In this document: one piece after another, positions 1 to 64,000 of the stretch
Position numbering within the stretch: position 1 is the first letter of the stretch
How the letters are laid out: each line of letters begins with the position of its first letter
Origin: Paenibacillus sp. UNC451MF
Lineage (GTDB): Bacteria; Bacillota; Bacilli; Paenibacillales; NBRC-103111
Assembly (NCBI RefSeq): GCF_000686845.1
Contig: NZ_JMLS01000005.1
Location: 101,672-165,671, forward strand
Direction: 5' to 3'
DNA: 64,000 bases
Notes under the pieces: generated by a model
The model's database searches: none
What the model saw: only the letters and a program-made list of their open reading frames with translations
Told to the model about the DNA's origin: nothing
Position numbers and translations under genes: made by a program

Positions 1-32
1 GCGTACTGCTAATGCAGAGGGGCCAAACATAT

Positions 33-117
33 GGAGGCTTAGTGAAGTGGCTAAACACGGCAGACTGTAAATCTGCTCTCATCGAGTTCGGTGGTTCGAA
101 TCCATCAGCCTCCACCA
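33..117 (+). tRNA. tRNA-Tyr (GTA)
   Basis: The acceptor stem GGAGGCT pairs with AGCCTCC, followed by discriminator A and an encoded CCA. The anticodon loop reads CTGTAAA, giving anticodon GTA. The long variable arm (CTCTCATCGAG region) is typical of bacterial class II tRNA-Tyr. The T-arm GGTTCGAATCC is intact. It is followed after 8 bp by tRNA-Lys, so this is probably the end of a tRNA array running in from the left edge. Confidence 0.96.
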
Positions 118-125
118 TTTCTTTT

Positions 126-198
126 GAGTCATTAGCTCAGTTGGTAGAGCACCTGACTTTTAATCAGGGTGTCGTAGGTTCGAATCCTACATGACTCA
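126..198 (+). tRNA. tRNA-Lys (TTT)
   Basis: Acceptor arms GAGTCAT and ATGACTC pair, the D-arm is GCTCAGTTGGTAGAGC, the anticodon loop is CTTTTAA (anticodon TTT) and the T-arm is GTAGGTTCGAATCCTAC. After discriminator A the genomic sequence reads TCC, so CCA is not encoded here, unlike the neighbouring tRNA-Tyr; tRNA nucleotidyltransferase would have to add it. Confidence 0.96.
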
Positions 199-202
199 TC
201 CG

Positions 203-229
203 AAAAAGACCTGTAAGGGTCTTTTTTTT
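203..229 (+). terminator. Intrinsic terminator of the tRNA array
   Basis: Stem AAAAGACC / GGTCTTTT with a short TGTAAG loop and a run of eight T, directly after tRNA-Lys. Confidence 0.85.
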
Positions 230-275
230 GTTATCTAAAGATGCAAAGAGTAATCAGTGCAGCTTTTACTTAATT

Positions 276-308
276 AGAGAAGAAAGGCGAATCCGCATAG
301 GATCCGCC
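276..308 (-). terminator. Possible terminator after the thiamine-binding-like gene
   Basis: GGCGAATCC / GGATCCGCC form an interrupted stem just past the stop codon of the minus-strand gene. The T-rich tail on the minus strand is poor (TTTCTTCTC), so the call is tentative. Confidence 0.4.
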
Positions 309-616
309 TATTTTTTCATTTTCTCTGCCACTGATTTCAGCTTTTGCTCCATGGAAGCAACCTTGTCTCTGCGGTCATCAATCTTGATGGCTGTAGAGAC
401 CCGCTGGGCTCCATGGCTGAAAGGTACCTCATGAAGACGACGAATAACCGTCATCAAGTCATCAAGCTCACCTTCGATGATTGTGCTCATAGAAGTCATT
501 TCATAATGAATCGGCTCTACCGCCTGCTCAAGGACTTCCTGAATATCTGCTACATATTGGCTTAAGCTGGGTGTTGCGGTGCCAATAGGGATAATAGTGA
601 ATTCCACAATTGCCAT
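308..616 (-). CDS. MTH1187/YqgV-family thiamine-binding-like protein
   Basis: A 102-residue protein starting MAIVEFTIIPIGT and containing the pattern PSLSQYVADIQEVLEQ and an ending rich in Lys. This is the small ferredoxin-like fold of the MTH1187/YqgV family (UPF0045, PF01910), whose members bind thiamine or a related small molecule as tetramers. Length equals the family norm. A GGAGG-like site (AGGAAGCAGATC on the coding strand) precedes the ATG. It stands alone between the tRNA genes and the GMC operon and appears to have its own terminator. The precise ligand in this organism cannot be told from sequence. Confidence 0.8.
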   Translation of the reverse strand: MAIVEFTIIPIGTATPSLSQYVADIQEVLEQAVEPIHYEMTSMSTIIEGELDDLMTVIRRLHEVPFSHGAQRVSTAIKIDDRRDKVASMEQKLKSVAEKMKK

Positions 617-689
617 GATCTGCTTCCTCCTATCTTAAAAAGGCTTTGTTTGTCCCTTTTATTGTATCGCTTCGCACGTTATGCAGCAA

Positions 690-728
690 ATGAAAGCCTC
701 TTACCTAGGATGAAGAGGGTAAGAGGCC
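690..728 (-). terminator. Terminator of the GMC oxidoreductase operon
   Basis: GCCTCTTACC (696-705) and GGTAAGAGGC (718-727) form a 10-bp perfect stem immediately after the GMC stop codon. On the minus strand it is followed by TTTCATTTGC, a modest T tail. Confidence 0.65.
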
Positions 729-730
729 GA

Positions 731-2302
731 TTAAAGCTCAAAACGTGCAGCCTTACTACGTATATACTCCGCAGTTCGAGCTGCTAATGCCATGACCGTA
801 TTGGTTGGATTACCTGCTCCCGAGGTGACGAATATGCTAGCGTCACAAACAAATAAATTCGGGATATCATGTGTTTGTCCAAATGAGTTTACAACGGACG
901 ATTGAGGGTCTTCTCCCATTCGGCAGCCCCCCATTAAATGGGCGGTGTCGGGTACGGTCATTTCCGGCTGTCCTCCGGCCGCTTCTAGAATGGCCTTCAT
1001 TTTATTCACAGCATGCTGGATTAACCGGCGATCGTTATCACCATAGCTGAATGTCACTTTGGCCCTAGGCAGTCCGTGTTCATCCAGTTCTTCACTTAAC
1101 GCAATGTGATTGTCCGGATTAGGGAGCACTTCGCCTACCATGGTGGCCCGCCCGTAATAGTTATAGTCGAGCATGATTTGGCGCAACCGAGAACCCCATA
1201 CAGGGCTAGTAGACGATTGAGTAACCCCACGAGCAAAGCTTACAGGCCTGGCCCCATGAGAGTGTAAAGTATAGCCTCTGATAAAGTCATGCTCAGCTGA
1301 GGTTTCATAGAAATCTTGTGTGCTTGCCAATACCGGAGTTCCTTTGTAGAGCCGTATGTCCTCCTTGAACTTGGCATAAACGTCATGGCTGCTGTGAGTC
1401 ATGATAGCTTTTCCTACCCAGCCGCTACTATTTGCAATGCCGTCAGGATACTGGGCGTTAGCAGAATTTAAGAGAAGCCTTGGGGATTCTACGACATAGG
1501 CTGAGATAATGACTACACGGGCCTTCTGCTCATACGTCGTCCCGTTATGGCTGAAGGTAACGCCTGCCGCTTTCCCATCAGGTTTTATCAACACTTGAGT
1601 TACCATGCAATCGGCCAACACTTCCGCGCCGGCGCGGATCGCTTTTGGAATATGTATGATGAGAGTGCTAAATTTGGCATTTGGCATACAGCCTTGGTTG
1701 CAAAAACCCCTGTTAATACAAGGCGGCCTATCCTCGAAAGGTGCGGAAAGAATAGCTAAAGGTGTAACAGCTGAACGAATGCCGAGTTTTTCACAGCCTT
1801 TTTGGAACATGAATGCATTGGGGCTTAGCCTGTCACGTTCAGGATAAGGGTAAGGACCGCGAAAATTGCCCCATGGAAAATGCTTGGGTCCGGCGACGGC
1901 AATTTCTTTTTCCACTTTATCGTAATACGGAGCTAGATCCTCATAACGGATGGGCCAGTCCTCGGCAATGCCATCGCGTGTTTTGGCTTGAAAATCCGTG
2001 TCATGGAACCGCAAAAATACCCCTGTAAAATGAACTGTACCTCCACCTACGCCTCTTCCGGAATTATTATGCCCCATCTGCAATGGGTCTTCACCGGCGA
2101 CGATACGTGTGTCTTGCCACCCTAATCGCTGCATGGATAGTTCGTCGCTCGCGAAATCTTTTTGTGGATCCAGAAAAGGACCGGCATCTAGCACGACAAC
2201 GCTCATTCCGGCTTCGCTAAGTTCTTTGGCAAGAACCCCGCCTGCAGCACCTGCACCTACAATAACGATATCTACTTCTTGTCCTTCATATTTACGCTTC
2301 AT
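731..2302 (-). CDS. GMC-family FAD oxidoreductase, gluconate/glucose-dehydrogenase type flavoprotein subunit
   Basis: Predicted 523-residue flavoprotein. Seen: an N-terminal FAD-binding Rossmann motif VIVGAGAAGG (residues 13-22), and a C-terminal GMC block with HLMGGCRMG and SGAGNPTNTVMALA, where the catalytic His region and FAD ribityl contacts lie. Cysteines 195, 201 and 205 form C-x5-C-x3-C, the same spacing as the three Cys ligands of the 3Fe-4S cluster in Burkholderia FAD glucose dehydrogenase. Known: these enzymes oxidise sugars or sugar acids and pass electrons on through a small subunit. I chose the ATG at 2302 over an upstream ATG because GGGAGG lies 13 nt before it and the FAD motif then sits at the normal place; it overlaps the upstream gene by 11 bp, which suggests translational coupling. 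The substrate is unknown. No signal peptide is seen. Confidence 0.88.
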   Translation of the reverse strand: MKRKYEGQEVDIVIVGAGAAGGVLAKELSEAGMSVVVLDAGPFLDPQKDFASDELSMQRLGWQDTRIVAGEDPLQMGHNNSGRGVGGGTVHFTGVFLRFHDTDFQAKTRDGIAEDWPIRYEDLAPYYDKVEKEIAVAGPKHFPWGNFRGPYPYPERDRLSPNAFMFQKGCEKLGIRSAVTPLAILSAPFEDRPPCINRGFCNQGCMPNAKFSTLIIHIPKAIRAGAEVLADCMVTQVLIKPDGKAAGVTFSHNGTTYEQKARVVIISAYVVESPRLLLNSANAQYPDGIANSSGWVGKAIMTHSSHDVYAKFKEDIRLYKGTPVLASTQDFYETSAEHDFIRGYTLHSHGARPVSFARGVTQSSTSPVWGSRLRQIMLDYNYYGRATMVGEVLPNPDNHIALSEELDEHGLPRAKVTFSYGDNDRRLIQHAVNKMKAILEAAGGQPEMTVPDTAHLMGGCRMGEDPQSSVVNSFGQTHDIPNLFVCDASIFVTSGAGNPTNTVMALAARTAEYIRSKAARFEL

Positions 2303-2894
2303 ATTTAGGCTTTGCCTCCCACGGGTCCAATTGTCCGGGGTGCATGCGTACGTATCCACGCGGATAGGCAGGCCCGCCATACCCTATCTCGGACCATACG
2401 CGAGGGTGCGAATAGTACGCCTCAGTAGTTAAGCTGAGCAATTTTTGGAAAAATACTTTTTGTGGGACATGCTTCCACACCTCATGTGGCAAAGCATCCT
2501 CATCGCTTATGGAAGTCATGATTTGCAGCTGACGTTCCGATTCCAAATGGAAAAAGCGTTCGGTATACAGGAGTTGGCATGAATCATCTAGCGCCTCCAA
2601 ACCTGCTCTTAATAAAAGGGCTGCGCGAGGGGAGTTTAACTTTCTCTCGCTCTCGATTCCCGATGATAAAGTTCGATCAATATGTTCAATAACAAATTGC
2701 ATAATTTCTCCACGCTCGTCATCCATCAAAAGAGAACACCAGGTCCGAAGCATTTCCGCCTCCAGCACAGATAAAAATAAGTAATCTCCGCCCGTATGTA
2801 GTCTCTCGTTCACAATAGATCGGGTATTTTGATCCCACTCATGCTGTGCTGACATAATATCGTAGGTTGGGTAACGGCTGATTATCTGTTTCAT
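2292..2894 (-). CDS. Gluconate 2-dehydrogenase subunit 3 family protein
   Basis: A 200-residue protein beginning MKQIISRYPTYDIMSAQHEW, with the helical pattern seen in gluconate 2-dehydrogenase subunit 3 (PF13618): LHTGGDYLFLSVLEAEM, LLRAGLEALDDSCQ, and a C-terminal YYSHPRVWSEIGYGGPAYPRGY block. This last block is the most recognisable family signature. The family acts as the small subunit needed for folding, export or electron transfer of the GMC flavoprotein encoded next door. Unlike many relatives it shows no twin-arginine signal, so the complex may stay in the cytoplasm or be held at the membrane by the upstream four-helix protein (inference). Stop codon overlaps the GMC start. Confidence 0.82.
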   Translation of the reverse strand: MKQIISRYPTYDIMSAQHEWDQNTRSIVNERLHTGGDYLFLSVLEAEMLRTWCSLLMDDERGEIMQFVIEHIDRTLSSGIESERKLNSPRAALLLRAGLEALDDSCQLLYTERFFHLESERQLQIMTSISDEDALPHEVWKHVPQKVFFQKLLSLTTEAYYSHPRVWSEIGYGGPAYPRGYVRMHPGQLDPWEAKPKYEA

Positions 2895-2898
2895 AAAG

Positions 2899-3309
2899 TC
2901 ACCTCCAATACATGGCTAGTAAACCTAAAGCGCACATGGCGATAAATAGAACGGGCAGAATGACAGGAGGACCGACTAAAAAGTTGCGCATCTTAAAGCC
3001 CCCAACTCTCACGCCAACGCCATGGAAATGAAAATAAAAGCCTACGGAGCCAATGACCACACCCAGCCACATAAGTGCAGTAAACAACAAGAATAGCCAC
3101 TCGACTCGTACAAGGGCTAGCACAATGCCGGTAAGACTGAACAAAGGGGCGGATATGACAGGCAGCCACATGGACTTGTGATGGAAATTTTGCCGATAAT
3201 GGGACAGCGTTACTTGAGCACCAATGGCGATAAAGGCAATCCCTACAAATAATATGACCATGCGGTCCAGTGTCCAGTAGTGCCAGTGCTGCACTTGGTT
3301 GTCCTCCAT
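2899..3309 (-). CDS. Four-helix membrane protein of the GMC dehydrogenase cluster
   Basis: A 136-residue hydrophobic protein with four likely membrane segments (about residues 13-31, 46-62, 68-90 and 112-133). I do not recognise a named family. Several histidines flank the helices (H8, H10, H31, H37, H38, H93, H95), but there is no CxxCH heme c motif. It lies 15 bp after the LarA-like gene and 4 bp before the subunit-3 gene, so it is almost certainly in the same operon. By position it could be the membrane anchor or electron acceptor that replaces the cytochrome c subunit of classical gluconate dehydrogenases; this is inference only. The ATG at 3309 has only a weak ribosome-binding site, suggesting coupling to larA translation. 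Confidence 0.75.
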   Translation of the reverse strand: MEDNQVQHWHYWTLDRMVILFVGIAFIAIGAQVTLSHYRQNFHHKSMWLPVISAPLFSLTGIVLALVRVEWLFLLFTALMWLGVVIGSVGFYFHFHGVGVRVGGFKMRNFLVGPPVILPVLFIAMCALGLLAMYWR

Positions 3310-3324
3310 TCGTCATGCGTTGTT

Positions 3325-4623
3325 TTAAGGCAATTGAGGATACGTTAAGGAGCCGTAAGGCATTAGTGCAACGGTTTTCCCCGTAGTGGAGGTAAAATCG
3401 TCAAAGACTTGCTGTATATCGTCCGTATGCAGCAATCCAAGCAGTCCAACGATAGGGCGTGGGATAGTTGAATATAAATAAACGCGCTGTTTGGATAGAA
3501 CCTCGTCCAAATGCAGTATTTTATGGGCGCCGAGGTGAAATTGCTGCTTCAGCTTTTCGACCATTCTTTGACGATCCTTCATAGTTTCGACCCAGAATTG
3601 GAAAACTCCGTTACCCAGCATTTCAGAGCATTCCGCTGCCATAATAATAGTACCGCCTGTCTTCGTAAGCATGGAGGCATTACGCAGTGCCTTGATGGCT
3701 TGGTACAACTGCAGATCTTTGGGATGTCCCCCTGGTGAAACGACAGTCATATCATAAACATGCTGGACAGGAACCAAAAAACGGGATGAAGCGCGGCTGA
3801 TTAGCATTTTGTGCGCTGAAAGGACGTGTCCCGCTGCCGCTTCCAGTACGTGCTTTTCATGATTCACGACTACATTGAGCAAAAAGTCTACCGAAAGAAA
3901 ACGAAGCGCTTCCTCCATGTCTCGATGAATCGGATTATCAGGTTCGCCAGGTACGGCTTTATAATGCTGCGACAAGCTGTGGTTATGTTCAATGCATCTT
4001 TGGGAGGCGATTCCCGGAATAAGTGCTTTAATGCCACCCGAAATGCCTACCAGGGCATGAGGCTCGATATTCCCTGTGGCGATCTTAAGATCGGCCTTCA
4101 CGGCTAATCGATTGATTTCAATCGGCGTGCCTGACTGGCTCGTTCCGAGTAGAATGCAATCTTCAGAAGCGGCTGAATGATTATGTACACGGATTCTTCC
4201 GTATACGGCGGCTCCGACCAATTGCTGCATCTCCTCTGGAGTGTGTTTCCGATGCATACCCAAAGCAATAATAATATCGATAGCCTCGTCCGGAATACCT
4301 GCTTGATTTAGCTCCTGCAGAAGTGGCGGAAGCAGAAGATGGCTGGGGCAAAGCCGAGTCCCGTCGCTAACCATGATCACTGCACTGTGGCGCCCATCTG
4401 CAAGTTCGGATAGTCTTGGTGTTCCGATAGGCTGTGAAAGGGCTTGGGCAATCCGGGTTTGAGAAGTAAGGAGTGAAGCATCCTCCTTGTCTGTACGGTA
4501 AGTGATCGTATCCATGGATAGCGTGTCGGGTACTGAAAGAGGTATGGTCGTCTTGCCGTATGGTAAATGGAAAATGGCGTCGGCCTCCTCCGTCAATAAT
4601 TCGGACAGTTCAATTATTACCAA
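3325..4623 (-). CDS. LarA-like nickel-pincer racemase (2-hydroxyacid racemase family)
   Basis: A 432-residue member of the LarA family (DUF2088 plus C-terminal domain). Seen: SDGTR (D87, R90), GMHRKHTPEE (H124), EPHALVGISGGIKALIPG (H189, K199) and H215. The H189-to-K199 spacing of 10 and K199-to-H215 spacing of 16 match H174, K184 and H200 of Lactiplantibacillus plantarum LarA, which bind the nickel-pincer nucleotide cofactor. Known: LarA homologues racemise or epimerise lactate and other 2-hydroxyacids, and need LarB, LarC and LarE for the cofactor; none of those is in this window. The frame opens with TTG at 4623 (GAGG just upstream). The N-terminus is about 18 residues longer than usual, and GGAGGAGG lies 8 nt before an ATT at codon 17, so the true start is uncertain. 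First gene of the operon with the GMC dehydrogenase. Confidence 0.85.
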   Translation of the reverse strand: MVIIELSELLTEEADAIFHLPYGKTTIPLSVPDTLSMDTITYRTDKEDASLLTSQTRIAQALSQPIGTPRLSELADGRHSAVIMVSDGTRLCPSHLLLPPLLQELNQAGIPDEAIDIIIALGMHRKHTPEEMQQLVGAAVYGRIRVHNHSAASEDCILLGTSQSGTPIEINRLAVKADLKIATGNIEPHALVGISGGIKALIPGIASQRCIEHNHSLSQHYKAVPGEPDNPIHRDMEEALRFLSVDFLLNVVVNHEKHVLEAAAGHVLSAHKMLISRASSRFLVPVQHVYDMTVVSPGGHPKDLQLYQAIKALRNASMLTKTGGTIIMAAECSEMLGNGVFQFWVETMKDRQRMVEKLKQQFHLGAHKILHLDEVLSKQRVYLYSTIPRPIVGLLGLLHTDDIQQVFDDFTSTTGKTVALMPYGSLTYPQLP

Positions 4624-4839
4624 TAGCCTCGAAAATATCCTATGAGTCTTGATCCAATTTGGATGAGCTCAAAGCCAAGGTGAGTACAGGTAATGTTATT
4701 CTCATGGCAATAAACAATGAGATAAAGCAGGCAAACAAAAGTAATCGAAGAATAGGATGAGCTTTTTTGTTTTATGCTGCGACTTTTTTTGCTATGATTG
4801 AACTATATAGATAAATACACTTACGTTGGGAGTTCGGGT

Positions 4840-5955
4840 ATGGACTGGGAACCGCTAAGGCAGCAGCTTGAACAAATATTTGATGCACCCGTAAGATTGT
4901 TGAGATGGACATGGGAACAATGGCTTAGAGAGGCGGATACCGAGGCTTTAGGTAAAGGCGCGCCGCCCAAAAGCTTGCAAAAGGAGCAGCAGCTCGTTTT
5001 TTTACTACATAAGGATGGTCAGGATGCTCTTGTTTTAAGTATTGAAACGGATCACATTAATCAGGCGGAGCGTCAATTAGTGGAGCTCATGCTGGAATCC
5101 AATCGAACGCAGGAGAAAAAGCCACCCGTCTCAATCAGTGAAGAAGAGCGAAAAGTAGGGATGGTGCGGGATTGGTTCAAGCAGCAGCAGGATTTGGGAT
5201 TAAGCAATGCGGAGATGCCGGATTCACTCGTTTCACAGCTGTCGCTATATTCCACAAAAATTCCGTTGTTGCTGTACGGCGACTATTCACAGTCTCGAAG
5301 AGTAAGCTATCAGGAGCTTAAGAAGCTGCTGGAATCGTTCTTTGATGCGGAGATGATTCTTATTCCATTAATGGATAAGGAATGGCTTATTCTTGGCTCC
5401 GAAAAAATGCTGACGATGGATACCAATGACGATCGGGATTATGGAGAGGAAGACAGTATCGAGGATATATTGGCCGCAATTGGCTATGGCTTGCATGAAA
5501 TGCTGGAAAACGAATGGGTCGGCGACTGCCATCTGGCTATCCATTATCCGATGATGCCTGCCAAGTCGCTCTATACAACGGTACTGCAATTAAGAGAAAC
5601 GATGATGCTCGGCCGTACTTACCACATGGGAAGCAACATGCATCTTCCATGGATGCTGCAGTTGGAGAAGCTTATAAATCTGATTCCCGAAGGGGAGAAA
5701 GCCAGCTTTCTTGAGCGGGTGCTAAAGCGGTTGGATGCAGTGCTAGATGCGGAGACGATGACGACGCTGGAGCAATTTTTTCAACTGGATTGCAACGTTA
5801 GCGAAACAGCTAAGAAGCTGTATATTCATCGGAATACGCTATTATATCGATTGGACAAGTTCAAACAGGAGACAGGACTGGATGTCCGGACCTTTAATGA
5901 CGCGGTTTTGGTCAAGATTGCATTGCTATTGTACAAAGTAACGAAAAGAAAGTGA
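4840..5955 (+). CDS. PucR/CdaR-type helix-turn-helix regulator
   Basis: A 371-residue regulator. The C-terminal 60 residues carry the PucR C-terminal HTH (PF13556): VSETAKKLYIHRNTLLYRLDKF followed by FNDAVLVKIALLLYK. The remainder is a GGDEF-like/CdaR-type sensory region without a recognisable ligand motif. The ATG at 4840 was chosen because GGGAG lies 7 nt upstream; the frame is open further back to a TTG. It is transcribed away from the LarA-like operon with 216 bp between, so the most economical idea is that it controls that operon and itself. Such regulators usually activate catabolic genes in response to small metabolites; the ligand is not known. Confidence 0.8.
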   Translation: MDWEPLRQQLEQIFDAPVRLLRWTWEQWLREADTEALGKGAPPKSLQKEQQLVFLLHKDGQDALVLSIETDHINQAERQLVELMLESNRTQEKKPPVSISEEERKVGMVRDWFKQQQDLGLSNAEMPDSLVSQLSLYSTKIPLLLYGDYSQSRRVSYQELKKLLESFFDAEMILIPLMDKEWLILGSEKMLTMDTNDDRDYGEEDSIEDILAAIGYGLHEMLENEWVGDCHLAIHYPMMPAKSLYTTVLQLRETMMLGRTYHMGSNMHLPWMLQLEKLINLIPEGEKASFLERVLKRLDAVLDAETMTTLEQFFQLDCNVSETAKKLYIHRNTLLYRLDKFKQETGLDVRTFNDAVLVKIALLLYKVTKRK

Positions 5956-5960
5956 TTTTT

Positions 5961-5985
5961 TTGTGAAGATTGTGCATAGTCACAA
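5961..5985. promoter_or_regulatory. Inverted repeat TTGTGA-N13-TCACAA upstream of msmX
   Basis: TTGTGA (5961-5966) and TCACAA (5980-5985) are perfect inverted copies lying between the PucR gene and the MsmX-type ATPase. Spacing is 13 nt, not the 6 nt of a Crp site. It could be an operator or the stem of a weak hairpin; no clear -35/-10 pair was found nearby. Confidence 0.3.
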
Positions 5986-6047
5986 ATCCATTCCTACGGT
6001 AAGATAACAATATAACTTGATACTAAATTCGTAGGGGGAATAAAACC

Positions 6048-7172
6048 ATGGCAGGTGTACGTTTAAACCACATCGTTAAAAGATACGCAGGTGCTGAAGA
6101 AGCGACAGTGAAAGATTTTCATCTTGAAATCAAAGATAAAGAGTTTTTGGTTCTTGTAGGCGCATCCGGTTGCGGTAAGTCCACAACTCTTCGTATGATT
6201 GCAGGTTTGGAAGAAATCACTGAAGGCGAACTTTACATTGGCGACCGTTTGGTAAACGACGTTGCACCTAAAGACCGCGACATCGCGATGGTTTTCCAAT
6301 CTTACGCTTTGTATCCACACATGAACGTGTATCAAAACATGGCTTTTGGTTTGAAGCTTCGTAAATTCAAAAAGTCTGACATCGACGCTCGCGTACGCGA
6401 AGCTGCTAAAATCTTGGACATCGAGCATTTGTTGGACCGTAAGCCGAAGGCTCTTTCCGGTGGTCAACGTCAACGTGTTGCCTTGGGTCGTGCGATCGTT
6501 CGTGAACCACAAGTGTTCTTGATGGATGAGCCGTTGTCGAACTTGGATGCTAAATTGCGCGTACAGATGCGTGCTGAAATCAGCAAATTGCACAAACGTC
6601 TTGAAACAACTATTATCTACGTAACGCATGACCAAACAGAAGCTATGACAATGGGCGATCGTATCGTTGTTATGGATAAAGGGATTATTCAACAAGCAGC
6701 TACACCTGAAGAAATCTACAACTACCCGTTGAACATGTTCGTTGCAGGCTTCATTGGATCTCCTTCCATGAACTTTGTTACAGGTTCTTTGGCAGATCAA
6801 GGCGGCAGCGTCTACTTCAAAGCAAACGGCGTTAATGTAGAAGTACCTGAAGGCAAAGCAAAATTGCTTCGCGAAAAAGGTTATATCGGTAAAGAGGTTG
6901 TTATGGGTGTTCGTCCAGAAGATTTCCACGAAGAGCCAGTATTCTTGGAAGCTTCCCCTAACACAATCGTGAACGCACACATCGAGGTTTCTGAGAACCT
7001 GGGTCACGAAATGTTCTTGTACCTGAATGGCATTGGCAAAAACAGCGTAGTAGCTCGTGTTGACGGCCGTGCAGGATTTAAAGAAGGTACGAACGTGAAA
7101 TTGGCGATCGACATGAACAAAATTCATTTCTTCGATCAACAAACGACTTTGTCTATCCTTGCAAATAACTAA
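6048..7172 (+). CDS. msmX: MsmX/UgpC-type sugar ABC transporter ATP-binding protein
   Basis: A 374-residue ABC ATPase of the CUT1 carbohydrate class. Seen: Walker [11 protein letters not shown]-loop [10 protein letters not shown], signature [15 protein letters not shown], Walker [17 protein letters not shown] and the C-terminal OB/TOBE regulatory domain with VMGVRPEDF. Length is that of MsmX, UgpC and MalK. Known: in Bacillus one such ATPase energises several sugar importers. Here it stands alone, with no binding protein or permease beside it, which fits the shared-ATPase role. Codon use is strongly biased, as in gapA and eno, suggesting high expression. The start ATG follows AGGGGGA at good spacing. 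Own terminator downstream. Confidence 0.93.
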
Positions 7173-7182
7173 TTCATATAGC

Positions 7183-7214
7183 AAAAAGGCCAGTCATAGC
7201 GACTGGTCTTTTTT
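7183..7214 (+). terminator. Intrinsic terminator of msmX
   Basis: AAAAAGGCCAGTC / GACTGGTCTTTTTT stem around an ATAGC loop, starting 11 bp after the stop codon. Confidence 0.9.
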
Positions 7215-7307
7215 CGTACTTGTATGTGAGCAGGCGGTGAGAATGGGTGTAGCCCAACTCGGAAGGCAAGTAATTAACCTAAGGGGGCGAATACGGATAG
7301 AGGATTA

Positions 7308-7358
7308 TAAACAACAACAGCCCCCTTTTACCCTATAAATGGGCTATAAAGGGAGCTG
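7308..7358 (-). terminator. Terminator of the yeiH-like gene
   Basis: CAGC-CCCTTTTA-CCC and GGG-TATAAAGGG-GCTG (7318-7358) form a long interrupted stem 16 bp after the stop codon; the minus strand continues with TTGTTGTTT. Confidence 0.6.
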
Positions 7359-7373
7359 CTTATTTAAAAGCTT

Positions 7374-8420
7374 CTAAGCAAGGCTAAGCAAGTGGACTAA
7401 AACAAATCCAAGACCAGATAGCAAGACCGATCCGATTAGTCCAGCAGCGAATGATTTCATGCCGAGTCTTCGAAACGTAGCCAGGTCGACTCCCAGACCG
7501 AGTCCTGCCATGGCCATAGCAATAAGCATATAAGCTGCAGTAACCAAAGCATTAGCCACAGCTTCTGGTACAATGCTAAGCGAGTGAATACCGCTCACAA
7601 CAAGAAATCCGAGAATAAACCAAGGAATGGGAATAGATCTCCAAGAAGTTTTGGCTGTGGAGCCGGCCTCTTTACGTTGGGTGCGATTTGCCCAAATACC
7701 GATCAATATGGCCACAGGAACAAGCAGCGCAACCCGGGTGAGCTTAACGATAACGGCCATGTCGACAGCTTGATTGCCGCCAGGAGCCGCGGCAGCAATA
7801 ACATGGGCGATTTCATGCAATGTTGCGCCTGAAAATACGCCATATCCGAGAGAAGATAGGCCCATGACTGGAAATAAGAACGTATAAAGCAAAGTGAATA
7901 TCGTTCCTAAAATAGCTACGATCGCAGCACCAATCGCTGTCTCCTCGTCCTTTGCGTTAATTTGGGGAGCTATTGCTACAACAGCTGCAGCTCCGCAAAT
8001 GGCGGTGCCACAGGCGGTCAGGATGCCAAGGCCTTTTTCAACCTTAAACAACCTGGTTAAGCCGTAAACGACGCTCAGCGTAAAGGCGATGACGATAACG
8101 GCAAGAAGAAAAACCTTGGGTCCAGCGTTTACGATGTCTACCAGGTTAAGGCGCATACCGAGCAGGATAATTCCAAGTCTAAGCAGCTTTTTGCTCGAGA
8201 ATTGGGTCCCTGCAACAGCTCTGGTCGGTACGCCAATGGATGCTCTCCACACGATGCCTATTAAAATAGCAATAACCAGCTGTCCCATTATGTTTAGGAA
8301 CGGAAAGCCAGCCAAATATTTTGCTGCCAGAGCAATCAGCAGGGTTAAAGCGATACCGATCATGAAACCGATCCACGGTTTGCTTTGTTTTTGAGAGGAT
8401 AGCGCTTGTGCGTGATTCAT
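7374..8420 (-). CDS. yeiH: YeiH family putative sulfate/anion exporter
   Basis: A 348-residue polytopic membrane protein of the YeiH/UPF0324 family (PF03601) with about ten hydrophobic helices. Recognisable family stretches include KLLRLGIILLGMRLNL, GILTACGTAICGAAAVVA and GATLHEIAHVIAA. Known: the family is annotated as putative sulfate or sulfite exporters, and E. coli YeiH sits beside LysR-type YeiE, which responds to sulfite. Here too a LysR gene is divergently transcribed, 210 bp away. ATG at 8420 follows AGAAGGAGTCG on the coding strand. The transported anion is not proven by sequence. Confidence 0.9.
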   Translation of the reverse strand: MNHAQALSSQKQSKPWIGFMIGIALTLLIALAAKYLAGFPFLNIMGQLVIAILIGIVWRASIGVPTRAVAGTQFSSKKLLRLGIILLGMRLNLVDIVNAGPKVFLLAVIVIAFTLSVVYGLTRLFKVEKGLGILTACGTAICGAAAVVAIAPQINAKDEETAIGAAIVAILGTIFTLLYTFLFPVMGLSSLGYGVFSGATLHEIAHVIAAAAPGGNQAVDMAVIVKLTRVALLVPVAILIGIWANRTQRKEAGSTAKTSWRSIPIPWFILGFLVVSGIHSLSIVPEAVANALVTAAYMLIAMAMAGLGLGVDLATFRRLGMKSFAAGLIGSVLLSGLGFVLVHLLSLA

Positions 8421-8484
8421 GGTTGTATCGACTCCTTCTACTATGACTTGCCTCTAACTATAAGATGAGCAGAATGAAAAGTGA

Positions 8485-8517
8485 AATACCGATATGCTAT
8501 GCGTACTATTAGGTATT
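8485..8517. promoter_or_regulatory. Palindrome AATACC-N21-GGTATT, candidate LysR operator
   Basis: AATACC (8485-8490) and GGTATT (8512-8517) are perfect inverted copies in the divergent yeiH/LysR region, the usual place for a LysR-type operator. No promoter boxes could be assigned with confidence. Confidence 0.4.
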
Positions 8518-8630
8518 GTTATTCTTGAAGTAAGATTTATACGGGATTGTTACGGTCGAATGAAAAGGATACAATGAAGTACAACAGGGTCGGATTGTTT
8601 TGTGCAGTTCAGACAGCAGAGGAGCAAGTC

Positions 8631-9524
8631 ATGGTAGTAGATACATTAAGAGTGTTTGTAACGGTAGTAGAACAAAGTCATTTCTCGAGGGCCGCTGAAT
8701 TGCTGAATCTATCTCAGCCAGGGGTCAGTTTGCATATACGCAACCTGGAAAATGAATTCGGCACCAAGCTCATTCACCGTTCCTCCAAGCATGTGAAGGT
8801 GACGGAAGCGGGTGCTATGCTGTACAAGCAGGCTAAGCAAATGCTGGCGCTTTACGATAAGGCGAAGGAAGATATACGTCAATTAAGGGATGAGGTAGCC
8901 GGTACATTGAAGGTAGGTGCAAGTTTAACCATTGGGGAATATGTACTGCCCCGATTTTTGGCTGAGTTCACCTACCAATATCCGCAGATTGATATCAGTG
9001 TCACCATTGCCAATACGGAAGAAATCGCTCAAGCGGTTCGTGCCAACGAGTTGGATATCGGAATGGTTGAGGGCAAGGTGGTCTATGATGAAATCGAACT
9101 GCAGCCTCCTTTTATGGCAGATGAAATGGTTCTGGTAGCACCAATGGATCATGCACTTTGCAATGTTAAAAAAGGTGTCGATTCAGAGCTTCTCCAGGAT
9201 CACGTATGGGTGCTCAGGGAAAGTGGATCCGGGACAAGAGCATTCAGCGATCAGTTTATGGAGAAATCGGGCATCCAGATGAAACGCTCCTATGTGTTCA
9301 ACAGCAGTCAAGGTGTTAAGGAAGCGGTTGTTGCAGGGCTTGGTATAGCCATGCTGTCCAAGTTGGTCGTGCGTAAGGAGCTGCAAGCTGGGGAATTATG
9401 CAGCATTTTGGTGAAAAATACCCGGTTAGTTCGGGATTTTAGGATACTTCAAGATAGAAAGGCAGCGGCGGAAACGATGGCAGCCAAAATGTTCATTCAG
9501 AAGCTTAGACAATTTCAATTATAG
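8631..9524 (+). CDS. LysR-family transcriptional regulator (CysL/YeiE-like)
   Basis: A 297-residue LysR-type regulator: N-terminal winged HTH (SHFSRAAELLNLSQPGVS, about residues 16-33) and a two-lobed periplasmic-binding-like effector domain from about residue 90 (GTLKVGASLTIGEYVLPRFL). The ATG at 8631 follows AGAGGAG with 6 nt spacing and gives the standard start just before DTLRVFVTVVEQ; an upstream ATG in frame lacks a site. Divergent from the YeiH-like gene, so it probably activates it in response to a sulfur anion, by analogy with YeiE-YeiH and with CysL of Bacillus. Confidence 0.9.
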   Translation: MVVDTLRVFVTVVEQSHFSRAAELLNLSQPGVSLHIRNLENEFGTKLIHRSSKHVKVTEAGAMLYKQAKQMLALYDKAKEDIRQLRDEVAGTLKVGASLTIGEYVLPRFLAEFTYQYPQIDISVTIANTEEIAQAVRANELDIGMVEGKVVYDEIELQPPFMADEMVLVAPMDHALCNVKKGVDSELLQDHVWVLRESGSGTRAFSDQFMEKSGIQMKRSYVFNSSQGVKEAVVAGLGIAMLSKLVVRKELQAGELCSILVKNTRLVRDFRILQDRKAAAETMAAKMFIQKLRQFQL

Positions 9525-9563
9525 TCACACGAAAAACTTCATTAGCGAAATCCCAATGGTTGG

Positions 9564-9592
9564 TTGATTTATGCTTGTATTTTTTATACGAT
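9564..9592 (+). promoter_or_regulatory. Candidate sigma-A promoter of hprK
   Basis: TTGATT (9564-9569), 17-nt spacer, TACGAT (9587-9592), 35 bp before the hprK start. The -10 box is imperfect. Confidence 0.4.
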
Positions 9593-9627
9593 GGGATTAT
9601 TGGGAAAACGAAGGAGACGGAACAGAG

Positions 9628-10569
9628 ATGCCTAGAAAAGTAAAAGTATCTGACTTGGTTGAAGAGTTTCACCTCGAAGTGATTTGCGGTGAGGGCGGTC
9701 TCAAACGTCCCATTACTGTCGCTGACTTATATCGCCCTGGGCTGGTTATGGCAGGATTCTATGAATTTCATCCTACAGAACGGGTGCAAATTCTTGGGAA
9801 AACAGAGCTGACCTTTTTTGATGGCTTGTCATCTGAGGAACGCATGATCCGAATGAGAAAGCTAAGTGAGCCGCAGGATACGCCTTGTATTCTAATCAGC
9901 CGAGGTCTGGATGTGCCGATAGAGCTGCTGGCCGCAGCTAACGATTTTCAAATTCCAGTTTTGCGTACTAAAGTGTCAACCACCATTCTAGCTAGCCGAA
10001 TTACTGGATTCCTAGAAAATAAACTGGCGCCTTCCACTACGATTCACGGAGTTCTAGTAGACGTTTATGGAATCGGAATGCTCATCTCGGGCAGCAGCGG
10101 TATCGGTAAGAGTGAAACCGCGCTTGAGCTTGTTAAGCGGGGACATCGCTTGATTGCTGACGATGCAGTTGAAATTCGTCAAACGGCGGATCATATTTTA
10201 AACGGAAACGCACCAGAGCTCATACGTCATTTGCTCGAAATCCGTGGTGTCGGCATTATCAATGTGATGACGCTGTTTGGGGCGGGGGCAGTCCGCAATG
10301 TAAAGAAAATATCGGTTGTTGTTAAGCTGGAGACATGGCAGCAGGAGAAACAATATGATCGCCTTGGACTGGATGAGGAAACAACACGAATTATCGATAC
10401 CGATATTCCTTTAGTGACCATTCCGGTTCGTCCGGGACGTAACTTGGCGGTTATCATTGAAGTGGCGGCGATGAACTTCCGTTTGAAACGGATGGGTTAC
10501 AATGCAGCGCTGCAGTTTACGAACAAGCTGACCGAATCACTGTCGGAAGATATCGACGATATGGAATAA
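9628..10569 (+). CDS. hprK: HPr kinase/phosphorylase
   Basis: A 313-residue bifunctional enzyme that phosphorylates HPr/Crh on Ser46 with ATP and removes the phosphate, the sensor step of carbon catabolite repression. Seen: N-terminal domain, then Walker A GSSGIGKS (residues 155-162), the His/Asp region [11 protein letters not shown], and the HprK signature around [20 protein letters not shown]. Length is normal. ATG at 9628 chosen because GGAG precedes it and [10 protein letters not shown] matches the family start; the frame extends upstream without a site. First gene of the conserved hprK-lgt-ppaX-yvoF block. Its substrate protein HPr, with Ser46 intact, is encoded at 28133. Confidence 0.97.
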
Positions 10570-10606
10570 TTAGAATGCTTGGCCATTCGTATTGAGGAGG
10601 AGCAAC

Positions 10607-11611
10607 ATGTTTCTGGCAATCAACCCCATTGCTTTCGGCATAGGATCTCTGCAGGTTCATTGGTACGGAATTATATTGGGCACAGCGGCGCTAGTTGGCC
10701 TGCTGTTGGCTATTCAAGAAGGAAAACGGTTCGGGATGAACCCTGATTTTTTCATGGATTTGGTGCTCTTAGGTGTTCCTTCAGCCATCATCGGAGCGCG
10801 AATTTATTATGTAGCGTTCAAATGGGAAGATTATAGAGACAATTTGTCTGAAATTATTAAAGTATGGCATGGCGGGATCGCTATATACGGCGCGTTGATC
10901 GGTGCGATTATTGCTGCTCTCATTTATGTTCGGAGAAAAGGATATTCGTTCTGGCGTATTGCCGATATTTGCGCACCGGGATTAATTGTTGGACAAGCAA
11001 TCGGACGTTGGGGTAATTTTATGAATCAGGAAGCTCACGGTGGACCGACCAGCGAAGAATTCCTGCGTAACTCCTTGCATTTGCCTGATTTTATCGTAAA
11101 TCAAATGTTTATAGACGGGCAGTTCTACCATCCGACCTTCTTGTATGAATCGTTGTGGAATATTGTAGGGCTCGTGCTGCTCTTGGTACTGCGCAGAAGA
11201 CCTTTCTTGCGTGCGGGCGAGCTGTTTATGAGCTATTTCATCTGGTATTCCATTGGCCGCTTCTACGTGGAAGGGCTGAGAACGGATAGCCTGGATTTTA
11301 CAGGTCCAGATTGGTTGGCTTCCTTGATGAACGGTTTGTGGGCGCCAATGAATTGGATGGGCTTCGAGTCAGGATTTATGACCTACGGCGGTAATGTAAG
11401 AATTTCGCAGCTGCTGGCTGTGCTTATCGTCATTGCAGCGTTCATTCTGATTTTGATCCGCAGAAAGACAGGGGCCGCTTCAGTGCGTTACGCGGATCCT
11501 ATTGAACGTTTGAAAGGGAAAGATACTCAGGACGGTCAACAAGGTGGCCCAACAGATGCGGTGGAATCGTCATCGTCGGCTAAACCGTCGGATCCCACGA
11601 CTGACCATTAA
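10607..11611 (+). CDS. lgt: Prolipoprotein diacylglyceryl transferase
   Basis: A 334-residue membrane enzyme that moves diacylglycerol from phosphatidylglycerol to the lipobox cysteine of prelipoproteins. Seen: seven or so hydrophobic helices, HGGIAIYGALIG, the signature GRWGNFMNQEAHGG and HPTFLYESLWN. About 45 residues at the C-terminus are a hydrophilic Gly/Ser/Thr-rich tail absent from shorter homologues. GAGGAGGAG lies just before the ATG at 10607. Lies 37 bp after hprK, in the same operon; the lipoproteins encoded at 32680 and 56647 would be substrates. Confidence 0.97.
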   Translation: MFLAINPIAFGIGSLQVHWYGIILGTAALVGLLLAIQEGKRFGMNPDFFMDLVLLGVPSAIIGARIYYVAFKWEDYRDNLSEIIKVWHGGIAIYGALIGAIIAALIYVRRKGYSFWRIADICAPGLIVGQAIGRWGNFMNQEAHGGPTSEEFLRNSLHLPDFIVNQMFIDGQFYHPTFLYESLWNIVGLVLLLVLRRRPFLRAGELFMSYFIWYSIGRFYVEGLRTDSLDFTGPDWLASLMNGLWAPMNWMGFESGFMTYGGNVRISQLLAVLIVIAAFILILIRRKTGAASVRYADPIERLKGKDTQDGQQGGPTDAVESSSSAKPSDPTTDH

Positions 11612-11672
11612 GAAGAGAGGCGAGCCACTTTGGCTCGCTGTCTAATGACAGCATGATAAAGGAGCATGAGTG

Positions 11673-12338
11673 ATGATTCATACGATGTTATTTGATCTCG
11701 ACGGTACGATACTCGATACGAACGAGCTCATTATTCAGTCATTTTTGCATACGTTTGATGGAATAACGAAGGAGCCGGTAACCAGGGAGCACATTATTCC
11801 CAATATGGGACGGCCGCTCGTAGAGCAAATGCAGTTTTTTTCTGGTAGAGATACTGTAGATGATCTGGTTCAAAAATACCGTAGATTCAATATTGAAAAG
11901 CACGATGCATTAGTAAAGGAGTTCCCTGATGTTCGTGAGACGCTTGGCCGCTTGCATGCCGCCGGCATCAAATTGGGTGTTGTGACGAGTAAGGTAAGGG
12001 TGACTACGGAGATGGGCTTGAAGCTCTGCGGCATTTACGATCTTTTCGGAGCAATTGTTACGGTCGACGAAGTACAGCGAGCAAAACCGGATCCTGAAGG
12101 AATACGCAAAGCGTTAAAAGAGCTTGGATCTGACGCTAACGGCGCGTTAATGGTAGGTGACAGTCATTATGATCTGGAGGCGGCTCATAATGCAGGGATT
12201 CCGTCCGTAGGCGTCGCCTGGTCATTGAAAGGCATCCCGTATTTAAAACAGTATAATCCAACCTATATCATTGATGATATTAAGGAACTGCTTCCTATTG
12301 CAGGAGTCGAGGAGAGTTCGATTGAGAAAAACCGATAG
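11673..12338 (+). CDS. ppaX: Pyrophosphatase PpaX (HAD family)
   Basis: A 221-residue HAD-superfamily hydrolase. Seen: motif [17 protein letters not shown], motif II VVTSK, motif III/IV with KPDPEG and [12 protein letters not shown]. The NTNELI-like sequence after motif I is the PpaX signature. In Bacillus PpaX hydrolyses the pyrophosphate made when HprK/P dephosphorylates P-Ser-HPr, which explains linkage with hprK. GTG at 11670 and ATG at 11673 are adjacent; the ATG is 8 nt from AGGAG and was preferred. The gene end overlaps the next gene by 17 bp. Confidence 0.94.
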
Positions 12339-12852
12339 ATTTTCGGTCGAGGGACCGAATTCGTTGTGGCAAATGTACCGAACCGTTAGCTTTTGGAAGG
12401 CGGTCCGCAATTTTATTTTTATACAAGTGACTCGGTATGCACCCTTCTTGTCCTTTAAGCGCTGGATTTACCGCCATGTGCTTGGGATGAAGGTGGGGGA
12501 GCATACCTCCTTTGCGTTAATGGTGATGGTGGATGTGTTTTTCCCGGAACGGATTGAGGTCGGCAGCAATTCTATAATCGGATACAATACAACGATATTG
12601 ACGCATGAATATTTAATTAAAGAATACCGAATTGGAACGGTCCAGATTGGTTCTAACGTGATGATTGGAGCGAATACAACGGTGCTGCCAGGAGTAACTA
12701 TCGGTGACCATGCTGTAATTGGAGCAGGCTCGGTCGTGCACAAGGACGTCGCTCCGTACAGCTTTGTAGCAGGCAATCCGTTGCGTGTCATTAGGGAAGA
12801 TGTGAGAGAGGGACAATTGAAAGAGGGGACGGGAGACGACAGTGAAGTTTAG
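12322..12852 (+). CDS. yvoF: YvoF-like hexapeptide-repeat acyltransferase
   Basis: A 176-residue left-handed beta-helix acyltransferase of the maltose/galactoside O-acetyltransferase type. Hexapeptide repeats run from about residue 75 ([14 protein letters not shown]) to 150 ([31 protein letters not shown] would be split as several I/V-G-A units). Start assigned to TTG at 12322, preceded by GAGGAGAG and giving [11 protein letters not shown], the start seen in YvoF homologues; this overlaps ppaX by 17 bp. Gene order hprK-lgt-ppaX-yvoF is conserved in Bacillus. Acceptor substrate unknown. Confidence 0.88.
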
Positions 12853-13600
12853 ACCATGTATCGATCTTCACCAAGGAAAGGTAAAGCAAATTGTAGGAGA
12901 AACTTTGAATACAGGCCAGCAGGGGGTTGTCGAAAATTTCGTTTCCGAACACGACTCCGCTTATTATGCTGAAATGTTCAAGCAGGACCAGCTGTTGGGC
13001 GGCCACGTCATTATGTTAGGTGGCGGCAATGAGGAAGCGGCTGTGAAAGCGCTGCGCCGGTATGAGGGAGGCCTGCAGATCGGCGGTGGCATAACATCGG
13101 AGAACGCGTCTCATTATTTAGAGCAAGGCGCCTCGCATGTTATCGTAACCTCTTACATTTTCCGTGATGGAGAGCTGAATAACGGTAATCTCGACAGCAT
13201 CGTATCCGAGGTTGGAAAAGATCGGCTGGTTATCGATTTAAGCTGTAAGGAAAAGGACGGCAAATGGTACGTTGTAACGAACCAATGGAAAACCTTCAGT
13301 AATTTTGAGCTGACTTTGGACAACATTCGGTATTTGGAGCAGTTTTGCGACGAGTTCCTCGTTCACGCAGTGGATGTGGAGGGCAAGCAGTCCGGTATTC
13401 AACAAAGCTTGGTAAGTCATTTATCCCAATGCGTGACGATTCCTACCACCTATGCGGGAGGAGCCAGATCCATGGAGGATATGGAGCTGTTCCGTTCACT
13501 TTGTGCAGGCAAGATGGATATTACGATCGGAAGTGCTTTGGATATTTTCGGCGGTAAATTATCCTACAAGGACGTCGTAGCTTACTCCAATAAGCAATAG
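12842..13600 (+). CDS. hisA: Eukaryotic-type HisA (ProFAR isomerase, HIS6-like)
   Basis: A 252-residue TIM barrel catalysing the Amadori isomerisation of ProFAR to PRFAR in histidine synthesis. The sequence follows the fungal/plant HIS6 type rather than the bacterial one: [14 protein letters not shown] at the start (D8), [55 protein letters not shown] (D132), [27 protein letters not shown], and SALDIFGG at the end. D8 and D132 are the likely catalytic acids. GTG start overlaps the yvoF stop by 11 bp with GGGAG upstream. No bacterial-type hisA is found in the usual place between hisH and hisF, so this gene most likely supplies the step for the operon. Confidence 0.93.
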
Positions 13601-13676
13601 CAAATTAGCACCGGTTCGTGTTGTTTGACGCTAGGGAAGAGTATGATTTTTTTGGTCATTTTTTGCCGTGTATTCA

Positions 13677-13705
13677 TTGACGCCACAGGTGTTCGGTGGT
13701 ACACT
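13677..13705 (+). promoter_or_regulatory. Sigma-A promoter before hisZ
   Basis: TTGACG (13677-13682), 17-nt spacer, TACACT (13700-13705), about 100 bp before the hisZ start. It would drive hisZGDBHF-IE independently of the hprK-hisA block. No T-box or leader peptide was recognised. Confidence 0.6.
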
Positions 13706-13804
13706 TACGATTACATTCTTTATTTTGGTAGTATGGTAGCATATTAGCGGACTAAAGCGTATATTATGGAAAAGACGACTGTTACTATTAGGCGGGTGAG
13801 ATCG

Positions 13805-15004
13805 GTGTCGAAACCAAAAGTGTTTGAAAAACCGACCGGAGTTAAAGATTATCTTCCAGAGGCGGCAGCAAAGCTCCGCTCTATTGAAACCAATGTACTT
13901 CAATGCATGGAGCGTTGGGGTTATTCTGAAATTATAACGCCGACGTTGGAATTTTATGATACGGTTGGTGTAGCCAGCTCTACAGAAGATCGTAAGCTGT
14001 TTAAGCTGCTCGACCGAAATGGAACGACGTTGGTTATGCGTTCGGATGTAACGGCTCCCATTGCACGAGTCGTGTCTTCGTTATTAAAGGAGCAGCCTTT
14101 GCCGATTCGATTGTCCTACCATGCTAATGTGTTTAGGGCTTTTGAGGCGGAAGCGGGAAGGGATGCGGAGTTTTTCCAAACGGGCGTTGAGCTTGTAGGG
14201 GATGCTTCTTCGGAATCCGATGCAGAGGTTATTGCTCTAGCTATTGCCAGCCTGCAATCAGCGGGTGTTGAGCAATTTAAAATTGCGCTGGGCCATGTGG
14301 GCTTCTTAACCGGACTGTTCAATGAAATGCTCCAGGAACGCATCGAAGCACAGCAAGCCTTAAAGGAATGCTTACTGAATCGTGACTATGTGGGTTATAG
14401 GGATACCATTAAGTCACTTGGATTGACGGCTGAGGTGCAGCAGGAGCTGGAAGGTATCCTTCGTCTGCGAGGCGGTCAAGAAATATGTGCTCAAGCGAAA
14501 CAGGTCGCTCGCGATCCGATAGCTCAGCAATCCATTGAACACTTGTGCGAAATTTGGGATGTGCTGGAGGCTTACGGAGTCAGCGAGCATGTACTTATAG
14601 ATTTGACCATGATCGGGGACTTTTCCTATTACACCGGTATGACATTTGAGGGCTATGCCGCAGATCTAGGCTTCCCGGTATGCAGCGGTGGCCGATACGA
14701 TAATTTATTGACTCAATTCGGTCGCCCGGCACCGGCTACAGGCTTCGCTTTGAAGACGAACCGCATATTGGAAGCTGTGAGCAAACAGCCTATCGAAACT
14801 CCTGCTAAAGTATTGATTGCTTACACCGCTTCTAAACGCGGAGAGGCTTTCACAAAAGCACGTGAAATGCGCTTGCAGGACGGTATTATGATAGAGACGC
14901 GCTTGATACCAGACAAATTGAATGAATTCCAGGCGGTTCGCAAGGACGATGGAACGTTCTCCGTGAACGGGGCCATTTATCATAACGTCATCGAGTTTGG
15001 ATAA
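13805..15004 (+). CDS. hisZ: ATP phosphoribosyltransferase regulatory subunit
   Basis: A HisRS-like protein of about 399 residues lacking aminoacylation function; it partners short-form HisG to form the active, histidine-sensitive first enzyme of the pathway. Seen: KPTGVKDYLPEAAAKL, motif 2-like VMRSDVTAPIARVV and RLSYHANVFRAFEAEAGRDAEF split regions, and motif 3-like GGRYDNLLTQFGRPAPATGFAL. GTG at 13805 (GGTGAG upstream) gives the family-like start SKPKVFEKPTG; an ATG 13 codons upstream at 13766 has no clear site but cannot be excluded. Seven bp of spacing to hisG. Confidence 0.93.
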   Translation: MSKPKVFEKPTGVKDYLPEAAAKLRSIETNVLQCMERWGYSEIITPTLEFYDTVGVASSTEDRKLFKLLDRNGTTLVMRSDVTAPIARVVSSLLKEQPLPIRLSYHANVFRAFEAEAGRDAEFFQTGVELVGDASSESDAEVIALAIASLQSAGVEQFKIALGHVGFLTGLFNEMLQERIEAQQALKECLLNRDYVGYRDTIKSLGLTAEVQQELEGILRLRGGQEICAQAKQVARDPIAQQSIEHLCEIWDVLEAYGVSEHVLIDLTMIGDFSYYTGMTFEGYAADLGFPVCSGGRYDNLLTQFGRPAPATGFALKTNRILEAVSKQPIETPAKVLIAYTASKRGEAFTKAREMRLQDGIMIETRLIPDKLNEFQAVRKDDGTFSVNGAIYHNVIEFG

Positions 15005-15016
15005 AGGAGCATGGAT

Positions 15017-15652
15017 ATGCAGGATGTATTGAAAGTGGCGATGCCCAAAGGGCGTATATATAAACAAGCTTCCAAACTGTTTCGTGAAGCGGGATTTCCC
15101 ATTCAAGACGATATGGACGATTCTCGTAAGCTAATTATTCCAGTACCTGAAGCCGGGCTGGAATTCATTATGGCTAAACCGGTCGATGTAGCGACTTATG
15201 TGGAATATGGTGTTGCCGATATCGGTGTCGTAGGTAAGGATGTTCTCATGGAGGAAAACCGTGATGTATATGAGCTGTTAGATCTAGGCATTGCGCGCTG
15301 CCGGATGTCGGTAATCGGCCTTCCCGACTGGAAGCCGGTGCTGAATCCGCGGGTTGCGACCAAATATCCGAATGTGGCTTCGCAATATTTCCGGGAACGT
15401 GGCCAGCAGGTGGAGGTTATCAAGCTGAATGGTTCCATCGAGCTTGCTCCATTGATTGGGCTTGCTGATCGGATTGTAGATATGGTGGAAACCGGACAGA
15501 CGCTGAAAGAGAACGGACTGGTCGAGCAGGAGGAAATCTTCTCGATTACTAGCCGATTGATTGCCAACCGGGTCAGCTACCGGATGAAGAACGAGTCGAT
15601 ACAGGTGTTATGTGATAAGCTACAGCAATTGATGGCATCCACAGGGAAATAG
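15017..15652 (+). CDS. hisG: ATP phosphoribosyltransferase catalytic subunit, short form
   Basis: A 211-residue enzyme joining ATP and PRPP to PR-ATP, the committed step of histidine synthesis. Short form: it ends without the C-terminal regulatory ACT-like domain and therefore needs HisZ, which is encoded just upstream. Seen: [13 protein letters not shown] at the start, [16 protein letters not shown], and the PRPP-binding [18 protein letters not shown]. Two in-frame ATG codons; the second (15017) is 7 nt from AAAGGAG while the first is only 1 nt away, so the second was chosen. Confidence 0.96.
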
Positions 15653-15724
15653 TGAGATATAAGAGTGCATCAGAGCCGTTTAAAAATAAGTTGGTTCAAA
15701 GTATCAGCAGAGGGGGATATCGTG

Positions 15725-17014
15725 ATGAAAATGATGCCGGCAAGCGAATTTGCGCTTCAGCGTGAAGTGGAATACGGCTCGGAAGAGCAAAACGAGCGGG
15801 TCAAAAGCATTATTGAGAGCGTGCGCAGAGAAGGCGATGCAGCGTTGAAACGGTTCGCTCAGCAGTTCGACAAAACTACCGTCGATGAACTGCGCGTTAG
15901 CGATGCGGAGATTGAGGCTGCTTACGCGAAGGTTGACGAGAGCTTCCTCACCGCGATTAGGGAGGCGGCGGATAACGTACGGCGCTTCCATGAGAAACAG
16001 ATGCGTTCCTCCTGGATGGATTTGCAGCCGGACGGCAGCATCCTAGGACAAGTGATCCGTCCGCTGCGCCGGGTAGGCTTGTATGTCCCTGGCGGCAAAG
16101 CGGCCTATCCGTCTTCCGTGCTGATGAATGCTATTCCGGCACAGGTAGCGGGAGTACCGGAAATTGTGATGGTCACGCCTCCGGCAACCGCCGGTGTTGA
16201 AGGAATTGATCCTCACATTCTGGTAGCGGCTGCGGAAGCTGGTGTTAAAGAGATTTATCGTGTCGGAGGAGCACAAGCGGTAGCCGCTCTGGCCTACGGC
16301 ACGGAGTCGATCCCAGCAGCAGACAAAATCGTTGGTCCGGGGAACATCTATGTAGCCTTAGCGAAACGCTACGTGTTCGGAGCGGTGGACATCGATAGCA
16401 TCGCTGGCCCGAGTGAAATCGTAGTGCTGGCCGATGAGTCGGCCGAACCGGCTTATGTAGCCGCTGACCTGCTGTCACAGGCTGAGCACGACGAAATGGC
16501 TTCGGCCATTCTTATTACACCGTCACAGACGCTTGCAGAAGCGGTACAGGCGGAAGTGGCACGCCAGCTGGAGACGCTGCCGAAGCGGGACATCGCATCG
16601 CAATCGATTCGCGATTACGGAGCCATCCTCACGGTAGCCAGTCTTGAGGAAGGTGTTCGTGCTGTCAATCGGCTTGCGCCTGAGCATCTGGAGATTATCG
16701 TGAAAGAGCCGTTCCAGTACTTGAGCGCTATTGAAAATGCAGGTGCCATCTTCCTTGGACCTTACAGCTCGGAGCCGGTGGGAGACTATTTCGCAGGCCC
16801 GAACCATGTGCTGCCGACCAATGGAACGGCAAGATTCTCTTCCCCATTGAACGTGGATGATTTCATGAAGAAATCCAGCGTTATTTATTACAGTAAAGAA
16901 GCGCTGTTCAAGAACGGGGATAAAATTATAGCATTAGCCCGTCACGAAGGGCTTGAAGCCCATGCAAGGGCGATACAAATACGACTCGAGAAAGAAGGGG
17001 ACTCCCGTGGCTGA
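15725..17014 (+). CDS. hisD: Histidinol dehydrogenase
   Basis: A 429-residue zinc enzyme carrying out the last two oxidations, L-histidinol to L-histidine with NAD. Seen: [38 protein letters not shown], the signature [18 protein letters not shown], the zinc/catalytic QAEHDEMA and the C-terminal APEHLEI and [10 protein letters not shown] blocks. ATG at 15725 follows GAGGGGG; the frame extends upstream without a site. Last 8 bp overlap hisB. Confidence 0.97.
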
Positions 17015-17609
17015 TCAACAAGCGACTCGTTCGGCAAACATTGCCCGCAAGACGAATGAAACGGACATTCAACTTAACTTTAACGTAGACGGCTCCGGTA
17101 TTTCAGAGCTTGAGACGGACGTGCCGTTCTTAAATCATATGCTCGACTTGTTTACGAAGCACGGGCAATTTGACCTTCAGGTTAAGGCCATCGGAGATAT
17201 CGATATCGATGACCATCATACAGTAGAGGATATCGGGATTTGCTTAGGCTCTACGCTGCGCGAAGCTCTTGGGGACAAGAAGGGGATCAAGCGTTACGCT
17301 AACGTATTCATCCCGATGGATGAAGCTTTGGCTCAAGTTGTGATCGACATCAGCAACCGTCCGCATTTTGAATATCGTGCGCAGTATCCGTCGGCTCAGG
17401 TAGGAAGCTTCTCGACCGAAATGGTTCACGAATTTTTGTGGAAATTTGCGTTGGAAGCCCGCATTACCCTGCATGTTATTGTCCATTATGGTCAAAACAC
17501 GCATCATATGATCGAAGCGATTTTCAAGGCGCTCGGCCGCGCGCTGGACGAAGCGACGAGCATCGATCCGCGCGTGAAAGGCGTGCCTTCCACGAAGGGA
17601 GTGCTGTAG
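17007..17609 (+). CDS. hisB: Imidazoleglycerol-phosphate dehydratase
   Basis: A 200-residue monofunctional HisB that dehydrates IGP to imidazole acetol phosphate. Seen: metal-binding motifs [16 protein letters not shown] and [22 protein letters not shown], plus [19 protein letters not shown] near the N-terminus. No histidinol-phosphatase domain is fused. GTG at 17007 follows AAGGGG and lies inside the end of hisD, giving an 8-bp overlap; a longer in-frame start within hisD is unlikely. A single base separates the stop from hisH. Confidence 0.97.
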
Positions 17610-17610
17610 C

Positions 17611-18216
17611 ATGATCGCCATTATCGACTATGGCATGGGCAATCTGCACAGCGTGAGCAAAGCCGTGGAGCGTCTTGGCTATGAAGCGGTTATCACCTCC
17701 GATGAGCAGCAGATCATGGCGGCAGATGGCGCCATTCTGCCAGGCGTAGGCGCCTTCGGCGATGCGATGGAGCATCTGCGTGAATCGAAGCTGGACGGAA
17801 CGGTGAAGCGTTATGCAGAGACCGGTAAGCCACTTCTTGGTATCTGCCTCGGCATGCAGCTGTTGTTCAGCCGCAGTGAGGAACACGGCTCTAATGAAGG
17901 TTTGAACCTGCTGCCCGGCAGCGTGGTTCGTTTCCGCGGCAGCTACAAGGTGCCGCATATGGGCTGGAACCGGCTGCAATTCGTGCAGCAGAGTCCGCTG
18001 TTCAAAGGGATTGAGGAAGGTCATGTCTACTTCGTCCATTCCTTCCATGTTCAACCGGAACAGCCATCGGATTTGCTTGCGACCACGGATTACTATCAGC
18101 AGGTGACAGCTATTGTCGGACGGAACAACGTGTACGGCATGCAATTTCACCCGGAAAAGAGCGGCAGCATCGGTATGCAGCTGCTCGGTAACTTTCTTGA
18201 ACTATGCAAGCGTTAG
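17611..18216 (+). CDS. hisH: Imidazole glycerol phosphate synthase, glutaminase subunit
   Basis: A 201-residue class I glutamine amidotransferase that feeds ammonia to HisF. Seen: IDYGMGNLHSVSKAVERL, the nucleophile elbow GICLGMQLLF with catalytic Cys, PHMGWNRL, and the His/Glu dyad in YGMQFHPEKSG. Begins 1 bp after hisB. Downstream, an 80-bp gap leads directly to hisF; most Bacillota have hisA here. Confidence 0.97.
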   Translation: MIAIIDYGMGNLHSVSKAVERLGYEAVITSDEQQIMAADGAILPGVGAFGDAMEHLRESKLDGTVKRYAETGKPLLGICLGMQLLFSRSEEHGSNEGLNLLPGSVVRFRGSYKVPHMGWNRLQFVQQSPLFKGIEEGHVYFVHSFHVQPEQPSDLLATTDYYQQVTAIVGRNNVYGMQFHPEKSGSIGMQLLGNFLELCKR

Positions 18217-18296
18217 TCGGTAGTTCTGACTCATACGGTATCAAGTCATAGCTGTAGTAGTGAACAAATTTCATGGGAATGGGGGCATACGAACAG

Positions 18297-19055
18297 ATGC
18301 TTGCCAAACGTATAATTCCTTGCCTGGACGTAAAGGACGGGCGGGTTGTCAAAGGCGTTAACTTCGTCAATTTGCGCGATGCAGGTGATCCTGTCGAGCT
18401 GGCTGCGATCTATGATCGGGAAGGTGCCGACGAGCTTGTGTTTCTCGACATCTCCGCATCTGTCGAAGGCCGCGCGACCATGGTCGAAGTGGTTAAGAAA
18501 ACCGCGGGTGAGATCACAATCCCATTTACAGTGGGAGGCGGTATCTCTAGCGTGGATGATATGAAACGGCTGCTTCGTGCTGGAGCGGACAAGATCGGGA
18601 TTAATACCGCTGCAGTCAAAAATCCGCAGCTCATCTCCGATGGCGCACGCCGTTACGGCTCCCAGTGTATCGTAGTGGCGATCGATGCCCGTTATAACGA
18701 GGCATGGGGAGAATGGGAAGTATTCACCCATGGAGGCCGCAACGGTACGGGGATTAAGGCGCTGGAATGGGCGAAGAGGGCGGAGCAACTGGGTGCAGGT
18801 GAAATCCTGTTAACCAGCATGGATGCCGACGGAACGAAGGACGGTTTCGACCTTAAGCTGACGCGCGCAGTGTCGGAGCTTCTAACCATTCCTGTCATCG
18901 CCTCCGGCGGTGCGGGTACGAAGGACCATTTTTACGATGTGTTTGCAGAAGGCAAAGCGGATGCGGGATTGGCCGCAACGATTTTTCATTATAAAGAGCT
19001 TACTATCGATGAGGTTAAGAGCAACCTCAAACAAAAAGGGGTCGAAGTGCGATGA
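18297..19055 (+). CDS. hisF: Imidazole glycerol phosphate synthase, cyclase subunit
   Basis: A 252-residue TIM barrel that converts PRFAR and ammonia to IGP and AICAR. Seen: [19 protein letters not shown] (catalytic Asp of CLDV), [30 protein letters not shown] (second Asp region), [12 protein letters not shown] and [18 protein letters not shown] at 18297 gives the near-universal [11 protein letters not shown] start, though the GGGGG upstream is about 12 nt away; an in-frame ATG at 18279 is an alternative. Stop overlaps hisIE by 4 bp. Confidence 0.97.
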
Positions 19056-19741
19056 GTAACGTGGGAAACGAACAAACAGCCGAGCTTTCATGGGAAGAGC
19101 TGACTGCTGCTATCAAGTGGGATGCACGGGGCCTTGTACCTGCAATTGTACAAGATGCGGCGAGCAAAGACGTTCTGATGATGGCATACATGAATCAGGA
19201 ATCGCTCAAGCTGACGCTGGAATCCGGGGAAACTTGGTTCTGGAGCCGCTCTCGCAGCGAGCTGTGGCATAAAGGTGCTACCTCCGGTCATACGCAAAAG
19301 GTTCGCGCCCTGAAGTATGACTGCGACGGTGACACGCTTCTCGTACAGGTCAATCAGAACGGTCCTGCCTGTCATACCGGCCGCTACAGCTGCTTCTACA
19401 ACAATGTTCCTGTGAAGGATCAAGCGACTTCCGATGAGGCGGCAGTTGCGAACGATCGTTTCTCTATGCTATCCAAGCTGGAGTCGGTTATCGCACAGCG
19501 TGAAGCGGAGCGTCCTGAAGGGGCTTATACGACCTACCTGTTCGAAAAGGGCATCGATAAAATATTGAAAAAAGTCGGCGAAGAGACAGCCGAGGTCATT
19601 ATCGCAGCGAAAAACCGTGATAACGACGAGCTCCGTTACGAATCAAGCGATTTAATCTTCCATTTAATGGTACTTCTGCGAGAAGCTAAGCTCCCATTGG
19701 ACGATGTGATGCGTGAACTGGACAGAAGACACAAAAAATAA
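19052..19741 (+). CDS. hisIE: Bifunctional phosphoribosyl-AMP cyclohydrolase / phosphoribosyl-ATP pyrophosphatase
   Basis: A 229-residue fusion. N-terminal HisI domain (about residues 15-115) with [19 protein letters not shown], the zinc-binding [11 protein letters not shown] and [13 protein letters not shown]-terminal HisE domain (about 135-229) with [19 protein letters not shown] and the helical [19 protein letters not shown]. It performs steps 2 and 3 of histidine synthesis. The ATGA overlap with hisF suggests coupled translation. Last his gene of the operon. Confidence 0.97.
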
Positions 19742-20160
19742 CCGAAACCACCCGACAGGCCTCAGCGTAAAACTTAGTAAAGCTGGTTTTTTTAAAGAAT
19801 ATCAGCTCGCTGCAGGCTCTTGACCGGTGTAAAGCCGTTATAGCAAAAAGGGCATGGAGCGCAAGGCTGACCGTTCAACGAGAAGCCTTCAGCTTGTGCC
19901 CTTGCTCTGTGTAATAGAGGGAGAGTCTGTCAGACGAAAAAATCAATGCTCAAAATGCACCTTATATTGGAAAAAAACGCGCTGTTATGCACTTTATCGC
20001 CTTTTTTTCACGGAAATGCCTTTTTATAAATTGAATATTTTCATGTATACTGGGGTTGTGGACATTTTTATTGTATAATGACTTTTGATGTTATAGATGC
20101 ATCGGAAAACAACCCACGAAAATTTACGTAAACATTCCATAGCGGAGGTAACCTGTAACC
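19742..20160. other. Gene-free stretch between hisIE and prs
   Basis: No convincing gene (a 74-codon frame at 19854 has no site and no recognisable protein). It contains a nested hairpin at 19843-19905: outer AAGGGCA / TGCCCTT and inner AAGGCT / AGCCTT. Just upstream of prs there are two -10-like boxes, TATACT (20046) and TATAAT (20074-20079), without a good -35. The prs ribosome-binding site is GCGGAGGTAA. Confidence 0.5.
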
Positions 20161-21111
20161 ATGTATAGCGACAAATTGAAAATCTTTTCCGGATCATCCA
20201 ACCCTAAGCTAGCTGAACGGATCAGTAACGAGCTGGGTGTTCCATTAGGCCAAGTCAAGCTTTCCCGATTCAAGTGCGGGGAGATTTACTGCTGCTACGA
20301 AGAAACGATTCGGAACTGTGATGTGTTTTTGGTACAAACTTTTTCCCATCCGATCAACGAGCACTTTATGGAGCTCCTGGTGATGATGGATGCGGCCAAA
20401 CGTGCGTCGGCCAAAACAATCAATCTTGTCATTCCTTACTATGGTTATTCCCGTCAAGAGCGTAAAGCGGCTCCACGCGAACCAATTTCTGCGAAACTGG
20501 TAGCAGATCTGTTGAACGCTGCAGGTGCGGACCGTGTTATCACAATTGATTTGCATGCTCCTGCGATTCAAGGATTTTTCAATATTCCAGTCGATCATTT
20601 GACAGCGCTGGATTTGCTGAGCGCTCATATTAAGAAAAAAGAAATTGACGACCTGATCGTCGTATCTCCGGATGCTGGCGGTGTGACTAGAGCAGAGAAT
20701 CTGGCTAACGTGCTGGAAGCTCCTATTGCTATGATGTTTAAAAAGCGCTATGCGCATAACGAAGCGGTTGTAACTCACGTAATCGGGGACGTAAAAGGTA
20801 AAACACCGGTTATTTTCGAGGATTTGATCGACACGGGAACGACCATTGTCAACGTAGTCGAAGGCTTGAAGGAAAGAGGAGCGAACGACGTCTACATCTG
20901 TGCGACGCATCCGGTGTTCTCCGGACCTGCCCTGCAGCGTTTGGACCATCCGAACATTAAAGAGGTCGTTATTACTGACTCTATCGCGATTCCGGAAGAC
21001 CATTCATCCCGTTTCCAAGTGCTATCCGTAGCCGGTTTATTGTCCAATGCGATTCGAATTATTAAAGACGGGGGTTCCATCAGCTCCTTGTTTAAATATG
21101 GCGGAGTATAA
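20161..21111 (+). CDS. prs: PRPP synthetase (ribose-phosphate pyrophosphokinase), divergent type
   Basis: A 316-residue enzyme making PRPP from ribose 5-phosphate and ATP, with duplicated phosphoribosyltransferase folds. Recognisable: MELLVMMDAAKRASAKTINLVIPYYGYSRQERK would be split as several blocks; DLHAPAIQGFF carries the catalytic His. Odd points against Bacillus Prs: RFSDGE is RFKCGE, SPDHGG is SPDAGG, KRRPRPN is KKRYAHNE, and the PRPP loop DDIIDTAGT is EDLIDTGTT. It is therefore a paralogue or divergent form, not the standard housekeeping copy. It lies after the histidine operon, whose first enzyme consumes PRPP, so a supply role for histidine synthesis is plausible but inferred. Confidence 0.87.
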   Translation: MYSDKLKIFSGSSNPKLAERISNELGVPLGQVKLSRFKCGEIYCCYEETIRNCDVFLVQTFSHPINEHFMELLVMMDAAKRASAKTINLVIPYYGYSRQERKAAPREPISAKLVADLLNAAGADRVITIDLHAPAIQGFFNIPVDHLTALDLLSAHIKKKEIDDLIVVSPDAGGVTRAENLANVLEAPIAMMFKKRYAHNEAVVTHVIGDVKGKTPVIFEDLIDTGTTIVNVVEGLKERGANDVYICATHPVFSGPALQRLDHPNIKEVVITDSIAIPEDHSSRFQVLSVAGLLSNAIRIIKDGGSISSLFKYGGV

Positions 21112-21124
21112 AATGTAATCTGCT

Positions 21125-21153
21125 TATGGTTTTTAAGCTCTTTATGCTATACT
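21125..21153 (+). promoter_or_regulatory. Extended -10 promoter before the TPR gene
   Basis: TGCTATACT (21145-21153) is an extended -10 box; the -35 region (TTATGG) is weak. It lies 65 bp before the TPR gene start. Confidence 0.45.
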
Positions 21154-21217
21154 TTTTGTATCGAAAAACGCTGGTTTCCTTTGTGAATTCCAGTCGGAAC
21201 CGGAGGTGCCTTACTTA

Positions 21218-22969
21218 ATGGAGAAGAAAAAGCGTGTTAACCCAACTCAGCATGAGAAAGTCATTCCGATGAAAATGGATGCCACGTTCTTTTTCGAAAG
21301 AGCCGTTCAGTCCTTGGACCGATATCATTACGATAAGGCATTAAAGTATTTTCGTCGGGCAGCAGATTACGAGCCGGAGAACCCGGTGAATCATTGCAAC
21401 TTGGCGGGATTGCTTTCGGAGATGGGGAATTACGAGGAATCCAACCGCATTCTTCAGCACGTGCTGGATCAGATCGATCCGGGCATGACGGAATGTTATT
21501 TTTACATGGCTAATAATTATGCCAACATGGAAAATTACGAATCGGCGGAAAAGGCGATTATTCATTACCTGGAAAACGATCCTACAGGACAATTTCTGGA
21601 GGAATCCGAAGAAATGATCGAGCTTCTCAGCTACGAGCTGGATCGGCCGACCAAGCTGACATCGATCAAAAGCCGGGAAGGAATGTTCGAGCATGACCGG
21701 GCACGCAGTATGCTGGAAGAAGGCAAATTTGCGGAAGCGGTTCGTATTTTGGAGAAAATTATAAAAAAACATCCGGATTTCATGGCTGCTCGTAACAATT
21801 TGGCTTTGGCCTATTATTATATGGGGCACTTTGATAAATCCGTTGATATGATACGTCAGGTGCTTGAGCTGGATCACGGCAATTTGCACGGCTTGTGTAA
21901 CTTGGCGATATTTTACCAGCACTTCGGAGACAAAGAAAACTTATCTGAGCTTCTGGAAGTTCTACGCAAAACGTATCCGTTTCATCAGGATCATGTGTTT
22001 AAGCTGGCCACGACGATGGGTATCTTAAGTGAACATGAGACGGCCTATCGTTTGTTCAAAAGGCTGCTTAAGACGGGCGAAGCGGGACTCGATCCTTGCC
22101 TGTTTCACTATACCGCGGTAGCGGCTTACAATACTAAACGATACGACGAGGCGGAGCGTCAATGGCGTCAGGCGGATAAATTCGATCCGGGATCGGAAAT
22201 TCCGAAGTTTTATTTAAGCCAGCTGCAAAAGGCTCGGACCGAACAGGTGAAGCCTACAGTCAGTTACCATTATCATCTTCCTTTCGAAGAGCAGTTTCGT
22301 GGTTTGGAAAAGTCAGCGGAAGGCTTGCCAGATCATCTGAAGCGCGATCCGTTGGTTCGTTCGTCCTTTTTCTGGGCCCTGCGCCATGGAGATACTGAGA
22401 CCAAGCTGCAGGTGATTCAAGCCTTCGGTTTGATCGGTGACAGCGAAGTCAAGGAAGCTCTGCTTGAGTTTATCCAAGAGCCGAAAGAGGACGATTACTT
22501 GAAAAAAGTGGCGATCTTCGTTCTGCGTAACATTGGACTGCGTGAACCGGTAACTGCGGTGCTCGATGGGAATCAACTGACGATCCCAGCTTCGCCGTTC
22601 TCTCCGAACTTGCCTGTTTGGGAGGCCAAGTGGCAGGAGATTATGGAACGAGCTATAAAGGAAATGAACCGCAGGTATGATATGGTTCAGCAGTACGATT
22701 TGCAAACATTATGGGTAGAATATTTATCGAGAGTGTACCCAAGTGTGCCGAAAATAACGAAAAGCGAAGGCTGGGCAGCCGCACTGGAGTATTTGACGGC
22801 CAAAATGCACCGTCGCGCGATCTCCTTTCATGAGCTGTCACAACGTTATGAGGTTTCGGCAGCCACGATAAGCAAGAACGTAAAATTGATCGACGAGGCT
22901 TGCGGTATCCGAGAGAAGATGGAAGCCATCTTTCCTACGTTCCCGAGCTTTGATAATAAAGTGAAATAA
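21218..22969 (+). CDS. TPR-repeat protein with C-terminal HTH (YvcD-like)
   Basis: A 583-residue soluble protein made mostly of tetratricopeptide repeats: for example ALKYFRRAADYEPENPVNHC, AVRILEKIIKKHPDFMAARN and DEAERQWRQADKFDPGSEIP. Near residues 355-450 the repeats become HEAT-like (VIQAFGLIGDSEVKEALLEF). The last 60 residues hold a helix-turn-helix (ISFHELSQRYEVSAATISKN). Known: a TPR protein, YvcD, precedes trxB in Bacillus subtilis. Role unknown; the HTH suggests a regulatory or nucleic-acid-binding part. ATG at 21218 is 9 nt after CGGAGGTG. Confidence 0.82.
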   Translation: MEKKKRVNPTQHEKVIPMKMDATFFFERAVQSLDRYHYDKALKYFRRAADYEPENPVNHCNLAGLLSEMGNYEESNRILQHVLDQIDPGMTECYFYMANNYANMENYESAEKAIIHYLENDPTGQFLEESEEMIELLSYELDRPTKLTSIKSREGMFEHDRARSMLEEGKFAEAVRILEKIIKKHPDFMAARNNLALAYYYMGHFDKSVDMIRQVLELDHGNLHGLCNLAIFYQHFGDKENLSELLEVLRKTYPFHQDHVFKLATTMGILSEHETAYRLFKRLLKTGEAGLDPCLFHYTAVAAYNTKRYDEAERQWRQADKFDPGSEIPKFYLSQLQKARTEQVKPTVSYHYHLPFEEQFRGLEKSAEGLPDHLKRDPLVRSSFFWALRHGDTETKLQVIQAFGLIGDSEVKEALLEFIQEPKEDDYLKKVAIFVLRNIGLREPVTAVLDGNQLTIPASPFSPNLPVWEAKWQEIMERAIKEMNRRYDMVQQYDLQTLWVEYLSRVYPSVPKITKSEGWAAALEYLTAKMHRRAISFHELSQRYEVSAATISKNVKLIDEACGIREKMEAIFPTFPSFDNKVK

Positions 22970-23020
22970 TATTTGCCAATAATGCTTACGAAGAGGGAAG
23001 CACAAAAGGAGGAACTGTAC

Positions 23021-23968
23021 ATGTACAAATCAATAGTAATCGGAACCGGCCCGGCCGGACTGACAGCGGCCATTTACCTGGCTCGTGCGAATTTGAATCC
23101 TTTGGTCATTGAAGGTCCTGAACCGGGCGGACAATTGACAACGACTACGGAAGTTGAGAACTTCCCTGGTTTTCCTCAAGGTATCATGGGTCCTGAACTC
23201 ATGGACAATATGCGTAAGCAGGCGGAGCGCTTCGGAGCTGAATTCAAAACCGGCTGGGTCAACAAAGTGGATTTGTCCAAACGTCCGTTCAAGCTGTCAG
23301 TTGAAGGAATGGGAGATATCGAGTCGGAAACCCTTATTATTTCCACTGGGGCCACTGCGAAGCTGCTGGGCATAGAGAATGAAAAAGAAAGTATCGGTCG
23401 CGGTGTAAGTACCTGTGCAACCTGTGACGGCTTTTTCTTCCGCGGGAAGAAAATTATCGTTGTCGGCGGAGGCGATTCGGCCATGGAGGAAGCAAACTTC
23501 CTGACCCGTTTTGCTACAGAAGTACGCTTGGTGCATCGTCGCAGCGAGCTGCGCGCATCCAAAATCATGCAGGACCGTGCACGCGAAAATCCGAAAGTGG
23601 CATGGAGCCTGAACAATACTCCACTTGCCGTCGTATCGGGTGATAAAGGAGTCACCGGTTTGAAAGTGAAAAACAATGAAACCGGAGCTGAAGAAATTAT
23701 TGAAGCGGACGGAATTTTCGTCGCTATCGGACATAGACCGAACACAGACTTCCTGGGTGGTCAAATTACTATTGACGAACAAGGCTACATTGTCGTCAAG
23801 CCAGGAACGACGCAAACGAATGTTGAGGGTGTTTTTGCTTGCGGTGATGTGCAGGATACGAAGTATCGCCAAGCAATTACAGCTGCTGGCAGCGGATGTA
23901 TGGCAGCTCTCGATTGTGAGAAGTTTTTGGAAGGACATGCTGTTCACGACTGGAGTCAAACGCTGTAA
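23021..23968 (+). CDS. trxB: Thioredoxin-disulfide reductase
   Basis: A 315-residue FAD/NADPH flavoenzyme that reduces thioredoxin. Seen: FAD motif IGTGPAGLTAAIYLARANL, redox-active CATC (C132, C135), NADPH motif VVGGGDSAMEEANFL, HRRSELRASK and the C-terminal FAD motif VFACGDVQDTKYRQAITAAG. AAAGGAGGA precedes the ATG at 23021; an upstream in-frame start would lie before the site. The 51-bp gap to the TPR gene suggests co-transcription; a strong terminator follows. Confidence 0.97.
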   Translation: MYKSIVIGTGPAGLTAAIYLARANLNPLVIEGPEPGGQLTTTTEVENFPGFPQGIMGPELMDNMRKQAERFGAEFKTGWVNKVDLSKRPFKLSVEGMGDIESETLIISTGATAKLLGIENEKESIGRGVSTCATCDGFFFRGKKIIVVGGGDSAMEEANFLTRFATEVRLVHRRSELRASKIMQDRARENPKVAWSLNNTPLAVVSGDKGVTGLKVKNNETGAEEIIEADGIFVAIGHRPNTDFLGGQITIDEQGYIVVKPGTTQTNVEGVFACGDVQDTKYRQAITAAGSGCMAALDCEKFLEGHAVHDWSQTL

Positions 23969-23975
23969 TGATAAG

Positions 23976-24006
23976 AAAAACGTGGGACCAGGGTTCCACG
24001 TTTTTT
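23976..24006 (+). terminator. Intrinsic terminator of trxB
   Basis: AAAAACGTGG / CCACGTTTTTT stem, 8 bp after the stop codon. Confidence 0.92.
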
Positions 24007-24096
24007 CGTTTCGGCTTCTTGACCTGTGGATAGGGTTGGCTTATAGTTGGAACAGGAAGCAGTACGTGATCAAACGTTTATGAGGTGACCAGGATA

Positions 24097-25047
24097 ATGG
24101 GAGAGAAAGTGTACGTTGGAGTCGATCTGGGAGGAACGGCCATTAAGGTAGGGCTTTGCGACGAAAATGGGAGGCTGCTGCAAACTTTCGAAGGACCGAC
24201 AGGAACGGAACATGGTGTCGACGTCGTATTGGAGAATATCGCACAATACGTGCGCAAGCTGGTAGCGGATTCCCCGTACGAATGGGAGCAGGTTGCCGGG
24301 ATCGGAGCGGGCATTGCCGGATTTATGGATATCCCGGAGGGCTTTATCAAGCTATCCCCCAACTTGGGCTGGCGTAACGTACCTATTAAACAGATTCTCG
24401 AAGAGAAGCTTGGCAAAACCGTGAAAATCGACAATGATGCAAACGTTGCTGCGCTGGGAGAAGCGTGGAGCGGCGCGGGTGCCGGAATTCCGAGCCTTGT
24501 ATGCTATACTCTCGGAACCGGAGTCGGCGGAGGCGTTATTGTTAACGGAAACATCATTCAAGGATTCAAAGGAATGGCCGGCGAGCTAGGCCATATGATC
24601 GTCGTACCGGATCTGGAGGCGATTCAATGCGGTTGTGGTATGAAAGGTTGCTTGGAGACCGTATCCTCGGCTACAGGCATTATTCGCATGGCTAAGGAAG
24701 CAGTAGAGCGTGGAGAGCATACCTCTCTAGCATTGGTAGAGAACATTATGGCTAAAGACGTTTTCGATGCGGCTAAATCCGGAGATGACGTTGCTTTACG
24801 TATTATTAACCGTGCCGCGTTATATTTGGGCAAGTCTATGGCGGCAGTTTCCGTAGTATTGAATCCGCAGCGGTTTATTGTCGGAGGCGGGGTTTCTAAG
24901 GCTGGCGATATTTTATTTGATGCCATTCGCAAATACTTCAATGAATTCGCACAGGAATCGGCAAAAGAGGGCGTAGAGATCGTCCCTGCGAGCTTGGGCA
25001 ATGATGCTGGAGTAGTCGGAGCAGCTGGTTTGAGTTTGCGGTCGTGA
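24097..25047 (+). CDS. glk: ROK-family glucokinase
   Basis: A 316-residue sugar kinase that phosphorylates glucose with ATP in the cytoplasm. Seen: phosphate-binding VGVDLGGTAIKVGL, KIDNDANVAALGE (catalytic Asp), GTGVGGGVIVNG, the sugar-contact ELGHM and the ROK zinc site CGCGMKGCLETV. ATG at 24097 is 8 nt from GAGGTGA; an in-frame GTG at 24085 lies inside that site. It sits between trxB and rapZ, where Bacillus subtilis has yvcI; a metabolic link to the HPr/HprK genes nearby is possible but not shown. Confidence 0.93.
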   Translation: MGEKVYVGVDLGGTAIKVGLCDENGRLLQTFEGPTGTEHGVDVVLENIAQYVRKLVADSPYEWEQVAGIGAGIAGFMDIPEGFIKLSPNLGWRNVPIKQILEEKLGKTVKIDNDANVAALGEAWSGAGAGIPSLVCYTLGTGVGGGVIVNGNIIQGFKGMAGELGHMIVVPDLEAIQCGCGMKGCLETVSSATGIIRMAKEAVERGEHTSLALVENIMAKDVFDAAKSGDDVALRIINRAALYLGKSMAAVSVVLNPQRFIVGGGVSKAGDILFDAIRKYFNEFAQESAKEGVEIVPASLGNDAGVVGAAGLSLRS

Positions 25048-25163
25048 TAGATAAAATAGTTTAATATGAATATAGAAACGGTTTAAGTGTTTAAACAGCG
25101 ACGATTTCATCGCTAAGGCGAGGCCAGATGATGGAATCCGAGCGCCCTGGAGGTGGCAATCCC

Positions 25164-26063
25164 ATGGAAGAAATGCATACCTTAGGCAAACTGGTTATTA
25201 TTACAGGCATGTCAGGTGCAGGCAAAACCATTGCGGTACAAAGTTTGGAGGATTTGGGCTTTTTCTGCGTAGATAATCTTCCTCCTGTGCTCATTCCGAA
25301 GTTTGCTGAATTGATCGAGCAGTCCAAAGGTCGGATCGGTAAAGTAGCCCTTGTTATCGACCTGCGAGGAAGAGAGTTTTTCACTTCTTTGTCCGAGTCG
25401 CTTCGGTATGTGCAGGAGAATCATACGCTGACTTATGAAATCTTGTTCCTCGACGCGACGGACTCGGTCCTTGTTCAACGTTACAAGGAAAGCCGCCGTA
25501 AACATCCGCTTGCTCCGACAGGCGCTCCTCTGGAAGGCATCGTGCAGGAGCGTAAGCTGTTGGAGGAGCTTAAAGGTATGGCGACACAGGTTATTGATAC
25601 AGGCAGCCTGAAGCCTGCTCAACTGAAAGAGCGGATCGTGTCTCGGTTCACTAACCTTGAGTCGGATGGGATCTCTATCAATGTTATTTCCTTCGGCTTT
25701 AAATATGGGGTTCCTATTGATGCGGACTTAATCTTCGATGTACGGTTTCTTCCCAATCCGCATTATATAGACACGCTCCGACCTAATACAGGCCAAGATC
25801 CTGAAGTATACGACTATGTCATGAAGTGGAGCGAGACACAAGAGTTTCTTAGCAAGCTTCTTGATATGTTGAACTTCTTAGTGCCCCAATACAAGAAAGA
25901 AGGCAAGAGCCAGGTTGTCGTAGGCATTGGTTGTACGGGGGGCAAGCACCGTTCCGTAGCCATTGCAGAGTATCTGGGCAAAGTGATGGGCAACAGCGAG
26001 ACGGAGACGGTCCGGGTTAGCCACCGTGATTCCGAGCGCGATCGGGTTGAGGTGAAGAAATGA
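25164..26063 (+). CDS. rapZ: RNase adapter / UDP-GlcNAc-binding P-loop protein RapZ (YvcJ)
   Basis: A 299-residue P-loop protein. Seen: Walker [11 protein letters not shown], Walker B-like [19 protein letters not shown], and the conserved C-terminal [20 protein letters not shown]. In Enterobacteria RapZ controls glmS sRNA decay; in Bacillus YvcJ is a nucleotide-hydrolysing protein affecting competence. ATG at 25164 chosen because CTGGAGGTGG is 7 nt upstream; the frame is open 12 codons further. Stop overlaps yvcK by 4 bp. Part of the widely conserved rapZ-yvcK-whiA trio. Confidence 0.95.
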
Positions 26064-27046
26064 CGGATAGCCGTCTAGATAGTGCACGGCCTAATATCGT
26101 TGTGATAGGCGGAGGCACCGGCTTATCGGTTATGCTTCGTGGCTTGAAAGAGAAACCACTGGATATTACGGCTATCGTTACTGTAGCGGATGACGGAGGC
26201 AGCTCCGGCATCCTTCGTTCCGAGCTGGAAATGGTCCCGCCAGGCGATATTCGTAACGTATTGACGGCATTGGCCGATGTAGAGCCGCTGCTTGGCAATA
26301 TGCTCGAATACCGGTTTGAGAAAGGGCAGGGATTAGCAGGACATAGTTTGGGTAATCTAATCTTGGCAGCGATGCGAGATATTACCGGTGATTTTGTCAC
26401 AGGTGTCCGTGAGCTGAGCCGTGTATTTGCCGTACGAGGGCGTGTTCTTCCCGCCGCTCATGACGCTATTGTCCTAAAGGCAGAGATGACGGATGGGACC
26501 ATTGTTGTTGGCGAGTCCAAGATCCCGAAAGCAGGCAAAGTGATCAAACGTGTATTTATAGAGCCGGCTGATGTTGCTCCTTTGGATGAAGCTATTGATG
26601 CTCTGAAGCAGGCAGATGCAATTCTAGTCGGGCCTGGCAGCTTGTATACGAGCATTATGCCGAATTTGCTTGTTCCTGAAATAACGCGTACTATAGTGGA
26701 ATCCAAGGCGCTTAAAATGTTCATTTGCAACGTTATGACTCAGCCTGGAGAGACTGACAATTATACGGTTAGCGATCATTTGAAAGCCGTATACCACCAT
26801 GTAGGGCACCACTTGTTCGATTATGTTATCGTCAATAATGGGGAAATTCCCGCCCAAGTGCAGAACCGATATGCCGAAAAGGGAGCCAAGGTGGTCCCAT
26901 TGGACCTCGAGGAAGTAACAAAGAACGGGTACAAAGTCATTGGCGATCAGCTTGTTTTATTCCGCACTTATTTGCGTCATGACGCCGTAAAGCTAAGTCA
27001 TCACATATATCAACTGGTGGAGAGCTGGATGCACAAGAAGAGGTGA
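26060..27046 (+). CDS. yvcK: Gluconeogenesis factor YvcK (CofD-like)
   Basis: A 328-residue protein of the CofD/UPF0052 family. Seen: [17 protein letters not shown] at the N-terminus, [33 protein letters not shown] and GPGSLYTSI. Known: in Bacillus YvcK binds UDP-GlcNAc and is needed for growth and cell shape on gluconeogenic carbon sources, acting at or near the cell envelope machinery. Its ATG overlaps the rapZ stop; whiA begins 7 bp after its stop. Confidence 0.95.
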
Positions 27047-27052
27047 TTTACC

Positions 27053-27982
27053 ATGTCCTTCGCCGCACAAACGAAAAAAGAACTTACGATGATCCAGTCC
27101 GATGCTTGCTGTGAGACCGCTGAGCTGTCCGCGCTTATTCGCATGAACGGTTCCGTTCAGCTGACGAATCAGCGTATCGTTCTGGATGTTTCAACCGAGA
27201 ATGCGGCTATTGCACGTCGTATGTACACACTGTTGAAGAAGAAATTCAATGTTCATACCGAACTGTTGGTACGTAAGAAAATGCGGTTGAAAAAAAATAA
27301 CGTCTACATCGTTCGTGTACCTGCTCAGGTGCAGGAAATATTGTCCCAGATGCAGATTGTGTCTGAAGGGTTTTTGTTTACTCCGGGTATCGCGGAAGAT
27401 ATTATTAAAGAGGATTGCTGTAAGCGGGCTTATTTGCGTGGAGCTTTCCTTGCCGGTGGCTCGGTCAATAACCCAGAGGGATCATCCTACCATCTTGAGA
27501 TATCTTCGATGTACGAGGAGCATTGCCAGTCTTTATGCCGGTTGGCGAACGAATTTGATTTGAATGCTCGCTGCATAGAACGGAAAAAGGGCTTCGTCTT
27601 CTACATTAAGGAAGGCGAGAAGATTATCGAGTTTCTCAATTTGATTGGAGCGCATCAAGCGCTGCTTCGGTTCGAGGATGTGCGTATCATGAAGGATATG
27701 CGCAATTCCGTCAACCGGCTGGTCAACTGCGAGACAGCCAATCTGAACAAGACGATAGGCGCGGCCGTAAGGCAAATCGATAATATTCGTTTGCTTCAGA
27801 AGGAAATCGGCCTTGAGAACTTGCCCGATAAGCTTCGAGAGGTTGCAGAAATTCGTCTGATGCATCCGGACATGAATTTGAAAGAAGTCGGCGACTTATT
27901 AAAAGGAAACGTCAGCAAATCGGGTGTGAATCATCGGTTGCGCAAAATCGATGAGATGGCGGAAAAAATTCGTAAATCATAA
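27053..27982 (+). CDS. whiA: Sporulation/cell-division regulator WhiA
   Basis: A 309-residue DNA-binding protein: N-terminal LAGLIDADG homing-endonuclease-like fold ([20 protein letters not shown]) without catalytic residues and a C-terminal HTH ([24 protein letters not shown]). In Bacillota it influences cell division and chromosome segregation. Length is typical. GGTG ribosome-binding site precedes the ATG. Last gene of the rapZ-yvcK-whiA unit. Confidence 0.95.
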
Positions 27983-28018
27983 CACATGTGGAAAATATAG
28001 ATTTTTTGTGTTATTTTA

Positions 28019-28056
28019 CGATACGCCTAGTGTATCGGTGGGATAAATGGTATAAT
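28019..28056 (+). promoter_or_regulatory. Extended -10 promoter of the HPr gene, overlapped by a palindrome
   Basis: TGGTATAAT (28048-28056) is an extended -10 box. Just upstream, CGATAC (28019-28024) and GTATCG (28032-28037) are perfect inverted copies lying over the -35 region, which itself is weak. This arrangement could let a repressor or activator bind. Confidence 0.5.
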
Positions 28057-28132
28057 ATTTGAAAAATCGCTTTTTCATGGTCATTTATGCAAATGGTCAT
28101 TTGCTATTAAGAAGTAGGGGGTATGGGTTGGA

Positions 28133-28402
28133 ATGTCGAAACGCCCAGTAGTCGTAAAGTTGAAAACAGGCCTTCATGCCAGACCAGCAGCACTTTTCGT
28201 GCAGGAAGCTAATAAGTTTTCTTCGGAGATCTTCGTCGAGAAGGATGAGAAGAAAGTCAATGCCAAGAGTATCATGGGTATTATGAGCTTGGCTATCAGT
28301 ACTGGTACGGAAGTTTACATTAGTGCTGAAGGTTCGGATGCCGAGCAGGCTGTAAACGCTTTAGTCGCTTTGGTCAGCAAAGAGGAACTGGAGAATCAAT
28401 AA
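28133..28402 (+). CDS. ptsH: HPr-family phosphocarrier protein (Crh locus, His15 retained)
   Basis: An 89-residue HPr-fold protein. Both regulatory sites are present: H15 in KTGLHARPAALFVQEA and S46 in KVNAKSIMGIMSLA. Sequence as a whole and position after whiA match Crh of Bacillus, yet Crh has Gln at 15 and cannot serve the PTS; this protein could accept phosphate from enzyme I. Ser46 would be the target of the HprK encoded at 9628, linking it to catabolite repression. AGGGGGT precedes the ATG. Single-gene unit with own promoter and terminator. Whether a second HPr exists elsewhere cannot be seen. Confidence 0.88.
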   Translation: MSKRPVVVKLKTGLHARPAALFVQEANKFSSEIFVEKDEKKVNAKSIMGIMSLAISTGTEVYISAEGSDAEQAVNALVALVSKEELENQ

Positions 28403-28412
28403 CAACCGCCAC

Positions 28413-28435
28413 AGGCTTCCGTAAGGAAGCTTTTT
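28413..28435 (+). terminator. Intrinsic terminator of the HPr gene
   Basis: GCTTCC / GGAAGC stem with GTAA loop and five T, 12 bp after the stop codon. Confidence 0.85.
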
Positions 28436-28439
28436 CACC

Positions 28440-28663
28440 ACATAGGAAAGTTAAATTCCGCCTAAGCGTAAGCATAGCGAAAAGCATTTCCTATTGGCGA
28501 TAAAACCAACCGTTGAACGCGGTCGTTCTTCATCGAAAGACTTCGATAGAGGGTTTCTCACCACCAATGGAAGACAATGGGTGGTATGGGATGCACAGAA
28601 AAGCGCAACCTTTTCTTGAGCGGAGCGTCTATAATGACGTGTCTTCTGCAGAAAAGGTTTTTT
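28440..28663 (+). promoter_or_regulatory. Structured leader ending in a long terminator hairpin (riboswitch-like)
   Basis: Between the HPr terminator and the next gene lie several pairable segments: AGGAAA / TTTCCT, GAACG / CGTTC, ATCGAA / TTCGAT, ACCACC / GGTGGT, and finally a long hairpin: AACCTTTTCT (28607-28616) with AGAAAAGGTT (28650-28659) enclosing GCGGAG / TTCTGC and CGTC / GACG, followed by six T. The gene's ribosome-binding site lies 31 nt further on. The layout is that of an aptamer plus terminator. It did not match the c-di-GMP-I, ydaO or T-box consensus as I know them. Confidence 0.5.
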
Positions 28664-28707
28664 GCTGTTCTTATTTATATTTTTGCTTTTTAGAAGGAGT
28701 AAGAGAG

Positions 28708-30474
28708 ATGAAACAGATGAAAAGAGAAATGTCTTTAATGATGATCATCACCTTGTTGTGCACCGTTCTCTTCTCTCCGTTGGCATCAGCACAGAGCGTT
28801 GCGTCGACTTCGACCTACGTACTGCTCTATGTTGATAAAGCGGAGGCGTTTTTGAACGGTAAACAGGTAACGTTAGACTCCCCAGCTACGATCATTAAAG
28901 ACAAAATGTTTGTGCCTGCTAAGTTTTTGGGGGATGCAATGGGTCTGAAGGTGGAGTGGAACGACAAAACGCGCCAGATTGAAATGGCCACACCTGGTTT
29001 CAACATTGTTCTGGACAGTGACCGCAAAGCTGTGTGGATCAATGGCGTATTGGAACCTTTCGATTCCGTAGCCGCGATTAGTCCGGAAGGGCGTTTATTA
29101 ATCAAGCTGACTTGGTTAGCAGATTATATGGGTGCCCGCTATACTTACAATGACGAATTGAGACGTGTGGAAATTATCCATACGAAAACCCCGACCGGAA
29201 TTTACATTCCGAACTCGGGCAATTCAAAGCCGGTAGCGAAGTTTTCTTTTGCAAAAGACACGTACAAGATTGGTGAGCCGGTAAAATACGTAGATCTAAG
29301 CTATGATCCGGATGCAGAAGGTATTGCGAAATTCGAATGGACAGGCAATAACGAGGCGTTCTTCAATCCCGGAACTTATCCGGTTACGTTAACGGTATGG
29401 GACGCTCATGGCAATAAAAGCGAACCGTACACACGGAATATAGTAATAAGCAATGAAACATACTTAAGCGCAATCGAGTATCCTATCTATACCAAGCCTC
29501 CAGGCAGCTTCATCAAAGCGGATTGGAGCATGCTGTGGGGGAACTTCTGGAACTTGCCGCAGCTGGCGAAGCAGGTAACCACAGATTCTTCGAGAAAGCT
29601 GCTGGTAAGCGACAGCCCAGAGGAATTCACGGAAAAAGGGATATTGTATCAGGATAAAGTGAACGGTAAAGGAAGACTATACGCCGATCACGTGAATGGA
29701 ACGAAGGAAAAGGTGACTATGGCCATTTTGGCTAAGAATACGACCAACAAGCCAGTCACTATTAAAACGACCAACAAAGGCGAAGTGTGGCCTTCTGTGT
29801 ACGCCAATTTGATCGGCAACGAAGCGTCGGTTGACTTCTTGATGAATGATCCGCGTAACGATGAAATGGTCATCCCGGCTAATCAGACGTTAATTTATTC
29901 GCAAATGCCGGAATTCTACCCAGGACAAGGCGTGAACTTGTTCTACGATGTGGAAACTGATGGAGAAATCCAATTCTCCTTTGTGGCAACAGACCAAATC
30001 TCGCAAAATACATTGACGCAGCTGCCGCTTTTACCGTTTACCGGTCATGTGCGTGGTACGTTCCCGGTTTCTGAGGTGAAGTGGAACATTGATGCTAGCT
30101 CGTTTACGACACCTTCCCGAATTATTATAGGTGATGGAGAAACAGATCCGTTCCAACCGGGCTACGACCCGATGCGAAAGCAGAACGTGACCAATGACGG
30201 AAACTATGGCGTCGTGTACAAGATTCATTCAGATAAGCCGCGCAAAATGGCCATCATGATTTTGGCATATGGCGGTGTGTTTAAAGGACCGTTTAAAATT
30301 AACGGCGAAATGCACCTTGTGCCTCAATCAGGAGTATTGACCGCTTTTGACGGCATGCAAATTTTAGCTAAAACGACAGGCAACGAAAAATCACTGGATA
30401 TTGAATTTACACCTCCGGCAGGCTCGGCATTCCCAATTGATCTCATCTTCTATCCTTTAGACGATAAAGAGTAA
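28708..30474 (+). CDS. Secreted copper-amine-oxidase-N / PKD-domain protein
   Basis: A 588-residue exported protein. Seen: signal peptide (KQMKREMSLMMIITLLCTVL then ASAQS), a copper amine oxidase N-terminal-like domain at about residues 30-140 (DKMFVPAKFLGDAMGLKVEW), a PKD-like domain at about 165-255 (YDPDAEGIAKFEW, PGTYPVTLTVWDAHGNKS) and a long C-terminal part with no family I recognise. Such domain mixtures are common in surface proteins of Paenibacillus; the copper amine oxidase N domain is not catalytic and probably binds wall or polysaccharide. ATG at 28708 is 8 nt after AAGGAG; the frame is open 65 codons upstream through the leader hairpin, which is not translated in my view. Confidence 0.85.
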   Translation: MKQMKREMSLMMIITLLCTVLFSPLASAQSVASTSTYVLLYVDKAEAFLNGKQVTLDSPATIIKDKMFVPAKFLGDAMGLKVEWNDKTRQIEMATPGFNIVLDSDRKAVWINGVLEPFDSVAAISPEGRLLIKLTWLADYMGARYTYNDELRRVEIIHTKTPTGIYIPNSGNSKPVAKFSFAKDTYKIGEPVKYVDLSYDPDAEGIAKFEWTGNNEAFFNPGTYPVTLTVWDAHGNKSEPYTRNIVISNETYLSAIEYPIYTKPPGSFIKADWSMLWGNFWNLPQLAKQVTTDSSRKLLVSDSPEEFTEKGILYQDKVNGKGRLYADHVNGTKEKVTMAILAKNTTNKPVTIKTTNKGEVWPSVYANLIGNEASVDFLMNDPRNDEMVIPANQTLIYSQMPEFYPGQGVNLFYDVETDGEIQFSFVATDQISQNTLTQLPLLPFTGHVRGTFPVSEVKWNIDASSFTTPSRIIIGDGETDPFQPGYDPMRKQNVTNDGNYGVVYKIHSDKPRKMAIMILAYGGVFKGPFKINGEMHLVPQSGVLTAFDGMQILAKTTGNEKSLDIEFTPPAGSAFPIDLIFYPLDDKE

Positions 30475-30502
30475 TTATTGAAATTTTCTTCAATGACCTA
30501 CT

Positions 30503-30550
30503 AAAAAAAGTTCCGGGTACCGCCTAGTGGCAGTACTCGGAACTTTTTTA
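30503..30550. terminator. Bidirectional terminator between the PKD protein and clpP
   Basis: AAAAAAAGTTCCG-GTAC-GCC and GGC-GTAC-CGGAACTTTTTT form a long nearly perfect stem around TAGT, with A and T runs on either side serving the converging genes. Confidence 0.9.
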
Positions 30551-30575
30551 TTACTCAAACGATCGTTATTCACTA

Positions 30576-31157
30576 TTACACGCGTTCAATCACTTTATCG
30601 ATCAAGCCGTACGCAGCGGCTTCTTCGGCATACATGAAGTTATCGCGGTCCGTGTCCTTCTCGATTCTTTCGAAAGATTGACCTGTGCGTTCAGCCAAAA
30701 TGTGATTCAGCTTATCGCGCATTTTCAAAATACGCTTCGCGCGAATTTCGATGTCGCTTGCTTGTCCTTCGGCTCCGCCGAGCGGCTGGTGAATCATGAC
30801 TTCGCTGTTAGGGAGTGCAAAGCGTTTGCCTTTGGCACCTGCAGCGAGCAGGAAAGCACCCATGGAAGCAGCCATACCGACGCAGATGGTCGATACGTCC
30901 GGCTTAATAAACTGCATCGTATCGTAGATGGCCATCCCTGATGTAATGGAACCGCCCGGGCTGTTAATGTACAAGTGAATGTCTTTATCCGGATCCTGCG
31001 CGGCCAAAAACAACAATTGGGCAATAATCGCATTGGCCACAACGTCATTTACCGGAGTTCCCAGAAAAATAATGCGATCCTTCAGCAGTCGGGAGTAAAT
31101 ATCATAAGCGCGCTCCCCTCTTGCATCCGGTTCAACGACCATTGGAATGAAACTCAT
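30576..31157 (-). CDS. clpP: ATP-dependent Clp protease proteolytic subunit
   Basis: A 193-residue serine peptidase that forms the tetradecameric barrel of ClpXP/ClpCP. Catalytic triad visible: S98 in [12 protein letters not shown]123 in [11 protein letters not shown] and D172 in KDTDRDNFM. The N-terminal IPMVVE and the loop YINSPGGSI are typical. A GGAGG site precedes the ATG. Its promoter is overlapped by a CtsR-type operator, so heat-shock/protein-stress control by CtsR is expected. Confidence 0.98.
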
Positions 31158-31201
31158 AAGCTGCAGCCTCCTTAAAGATCATGTATGGTAACACTATAAC
31201 C

Positions 31202-31230
31202 ATCATAACGTAAAATCAAACAAAGGTCAA
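31202..31230 (-). promoter_or_regulatory. Sigma-A promoter of clpP
   Basis: Reading the minus strand: TTGACC (complement of 31225-31230), 17-nt spacer, TATGAT (complement of 31202-31207), 45 bp before the clpP start. Confidence 0.75.
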
Positions 31231-31241
31231 GAAAGGTCAAA
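31225..31241 (+). promoter_or_regulatory. CtsR operator overlapping the clpP -35 box
   Basis: GGTCAAG-AAA-GGTCAAA matches the CtsR heptad direct repeat (A/GGTCAAA-NAN-A/GGTCAAA) with one mismatch. It covers the -35 element of the clpP promoter. The repeat reads on the strand opposite to clpP. Confidence 0.75.
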
Positions 31242-31251
31242 CGATGCTTAC

Positions 31252-31294
31252 AAAAAAACCTCTAACCCGGCGCTAATGCAAGGTATAGAGGTTT
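31252..31294 (-). terminator. Terminator of tRNA-Arg
   Basis: AAACCTCTA (31256-31264) pairs with TAGAGGTTT (31286-31294); on the minus strand this ends in seven T. Confidence 0.8.
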
Positions 31295-31312
31295 GGTTAT
31301 TTGAAGTAAAAG

Positions 31313-31387
31313 TGGCGCGCCCGTAAGGAATCGAACCTTAATCTCAGGCTCCGGAGGCCTACGTCATATCCATTGGACCACGGGCGC
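31313..31387 (-). tRNA. tRNA-Arg (CCG)
   Basis: On the minus strand: acceptor GCGCCCG pairs with CGGGCGC, then G and encoded CCA. The anticodon loop is CTCCGGA (anticodon CCG), the T-arm is AAGGTTCGATTCCTT. The D-arm region GGTCCAATGGATATGAC is standard. Confidence 0.95.
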
Positions 31388-31492
31388 ATGTTAGATTGTC
31401 TCAAGAAAAGAGAAGCAAGAGTTATTATATGATAATGCCCACAAAAAAGCAACCCTGTGAACGAAATTGTCATCCGACTGCTTTCGTGGCAA

Positions 31493-32410
31493 TTAGATCA
31501 CGGTAGATGTACTGTAACCCGTCATTCCTCCAGTTTGGACACAAGCATAGAAGGCACGTTCTACATCGGTTGGAGGTGTGTTTTTCCGGTAAACCAGGCC
31601 ATTTTTTCTCTCAATACGAAGACCGCAGATAGGCTTGCTCAGCAATTCGCCCTTTTCGAGCTGATCGCGAACAGCATAGTAGGGAAGAAAAGCAATACCA
31701 AGTCCGTTCTTGACGGCTTCCTTTATAACTTCAAAATTACTCATAGAAACCGTAGATAAGCGGATCCCCATCGTTCTAAGCGGAGAGAGAATGCAGCTTT
31801 GCAGCAAACGGCTTTGCGGCAGCAGCAAGGTACTTTGTTCCAGATCACGGCTATAAAGCGTCTTTCTCTCGGACCAACGATGTCCTAGCGGGAAGACGAG
31901 CATGAATTGATCCTCGAACAGTACATGGTGGTTGAGCTCCGTCTGGATATATTTATCATCATCATATAAAGGCATAAAAGCGAAATCGATTTTGTCCTGC
32001 AACAGCATTCTATGTAAATCATCATAACAAAAGGTATGCAGTTCGAACTGCTGCTTCGGATATGTCTGATGGAACTTTCGCAGCAGATCCGGCAGTACAT
32101 AGACTCCCATATAGTTGCTGGCATAAATCGATAGGATGGAATTAACTTGCTGAGATTGCTTGATTTTGCCGGAGGCCTCATCGAACAGCTGCGTTATTCG
32201 CTGCGCATATTCATAGAATATCGTTCCCTGCGGAGTCAGTTTAACCGATCTTCCAGAGCGGACAAGCAGCTTAGCGTCAAGAATTTCTTCTAGCTGCTGA
32301 ATGTGGGAGCTGATAGTAGGCTGTGAGCAGTACATCTGCTTCGCGGTTTCGGTGAAGGAGCCGCATTCGGCAAGCGTAAGGAAAGTGTCCATTTTCTCGA
32401 AAATTTTCAT
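31493..32410 (-). CDS. LysR-family regulator divergent from a Fur-boxed ABC importer
   Basis: A 305-residue LysR-type regulator: N-terminal HTH SFTETAKQMYCSQPTISSHI (about residues 18-37), linker helix and an effector domain with INYMGVYVLPDLLRKF-like and NGLGIAFLPYYAVRDQL stretches. It is transcribed away from the ABC importer at 32680; the 269-bp divergent region carries two Fur boxes, one of them (32463) lying 53 bp before this gene. CGGAGG precedes the ATG. The likely job is control of the importer operon by a small ligand, on top of iron control by Fur (inference). Confidence 0.88.
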   Translation of the reverse strand: MKIFEKMDTFLTLAECGSFTETAKQMYCSQPTISSHIQQLEEILDAKLLVRSGRSVKLTPQGTIFYEYAQRITQLFDEASGKIKQSQQVNSILSIYASNYMGVYVLPDLLRKFHQTYPKQQFELHTFCYDDLHRMLLQDKIDFAFMPLYDDDKYIQTELNHHVLFEDQFMLVFPLGHRWSERKTLYSRDLEQSTLLLPQSRLLQSCILSPLRTMGIRLSTVSMSNFEVIKEAVKNGLGIAFLPYYAVRDQLEKGELLSKPICGLRIERKNGLVYRKNTPPTDVERAFYACVQTGGMTGYSTSTVI

Positions 32411-32462
32411 GTGTCCGGCCTCCGAAAGAGTGAAATATGTTTAGAGCGAAGTATACTATAAC

Positions 32463-32477
32463 TGATAATGATTATCA
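32463..32477. promoter_or_regulatory. Fur box 1 (perfect 7-1-7)
   Basis: TGATAATGATTATCA equals the Bacillus Fur 7-1-7 inverted repeat (TGATAAT-N-ATTATCA) without mismatch. Closer to the LysR gene. Confidence 0.85.
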
Positions 32478-32590
32478 ATATCATAAAACCACCGCATTTA
32501 TCAGAGATCCTAATCAATATATTAAAAAACAATATGAAATCGGTTTCATCAGATGAATGGATTGCCATTTTCACAAATATACCATTTTAA

Positions 32591-32619
32591 TTGATATTGA
32601 TAATTATTATCAATAGATT
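32591..32619 (+). promoter_or_regulatory. Importer promoter with Fur box 2 in its spacer
   Basis: TGATAATTATTATCA (32598-32612) is a second perfect 7-1-7 Fur box. It lies between TTGATA (32591-32596) and TAGATT (32614-32619), which are 17 nt apart and form a plausible sigma-A promoter for the importer operon. Iron-loaded Fur bound here would block it. Confidence 0.75.
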
Positions 32620-32679
32620 TATGATCTTTCTTAGGCATCTAAGAGACTTTCATTGTGATTATAGAAGGAGTGGGTTTAC

Positions 32680-34299
32680 ATGCTATCCCGAACGAAACGG
32701 GGCCTAGGCATATTATTAAGTTCCATCATGATTTTTTCCGGCTGCAGCACGGCGAACACGCCATCGGCAACCAAATCAGACAAACCGGCGGACAATCAGG
32801 CCGCTGTAGCCCAGGAAAAGCCCTCCGTCCGCATTGGATGGCAAAAAAGCGGCTATCCTTCACCCTTTGCATTCAGCGCTTCAGGTCCTGGAGGCTACCT
32901 ACATAGCAGCTTCTTGTTCGATACATTAACTTGGAAAGATGACAAAGGCGTCATCCCTTGGTTGGCTAAATCCTGGAAGCAATCTGATGACGGGCTAAGC
33001 TACACATTTGAGCTTGAGCAGGGGGTAAAGTGGCATGACGGAGTGGCCTTCACAGCTGACGATGTCGTGTTCACGTTTGATTACTATAAGAAAAATCCGT
33101 TCCCTTGGACGGGCGATATCACTCAAATCGAATCGGTTAAGAAGACAGGTGATACCACGGTCGTCTTCAAGCTCAAAAATAAATATGCTCCATTTTTAAG
33201 TGATCTGGTCGGCATCATGCCTATTATTCCTAAGCACATATGGGAGAAAGTGGACAAGCCTATAGCTTATCGCGATCCAAGTGCACTAGTCGGTACAGGG
33301 CCGTTCACCATGAAGGAATATGACGAGAAGTCTGGGCAGTACTTATTCGCAGCTAATGAGAATTACTTCAAGGGAAAAGTCAATGTGAAGGACGTTGCTT
33401 ATCTGGACGTGCAGAACAAAATTTTGTCCCTGCAGAAAAATGAAATTACGGCTGGAACAACGCTCAATTATCCAGAGGTCGAGCAGCTTCAAAAAGAGGG
33501 CTTTGACGTCATGAAAAACAATCAGACTGGGAGTGCGGTACGTGTCGTATTCAATCTTGAGCATCCGCAGCTGAAGGACAAGCGGCTTCGCCAAGCACTG
33601 GCTTATGCGCTGGACCGTTCCGAAATGGCTAAGAAGATCGTTGGAGGAGAGCCGCTCGTTGGCAGCGCAGGGGTCATTCCGCCGGATTCCTCCTGGTATA
33701 ACAAGGATGTGTTGAAGTATGACTACAATACGGCTAAAGCCGATGAACTGATGGATCAATTGGGCTACGCCAAAAATGCAAGCGGAGTGCGTGAAGCGCT
33801 CAAGCTGAACATGATGGTATCCTCGACCTCCAAAGAAGCGCAAATGATGCAGGAAATGCTTAAAAAAGTAGGCATTACGCTTAATATCCAACAAGTCGAT
33901 ACAGCGACTTTCACAGCGGCAATGGGCGAAAACAAATACGATATGGCTATTACCGGACATATTGGCTTAAGCGGTGATCCTGACTTCCTGAGACTATGGT
34001 TCTTAGGATCAGCAAGTAACGCTTTTGCTGCCAGAGGCAAGTCGTTTACCAATGCGGAATTCCAAAAGCTGGCTGAAGCGCAGCTCCAGGAGTTGGACCC
34101 TGACAAACGCAAGGCGGAAGTGAACCAAATGCAAGCGATTTTGTCCGATGAGCTTCCTACCCTGGTTTTGTATCACCGTCCGTTTTACTTGTTGTATAAG
34201 AAAAGTGACTTCAATGGTTGGTTTAACACGTTCGGTGGTATAGCAGACGGCATTCCTTTGTGGGATAACAAGGCGGCCTTCATCGATGGGCGCAAGTAA
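32680..34299 (+). CDS. Family 5 (Opp/Nik-type) substrate-binding lipoprotein
   Basis: A 539-residue extracytoplasmic binding protein (SBP_bac_5, PF00496). Seen: lipoprotein signal with lipobox FSGC (Cys22), then WLAKSWKQSDDGLSYTFEL, GVKWHDGVAFTADDVVFTFD, VGTGPFTMKEYD, and RLRQALAYALDRSEMAKKI. Family members bind oligopeptides, nickel or opine-type metallophores. Two Fur boxes upstream point to a metal or metallophore ligand. GAAGGAG precedes the ATG. The stop overlaps the permease gene by 14 bp. Substrate cannot be read from the sequence. Confidence 0.9.
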   Translation: MLSRTKRGLGILLSSIMIFSGCSTANTPSATKSDKPADNQAAVAQEKPSVRIGWQKSGYPSPFAFSASGPGGYLHSSFLFDTLTWKDDKGVIPWLAKSWKQSDDGLSYTFELEQGVKWHDGVAFTADDVVFTFDYYKKNPFPWTGDITQIESVKKTGDTTVVFKLKNKYAPFLSDLVGIMPIIPKHIWEKVDKPIAYRDPSALVGTGPFTMKEYDEKSGQYLFAANENYFKGKVNVKDVAYLDVQNKILSLQKNEITAGTTLNYPEVEQLQKEGFDVMKNNQTGSAVRVVFNLEHPQLKDKRLRQALAYALDRSEMAKKIVGGEPLVGSAGVIPPDSSWYNKDVLKYDYNTAKADELMDQLGYAKNASGVREALKLNMMVSSTSKEAQMMQEMLKKVGITLNIQQVDTATFTAAMGENKYDMAITGHIGLSGDPDFLRLWFLGSASNAFAARGKSFTNAEFQKLAEAQLQELDPDKRKAEVNQMQAILSDELPTLVLYHRPFYLLYKKSDFNGWFNTFGGIADGIPLWDNKAAFIDGRK

Positions 34300-35278
34300 G
34301 CAAGCTGTCACGTATATCAATGTTTTTTTGTTCATCCTGTTGTTGAACTTTTTCCTCCCACGGCTACTACCGGGAGGACCCATTGACTACATTGAGGGCG
34401 GAGAGAATGGAGCAGTTCTGATGAGCGAGGCGCAAAAGGCGGCCATCCTTAGCTATTACCGGCTCGATGAACCGATGTGGCTTCAGTTCCTACACTATGT
34501 GAAAGGCGTGTTCACACTCGATTTCGGACTATCGGTGACCTACAAGTCTCCGGCATTCGAAGTGATTATGAGCAGGCTCCCATGGACACTGCTGATCGTT
34601 GGCTCTGCCACCGTACTGTCGATTCTTATTGGGCTGGGGCTTGGACTGCTGTCCGCTTGGAAGCATGCAAGTCGGACGGATCGCGGGCTGCTGCTCACGA
34701 TGGTCGGGCTCGGAGCAGTGCCGGAATTTCTTGTCGGCATGCTGCTGCTAATCGGATTTAGCGTCCAATGGAGCTGGTTCCCGCTCAGCGGTGCTGCGAC
34801 ACCTTTCTTTAAAGCGGATGCTTGGTGGGATCGGGCCCTGGATATTATTAAGCATGCGTTTTTGCCGATCGTTACCCTGACGGCAGCTAATCTGGCGAGC
34901 CTGTATCTGCTGATGCGCAACGAAGCGATCCGCGTACTGCGAGAGCCGTTCGTTGAGTTCGCCCGGGCGAAGGGCGTCCGCAGCGGGGCAATAGTCGTTC
35001 GGCACGTGCTGCGCAATGCCCTGCTGCCGATGGTCACGATGATTTTGCTGCGGATAGGCGGTCTATTGGCGGGCTCTGTGCTAGCCGAGACGGTGTTCTC
35101 CTATCCCGGAATCGGAAAGCTGCTGCAGGAAGCGATCCTTTCGCGGGATTATCCGCTGTTGCACGCATTGTTTCTGCTGCTGACCGTGTTCGTGCTGCTC
35201 CTGAACGTAGTAGCGGACGTGCTGTATCCTTGGCTCGATCCGCGAATCCGAACAGGAAAGCGGGGTGAACGGGGATGA
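34286..35278 (+). CDS. Opp/Nik-type ABC permease (DppB/NikB-like)
   Basis: A 330-residue integral membrane protein with about six helices: N-terminal segment VFLFILLLNFFLPRLLPGGP, the periplasmic loop, and the EAA-type cytoplasmic loop (FVEFARAKGVRSGAIVVRHVLRNAL split here as two blocks), then VLAETVFSYPGIGKLL. Pairs with the fused permease at 35275. Begins inside the last codons of the binding-protein gene with only a weak site, so translation is probably coupled; it overlaps the next gene by 4 bp. Confidence 0.9.
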   Translation: MGASKQAVTYINVFLFILLLNFFLPRLLPGGPIDYIEGGENGAVLMSEAQKAAILSYYRLDEPMWLQFLHYVKGVFTLDFGLSVTYKSPAFEVIMSRLPWTLLIVGSATVLSILIGLGLGLLSAWKHASRTDRGLLLTMVGLGAVPEFLVGMLLLIGFSVQWSWFPLSGAATPFFKADAWWDRALDIIKHAFLPIVTLTAANLASLYLLMRNEAIRVLREPFVEFARAKGVRSGAIVVRHVLRNALLPMVTMILLRIGGLLAGSVLAETVFSYPGIGKLLQEAILSRDYPLLHALFLLLTVFVLLLNVVADVLYPWLDPRIRTGKRGERG

Positions 35279-36918
35279 CAAAAATCAAATGGATAGGCAC
35301 TGTGGTATTGGTGCTGTTCGTTCTTCTAGCGGTAGGCGGACCTATGGTGGCTCGTTTCGGTCCCATTGCCTTCGATGGAGAACGGCTGAGCGCCCCTTCG
35401 ACGGTCCATTGGCTAGGTACGAATTCATTGGGTCAGGACATATTCAGTCAATGGGCTTACGGAGCTCGTAATACGCTGTTGATCGGATTATTGGTCTCGT
35501 TATTGAGCACTGGCCTTAGCGGAATGCTGGGGCTTGCGGCCGGATATTCCAAGAGGCTTGACCCTGTTATTAACGGGATCGCTAACGTGCTGCTTGTCAT
35601 TCCTTCTTTGCTGCTCATGCTGCTCGTAGCGGCTTTTACAGGAGGAGGGGCCATACAGCTCGTGCTGACGCTCGGGCTGCTGAGCTGGCCGGGATATATG
35701 AGGCTCATAAGAGCCTCCGTGTTATCGCTCAAGGAACGGGAGTTCGTGAAGGCCGCGCAGCTATTTCAAGCTAAGCCGGTCTACATATTGCGTAAGCATC
35801 TGCTTCCCTTTATCGGTCCGCTGCTCAGAACCAAATTCATTATGTCGTTCCGGCAGGCGGTGACAATGGAAGCGGGCTTGTCCTTTCTTGGTCTCGGAGA
35901 TCCGAATCAAGCGACCTGGGGCAAGATGCTGGAGCAGGCGTTTCAACAAAATGAAACGTGGATGACTTCCGTCTGGCAGTGGACTGTGCTGCCGCCTGCT
36001 TTATCGCTGCTGCTAGTCACTGTCGGGCTGGCGCTGCTGGGTGAATCGGCCCGAAGCGGGGCCGAAGCTGGGGGCTTCGTGGGTAGTGAGCAGCCGAGCG
36101 GTCGGTTCAATCGTAAGGCAGCCAAGCCTGCACAGGCTGAGACGGAGTACAGCCCGGATGCGCCGGTAGCAGCTATCGGGCTGAGTGTCGCTTACGGTGA
36201 ACGGAACGTGCTGCAGCCGGCAACCTTCACGGCCGCTGACGGAAGCGTCACCGCCGTGCTCGGTGAGTCAGGCTCGGGCAAGACGACGCTAGCCCGGGCG
36301 CTCTACGGCCTGCTGCCGAGATCAACGGTGCAGGGGGAAGCCTTCATCGGCCGCAAGAGAATATATGGCGGCGCGAACCGGATGCGCCGCTGGCATGATG
36401 CGGCGTTCATCTTCCAGGACCCGCGCCAGAGCTTCAACCCGCTGCTGACGATAGATCAGCAGTTTCGAGAAGCGATGCAGGGCCGGAACCGGGCTTCCGC
36501 TTCCGCGGCGGTCAAGCGAAAGGAAGCGACACAGGCGCTTCGCGAGGTTCAGCTGGAGGAGCGAGTGCTCGATTGCTACCCGCATCAATTAAGCGGGGGC
36601 ATGCTTAGCCGCGTGGCAATCGCAATGTCGCTTGTGAACAAGCCGTCCGTGCTTATCGCTGACGAACCTACCGGAGCGCTTGATCCTATTGTTAAGCGCG
36701 AAATCTTGGAGCTGCTGGCAGCCAAGGTGAGAGAGCACAGGATGACCTTGTTCCTTATCACCCATGACATTAGGTCCGCTCTTCACGTAGCGGATGCCAT
36801 CATGGTATTGAAGGAAGGGCAGTTGGTGGAACACGCCCCACGCGAAAAGTGGCTGGATAGTCCAAAGGCCCCTTACAGCCGGGAGCTTCAAGGCTCCCTT
36901 CGACAGATCAACAGATAG
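35275..36918 (+). CDS. Fused ABC permease-ATPase (DppC-DppD / NikC-NikD type)
   Basis: A 547-residue fusion. Residues 1-258 are a DppC/NikC-type permease (WLGTNSLGQDIFSQWAYGAR, the EAA loop REFVKAAQLFQAKPVYILRK as blocks, EAGLSFLGLGDPNQATWGKM as blocks). Residues 259-297 are a Gly/Ala/Pro-rich linker. Residues 298-547 are a DppD/NikD-type ATPase with Walker A GESGSGKTT (330-338), signature LSGGMLSRVAIA, Walker B VLIADEPTGALD and H-loop LITHD. In the signature the usual Gln-Arg (xQR) is Ser-Arg. The reading frame is open throughout, with no sign of sequencing frameshift. Starts with ATGA overlap to the upstream permease. Confidence 0.9.
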   Translation: MTKIKWIGTVVLVLFVLLAVGGPMVARFGPIAFDGERLSAPSTVHWLGTNSLGQDIFSQWAYGARNTLLIGLLVSLLSTGLSGMLGLAAGYSKRLDPVINGIANVLLVIPSLLLMLLVAAFTGGGAIQLVLTLGLLSWPGYMRLIRASVLSLKEREFVKAAQLFQAKPVYILRKHLLPFIGPLLRTKFIMSFRQAVTMEAGLSFLGLGDPNQATWGKMLEQAFQQNETWMTSVWQWTVLPPALSLLLVTVGLALLGESARSGAEAGGFVGSEQPSGRFNRKAAKPAQAETEYSPDAPVAAIGLSVAYGERNVLQPATFTAADGSVTAVLGESGSGKTTLARALYGLLPRSTVQGEAFIGRKRIYGGANRMRRWHDAAFIFQDPRQSFNPLLTIDQQFREAMQGRNRASASAAVKRKEATQALREVQLEERVLDCYPHQLSGGMLSRVAIAMSLVNKPSVLIADEPTGALDPIVKREILELLAAKVREHRMTLFLITHDIRSALHVADAIMVLKEGQLVEHAPREKWLDSPKAPYSRELQGSLRQINR

Positions 36919-36931
36919 GAAGTGAGGGCCC

Positions 36932-37702
36932 ATGCTGGAGATACATCGGATAAGTAAGTGGTTCGGCCGCGGCACATCCCAAGCTTATGCTGTAAGAGAC
37001 GCCTCGTTAACCTTGGCGGAGAGTGAAATTTTTGCTTTGGCTGGGGAGAGCGGTTCGGGAAAGTCCACACTAGCGGAAATGATCGTCGGCTTGAAAAATC
37101 CGGATGAAGGGCACATATACTGGAAAGGTTCGCCGATGGGACAGCAGCCCGACTACTGGCGCCATGTTCAGATGGTGTTCCAAAACCCGGACCGTTCTTT
37201 GAATCCTTATTGGAAGATCAAGGACATTATAGCCGAACCACTGCTCCTCCATAGGACGGGCCGGGTTGAGGCGATGCAACGTGTGGATGAGCTGCTTGAA
37301 CAGGTGCAGCTTTCTCGCAGCTTGGCAAACCGGAGCACTTCGGAGTGTTCAGGGGGACAGAAGCAGCGTATCGCCATCGCCCGGGCGTTGGCTGTTCGGC
37401 CGACCCTGCTTATAGCCGATGAGATCACATCGGCTCTCGATCCAATGACTGAACTAGATATCCTTCAGCTTCTGATCGGGCTGAAGCGGGAATACGGGAT
37501 GTCCATTCTGTTCATAACGCACCGGCTGGAAACACTGCCCGGTTTTGCGGATCGGCTGGCTGTGATGAAGGACGGCCGTATTGTGGAAACAGGCCGATGT
37601 GAGGAAGTTTGGGCTTCCCCGCAATCTCCGTATACGAAGCGGCTCTTGCAGGCTTGTTCGTATGATTTCTTTAACGGTAGAGTGGCTTCTCATCAAGGAT
37701 AG
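36932..37702 (+). CDS. Opp/Nik-type ABC ATP-binding protein (DppF/NikE-like)
   Basis: A 256-residue ATPase: Walker A GESGSGKST (about residue 36-44), Q-loop FQNPDRSLNPYW, signature CSGGQKQRIAIARAL, Walker B LLIADEITSALDP and H-loop FITHR. It is the second ATPase of the importer, pairing with the ATPase half of the fusion. Lacks the long C-terminal oligopeptide-transporter tail beyond QSPYTKRLLQAC. AAGTGAGGG precedes the ATG, 13 bp after the fusion gene. Confidence 0.92.
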   Translation: MLEIHRISKWFGRGTSQAYAVRDASLTLAESEIFALAGESGSGKSTLAEMIVGLKNPDEGHIYWKGSPMGQQPDYWRHVQMVFQNPDRSLNPYWKIKDIIAEPLLLHRTGRVEAMQRVDELLEQVQLSRSLANRSTSECSGGQKQRIAIARALAVRPTLLIADEITSALDPMTELDILQLLIGLKREYGMSILFITHRLETLPGFADRLAVMKDGRIVETGRCEEVWASPQSPYTKRLLQACSYDFFNGRVASHQG

Positions 37703-37788
37703 AGGTAACTTGGTGTCGATTATAGGTGGGACGAGGAAAAAATAGCTAAGCTTTGACGTTTATTCATAATCATAGAGGAGGCATCATC

Positions 37789-38316
37789 ATGTCTGTAGTT
37801 CGAGTAATGGATGATAGAGCTTGTTTGGAAATTGGGTTCGAGGATATTCGCAAGTATCACGGAGAGTTGGCCCTTATGGCGGTTGCGGTAGGGTTTCGTT
37901 CCTTGCAGGCGGCGTTTGCCGAGCTATTTGGGGATGACTTTGTCCCGCAAAGGAAATCAATTAGCATCGTATCCGGCCACGCCGGCCCAGGTTTCCGGGA
38001 TGCATTTGAATATGTGACGAGAGCCGTTACACGTGGAGCCTACCAGGTTAATGTCGACTATCCGGCTGCTCAGCATGACCCGCACCGTGCACAGTCCTAT
38101 GCCTTTGTGATTTCTACCAAGGAGGGCGCTTCTGTTGAGGTAGCTTTGAAGGAAGGCTTCCTGCCGATGAAGTTCTATGACTTCCTGGCGAAGGGACGCG
38201 CAGGTACAATGACTGAAGAAGATAAAGAGGAATTTAGTGAGATGAAATGGTCGTTATCGCAGCAGGCACAGGCTTTGACGCAGGAAGAGCTTCTTACGGT
38301 CACACGATTGTCATAG
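37789..38316 (+). CDS. FmdE-like protein next to the Fur-boxed importer
   Basis: A 175-residue soluble protein. IRKYHGELALMAVAVGFRSL resembles the HGH...GLALG core of FmdE-domain proteins (PF02663), with SIVSGHAGPGFRDAF and VNVDYPAAQ at the positions of later FmdE blocks; the usual CPG cysteine after HGH is missing. FmdE proteins bind metals and often lie near molybdenum, tungsten or nickel genes; function is mostly unknown. AGAGGAGG is 7 nt before the ATG at 37789. It follows the importer by 86 bp on the same strand, without a terminator between. The family call is moderate. Confidence 0.55.
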   Translation: MSVVRVMDDRACLEIGFEDIRKYHGELALMAVAVGFRSLQAAFAELFGDDFVPQRKSISIVSGHAGPGFRDAFEYVTRAVTRGAYQVNVDYPAAQHDPHRAQSYAFVISTKEGASVEVALKEGFLPMKFYDFLAKGRAGTMTEEDKEEFSEMKWSLSQQAQALTQEELLTVTRLS

Positions 38317-38377
38317 AGCAAAAAAAAGGCCGATTTTGTGGCAGAACCATTTTTTTGTCCATTTTGTGTTTTTTTAG

Positions 38378-38406
38378 TTGAAAATGGTTTTCAGATTTTA
38401 TATAAT
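38378..38406 (+). promoter_or_regulatory. Sigma-A promoter of the cggR-gapA operon
   Basis: TTGAAA (38378-38383), 17-nt spacer, TATAAT (38401-38406): near consensus. Confidence 0.85.
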
Positions 38407-38412
38407 AAACTC

Positions 38413-38440
38413 AGCTAAGTGAAAGCTTAGTTGTTTTTTT
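38413..38440 (+). promoter_or_regulatory. 5' hairpin with T-run at the start of the cggR transcript
   Basis: AGCTAAG (38413-38419) pairs with CTTAGTT (38426-38432), followed by seven T after a G. It starts where transcription is expected to begin (about 7 nt after the -10), so it could be an attenuator-like or mRNA-stabilising hairpin. Confidence 0.45.
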
Positions 38441-38445
38441 GGAAG

Positions 38446-38488
38446 TTGTGGGACTAAAAATGTAGTACTGGGACAAAAAAAGTCCAAT
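38446..38488 (+). promoter_or_regulatory. CggR operator
   Basis: Two GGGAC-type half sites: TGTGGGACTAAAAATGTAGT and CTGGGACAAAAAAAGTCCA. This is close to the Bacillus subtilis CggR operator (GGGAC repeats followed by TGTC/GTCC). It lies between the promoter and cggR, where CggR acts as a roadblock in Bacillus. Confidence 0.75.
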
Positions 38489-38508
38489 GGTCAGCGGGAG
38501 CGTGTTTT

Positions 38509-39537
38509 ATGAGAGATATACTCGATATTCAAAAGCAGCTTCTGCCGGACTTGCTGGACACGCTGAAAGAACGGTATACCATTTTGCACCACATCATGGT
38601 ATCCGGTATCGTTGGTCGCAGGACGCTGGCGGTATCGCTGAACACGACGGAGCGCATCTTGCGTGCTGAGGTCGATTTTCTGAAAGCCCAAGGCCTCTTA
38701 GAGGTTGATGCATCAGGGATGAAAATCAGCGAAGCCGGAAGGCAGCTACTCGAGAAGATCGAGCCGTTAGTCAAAGACTTGTTCGGTTTGACGGAGCTCG
38801 AAGAACGGATACGAGCGCATTTTGGTTTGAAGCAGGTTGTTATCGTGCCTGGGGATTCAGATACCTCCCCTCATACGAAGAAGGAATTGGGACGCGCCGG
38901 AGCCGCCGTGCTTCGTAAGTACGTATCCCAGGATGAAGTGATTGCGGTAACCGGAGGCTCAACGATGGCTGAGGTCGCCTATCATTTATCTTCCTCCACT
39001 TCACTCAAAGGCAGCTGGTTCGTACCGGCTCGAGGCGGGCTTGGCGAAAGCGTAGAGCTGCAGGCGAACACGATAGCTTCTACCATGGCTAAGAAGACAG
39101 GCGCCAAGTATCGACTGCTTCATGTTCCAGATCATCTGGGCGAGGAAGCATACCAAACCTTGATGCAGGACAGCACCATACTGGAGATTATCCAGTTTAT
39201 CCGCAAAGCCCGGATCGTCATTCACGGTATGGGTGAAGCTATGGTGATGGCCAGACGGCGGAAGGTGGATGCGGAAACAACGTCGAGTTTGCAAAACGAC
39301 GGCGCATTGGCGGAAGCATTCGGCTATTATTTTGACCGCGGAGGCAAAATTCTTCATAAGATGCCAACCGTAGGCCTAAGAATTGAAGATATTCAAGAAA
39401 TGGACTGTGTGATCGGTGTCGCCGGAGGCAAAAGCAAAGGGGAAGCGATCGCGGCGGTGCTGCGTTTTGGAAGAGAAGATATTCTCGTCATCGACGAAGC
39501 GGCAGCGCAGGTCATAGTTCAGACATTGACATCTTGA
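38509..39537 (+). CDS. cggR: Central glycolytic genes regulator (SorC/DeoR family)
   Basis: A 342-residue repressor of the gapA-pgk-tpiA-gpmI-eno operon; in Bacillus it is released by fructose 1,6-bisphosphate. Seen: N-terminal HTH (VSGIVGRRTLAVSLNTTERILR as two blocks), then the sugar-phosphate-binding domain with VIAVTGGSTMAEVAYHL, FVPARGGLGE and AGGKSKGEAIAAVLR. GGGAG precedes the ATG. Own operator immediately upstream; gapA begins 58 bp after its stop. Confidence 0.95.
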   Translation: MRDILDIQKQLLPDLLDTLKERYTILHHIMVSGIVGRRTLAVSLNTTERILRAEVDFLKAQGLLEVDASGMKISEAGRQLLEKIEPLVKDLFGLTELEERIRAHFGLKQVVIVPGDSDTSPHTKKELGRAGAAVLRKYVSQDEVIAVTGGSTMAEVAYHLSSSTSLKGSWFVPARGGLGESVELQANTIASTMAKKTGAKYRLLHVPDHLGEEAYQTLMQDSTILEIIQFIRKARIVIHGMGEAMVMARRRKVDAETTSSLQNDGALAEAFGYYFDRGGKILHKMPTVGLRIEDIQEMDCVIGVAGGKSKGEAIAAVLRFGREDILVIDEAAAQVIVQTLTS

Positions 39538-39570
39538 CAGGTTATCCTGTCTTGACATAAATCCAAATGA

Positions 39571-40602
<1,032 letters not shown>

Positions 40603-40659
40603 GTTAGAAAAATTGTGGTTATGAACTGAAAAAGTTTCAAAACGTTTCGCGCTTTTGAT

Positions 40660-40777
40660 GCAAAAGGGATGTACTTTCGGGTTCTGTTGAGCTTGTATTC
40701 TTTGAATTAGACTTCATATCGGTATGAATACAATCTCAAAGGACCTTGCTGACGCTCTACAGTACATCCCTTCTTGC
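40660..40777 (+). other. Large nested hairpin between gapA and pgk
   Basis: Outer arms AAGGGATGTACT (40664-40675) and AGTACATCCCTT (40761-40772) are perfect complements, extended by GCAA / TTGC. Inner arms TTGAG-C-TTGTATTC (40687-40700) and GAATACAA-T-CTCAA (40726-40739) pair with one mismatch. There is no T-run, so it is not a standard terminator. It may stabilise or process the gapA mRNA, or be an inserted palindromic repeat. Confidence 0.7.
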
Positions 40778-40881
40778 TTTATTGCGAAGCCATTTCGAAA
40801 CGATAATCAGTCATTACCACATTTTTTATGTGTGGGTAGGTCTGAGTAAGCTGGTAAACATAGAGGAGGCGCGGGAGAACA

Positions 40882-42063
40882 ATGAACAAAAAAAGCGTTC
40901 GTGACGTAGAAGTAAAAGGCAAAAGAGTATTTGTACGGGTAGATTTCAACGTTCCGTTGGAAAATGGACAAATCACTGATGATACTCGGATTCGCGAAAC
41001 CGTTCCGACAATTCAATATTTGACGGAAAGAGGCGCAAAAGTTATTCTGGCGAGCCACATGGGACGTCCGAAAGGACAAGTTGTGGAAGAGCTTCGCTTG
41101 ACTCCAGCTGCCGTTCGTTTGGCTGAGCTGTTGGGCAAACCGGTTGCTAAAGCGGATGAAGCTATTGGTGACGCGGTTAAAGCGCAAGTAGCGGCATTGA
41201 ACGAAGGCGATGTGCTGTTGCTTGAAAACGTACGTTTCTATGCAGGCGAAGAAAAGAACGATGTAGAATTGGCTAAATCGTTCGCTGAACTGGCAGACTT
41301 GTATGTGAACGATGCGTTCGGCGCTGCTCACCGTGCCCACGCTTCTACAGAAGGTATCGCGCATCACTTGCCAGCGGTTTCAGGTCTTTTGATGGAGAAA
41401 GAGCTTGATGTATTGGGTAGAGCATTGAACAATCCTGAGCGTCCTTTCACAGCTATCGTAGGCGGCGCGAAGGTTAAAGATAAAATCGATGTTATTGAAA
41501 ACCTGTTGAACATTGCAGACAATATCATCATCGGCGGAGGCTTGTCCTACACGTTCTTGAAAGCACAAGGTCTTGAGATCGGTAAATCGTTGGTAGACAA
41601 CGATAAAATCGACCTGGCACTTAGCTTCATCAACAAAGCGAAGGAAAAAGGCGTTAACTTCCTGCTTCCTGAAGATATCGTTGTAACGGACGATTTCAGC
41701 CCTACTGCAAACACGAAACAAGTTTCGATCAACGAAATTCCTGCTGACTGGGAAGGTATCGACATCGGACCGAAAACTCGTGAGAAATATGCTAAAACTA
41801 TCGCTGAATCCAAGCTGATTGTATGGAACGGACCGATGGGCGTATTTGAAATCGAGCCATTCTCCCACGGTACTCGTGCGGTTGCGGAAGCTTGCGCTAA
41901 CACAGCTGGTTACACAATTATCGGCGGTGGCGACTCTGCGGCAGCAGTTGAAAAGTTCCACTTGGGTGATAAAATGGACCATATCTCCACAGGCGGCGGC
42001 GCTTCCCTGGAGTTCATGGAAGGTAAAGCTCTTCCGGGTGTCGTAGCCCTTAACGATAAATAA
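40882..42063 (+). CDS. pgk: Phosphoglycerate kinase
   Basis: A 393-residue cytoplasmic kinase making ATP and 3-phosphoglycerate from 1,3-bisphosphoglycerate. Seen: [54 protein letters not shown], and the nucleotide-binding end [14 protein letters not shown] with [20 protein letters not shown] precedes the ATG. Strong codon bias. Third gene of the CggR operon. Confidence 0.98.
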
Positions 42064-42106
42064 GAGATATCAAAACTAACCGGTGAATATCCAATAGCTT
42101 GTCTGA

Positions 42107-42898
<792 letters not shown>

Positions 42899-42899
42899 G

Positions 42900-45763
<2,864 letters not shown>

Positions 45764-45785
45764 GATAGTAGTACTTGGTTTAGTC

Positions 45786-45813
45786 AAAAGACGGGTTGTA
45801 AATCCGTCTTTTG
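45786..45813 (+). terminator. Terminator of the glycolytic operon
   Basis: AAAAGACGG (45786-45794) / CCGTCTTTT (45804-45812), 22 bp after the eno stop; T tail short. Confidence 0.75.
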
Positions 45814-45832
45814 TGCTTAATTAATAAAAAAT

Positions 45833-46042
45833 GGGTTGTATGAAAACCGTAGTTTCTTCCGAAACGCTTCAGCCGGAGAATTGGACATCTGTCGGAGAGT
45901 TTACGTGCGGCCTTTGAAAATGGGTTGTTACCGAAAGGTAAGTTATTGAGAACCCGTTTTCAAGAGACGCCGGAGGCAGTGTCGCAATTCGCAGGAGGAT
46001 GTACAGGTTTCGGTAATGATCTCAACGGTATTCATACAACCC
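45833..46042 (+). other. 210-nt inverted-repeat element before the M50B gene
   Basis: End arms GGGTTGTATGAA-A-ACCGT (45833-45850) and ACGGT-A-TTCATACAACCC (46025-46042) pair at 17 of 18 positions. Inside are GTTTC / GAAAC, CCGAAAC / GTTTCGG and GAAAATGGGTT / AACCCGTTTTC (one G-T pair). The element ends at a CCCCTCCGGGG hairpin that contains the ribosome-binding site of the next gene. It could be a regulatory leader or a small palindromic insertion. It also covers the 298-bp gene-free interval after eno. Confidence 0.55.
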
Positions 46043-46061
46043 CCTCCGGGGGGATCATCAA

Positions 46062-46775
46062 ATGGGCAACGGGTTAAAGACTGTATTATTCTTAATAGGG
46101 TCAGCCTTTCTCACACGGTTGATCCCCTTTTCTTCTTTTTTTCGCAACTTGGATACAATGATTCATGAATTTGGGCATGCTGTAGTTACATTGGCGCTTT
46201 CAGGCAAGGTTATGTACATTGAGCTGTATGCCAATCACAGCGGGGTTACGTATTCCCAGATCATGAACAATTGGAGCTCCATTCCGGTTTCACTTGCCGG
46301 CTATATGACAGCGTCCTTGTTCGCCGTATTCTTATTTAAAATGCGGGCTGGTGGCAAACAGCGGCTGGGCCTTCAGGTCATTACAGTGCTCGCTATCATA
46401 TCCCTCATATTATTCGTTCGCAACGAGTTCGGCGTCATGTGGCTGGTCGGTTTTATTGCCTTGAATATTATTATGCTGGCCCTATCTCCACGCTGGCTGA
46501 CGGATTTCTACTACTTATTGCTTGCGTTTCTGACATTGGAGGAATCGGTCGTCGGTCCGATCTCGCTTATCGTGTACGCATTGGAAAATCCGGCATCCGC
46601 AGGCGATGCGGCAAACCTAAGCAGAGTTACGCCAATACCGGCAATAGGCTGGGCTGTATTTTTCAGTCTTTTCGGATTATGGTGTGCCAAAAAGGCGATC
46701 GTCGCTTTTCTAGAGCGCAGGAAGCCAAGGCCAACCCGACAACCGCAACAGCCTAGGTACAATGAGTATCGTTAG
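46062..46775 (+). CDS. M50B-like membrane metallopeptidase homologue
   Basis: A 237-residue membrane protein with HEFGH (H35-H39), an HExxH zinc motif, inside the first hydrophobic region, followed by four or five further helices (about residues 75-95, 105-120, 125-145, 150-170, 195-215). This fits the Peptidase_M50B-like group (PF13398), members of which are intramembrane proteases or non-catalytic relatives. No substrate is suggested by neighbours. GGGGGG upstream serves as ribosome-binding site but can pair with CCCCTCC just before it. Tail rich in Pro, Arg and Gln. Confidence 0.75.
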   Translation: MGNGLKTVLFLIGSAFLTRLIPFSSFFRNLDTMIHEFGHAVVTLALSGKVMYIELYANHSGVTYSQIMNNWSSIPVSLAGYMTASLFAVFLFKMRAGGKQRLGLQVITVLAIISLILFVRNEFGVMWLVGFIALNIIMLALSPRWLTDFYYLLLAFLTLEESVVGPISLIVYALENPASAGDAANLSRVTPIPAIGWAVFFSLFGLWCAKKAIVAFLERRKPRPTRQPQQPRYNEYR

Positions 46776-46794
46776 CTAGACGAGGTGTCTATGT

Positions 46795-46823
46795 TTGCCA
46801 GTTGGACGAGTATGTGATATAAT
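46795..46823 (+). promoter_or_regulatory. Sigma-A promoter of secG
   Basis: TTGCCA (46795-46800), 17-nt spacer, TATAAT (46818-46823) with TG extension (TGATATAAT). Confidence 0.8.
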
Positions 46824-46910
46824 ACAAATGCTGTCTATTTTAGGGTCTTATTATGGCTATACCGTAGCCTTTGTTTCATCCAGGAATGATTGCTCGCAGG
46901 AGGTGGAAAC

Positions 46911-47150
46911 ATGGAACTTGTTTTGAAAATCGTACTGGTCATCGCCTCTCTCGGCTTGATCGCGGTTGTACTGCTTCAGCCAGGGAAGAGCTCAGGGTTG
47001 TCCGGTGCCATCTCCGGAGGTGCGGAGCATCTGTTCGGAAAGCAAAAGGCGCGCGGCTTGGAGTTGTTTTTGTCGCGATTGACGATCGGGTTGGCAGCAG
47101 CTTTCTTCATTCTGTCGCTCGTCGCTGCTTACTTTGTGAAATTAGGGTAA
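46911..47150 (+). CDS. secG: Preprotein translocase subunit SecG
   Basis: A 79-residue two-helix membrane protein: [19 protein letters not shown] then the conserved loop [24 protein letters not shown], then [19 protein letters not shown]. It is the accessory subunit of SecYEG. ATG at 46911 follows CAGGAGGTGG; seven upstream codons in frame lie within that site. Order secG-est-rnr-smpB-ssrA is the same as in Bacillus. Confidence 0.95.
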
Positions 47151-47162
47151 CATAAAAAACAT

Positions 47163-47195
47163 GCAGCAGGGGAATGATGCTCCTGCTGTTTTTTT
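47163..47195 (+). terminator. Intrinsic terminator of secG
   Basis: CAGCAGG-G / C-CCTGCTG stem with an AATGATG loop and seven T, 13 bp after the stop. Confidence 0.88.
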
Positions 47196-47277
47196 ATGGA
47201 ATAGGATATTATACATATTGGGTTCCTGTGGAAACGGAGGAACTTTTTATTTAAGCAAAGCTTTCGGAGGTCGGGTC

Positions 47278-48090
47278 ATGAGCCGCAATGAGAAAACAAC
47301 GGAACCTTTTTTTCTACAGGGTCACGGGGAACGTGCTTCGACTCATATAATGATGATACATGGCTTTACTGGTTCACCGGCAGAATTTCGTCGACTCGGT
47401 TATTATTTGCACGATATCGGATATACGATAGATGGCATTCTACTCCCAGGTCACGGAACATCGCCGGAGGACATGATTAAAACAGGTTGGAGAGATTGGT
47501 CAGGCCATGTGCTGCAGCATTATGATGCGATCAAGAACCGTAACAGCAAAAAAGTCATCGTCATTGGCCACTCAATGGGTGGTTTACTGGCAATGAAGTT
47601 ATCAATGGAGCGTAGGCTCGAAGGAGTGATCTCCTTATCTACACCTATGTTCCTGAAGAGTCGAAAGACGATCTTGGCCGTTCTGCTCAAGTATGTAAAA
47701 AAATATATTGAAACAAAGCCTACTGTTGCAGCGCATATTATAGAAGAGGCCTGTACATATCCCAAGGTGCCGATTCCATGTATCGTTGATTTGCGAAAGC
47801 TGCTGAAGCTGGTCAAATCTCGTCTGGAAAAGGTGCACGCTCCGATTTTTGTAGCGCAGGGAGAACTGGACGGCGTCGTTCGGCCTAAAAGCGCTGCTCA
47901 CATTTATCAGCATGTTTCGTCGCAGATGAAGCAGCTTACTTATTATCCGCATTCATCTCATGCCGTGCTGTTGGATGAAGATCGGGAGCGGGTATACGAG
48001 GATATTCATCGTTTTGTCATGATGGTTCAACACCATGCTGCGCTTGAGCGCGCATTAGGTTGGTCAAGTGAAGGTGCGGTGTTATCTTAA
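47278..48090 (+). CDS. est: Carboxylesterase (Est/YvaK-like alpha/beta hydrolase)
   Basis: A 270-residue alpha/beta hydrolase. Seen: oxyanion-region HGFTGSPAEFR, LPGHGTSPEDM, nucleophile elbow VIGHSMGGLLAM (catalytic Ser), acid region AQGELDGVV and catalytic His in PHSSHAVLLDEDRE. This is the thermostable carboxylesterase family of Geobacillus Est30 and Bacillus YvaK. ATG at 47278 is 8 nt after CGGAGG; the frame is open further upstream through the secG terminator. Natural substrate unknown. Confidence 0.93.
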   Translation: MSRNEKTTEPFFLQGHGERASTHIMMIHGFTGSPAEFRRLGYYLHDIGYTIDGILLPGHGTSPEDMIKTGWRDWSGHVLQHYDAIKNRNSKKVIVIGHSMGGLLAMKLSMERRLEGVISLSTPMFLKSRKTILAVLLKYVKKYIETKPTVAAHIIEEACTYPKVPIPCIVDLRKLLKLVKSRLEKVHAPIFVAQGELDGVVRPKSAAHIYQHVSSQMKQLTYYPHSSHAVLLDEDRERVYEDIHRFVMMVQHHAALERALGWSSEGAVLS

Positions 48091-48134
48091 TAGCAAAATG
48101 GGTAAGACTATATGAAAGAGAGAAGGAAGGTGAA

Positions 48135-50681
48135 GTGTTGATTACAAGAGAATTGATTTTGGATTTCATGAAGGAAACGGCATATAAGCCGATGACATAT
48201 CAGGAGTTGGAAAAGCATTTTCATATCGACAGTGCGCAGGATTTCAAGGATTTCCTCAAGCTGTTGAACGAGTTGGAAAATGAAGGCCTGATTTTGCGTA
48301 CGAGGACGGAGCGCTATGGCGTCCCGGAGAGGATGAACTTGCTGCGCGGTAAGCTACAGGCTCACGCCAAAGGCTTTGGTTTCCTCATTCCTGAGGATAA
48401 AGATCACCCGGATGTATATATTCATGCCAATGATATGGCTGGAGCGATGAACGGGGATATTATTCTGGTACGAATCACTACCAAGAGTACCCATGGCGGT
48501 AAGCTTGAAGGTGAGGTCGTTCGAGTTGTAACCCGTGCCAATACGCAAATGGTTGGCTTGTTCCAAGCACATGACGGCGGATACGCTTTTGTGGTTCCGG
48601 ATGATAAAAGGGTGATACGGGATATTTTTATTCCTAAGCATGCTTTTAACGGTGCCATGGACGGACACAAGGTCGTCGTACGTATTGTATCGTATCCTGA
48701 AGGTCGCGCTGCGGCGGAAGGGGAAGTTATCGAAATTCTAGGTCATAAAAATGATCCAGGAGTCGATATTATTTCCATTATTCGTAAACATATGCTGCCG
48801 GAAGCTTTTCCTGACGAAGTGATGGAAGAAGCTACGGAAGTGCCAGAGGTTATCTCGGAAAGTGACCTAGTGGGCAGACGTGATTTGCGGAATAAACGTA
48901 TCGTGACGATTGACGGAGAAGATGCCAAAGACCTGGATGATGCGGTTAATGTCGAGCGTCTGTCGAACGGAAACTATGTGTTGGGCGTTCATATTGCTGA
49001 CGTAAGCTATTACGTTCGGGAAGGCTCTCCGCTTGATAGAGAGGCATATAATCGCGGCTGCAGCGTATATTTGGTGGACCGGGTTATCCCGATGCTGCCG
49101 CATAGATTATCGAATGGCATTTGTTCCTTGAATCCGCAGGTGGATCGATTAACGATGTCCTGTGAGATGGAATTCGACGCTAGCTTGAATGTGGTTCGGC
49201 ACGATATTTTTACGAGTGTGATCAAGACGAGCGAACGGATGACGTATACAAATGTACGTAAGCTGCTAACTGGCGAAGCGGAAGAAGAGCTGGTTGAGCG
49301 TTACGCCTATTTGATGGATGACTTCAAGCTGATGGAAGAGCTGGCGATGAAGCTGCGCAGCCGTCGGATGAATCGCGGGGCTATCGACTTCGACTTCCAG
49401 GAATCGAAGATTCTGGTGGACGAGAATGGGAAGCCTACGGATATTATCAAAAGAGATCGTACCATCGCTGAGATGATTATCGAGGAATTCATGCTCGCGG
49501 CAAATGAAACGGTAGCGGAGCACTTCCACTGGTTGAAGGTCCCGTTCCTGTATCGGATTCATGAGGACCCGGATGCTGAGAAGCTGGCGCACTTCATGGA
49601 GTTCATTACGAACTTCGGCTATGTCGTTCGCGGTAAAGGAAATACGGTACATCCGCGTGCGCTGCAATCTCTGCTTGAAGAGATTAAGGGGACGAAGGAA
49701 GAAACCGTCATCAGCACGGTTATGCTGCGTTCGATGAAACAAGCGCGGTATGACGCTCAAAGTCTAGGTCACTTTGGCCTTGCAGCAGAGTTCTACTCCC
49801 ACTTTACGTCACCGATTCGACGGTACCCGGATTTGATCATTCACCGCGTTATTCGCGAGGTGCTGGAGAAAGGTACACTGGATGACAAGCGACTGGAGTA
49901 TCTGGCTGCACGAATGGAAGATATCGCGAAGCAATCTTCCGAGCGCGAACGTGCTTCCGTTGATGCGGAGAGGGAAACCGAAGCGCTCAAGAAGGCTGAA
50001 TTCATGTTGGATAAAGTCGGCGAAGAATTCGAAGGCATTATTAGCAGCGTGACGAATTTCGGGATTTTCGTCGAGCTGGATAATACGGTCGAGGGTTTGA
50101 TCCGACTAAGCGATATGCATGACGATTACTATCACTACCATGAGGCGCAGCACGCGCTGATCGGAGAGCGTACGTCCAAAATTTATCGTCTTGGCGATGA
50201 AGTGAAAGTACGTATCTCCCGCGTCAGCATGGAGGAGCACACCATCGATTTTGAGATGGTGGATATGAAGCCGCGGAAGCAGAAGATGAGCCTAGTTGAC
50301 GCGCTAAAAGGCGCACGACGTGGCGATAAGCCGCGCGGACGCCGGGGTGAAGCAGTCGGCGGACGCGGAGGGCGCGGGGCCCGCGGTGGCGACCGCGAGC
50401 GTGGAGCTGCCGAGGCTGCGCGTGGCGGCAAGCGCAGCAAGTCGGGCTCGAGCGCGAGCGCAGGCAGCGCAAAAGGCGCGTCCAGCGGCAGCAAGAGCGC
50501 TCGGTCGCGCAAGAGCAGCGCTAGCGGAGGGGCGGCCCAGTCGGCCGGTGCCTCGAGGGGTACTGGTGTCGAGGCCGCAAAGGCAAGAGCGCTGGAAGCG
50601 CAGGGCTCTGGCAAGGGGCCTGCTGCCGAAGGCGGGCGTTCAGGACCGCGCAGGCGTAAGAAAAAGCAACCGAAAAAGTAG
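48135..50681 (+). CDS. rnr: Ribonuclease R
   Basis: An 848-residue 3'-5' exoribonuclease that degrades structured RNA and works with tmRNA in removing non-stop mRNA. Seen: N-terminal HTH (about 1-70), cold-shock domain (KGFGFLIPEDKDHPDVYIHA), RNB catalytic core with DGEDAKDLDDAV and AHFGLAAEFYSHFTSPIRRYPDL in parts, S1 domain (FEGIISSVTNFGIFVEL). From about residue 715 the C-terminus is a low-complexity tail rich in Gly, Arg, Ala, Ser and Lys, ending RRRKKKQPKK, encoded by very GC-rich DNA (50320-50680). GTG at 48135 and TTG at 48138 both follow GGAAGG; the first is given. Confidence 0.96.
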   Translation: MLITRELILDFMKETAYKPMTYQELEKHFHIDSAQDFKDFLKLLNELENEGLILRTRTERYGVPERMNLLRGKLQAHAKGFGFLIPEDKDHPDVYIHANDMAGAMNGDIILVRITTKSTHGGKLEGEVVRVVTRANTQMVGLFQAHDGGYAFVVPDDKRVIRDIFIPKHAFNGAMDGHKVVVRIVSYPEGRAAAEGEVIEILGHKNDPGVDIISIIRKHMLPEAFPDEVMEEATEVPEVISESDLVGRRDLRNKRIVTIDGEDAKDLDDAVNVERLSNGNYVLGVHIADVSYYVREGSPLDREAYNRGCSVYLVDRVIPMLPHRLSNGICSLNPQVDRLTMSCEMEFDASLNVVRHDIFTSVIKTSERMTYTNVRKLLTGEAEEELVERYAYLMDDFKLMEELAMKLRSRRMNRGAIDFDFQESKILVDENGKPTDIIKRDRTIAEMIIEEFMLAANETVAEHFHWLKVPFLYRIHEDPDAEKLAHFMEFITNFGYVVRGKGNTVHPRALQSLLEEIKGTKEETVISTVMLRSMKQARYDAQSLGHFGLAAEFYSHFTSPIRRYPDLIIHRVIREVLEKGTLDDKRLEYLAARMEDIAKQSSERERASVDAERETEALKKAEFMLDKVGEEFEGIISSVTNFGIFVELDNTVEGLIRLSDMHDDYYHYHEAQHALIGERTSKIYRLGDEVKVRISRVSMEEHTIDFEMVDMKPRKQKMSLVDALKGARRGDKPRGRRGEAVGGRGGRGARGGDRERGAAEAARGGKRSKSGSSASAGSAKGASSGSKSARSRKSSASGGAAQSAGASRGTGVEAAKARALEAQGSGKGPAAEGGRSGPRRRKKKQPKK

Positions 50682-50769
50682 CTTTCGCTTGCTTCGGGGG
50701 ATTGGAGTTTGGTAAAATGAACTCCAATCCCTTTATTTCGAAGCGCTGTAGGGAAGGAGTGAAGGATAG

Positions 50770-51252
50770 ATGAGCACCAAGAAAGCCGATGGTAAGGTTC
50801 TTGCGCAGAACAAGAAAGCTTCCCATGATTATTTTATTGAAGATACATACGAATGCGGCATGGTGCTGACGGGCACGGAGATCAAATCGTTAAGGTTGGG
50901 ACGAGCCAATATTGGCGATGCCTTTGCTACCATTCGTAATGGTGAAGCCTTCATACATAACGTGCATATTAGCCCGTTTGAGCAAGGGAATCGTTACAAT
51001 CCGGATGATCCTACAAGGACGCGTAAGCTTCTGTTAAGAAAGGAACAGATCCGGAAGCTGCTCGGATTAGCCAAGCAGGAAGGCTATACGCTTGTGCCAC
51101 TGAAGATCTACGTACGCAACGGCTATGCCAAGCTGCTGATCGGGCTAGGTCGAGGCAAGAAGCAGTATGATAAGCGGGATACGGCTGCTAAGCGTGATGC
51201 ACAGCGGGATATCCAACGTGCGCTACGCGAGAAGCAGAAGGTCGCTCGGTAG
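50770..51252 (+). CDS. smpB: SsrA-binding protein SmpB
   Basis: A 160-residue RNA-binding protein that carries tmRNA to stalled ribosomes. Seen: [39 protein letters not shown], and the C-terminal basic tail [18 protein letters not shown] that contacts the decoding centre. GAAGGAG precedes the ATG. It lies 88 bp after rnr and 179 bp before ssrA, which together make the trans-translation locus. Confidence 0.98.
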
Positions 51253-51335
51253 TCTTGGGACTGACAGTTAGGAGCGCTAACTTCGGGTTGAACGACGATT
51301 GGTTAGCAACTGGATTGACTTCCAGTAAGTCATGC

Positions 51336-51363
51336 TTCATTTTATATTAAAATGTGTTATACT
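51336..51363 (+). promoter_or_regulatory. Candidate ssrA promoter
   Basis: TATACT (51358-51363) with TTCATT 16 nt upstream (51336-51341); the -35 is weak. Transcription would start about 60 nt before the mature tmRNA 5' end. Confidence 0.4.
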
Positions 51364-51431
51364 AAGTAAGCATCACAAGCGGATGCATGCTTTACCTTTT
51401 GCGGCTTTCCTGGCAGAAAGCCCACCTATGC

Positions 51432-51793
51432 GGGGACGTTCTTGGATTCGACGGGGATAGTTCGAGCATGGGTAGCGGGTAGTGGGGACGCGACCACTTC
51501 ATCAACGCTAAAGCCTATTAAATGGCAAACAACAACAAAACTACGCTTTCGCAGCTTAATAACCTGTGAGCGTGCTTCTACTCTCCATCGCCCATGTGGC
51601 GGGATAGGGGCTCAACCTTTAGTGGGATACGCTGTCTAGTCTCCGCCTGCGGCTAGCTGAAGAAGATAATCAGGCTGACCCAACGCAGAGCCGGTTACGG
51701 GGCGCTGCTCGGGTGACATCAAAACCGTGACTACACCCGTAGAAGCCTATGTGGCGTTATCTTCGGACAGGGGTTCGACTCCCCTCGTCTCCA
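51432..51793 (+). ncRNA. ssrA: Transfer-messenger RNA
   Basis: The tRNA-like ends GGGGACG (51432-51438) and CGTCTCC (51786-51792) pair, followed by discriminator A; CCA is not encoded. The T-arm is GGGGTTCGACTCCCC. The tag reading frame runs from 51524 (resume codon GGC) to 51559: GKQQQNYAFAA, closed by two TAA stops, so the full tag is A-GKQQQNYAFAA. The ending AFAA is the Clp-protease degron, comparable with ALAA in Bacillus. It rescues stalled ribosomes with SmpB and RNase R, encoded next door. Its 3' end is repeated downstream (see repeats). Confidence 0.96.
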
Positions 51794-51989
51794 TAAAGTA
51801 CAAAAAAGCATCGACCTTTCGAGGTCGGTGCTTTTTTGCATTATGGAGACGCAAGGAGGGAGGCGAAGCCCTGCAAAGGGTTCAGTCCGCGCGGACTAGA
51901 GCGAAGCAGAGAGAGCACGGCATCGAAATCTACCGCTAAGGTTGTCCTCGTTGAATAGGCTTCGGAGCAAGTTGAATAAGGATTTCGAT
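51778..51989 (+). repeat. Tandem repeat unit 1, starting in the tmRNA 3' end
   Basis: A 212-bp unit starting with ACTCCCCTCGTCTCCATAAA, that is the last 16 bases of tmRNA plus its terminator, then a 150-bp GC-rich segment. It is followed directly by unit 2. The terminator is itself flanked by CGTCTCCATAA and TTATGGAGACG, making a larger palindrome. Confidence 0.9.
51802..51837 (+). terminator. tmRNA terminator
   Basis: AAAAAAGCA-CGACC / GGTCG-TGCTTTTTT stem with a TTTCGA loop. Confidence 0.92.
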
Positions 51990-52202
51990 ACTCCCCTCGT
52001 CTCCATAAAGTACAAAAAAGCATCGACCTTTCGAGGTCGGTGCTTTTTTGCATTATGGAGACGCGAGGAGGGAGGCGAAGCGCTGCAAGGGGTTCAGTCC
52101 GCGCGGACTGGAGCGAAGCAGAGGGAGCACGGCATCGAAATCTACCGCCAAGATTGTCCTCGTTGAGTAGGCTTCGGAGCAAGTTAAATAAGGATTTTCG
52201 AT
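51990..52202 (+). repeat. Tandem repeat unit 2 with duplicated tmRNA end
   Basis: Second copy, offset 212 bp, with about ten differences from unit 1 in the 150 bp after the terminator. The first 16 bases again restore the tmRNA 3' end, and the stretch before it (GGATTTCGATACTCCCC) resembles a damaged tmRNA T-arm. After it, ACTCTCCTCGTC at 52203 begins a third, broken copy. Confidence 0.9.
52014..52049 (+). terminator. Second copy of the tmRNA terminator
   Basis: Identical to the hairpin at 51802-51837. Confidence 0.88.
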
Positions 52203-52371
52203 ACTCTCCTCGTCAACAATGTATAACAACAGCAGACTGATTCTACTAATTAAAATGGTTTTTATTAGAAAAATATCACTCGATATGGTAAAGTGAGGTA
52301 GCGACTGTGCTTCCACATAGTGGAATAAGCGCAGATCATTCAACAATGCTATGCATAACGGAGTGAAGAAG

Positions 52372-54375
52372 ATGAAGTGTAGAAACATGATTAGTTTGTT
52401 TATGGTTTTCGTATTGTTTTTTGGGGGCTTGGATTTTCGTGTGGGGGCAGCAAGTGTGAGTGACCGACTTGATTTTAGAGAGGGTGATTACCTAGTCAAC
52501 ATCCTTAAGGATGGAGATGGAAAGGAACGCATTTTTCCATTCACGCCTGGGAATCCCATTACGGCTGACAATACCGAGCTTCGCTTATTTATCAATGCTC
52601 GTGAAATACAGCCCGCAGAGTATGTGGTAGATTATAGAAACTATACCATAACGATGCGCAAAGCACCCGACATGGGGGCCGAAATATCTATTAAATACTT
52701 AATTCGCCCTACCTTTGAATGGGAAGAAGGGGTATCGGGCGTAGCCAATATTGGAAATGCCCTTGCTGAGGGGGATGGTTCAACGCGGGTCTTTAACTTA
52801 ACTACCCGTTATACAATCAACTCTAGTAAAAATGTCAGTTTATTCATAGATGGATCAAAAGTTCGCTCTTCGGAATTCACCTTTAACCATGAGAATCAAT
52901 CAGTCACGATATCCGATAAACGCCGGGCTCCGAGTGCTAAATCGAAAATCTATTTTTATTTTCCTAAAGCCTCTATCGGCGGTATCCAGCCATCTCAAGG
53001 GGAACCTGCACCGAAAGAACCAGTTGCAGTACCTTCCCACGATACGGCCGTTAAACAGGAGTTTCAAGTACCTAGCGGAGAAAGCTATCCCGGAACGGTT
53101 ACGCTGAACCCGGATCATACATTTACTGTGAATATGACAGCTGGAGCATTGGGCCCAGCCTATACTTCCTATGTGATGATCAAAAACGCAAACGGAAAAC
53201 TCGTTAAAAGAATACGGGTCAATCCCAATAATATTTCAACCTATTCATTGAGCAAGCTTGGGCTGCAACCTGGAGGCTATTACTTTTATTTGAAAACAGT
53301 CAATCAATCAGGAGGGGGGGCCGCATCGAACCCTCAATTCATTCCTATTAGCAATGGCTATCCCAATATACAGGTCTTTATTGAAGGAAAATTGCAAACA
53401 TATGAGCAGGCGCCTGTCAATTGGAATGGAAGTGTCCTTGTTCCGCTTAGGGCCATTTTCGAATCGCTTGGAGCAGCGGTAGAGTGGAAGAGCTCCACTC
53501 AAACTGTAACGGCAACAAAAGAAGGCAAAACCATTGTATTAACGATTGGTTCCAATATAGCTTATGTGAATGGTTCTCCTGTAACTTTGAATGCAGCCGC
53601 ACAATTGATCAATGGAAACACCATGGTTCCCGTTCGATTCGTAAGCGAGGCGCTCGGAGGAGTTGTAGAGTGGAACGAAGCGGCTCAATCCGTTATTGTT
53701 TTTCAAAATAAGCCGGTTATCCTTACATCCGCAGAAAGCGAGCAAATCCCAGACGGGGAAGAAGTACAAGAACCGTCGGAACCGTCTCCGTCTTCACCTA
53801 TTTTACAAGAAATATCAAAGGGAATTACAGATCCTTCGGATATCGTATTCGTCATTGACGTTACAGGCAGTATGGGGGAAGTCATAGACTATGTGAAGGA
53901 AACGGTCAAAAGCTTCGTAGATTCCGTCCCGTCTGGTTCTAATTTTGCTATTGTTGCTTATCGCGATATTAATTATGTGGATCTTTATAATCCTGATTTG
54001 GAGTTTTACGATTTTACTAATAATAAAGATCTGTTAAAGGATCAATTAGGTTATTTAGTAGCATCTGGAGGCGAGGATCTGGAGGAATCCGGACTGGAGG
54101 CTATCAATATGGCGGTTCAAAAATTATCCGGCAGCAAGAATTCCAAAAGGATCATCTTCATAACCGATGCCCCTGTTCATGATAAAGGCACCTCACAAGG
54201 AATGGCTGGCTTCTTCCTCGAGGAGGTTATCTCCGAGCTGAAGACCAATCAGGTAACTCTTGATGCCATCGCGCCGAAAAGCGGGCCTGCCTATGAACAA
54301 ATTATTCAGCTTGTACAAAGTAATAAGGGTACCCTTTACGATATTAATGATGTTACTCTAATGCAGATATATTAA
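52372..54375 (+). CDS. Secreted copper-amine-oxidase-N / VWA-domain protein
   Basis: A 667-residue exported protein. Seen: signal peptide (KCRNMISLFMVFVLFFGGLD, ending near VGAAS), N-terminal beta-rich region of two similar halves (LRLFINAREIQPAEYVVDYR and VSLFIDGSKVRSSEFTFNHE) that look like an internal repeat, a copper amine oxidase N-like domain (VPLRAIFESLGAAVEWKSST, about 335-445), and a C-terminal von Willebrand A domain (about 485-667) with MIDAS motif DVTGSMG. Probably a surface adhesion or wall protein. ATG at 52372 follows CGGAGTG. It is AT-richer than its neighbours and lies between copies of the tmRNA-end repeat, suggesting acquisition. Confidence 0.85.
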   Translation: MKCRNMISLFMVFVLFFGGLDFRVGAASVSDRLDFREGDYLVNILKDGDGKERIFPFTPGNPITADNTELRLFINAREIQPAEYVVDYRNYTITMRKAPDMGAEISIKYLIRPTFEWEEGVSGVANIGNALAEGDGSTRVFNLTTRYTINSSKNVSLFIDGSKVRSSEFTFNHENQSVTISDKRRAPSAKSKIYFYFPKASIGGIQPSQGEPAPKEPVAVPSHDTAVKQEFQVPSGESYPGTVTLNPDHTFTVNMTAGALGPAYTSYVMIKNANGKLVKRIRVNPNNISTYSLSKLGLQPGGYYFYLKTVNQSGGGAASNPQFIPISNGYPNIQVFIEGKLQTYEQAPVNWNGSVLVPLRAIFESLGAAVEWKSSTQTVTATKEGKTIVLTIGSNIAYVNGSPVTLNAAAQLINGNTMVPVRFVSEALGGVVEWNEAAQSVIVFQNKPVILTSAESEQIPDGEEVQEPSEPSPSSPILQEISKGITDPSDIVFVIDVTGSMGEVIDYVKETVKSFVDSVPSGSNFAIVAYRDINYVDLYNPDLEFYDFTNNKDLLKDQLGYLVASGGEDLEESGLEAINMAVQKLSGSKNSKRIIFITDAPVHDKGTSQGMAGFFLEEVISELKTNQVTLDAIAPKSGPAYEQIIQLVQSNKGTLYDINDVTLMQIY

Positions 54376-54440
54376 TTGTTGGTAAGCAGCCTATCACTCT
54401 ATCTTAACATCAAGCGGCGGTGAATTGAGGATTTACCAAG

Positions 54441-54507
54441 CCTCGGTTCGATTCCATAAAAGTACAAAAAGCACCGACCCATCGAGGTCGGTGCTTTTTG
54501 CATATGG
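54441..54507 (+). repeat. Third copy of the tmRNA-end/terminator repeat
   Basis: CCTCGGTTCGATTCCATAAA followed by AGTAC and a hairpin AAAAAGCACCGACC / GGTCGGTGCTTTTT (54466-54499) and CATATGGA. It retains the T-loop TTCGA and the order tmRNA end, CCATAAA, terminator. The hairpin also serves as terminator for the VWA gene. Confidence 0.85.
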
Positions 54508-54869
54508 ACCTTAAAGATGCAGAGATTCCTCTGTGATGGCTACTTTTTCTGTTGTTGCCTTGGATTGAAGCAAGCTGCGCTTCTCTGTCTTTATATTTAC
54601 ATAAAATACTATTTTGTAATATGACAAAACTACTGACAAAGCTCACTACTTAATCGTCCTTTTTTATAATATAGTAGTCTGTACGGCGGGCAGAAGGCGA
54701 TGCGTTAAGCTTCTCATAAAACCCGCGTGGCTTTTTGTGCGTTTCATTGTCAAATGCTATCGCGGCTTGCAAACAATTTTGCAACAGCTATTTTGATATT
54801 TGGGAAGTTGATTGTGAAATGTTGGCGGTTTCCATCAATGAATCTTTGCGAAAGGACGAAAGAACGGTG
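54508..54869. other. Gene-free stretch after the third repeat copy
   Basis: No coding region could be supported. Short frames (for example at 54735) have no ribosome-binding site and no recognisable product. The 3' part borders the decayed SLH gene. Confidence 0.5.
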
Positions 54870-55348
54870 ACAAGGATAAGTAGAAAATTAGCGGTTATGG
54901 TTTTGATTATTCGGCAATTGTCGTACGCGGACTGGGATTAAAACCGGAAAGCGACGCCACAGGCTTTGTGGATGTGAAAGCTTCAGATTGGTATAGCGAC
55001 GCAGTTTGGACTGCGAAACAGTATCAATTAATCACCGGATTTGAAGACGGCAGCTTCCGACCGATGGAGATGATTACACGCGAGCAAGCAATGACGATAA
55101 TTTCTAAGGCGATGACCCTTACCAGATTAAAGGAACGGCTGCCGGTTCAAGATGCGATCGTAACACTTCGACCATTCGAGGATGGCGGACAGGTAGCCTC
55201 TTGGGCGCAAAACGACGTAGCGGCTTGTATTCTGGCAGGGATCATTACAGGTAGAAGCGATGCTACCATTGCGGCGAGGGCAAGCGTAACAAGAGCGGAA
55301 GTAACTATCATGCTGCAACAATTGTTGAAGAAGTCTGATCTGATTTAA
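54870..55348 (+). pseudogene. Decayed S-layer-homology (SLH) domain gene
   Basis: From 54968 a 126-codon frame encodes two SLH repeats: DWYSDAVWTAKQYQLITGFE with FRPMEMITREQAMTIISKAM, and FEDGGQVASWAQNDVAACIL with RASVTRAEVTIMLQQLLKKS. The same frame upstream reads YSAIVVRGLGLKPESDATGF, the end of a preceding SLH repeat, but a TAG interrupts it near 54880 and nothing earlier is recognisable. It is thus the C-terminal remnant of a surface-anchored protein; the GTG at 54968 has no ribosome-binding site. Confidence 0.75.
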
Positions 55349-55377
55349 AGGGACACCCTATCCGAGAAATCGGACAG

Positions 55378-55424
55378 AAAAAAAGGCACAATCCTCTAGT
55401 AAAAGATGAGGTTGTGTCTTTTTC
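55378..55424 (+). terminator. Terminator after the SLH remnant
   Basis: AAAAAGGCACAA-CCTC / GAGG-TTGTGTCTTTTT stem, about 30 bp after the stop. Confidence 0.8.
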
Positions 55425-55565
55425 ATTTAAAGTTTTTTTGAACTAACGGACAGGATAGATTCATACTTGTATTGTAATAATTTTCAAGATAGATTTGATT
55501 GAATTTATAAGACGTGTATAATTATACATGTTATAGAATATTTATTCATATCGAGGAGGGTGATT

Positions 55566-56519
55566 ATGAAATATAAAGTATTTGTTGACGGACAAGAAGG
55601 TACAACAGGCTTGAAGATCTTTGAGTATCTATCAAAACTATCAGACATAGAGGTTCTCAGGATTGACTATGATAAAAGAAAAGATCCACAAGAACGAAGC
55701 AAGTTCCTTAATGTGGCAGATATTGTTTTTCTTTGTCTTCCTGATTCGGCTGCAAAAGAGTCCATTGCTCTTGTGAAAAATGAAAAAACCAAAATCATTA
55801 ATACCAGCACTGTCTTTAGAACTGATAAAAATTGGGTATATGGTTTGCCTGAGCTAAAAAATCAAAGAGATTTAATACGTACCGCATCAAGAGTTTCTGT
55901 TCCAGGTTGTCATGCTACCGGTTTTATTCTTACCATTAGACCGTTGATCGAGGCTGGTATTCTCCAACAAGATTATCCCGTTACATGTTATTCAGTGACT
56001 GGCTATTCAGGAGCTGGAAGAAGTGGAATTGAGGAATATGAGAATTCATCATTAGTTACTGAAAAAAAACTTAATGTTCCAAGACATTATTCGTTGCAAC
56101 TCAATCATAAGCACATCCCTGAGATGTTGCTGTATTCAGGACTTTTATATGAGCCATTATTTACACCCATTAAAGCTAATTATGCGCAAGGACTAGCAAT
56201 GTCAGTTCCCTTAATGAGTAGGTATATGCCTAATAACCCTTCTGCAAAAGATGTACATGAAGTGTTATCAACGTACTTTGAAACAGAGCGTTTTGTACAT
56301 GTGATGCCGTACGATTCAGAAGCTTACCTCGACGAAGGGCACTTTATGATATCTGAATGTAATAATACGAACCGACTAGAAATATTTGTTTTTGGACAAA
56401 AAGACAAGATAAATATTATGTCGAGATACGATAATTTAGGTAAAGGGGCATCAGGTGCTGCAGTACAAAATATGAATCTTATGCTTGGATCCGATGAAGG
56501 AAATAGTTTGGTATACTAA
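55566..56519 (+). CDS. argC: N-acetyl-gamma-glutamyl-phosphate reductase, short (type 2) form
   Basis: A 317-residue NADPH enzyme of arginine synthesis. Seen: VFVDGQEGTTGLKIFEYL (nucleotide-binding start), FLCLPDSAAKESI, catalytic C115 in VPGCHATGF, SVTGYSGAGRSGIEEYE and HKHIPEM. The short length and GQEGTTG start mark the type 2 ArgC, unlike the roughly 345-residue form of typical Bacillus arginine operons. No other arg gene is near. ATG at 55566 is 7 nt from GAGGAGG. The gene is clearly AT-richer than the core genes around it, consistent with transfer. Confidence 0.88.
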   Translation: MKYKVFVDGQEGTTGLKIFEYLSKLSDIEVLRIDYDKRKDPQERSKFLNVADIVFLCLPDSAAKESIALVKNEKTKIINTSTVFRTDKNWVYGLPELKNQRDLIRTASRVSVPGCHATGFILTIRPLIEAGILQQDYPVTCYSVTGYSGAGRSGIEEYENSSLVTEKKLNVPRHYSLQLNHKHIPEMLLYSGLLYEPLFTPIKANYAQGLAMSVPLMSRYMPNNPSAKDVHEVLSTYFETERFVHVMPYDSEAYLDEGHFMISECNNTNRLEIFVFGQKDKINIMSRYDNLGKGASGAAVQNMNLMLGSDEGNSLVY

Positions 56520-56646
56520 ATCAGTTTATCCGGAAAAGAATTAATAAACTGCTCAAAGATGTGAGACGACAGATCGAAACAAAGATCAATTATTCTTGAA
56601 AGGCACTTCGATAACTGGACTAAATCTCAAGTCGAAAGGTGGATTT

Positions 56647-57357
56647 ATGAAGAGAATAATGACTAATTTTCTTCTATTTTTAACAACCTTAGTTTTGCTT
56701 ACGGGTAGTGTTGGTTGTGGAAATTCAAATCAAGTTCAAACGGACTCTGGAAAAGGACAAACAGGAATAAACAAGGGAGATCTCATTGAAGCACCAAAAA
56801 CGAATACTGAGGAAAAAGGCCATTCTACAAATGCAAATCTTACTAACAATGAAGTAAAGGATATTCTCAACCGGCTAATACCGAAAGCAGAAGGAATATA
56901 TGGAATATTTAACGGAACTGGATCGTTCAAAGTCGATGTGACGAAAACGATTCCCGGAGAAGCCGGGTACGCCCTAGTAATTGATCAAAATTTCAAATCA
57001 GTAGCAGATTTAAAAAAAGCGGCGGAGGAAGTATTTACAAAAGATCGTGCGCAAAAAGTATTTTATTCTCGTTACCTGACGCCGGATCCAGGATCCCGTC
57101 CTCTTTATAAGGATTATGAAGGGGAGCTTTATGTAGACAACCAAAATGGAGGCCATGGATGGGCAACAAAATTTTTAATTGATACTGCCAAGATAAAAAC
57201 TCAAAAAGATCATGTTGTAGAAATTGCGTTAGATACTACGGTGCTTGACGACCCGTATGGTGCACTGATTATTAAGATTGAATATGTAAATGGCAAGTGG
57301 TTGATGTCATCAGGCCTTGATGATTATGATTCTATAATAAATGGATCTGTAAAATAG
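56647..57357 (+). CDS. Lipoprotein, possible IseA-like
   Basis: A 236-residue lipoprotein: hydrophobic signal (MTNFLLFLTTLVLLTGSVG) and lipobox SVGC, then a Ser/Thr/Gly/Lys linker and a folded domain from about residue 75. The pattern AAEEVFTKDRAQKVFYSRYL, PLYKDYEGELYVDNQNGG and IKIEYVNGKWLMSSG recalls the IseA/YoeB inhibitor of cell-wall DL-endopeptidases, but the resemblance is by eye and moderate. AAGGTGG precedes the ATG. AT-rich, single gene, no partner genes. Confidence 0.7.
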   Translation: MKRIMTNFLLFLTTLVLLTGSVGCGNSNQVQTDSGKGQTGINKGDLIEAPKTNTEEKGHSTNANLTNNEVKDILNRLIPKAEGIYGIFNGTGSFKVDVTKTIPGEAGYALVIDQNFKSVADLKKAAEEVFTKDRAQKVFYSRYLTPDPGSRPLYKDYEGELYVDNQNGGHGWATKFLIDTAKIKTQKDHVVEIALDTTVLDDPYGALIIKIEYVNGKWLMSSGLDDYDSIINGSVK

Positions 57358-57741
57358 ATTGTGTAAACACTCAAACCGTTTAGAGATGATTCGTGATTAA
57401 CCAGCAATTCAAAGACAAGGGTATTAACATGAAGTCTGTTAAGATGATAACGCTATGAGGCTAGCGGCACAAATCTTTGGGCAGATTAATATAAAATTAG
57501 CACTATGAACCAGCAACAAATCAAAAAGGAGCTTTGCCACAGAGATGGCAAGGTCCTTTTTACGTTGAGTCAGTTGCAACTCTGGAGACTATAATGTTTT
57601 TTGTAAACACGGCCGTATCGTTTAACGCTAAATTTTAGGGAGTGAATTGCTCACTAAACCAGACAGCAGCAGCGTTTTTGCTTGGGAATTGAACATGATA
57701 CAATGAAGGAATGGATAATTCGGTCTGAAAGAGGTGAGAAC
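57358..57741. other. Gene-free stretch before the catabolic cluster
   Basis: No gene supported. The only clear feature is the terminator at 57523-57562. No promoter boxes for the PucR gene could be set with confidence. Confidence 0.5.
57523..57562 (+). terminator. Intrinsic terminator
   Basis: AAAAAGGA-CTTTGCC / GGCAA-G-TCCTTTTT around ACAGAGAT; 165 bp after the lipoprotein gene. Confidence 0.8.
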
Positions 57742-59298
57742 ATGAACTTCGAGGGTTTTACCGTCAAAGAACTGCTGCGTTTACCTGTTCTAAAGGACGC
57801 GAAATTGATCGGCGGCGAGAAGGGGTTGGACCGCATTGTGCGGTTTGTAGATATTATGGAGGTACCCGACATTAAGGGGTGGCTGCGGGAAGGTGCGCTC
57901 ATCTTGACGACCGGCTTCTCGATACGCCATGATCCGGATTTGCTAATCGATATCGTAGAGCAGCTGGACAAAGCCAATGCTGCGGCATTAGCCATTAAAC
58001 CGGTGAGGTTCCTGGCTGAAATCCCTCAAGAAGCGATCGATAAAAGCAACCTGCTGCACATTCCCTTGATTCAACTTCCCTTAGGTATGGCTTATATTGA
58101 TATTACCTACACGGTGATGGAGCAAATTTTGGATCAGCAGGCAGTCTTGCTTCGGAAATCGGAAGAGGTATATAAAATGCTCACGAACCTGGTTCTAAAC
58201 AACAGTGGGATTCAGGTCATGGCCGACGATGTGGCGGAGCTCATCAAATGTCCGATATGGGTGATCAGCAACACGGGAGATGTTATTGTTTCCTCACCAG
58301 CAGATATCCCATACGTTGCTGATACAAATACGCGCTATTGGGATGTTACGGTGGATAAGCAGTTCGTTGGCAAACTGGTCGTGGGTAAGGAGCACCTGGA
58401 CGAGTTTGAGCAGGTTTGCGTAGAGCAGGCAAGGCTTGTCTTTTCGTTGGAATTGATGCGGAGGAAGATTGCCATGGATACGGAGGTTAGGCTGCGGGGC
58501 AGTTTTTTTGAAGAGCTCTTACTGGGATTGCCGCTTTCCAAACAGGAAGTGGAAGACAAAGGACGTCAGTTGGGATTACTCTCGGAATGGATCTGGGAGG
58601 TTGCCAGAATTGAAGGGGAGGCTTCTTATTTTGAAGAGCAATCCGCTTTCATGCTGGAATTGAACGAACTCATCAGGCGCGAATCAGAGAACCGGAGAGT
58701 CAAGGTGCGTTCTCACATACAGAAACAGGGCGATCGTTTGGTACTGCTGCTGGCTACGGGTAACGGAGGGGATCCACACAAGAAGCAGCAGGTCGGCAAT
58801 GAAGCTACCGTCAAAGAATGGTCCCGTGTGCTGACCCCGTTTTTGACAAAATGGAGTGGTATCCATACGGGGTTCGGAAGCAAGTGCTCCTTATGGGAAG
58901 CCCATCGCAGTTATATCGAAGCGAAAAAAGCGATATTCATAGGCACCAAGCTGGACCGCAATAAAACGGTATTTGCTTTCAACGAAGTGGAAATGTTTCA
59001 GCTGCTGCTGGACGCCTCTGAGTATGTACAATTCGACGCGTTGATCGAGAAAAAAATTGGAAAATTATCCCATTACGATCAAGAAAATGGAACTGATCTC
59101 GTATCCACATTGTATTATTATTTGTCGACCGGGGGCAGCCTGATGGAAACGGCGAACCAACTGTACGTCCACCGGAATTCGGTGAAATACCGGATGGACC
59201 GAATCAAGGAAATAGCTGACGCAGATTTGGACAACCCGCTCAGCCGGTTTGTATATTATTTATGTACGGCGTTTTTTTTATTAAGGAGAACGGATTGA
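57742..59298 (+). CDS. PucR-family regulator of the catabolic cluster
   Basis: A 518-residue regulator. N-terminal PucR domain (PF07905): FTVKELLRLPVLKDAKLIGG, VRFVDIMEVPDIKGWLREGA, LILTTGFSI. C-terminal HTH (PF13556): LMETANQLYVHRNSVKYRMD with LSRFVYYLCTAFFLL. Between them lies a GAF/CdaR-like region. Known: PucR-type proteins activate purine, hydantoin or amino-compound catabolism. It is followed by a strong terminator and then by the racemase/transporter genes on the same strand, which it most likely controls. ATG at 57742 is preceded by AGAGGTGAG. Confidence 0.88.
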   Translation: MNFEGFTVKELLRLPVLKDAKLIGGEKGLDRIVRFVDIMEVPDIKGWLREGALILTTGFSIRHDPDLLIDIVEQLDKANAAALAIKPVRFLAEIPQEAIDKSNLLHIPLIQLPLGMAYIDITYTVMEQILDQQAVLLRKSEEVYKMLTNLVLNNSGIQVMADDVAELIKCPIWVISNTGDVIVSSPADIPYVADTNTRYWDVTVDKQFVGKLVVGKEHLDEFEQVCVEQARLVFSLELMRRKIAMDTEVRLRGSFFEELLLGLPLSKQEVEDKGRQLGLLSEWIWEVARIEGEASYFEEQSAFMLELNELIRRESENRRVKVRSHIQKQGDRLVLLLATGNGGDPHKKQQVGNEATVKEWSRVLTPFLTKWSGIHTGFGSKCSLWEAHRSYIEAKKAIFIGTKLDRNKTVFAFNEVEMFQLLLDASEYVQFDALIEKKIGKLSHYDQENGTDLVSTLYYYLSTGGSLMETANQLYVHRNSVKYRMDRIKEIADADLDNPLSRFVYYLCTAFFLLRRTD

Positions 59299-59302
59299 AT
59301 AG

Positions 59303-59337
59303 GACCTATTGTGCTGAAAGCACAATAGGTCTTCTTT
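59303..59337 (+). terminator. Intrinsic terminator of the PucR gene
   Basis: GACCTATTGTGC / GCACAATAGGTC, a 12-bp perfect stem with TGAAA loop, followed by TTCTTT. Confidence 0.88.
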
Positions 59338-59442
59338 AGTTTTGGCGGGCCAGTACATTGTTGAATTTTTCGTGAACCTTTAAAATTTATTTATATATTC
59401 AGTCTATTAAGAAAAATATAAGTTTGAAAGGGGATGAAGGTA

Positions 59443-60090
59443 ATGATTGGACTAATTCGTGTGTTAACGACAGATGATGAGCAGGTGCTGCAAGAACATG
59501 GACGTTTAATAACGGAAAAGTATGGAGTTCCTGTAGTAAGCAAATGCATTCCGGATCAACCGCTCGGTATTTACAATGATGAAACCGAGGAAATGGCAAA
59601 TCCGAAAATTGTCGCATTAGGAAAAAGCTTGGAACAAGAAGGCTGTAAAGTGATTGTCATCAGCTGCGCGGCCGATCCTGCGATTGAACTGCTGCGCAAC
59701 AATGTATCCGTTCCTGTCATTGGTGGTGGTAGCGCGGCTTCCTATTTTGCCAGAACGATTGGAAAACCAGTGGGAGTTATGGGAATTACGGAAACGCTTC
59801 CACCCGTCATGAAGAACATTTTGGGCGATTCTTTCATCGAGTATACACAGCCTAAGGGTGTAAAGAACACGACTGATCTCATGACGCCGGCTGGGCGAGA
59901 AAAAGCGATTTTGGCAGCGAAATCATTAATGGAAAAAGGGATTGAAGTGATTGTTTTCGCGTGTACCGGATTTTCCACTATCGGCCTTGCCGACGTGTTA
60001 AGAAAAGAGCTGAACATTCCGGTCATCGATGCGGTGGAAGCCGAAGGGTTGTTTGCCTCTAACCTTTATAAACAGCTCACCGGAGTGTAA
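59443..60090 (+). CDS. Asp/Glu/hydantoin racemase family protein
   Basis: A 215-residue protein of the aspartate/glutamate racemase superfamily. Two catalytic-type cysteines are visible: ISCAADPAIELL (first half) and FACTGFSTIGLADVL (second half), each in the expected Cys-(T/A) setting; NVSVPVIGGGSAASYFARTI and NIPVIDAVEAEG are typical phosphate or carboxylate loops. Members racemise amino acids or hydantoins. Start at the ATG (59443) 9 nt after AAAGGGG; an ATG at 59434 touches that site. It overlaps nothing and is followed 4 bp later by the exporter gene. Confidence 0.85.
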   Translation: MIGLIRVLTTDDEQVLQEHGRLITEKYGVPVVSKCIPDQPLGIYNDETEEMANPKIVALGKSLEQEGCKVIVISCAADPAIELLRNNVSVPVIGGGSAASYFARTIGKPVGVMGITETLPPVMKNILGDSFIEYTQPKGVKNTTDLMTPAGREKAILAAKSLMEKGIEVIVFACTGFSTIGLADVLRKELNIPVIDAVEAEGLFASNLYKQLTGV

Positions 60091-60094
60091 GCGG

Positions 60095-61012
60095 TTGTCT
60101 ACTTCTGAAGGTTCATTGCCCAAATCGTACGCGCTTCTGTTGGTTTCAGTGTTTTTATGGGCGCTCAACTACATTTCCAGACAGATTCTATTACAAGAAT
60201 TTTCTCCTTTTTTTCTTTCAGCGCTTAGCCTCACTGTCGTTTCCTGTGTATTTTTAGCTGGTGCTTTCTTAACCAAATCGTTTGTCTCCATTACACGAAA
60301 AGAATTGCTGTTGTTGCTGCTGTCGGCAACGATAGGATTGATCGCCAACCAAATCTTTTTGTATAAAGGGCTGCAGCAGACGACGGCAACGAATGCATCT
60401 CTGATCTTTACCTTATCACCGTTGATGACCGCGGGGCTTGCCGCTGTTTTTCTGAAAGAGAGAGTCACCTGGCGGATGATTATAGGGTGCCTGATCGCCA
60501 TCTTAGGTCTGTTTCAAGCGCTGAATATGTCGGGATTTCATATGCAAATCGGCGATTGGATGATACTGGGTGCGACGTTCACCTTTTCGTGCAATCTGAT
60601 ATTTGTCCGTATTCTATCGAAGCGTCTCTCGCCATTTATGGTTACAACGTACAGCTTTGCTGTCAGTTGCATTTTTTATGATCCGTTCGTTCTTTTATTT
60701 ACCAAGCCGGAATGGAATCATTCCCTATCCATATGGACATTGGCTATTGTATCTATCCTTGTTGCACAAGGGCTGACCAATGTGATGTGGAACAAGGGGA
60801 TGAAAACGGTCGGGGCCGCCAAAGCCGCGATCGTACTCAATTTGCAGCCGATGATGACGATGCTGCTAGAATTCATCCTGCTAGGTCATATCGTTACTGC
60901 CAAGCAAATCTTCGGCGTAGCTCTTGTGTTTGTAGGCGTTCTTCTCGGAACCATGCAGCGCAGCTTCTTTAAGCGGAAACGGCCAGCGGACATCAAGCAC
61001 AACCTGAATTAG
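60095..61012 (+). CDS. EamA/DMT-family transporter
   Basis: A 305-residue membrane protein with ten predicted helices in two EamA repeats: SVFLWALNYISRQILLQEFS, TNASLIFTLSPLMTAGLAAV with FLKERVTWRMIIGCLIAILG, and later GAAKAAIVLNLQPMMTMLLE. DMT transporters export metabolites or amino acids. TTG at 60095 is used as start because CGGAGTG lies 8 nt upstream and the racemase ends 4 bp before; longer in-frame starts lie inside the racemase gene. Probably removes an amino-acid-like product. Confidence 0.82.
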   Translation: MSTSEGSLPKSYALLLVSVFLWALNYISRQILLQEFSPFFLSALSLTVVSCVFLAGAFLTKSFVSITRKELLLLLLSATIGLIANQIFLYKGLQQTTATNASLIFTLSPLMTAGLAAVFLKERVTWRMIIGCLIAILGLFQALNMSGFHMQIGDWMILGATFTFSCNLIFVRILSKRLSPFMVTTYSFAVSCIFYDPFVLLFTKPEWNHSLSIWTLAIVSILVAQGLTNVMWNKGMKTVGAAKAAIVLNLQPMMTMLLEFILLGHIVTAKQIFGVALVFVGVLLGTMQRSFFKRKRPADIKHNLN

Positions 61013-61064
61013 AAACAATGCTATCCATTACATCATAGCTCAATGACAAAATCGGGGGTTAATC

Positions 61065-62666
61065 ATGGAAGAAAAAGAAAAGAAACATCCGAGCATATTT
61101 GAACCATTTGCTCTGATTCTGAATATCGTCACAGCGGTGCTCGGTGCCATCATTGGGATGCAAATCGTGACCACACTAGGGGTAACCCCGAGCACTGCCA
61201 TTATCGGAGCACTTGTAGCCATGCTGATTGCCCGTATCCCGGTTGCGATTTTTAAGAAATACAAATCCATCCATCGTCAAAACCTTGTCCAAACGTCTAT
61301 CTCTTCGGCTACCTTTGGGGCAGCCAACAGCTTGTTGATTCCGATCGGTATTCCGTTTGCAATGGGAACGCCCGAGTTAATTGTACCGATGCTGATCGGT
61401 GCAGCGCTTGCGATGTTTGTCGATGCGGCGATTTTGTACAAAATATTCGACTCCAAGCTGTTCCCTGCTTCCGGCACTTGGGCGCCGGGTGTAGCTACCG
61501 CTGAATCGATTTTGGCCGGAGACAAAGGCGGAAAAAGAGCCGGATTGCTTGGCGCCGGTACACTGATCGGTTTGATCGGTTCCTACTTCCATATTTCGAT
61601 GTCTGCCTTTGGCGTTGCGTTTATCGGTAACATTTGGGCATTGACCATGTTCGGTATCGGTCTGATGATCCGGCAGTATTCCATACCGTGGTTCAATATC
61701 GACGTAAACCAACTGTACATTGCGCACGGCGTTATGATCGGTGCCGGAATCGTCGCATTGATACAAGTTGCGATTTTAATTTTCAGTAAGCATAAGAATG
61801 ATCAGAAAGCGAATGCAAACGAACCCGCGGCTTCCGACGAAAAGCTGACCCGTCCGATCAAGGAAGCGAAGCGTGCGCTAGGCTTTGGTTTTGTCGCTTA
61901 TCTTATCATTGCCCTGATCATCGCCCTACTTGGCGGGCTCATTACACACATGTCCTTGGGGATGCTGATTGGATTTTTGTTTTTTGCCGCATTTGCTGCC
62001 TTCGTTCATGAATTGATCGTTGGGATCGCGGCGATGCACTCCGGCTGGTTCCCTGCTTTTGCCGTGGCGTTTATCACGCTTCTCTTTGGAATGTTGATCG
62101 GCTTCCCGCCAGTGGCGCTTGCAATGCTAGCAGGCTTCAGTGCAGCTACGGGTCCAGCCTTTGCAGATATGGGCTACGACCTGAAAACCGGGCACATTCT
62201 GCGTGGTAACGGTGAAGATCGGGAGATGGAGCTGCAGGGCAGAAAGCAGCAGTATATTACTGGGATGATTGCCTTTGGCGTTGCTTTGATCACAGTTGTC
62301 TTTTCCTATAAAGGATACTTCGCGCAAAATCTCGTACCGCCGATTGACAAAGTGTATGTCTCGACGATTCAAGCGGGTGCTTCTCCGGAAATTATGCTGC
62401 AGTTGTTCCTGTGGGCAATCCCGGGTGCGATTTTGCAGTTGGTCGGAGGTCCGAGCCGTCAAATCGGGGTATTGTTCGCTACAGGTCTTTTGATCTTGAC
62501 ACCAAACGCTTGTTGGGCGGTGTTAGCGGGTATTGCTATTCGATTGATCGTATTGAAGATTTGGAAAAAAGAAGCAGAAACACCGATGACCATCATGGCC
62601 GCTGGTTTCATTGCGGGCGATGCGTTGTACAGCTTCTTTAACTCCATATTTAAATTCAGAAAGTGA
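61065..62666 (+). CDS. OPT/YSL-family transporter
   Basis: A 533-residue polytopic membrane protein with about 14 hydrophobic segments. Seen: FEPFALILNIVTAVLGAIIG, NLVQTSISSATFGAANSLLI, FPASGTWAPGVATAESILAG, and GFPPVALAMLAGFSAATGPA with FADMGYDLKTGHILRG. This is a bacterial branch of the OPT/YSL family, which imports oligopeptides or peptide-like metal chelates with protons. GGGG site before the ATG. Placed between the exporter and the DUF917 gene, it is the likely importer of the compound degraded by this cluster. Confidence 0.85.
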   Translation: MEEKEKKHPSIFEPFALILNIVTAVLGAIIGMQIVTTLGVTPSTAIIGALVAMLIARIPVAIFKKYKSIHRQNLVQTSISSATFGAANSLLIPIGIPFAMGTPELIVPMLIGAALAMFVDAAILYKIFDSKLFPASGTWAPGVATAESILAGDKGGKRAGLLGAGTLIGLIGSYFHISMSAFGVAFIGNIWALTMFGIGLMIRQYSIPWFNIDVNQLYIAHGVMIGAGIVALIQVAILIFSKHKNDQKANANEPAASDEKLTRPIKEAKRALGFGFVAYLIIALIIALLGGLITHMSLGMLIGFLFFAAFAAFVHELIVGIAAMHSGWFPAFAVAFITLLFGMLIGFPPVALAMLAGFSAATGPAFADMGYDLKTGHILRGNGEDREMELQGRKQQYITGMIAFGVALITVVFSYKGYFAQNLVPPIDKVYVSTIQAGASPEIMLQLFLWAIPGAILQLVGGPSRQIGVLFATGLLILTPNACWAVLAGIAIRLIVLKIWKKEAETPMTIMAAGFIAGDALYSFFNSIFKFRK

Positions 62667-62676
62667 GGCGTATGAC

Positions 62677-63735
62677 ATGCCAAAAATAAAATTGGATGAA
62701 AAAATGATAGAATATGCAGTCTACGGAGGAGCCGTTCTGGGTGGCGGCGGCGGCGGCTGGATCGAGGAAGGGCTGAAAATCGGGCGCTTGGCGCTCGAGG
62801 TTGGACAGCCTGAAATGCTCACCATCGACGAATTTGAAGACGACGATTTGCTCGTTACCGTATCGATGGTCGGCGCACCGGCTGCCAAGGACCAGTTTGT
62901 AAAGCCAATTCATTATGCTAAAGCATTAGAAATGTTGTCGCAAAAAATCGGAAAGCCGATTAAAGGGCTCAACACGAATGAAAACGGAGCCGGAACGACC
63001 GTCAATGGCTGGTTCCAATCGGCTGTTACCGGAATTCCGCTTGTCGATTTTGCTTGTAACGGACGTGCCCACCCGACGGGAGCCATGGGTTCGCTCAATT
63101 TGTCCGAGCTGGACGGCTACGTGTCCCACCAATCTGCTGTTGGCGGTAAAGACGCGAACTATGTCGAGCTGAGCATTTCTGGCACGCTAGAGAAAGCTGC
63201 TTCGATGATTCGCAAAGTTTCCGTTGAAGCGGGTGGACTAGTAGCTGTAGCAAGAAATCCGGTTACGGTAGCCTATGCCAAGCAGCATGGTGCGGCAGGC
63301 GCCATTTCGCAGGCAATCGAAGTCGGTCGGGCTTTGCTCTCCTATAAAGGGGAAGCGGCTATTGAATCGGTCGTCGCCAGCCTTGGGGGGAAACTGATTA
63401 CCGCGGGTACGGTAACGGACTTCCAGCTCGAAACAACAGGTGGATTCGACGTGGGTACCGTACAAATTGACGGAGCGTACGAAATGACGTTCTGGAATGA
63501 ATATATGACCTTGGAAAAGGATGGGGAGCGATTCGGCACTTTCCCTGATCTCATCATGACGTTGGATGCCAAGACGGCAAAACCAATCGTGACTGCAGCC
63601 GTTGAAAAAGGGCAGCAGCTTGCCGTCATCGCGGTTCCGAAGGAAAAATTGCTCTTGAGCAGCACGATGAGAAACGAAAAGCTGTTAAAACCAGTGGAAG
63701 ACATTATTAAAAAGTCCATTATTGCTTATTTATAA
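62677..63735 (+). CDS. DUF917-family protein (S-methyl-thiohydantoin desulfurase-like domain)
   Basis: A 352-residue protein of the DUF917 family (PF06032). Seen: GGAVLGGGGGGWIEEGLK at the N-terminus, TVSMVGAPAAKDQFV, GLNTNENGAGTTVNGW and DFACNGRAHPTGAMGSLNL. The family is linked to hydantoin or thiohydantoin catabolism and to hydantoinase/ATPase folds, but most members are untested. GTGAGGCG precedes the ATG at 62677, 10 bp after the OPT gene, so they are co-transcribed. The start seen matches the family better than upstream codons inside the OPT gene. Confidence 0.85.
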   Translation: MPKIKLDEKMIEYAVYGGAVLGGGGGGWIEEGLKIGRLALEVGQPEMLTIDEFEDDDLLVTVSMVGAPAAKDQFVKPIHYAKALEMLSQKIGKPIKGLNTNENGAGTTVNGWFQSAVTGIPLVDFACNGRAHPTGAMGSLNLSELDGYVSHQSAVGGKDANYVELSISGTLEKAASMIRKVSVEAGGLVAVARNPVTVAYAKQHGAAGAISQAIEVGRALLSYKGEAAIESVVASLGGKLITAGTVTDFQLETTGGFDVGTVQIDGAYEMTFWNEYMTLEKDGERFGTFPDLIMTLDAKTAKPIVTAAVEKGQQLAVIAVPKEKLLLSSTMRNEKLLKPVEDIIKKSIIAYL

Positions 63736-63828
63736 CATCAGAATTTATACATTTTCAGCGGAATGAACCATTCTTTCTTTTAAACACGTACTGTACAAAT
63801 TTTATAGAGAAGATAGGAGTGTAAGATT

Positions 63829-64000
63829 ATGGCATTGAAACAAACCCTTATCACATTTGATGTAATGGATGATGGATTCGTAAACGGGGAGAAAGTCAAA
63901 GCACTGTTCAGCGGGTATCCTAATGTTGCGGTGACCGTTAACAAAGTTACTGGGCAAAAAGGCAGCACGGATTTTATTAAAATCGTCATTCCAGGGACGA
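63829..64000 (+). CDS. DUF1177-family protein (partial, cut by window end)
   Basis: The first 57 codons, ATG at 63829 preceded by TAGGAGTG. MALKQTLITFDVMDDGFVNG followed by VTVNKVTGQKGSTDF and IKIVIPG matches the N-terminus of DUF1177 proteins (PF06675). These occur next to OPT transporters, DUF917 and racemase genes in several bacteria. Function is unknown. The rest of the gene lies beyond the window. Confidence 0.75.
   Translation, partial: MALKQTLITFDVMDDGFVNGEKVKALFSGYPNVAVTVNKVTGQKGSTDFIKIVIPGT

Follow-up and report, generated by a model that had tools for sequence, protein, structure and literature searches.

Cyclic dipeptides are abundant as signals, antibiotics and food by-products. 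The enzymes for their hydrolysis were unknown in 2013 (PMC3852281), and enzymes that open the ring were not identified in the literature surveyed here. The closest described gene clusters are those of cyclodipeptide oxidases (CDO), which act on cyclic dipeptides; according to the available text of a 2024 survey, genes for PF01177 racemases, DUF917, AroM, OPT and EamA proteins and peptidases are enriched around CDO genes (PMC11055893). The cluster described here has been partly noticed before, around these oxidases. It shares gene families with the non-CDPS cyclodipeptide-oxidase clusters reported there, and CDOA and CDOB (PF19585) are found near the cluster in 11 of 80 relatives. The anchor of that survey was CDO, and DUF1177 is not mentioned in its available text, whereas most of our clusters, that of the window included, are without CDO and have DUF1177-AroM as their invariant core. 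The DUF1177-AroM core, the fold of DUF1177 and the view of Escherichia coli aroM as a decayed relic of the module appear to be new. Literature searches on DUF1177 (the sole paper naming it was unrelated), the AroM family, aroM/yaiA/aroL, thiohydantoin desulfurase and ergothioneine/thiourocanate gave nothing on function.

Organization of the locus

The window is the whole stretch of 64,000 nucleotides of Paenibacillus sp. UNC451MF that was analysed. Six same-strand genes separated by gaps of 4, 52, 10 and 93 bp had been noted in a sequence-only reading of its end, and inspection of the window sequence confirmed all of them on the + strand, with those places and gaps. The first encodes a PucR-type regulator of 518 aa (57742..59298, + strand; PF07905, 118 bits; PF13556, 63 bits) with a PucR ligand domain, a GGDEF-like domain and a C-terminal HTH_30. 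Directly 3' of it lies an intrinsic-terminator-like hairpin (59301..59333, + strand) with a 15-pair stem and a T-rich tail, in which the 13-nt arms at 59303-59331 are 100% complementary. It is followed, on the same strand, by genes encoding a member of the Asp/Glu/hydantoin racemase family (59434..60090; 218 aa; PF01177, 89 bits), an EamA-type exporter (60095..61012; PF00892, 151 bits), whose TTG start is 4 bp past the racemase stop, an OPT-family importer (61065..62666; 533 aa; PF03169, 117 bits) 52 bp from the exporter gene, a predicted DUF917/S-Me-THD-like hydrolase (62677..63735; 352 aa) 10 bp further on and, after 93 bp, DUF1177 (63829..64776; 315 aa; PF06675, 465 bits). Of this last gene the 5' part alone (63829..64000) is inside the window; it is complete on the genome contig (L003:7501-8448, the L003 coordinate being the window coordinate minus 56328).

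The genes of the earlier reading stand, but the cluster is longer than the six-gene extent given to it. Past the window end, the contig encodes AroM (64814-65485; 37 bp after DUF1177), an M29-like protein of 317 aa (65500-66453; 14 bp after AroM) and an NfsA-like nitroreductase (66461-67327; 7 bp after the M29-like gene), and a terminator, consisting of a hairpin of 12 bp and a run of T, is found at about 67385-67415. Since such hairpins follow both the PucR and the nitroreductase genes, the operon extends from the racemase to the nitroreductase. At the sequence level, the locus is therefore composed of nine genes, a separately terminated PucR gene and an eight-gene operon. A second copy is present on another contig of the same genome, with the order OPT-DUF917-DUF1177-M29. 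The gene arrangement is far beyond chance.

Conservation and spread of the gene set

Gene neighbourhoods were compared in 80 relatives, that is, DUF1177 clusters. In 77 of the 80, DUF1177 is directly followed by AroM, and conservation is not confined to single genes. DUF1177 is held by 30 of 151 genomes of the order and AroM by the same 30, the remaining 121 holding neither over the cut-off; in the 30 genomes both genes are always on one contig and strand, with matches 22-496 bp apart. Judged by gene content and order, the DUF1177-AroM coupling is strict. An apparent fusion of both genes (L101) was rejected, as in this GC-rich DNA it is really an open frame that overlaps.

The same gene set is also present in Clostridia, Enterobacterales, Acetobacteraceae and haloarchaea, and on plasmids. 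The module is considered self-contained because a conjugative Klebsiella plasmid carries a six-gene set flanked by transposase genes, and similar sets are found in Sodalis and haloarchaea. The set is both conserved and horizontally moving; the module of the Klebsiella plasmid was not found in complete E. coli genomes. Nine loci consist of IclR-OPT-DUF1177-AroM alone and are without a peptidase nearby. The regulator is PucR in 47/80 relatives and IclR in 15/80.

The importer is of the OPT family in 53/80 relatives and a dipeptide-type ABC permease in 22/80, with no overlap, so that 75/80 loci have one of the two types, which replace each other. A peptidase gene (M29, PepE or M20) lies within about 8 kb in 65/80 relatives. 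PepE is a dipeptidase; the gene so named passes the equivalog cut-off and belongs to clusters of Enterobacterales and Acetobacteraceae. The EamA exporter of the earlier reading is real, but it is optional (11/80 relatives); in six loci an EamA gene occupies another position, between AroM and M29. HyuA is present in 5/80 relatives, and an allantoin/cytosine-type permease and a nitrilase in 2/80. This genome gave no PF19585 match, and the locus contains no CDO-like frame.

Predicted folds and conserved residues of the enzymes

DUF1177 had been described as a family with no known role, a statement that can now be sharpened: it is a core gene, strictly paired with AroM, whose product has a predicted metallopeptidase fold. 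The predicted structure (pLDDT 82.7) gave a Foldseek E of 1e-8 against known structures and matched M28/M42 aminopeptidases, among them LapA, TET and Vibrio aminopeptidases (Z about 17), with Z 16.4-17.3 and an rmsd of 3.2-3.5 over 226-237 residues. The structural search proposed earlier therefore points to an M28/M42/M20 metallopeptidase fold. However, the HxD and EE metal-site motifs of these enzymes are not visible in DUF1177, which has RLGG... and THICPD... instead. D90, D164 and H261 (163/167) would fit the canonical HxD...D...EE...D...H metal site by position, and the invariant D92, H133, E152 and H226 and the near-invariant H123 and C125 could be metal-site residues. The parts modelled with low confidence are the loops likely to form the active site. 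Profile-profile comparison of DUF1177 with M42 by hhalign did not reach significance, permissive modes included, and no resembling structure was obtained when its sequence was compared, singly or as a profile, with solved structures. Two weak profile matches to RNase P component 1 (E 0.04-0.2) were taken as chance.

The AroM model (pLDDT 94) matched 2eq5 and Asp/Glu racemases with Z 16.8, and in AroMs paired with DUF1177 C98 (86/86), C189 (86/86) and R14 (85/85) are conserved. On this model AroM has the Cys-Cys racemase fold of the Asp/Glu/hydantoin racemase superfamily, with which it has in common the fold and the two cysteines, although it is a separate family. The PF01177 racemase of the locus has the family domain and keeps the catalytic cysteine pair (C78 and C177, both invariant in the family). 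Its closest solved relative is 2eq5 (E 8.8e-85), named 'hypothetical hydantoin racemase', a name that does not stand for a tested function.

The DUF917 protein has, nearly at full length, the same two Pfam domains as (S-methyl) thiohydantoin desulfurases (PF06032, 70.5 bits; PF20906, 109.9 bits; cut-off 27). Nevertheless, it is below both NCBIfam equivalog cut-offs (NF058529, 293.4 < 440 bits; NF058532, 248.7 < 450 bits), it falls in a divergent, low-scoring subfamily, and the gene is missing from 37/80 DUF1177 clusters. In the M29-like protein E182, E246, H272, H290 and D292 are invariant; these are the five metal ligands of M29 aminopeptidases (E, E, H, H, D), all of them kept, and E182/H272 align to E250/H345 of 2ayi. 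This protein has only 317 aa and its top profile score is with NicX (2,5-dihydroxypyridine dioxygenase). A NicX-type ring dioxygenase identity was not retained: the conserved E182 and E246 both differ in NicX, which has another residue in place of E246.

Probable substrate of the cluster and possible origin of aroM

The conserved, undescribed cluster for import and breakdown of a peptide-like compound by racemase- and hydrolase-type enzymes that the sequence-only reading had proposed is supported. With moderate confidence, we infer a catabolic direction in which the cluster scavenges a small amide of peptide-like nature, the most probable candidate being a diketopiperazine (cyclic dipeptide); the substrate class, the order of the steps and the roles of the enzymes are proposed as follows. 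The compound would be imported by OPT or, in other lineages, by the dipeptide-type ABC system. DUF1177 and AroM, as the obligatory core, would open and epimerise it, and the linear dipeptide produced would be cut by the M29-like aminopeptidase, or by PepE or M20 enzymes elsewhere. The wrong enantiomer would be handled by the PF01177 racemase and surplus amino acid could be expelled by EamA, while DUF917 and, in some relatives, the cyclodipeptide-oxidase pair may widen the range to modified rings. Scavenging is favoured by the strict pairing of DUF1177 with AroM, the mutually exclusive importers, the recurrent peptidases, both folds, the mobility of the module, the M29 ligands, CDOA/CDOB nearby and the loss of C98 and R14 in unpaired AroM. 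Against it are the missing HxD/EE motifs and the non-significant M42 comparison of DUF1177, the absence of CDOA/CDOB from this genome, the nine loci without a peptidase nearby and the few relatives with HyuA, allantoin/cytosine permease or nitrilases, with which hydantoins would fit too.

Degradation of hydantoin, allantoin or thiohydantoin, in which DUF917 would hydrolyse the five-membered ring at C2, the racemases would be hydantoin racemases and the product an N-carbamoyl amino acid, is in our opinion unlikely. The relationship of DUF917 to S-Me-THD, the occurrences of HyuA, permease and nitrilase and the name of 2eq5 speak for it, but that name is not a tested function. Hydantoin chemistry, to which the earlier reading had also pointed, is weakened because DUF917 is optional and under the curated thiohydantoin-desulfurase cut-offs; moreover, OPT or dipeptide-type ABC importers and peptidases recur. 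A further point in favour of this reading is that, for CDO clusters in which these genes occur, the authors of the CDO survey preferred substrates related to hydantoin or allantoin (PMC11055893).

Unusual linear dipeptides (with a D-residue, isoaspartyl or gamma-linked) would make DUF1177 their dipeptidase, with racemases returning D- to L-amino acids. This would suit the two racemase-superfamily genes, the several peptidases, the PepE of Enterobacterales and Acetobacteraceae, the Dpp-type importers and the predicted fold of DUF1177. We consider it improbable, as it leaves DUF917 and the cyclodipeptide-oxidase pair of some clusters unexplained and DUF1177 is without canonical peptidase ligands. 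A metal-peptide chelate (YSL/nicotianamine-like) imported via OPT, its ligand then being broken down, agrees with the OPT/YSL family of the importer, but this suggestion of the earlier reading is very improbable because a dipeptide-type ABC importer takes the place of OPT, and, among the cluster neighbours, neither a metal regulator nor a gene for metal handling was observed to recur. That a small peptide metabolite is made or tailored is highly unlikely too, in spite of the exporter and of the biosynthetic role of cyclodipeptide oxidases elsewhere given in the available text of PMC11055893, in view of the dedicated importers, the peptidases and the absence of an identified cyclodipeptide synthase or NRPS gene among recurring annotated neighbours.

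The proposed scavenging of cyclic dipeptides is directly testable, since its core of two enzymes is compact and mobile and has an importer of its own, and DUF1177 gains a predicted fold and a genomic context. E. coli aroM owes its name solely to its co-transcription with aroL. Only tentatively do we suggest that DUF1177 and AroM are an unrecognised, widely transferred pair opening cyclic dipeptides, of which E. coli aroM would be a decayed leftover, the importer and DUF1177 having been lost from the aroL-rdgC locus; if this were true, aroM would gain an evolutionary explanation. AroM proteins without DUF1177 (those of E. coli and five relatives) have lost C98 and R14, and that of E. coli thus differs from the racemase superfamily in lacking one cysteine of the pair.

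Organization of the cluster

The six genes that the sequence-only reading had placed at 57742-64000 of the window (PucR, PF01177 racemase, EamA, OPT, DUF917 and DUF1177) all lie on a single strand, spaced exactly as it had reported. The window ends 172 bases inside the DUF1177 gene. When the contig of this genome (7.49 Mb, 73 contigs) was read onward, DUF1177 was followed after 37 bp by the gene for AroM (PF07302, 246 bits), then after 14 bp by one for an M29-like protein (PF02073, 45 bits) and after a further 7 bp by one for an NfsA-like nitroreductase. The cluster is thereby confirmed and extended by three genes. A hairpin with a T-rich tail was found 3' of PucR and another 3' of the nitroreductase gene, so that PucR is a separate unit and the operon consists of eight genes, with the racemase first and the nitroreductase last. 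At 55560-56519, 5' of the cluster, an argC of the TIGR01851 type (389 bits against a cut-off of 230) stands alone, with a lipoprotein-like gene; conservation of these two together with the cluster was not seen.

A second copy of OPT-DUF917-DUF1177-M29, with 77-82% protein identity, lies on another contig of the same genome (L004:5405-10158, G000:C2). It has no racemase and no AroM of its own, a genome search having detected a single AroM. This copy adjoins a selD-like gene and a rhodanese-type tRNA selenotransferase-like gene, both named by eye from the sequence.

Coupling of DUF1177 with AroM

DUF1177 was above the cut-off in 30 of the 151 genomes of the order to which the window genome belongs, and AroM was present in exactly those 30, always on the same contig and strand and with the matches 22-496 bp apart. 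DUF917 was found in 28 genomes, which overlap only partly with the DUF1177 set. The DUF917-DUF1177 pair of the earlier reading is therefore really DUF1177-AroM, often accompanied by DUF917. There are exceptions to the pairing among the control genomes: that of Sulfolobus acidocaldarius encodes DUF1177 but no AroM, and that of E. coli the reverse.

Searching about 85,000 species genomes with a DUF1177 profile gave 576 confirmed relatives, of which the best 80, nearest relatives and mutually non-independent, were kept with 10 kb flanks. By tblastn, AroM was found in 79 of these 80 loci, being the immediately next gene in 77, along with M29-like (54), OPT (53), PucR (47), racemase (45), DUF917 (43), IclR (15), EamA, NfsA-like nitroreductase, CDOA and CDOB (11 each), M20 (9), PepE (7) and HyuA (5). 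Loci sampled phylum-wide, mostly with 54-66% DUF1177 identity, contained the same gene set in shuffled order. A haloarchaeal plasmid carries an ABC importer, DUF917, DUF1177, AroM, an aminopeptidase and a racemase, and the set is also present on a Sodalis plasmid and a Paenibacillus plasmid. The conjugative Klebsiella pneumoniae plasmid pRHB26-C08_2 (L151) bears IclR-OPT-DUF1177-AroM-PepE-racemase flanked by transposase genes.

PF01177, DUF917, AroM, OPT, EamA and peptidase genes have been described as enriched near cyclodipeptide oxidase (CDO) genes (PMC11055893). DUF1177 is not mentioned in that paper's account of CDO neighbours, and in the literature searched it is named in an unrelated context only. 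Thus, the cluster had been noticed in part but not explained, and its core can now be defined as DUF1177 plus AroM.

The aroM gene of E. coli

The gene order in E. coli K-12 is proC-yaiI-aroL-yaiA-aroM-ppnP-rdgC-mak, and the same locus in Pantoea, Erwinia and Hafnia reads aroL-yaiA-IclR-OPT-DUF1177-AroM-ppnP-rdgC-mak. E. coli aroM (L155:4429-5106, corresponding to NC_000913.3 407428-408105) was compared with loci L079, L080, L088, L095, L102, L103, L107 and L114. In the tree, its product was nested in the clade of AroMs from the aroL-rdgC locus (support 100/100), on a long branch that makes its exact position inside the clade uncertain. In paired AroMs both C98 and C189 were present in 86/86 sequences and R14 in 85/85. 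In all six examined AroMs that lack DUF1177 (E. coli and five members of its order, same locus), C98 was replaced by serine and R14 by valine or methionine.

On the best reading, E. coli aroM would be a relic of an IclR-OPT-DUF1177-AroM module with one of two catalytic cysteines gone (C98S): these six bacteria would have lost the importer and DUF1177, and AroM would then have decayed or acquired a different function. The alternative, that the other genes were inserted next to an aroM already in place, is less likely, given that AroM accompanies DUF1177 in the remaining sampled lineages. As a relic, aroM with its residue losses would provide independent evidence that AroM chemistry depends on DUF1177.

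Predicted proteins and substrate

DUF1177 is extremely conserved (62-83% identity over the phylum), and no solved structure related to it by sequence was found. Its fold was read from a homologue 90% identical to it, whose AlphaFold2 model (mean pLDDT 82.7, pTM 0.88) predicts an M28/M42/M20 zinc-peptidase fold (Foldseek E 1e-8; Z of 17.3 with LapA, 16.9 with TET and 16.4 with the Vibrio aminopeptidase). The classic HxD and EE motifs were not visible in DUF1177. Residues D90, D92, H123, C125, H133, E152, D164, H226 and H261 were invariant or near-invariant in 167 partly redundant rows and, as candidate ligands, would be enough for a modified metal site. The AroM model (pLDDT 94) has a racemase-superfamily fold. 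Both C78 and C177 are retained in the PF01177 racemase, and all five metal ligands of the M29 family in the M29-like protein. The DUF917 of the window falls in a divergent subfamily, whose Pfam scores are about 60-80 bits versus about 200 for the other type, and it scores under both NCBIfam equivalog cut-offs.

Three hints point to a peptide-like substrate. First of all, OPT and a dipeptide-type ABC permease (22/80) never occurred together and one or the other was present in 75/80 loci, so that these importers seem to replace one another. In addition, a peptidase of differing type (M29, PepE or M20) was near the core in 65/80 loci, with PepE scoring above its curated cut-off. Finally, 11/80 relatives encode a cyclodipeptide oxidase (nitroreductase-like CDOA and CDOB, PF19585), an enzyme described as acting on cyclic dipeptides (PMC11055893). 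The simplest common answer would be a dipeptide, either cyclic or of an unusual linear kind; hydantoins may also be the substrate. Bacillus and Paenibacillus strains break down diketopiperazines by opening the ring, a dipeptidase acting next, but the enzymes for the first step were not identified (PMC3852281). The earlier reading of the cluster is partly supported. The sequences and models show the gene set, the operon layout, the DUF1177-AroM coupling, the predicted folds, the exchange of importers and the relic pattern of aroM; the catabolic direction, the cyclic-dipeptide substrate and the order of steps are what we infer.

In L053:12683-14377, L060:12655-14347 and nine other compared loci, the NfsA-like nitroreductase gene is followed by overlapping CDOA/CDOB genes that close the cluster. 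CDOA/CDOB are absent from the genome of the window, where an Mrr-type restriction endonuclease gene stands instead. This gene, just past the window, and the gene group after it (L003:11499-17238, same contig) include an AAA-ATPase-like protein of 520 aa, together with one of 574 aa that has, by eye, a likely membrane segment, and might be a defence island.
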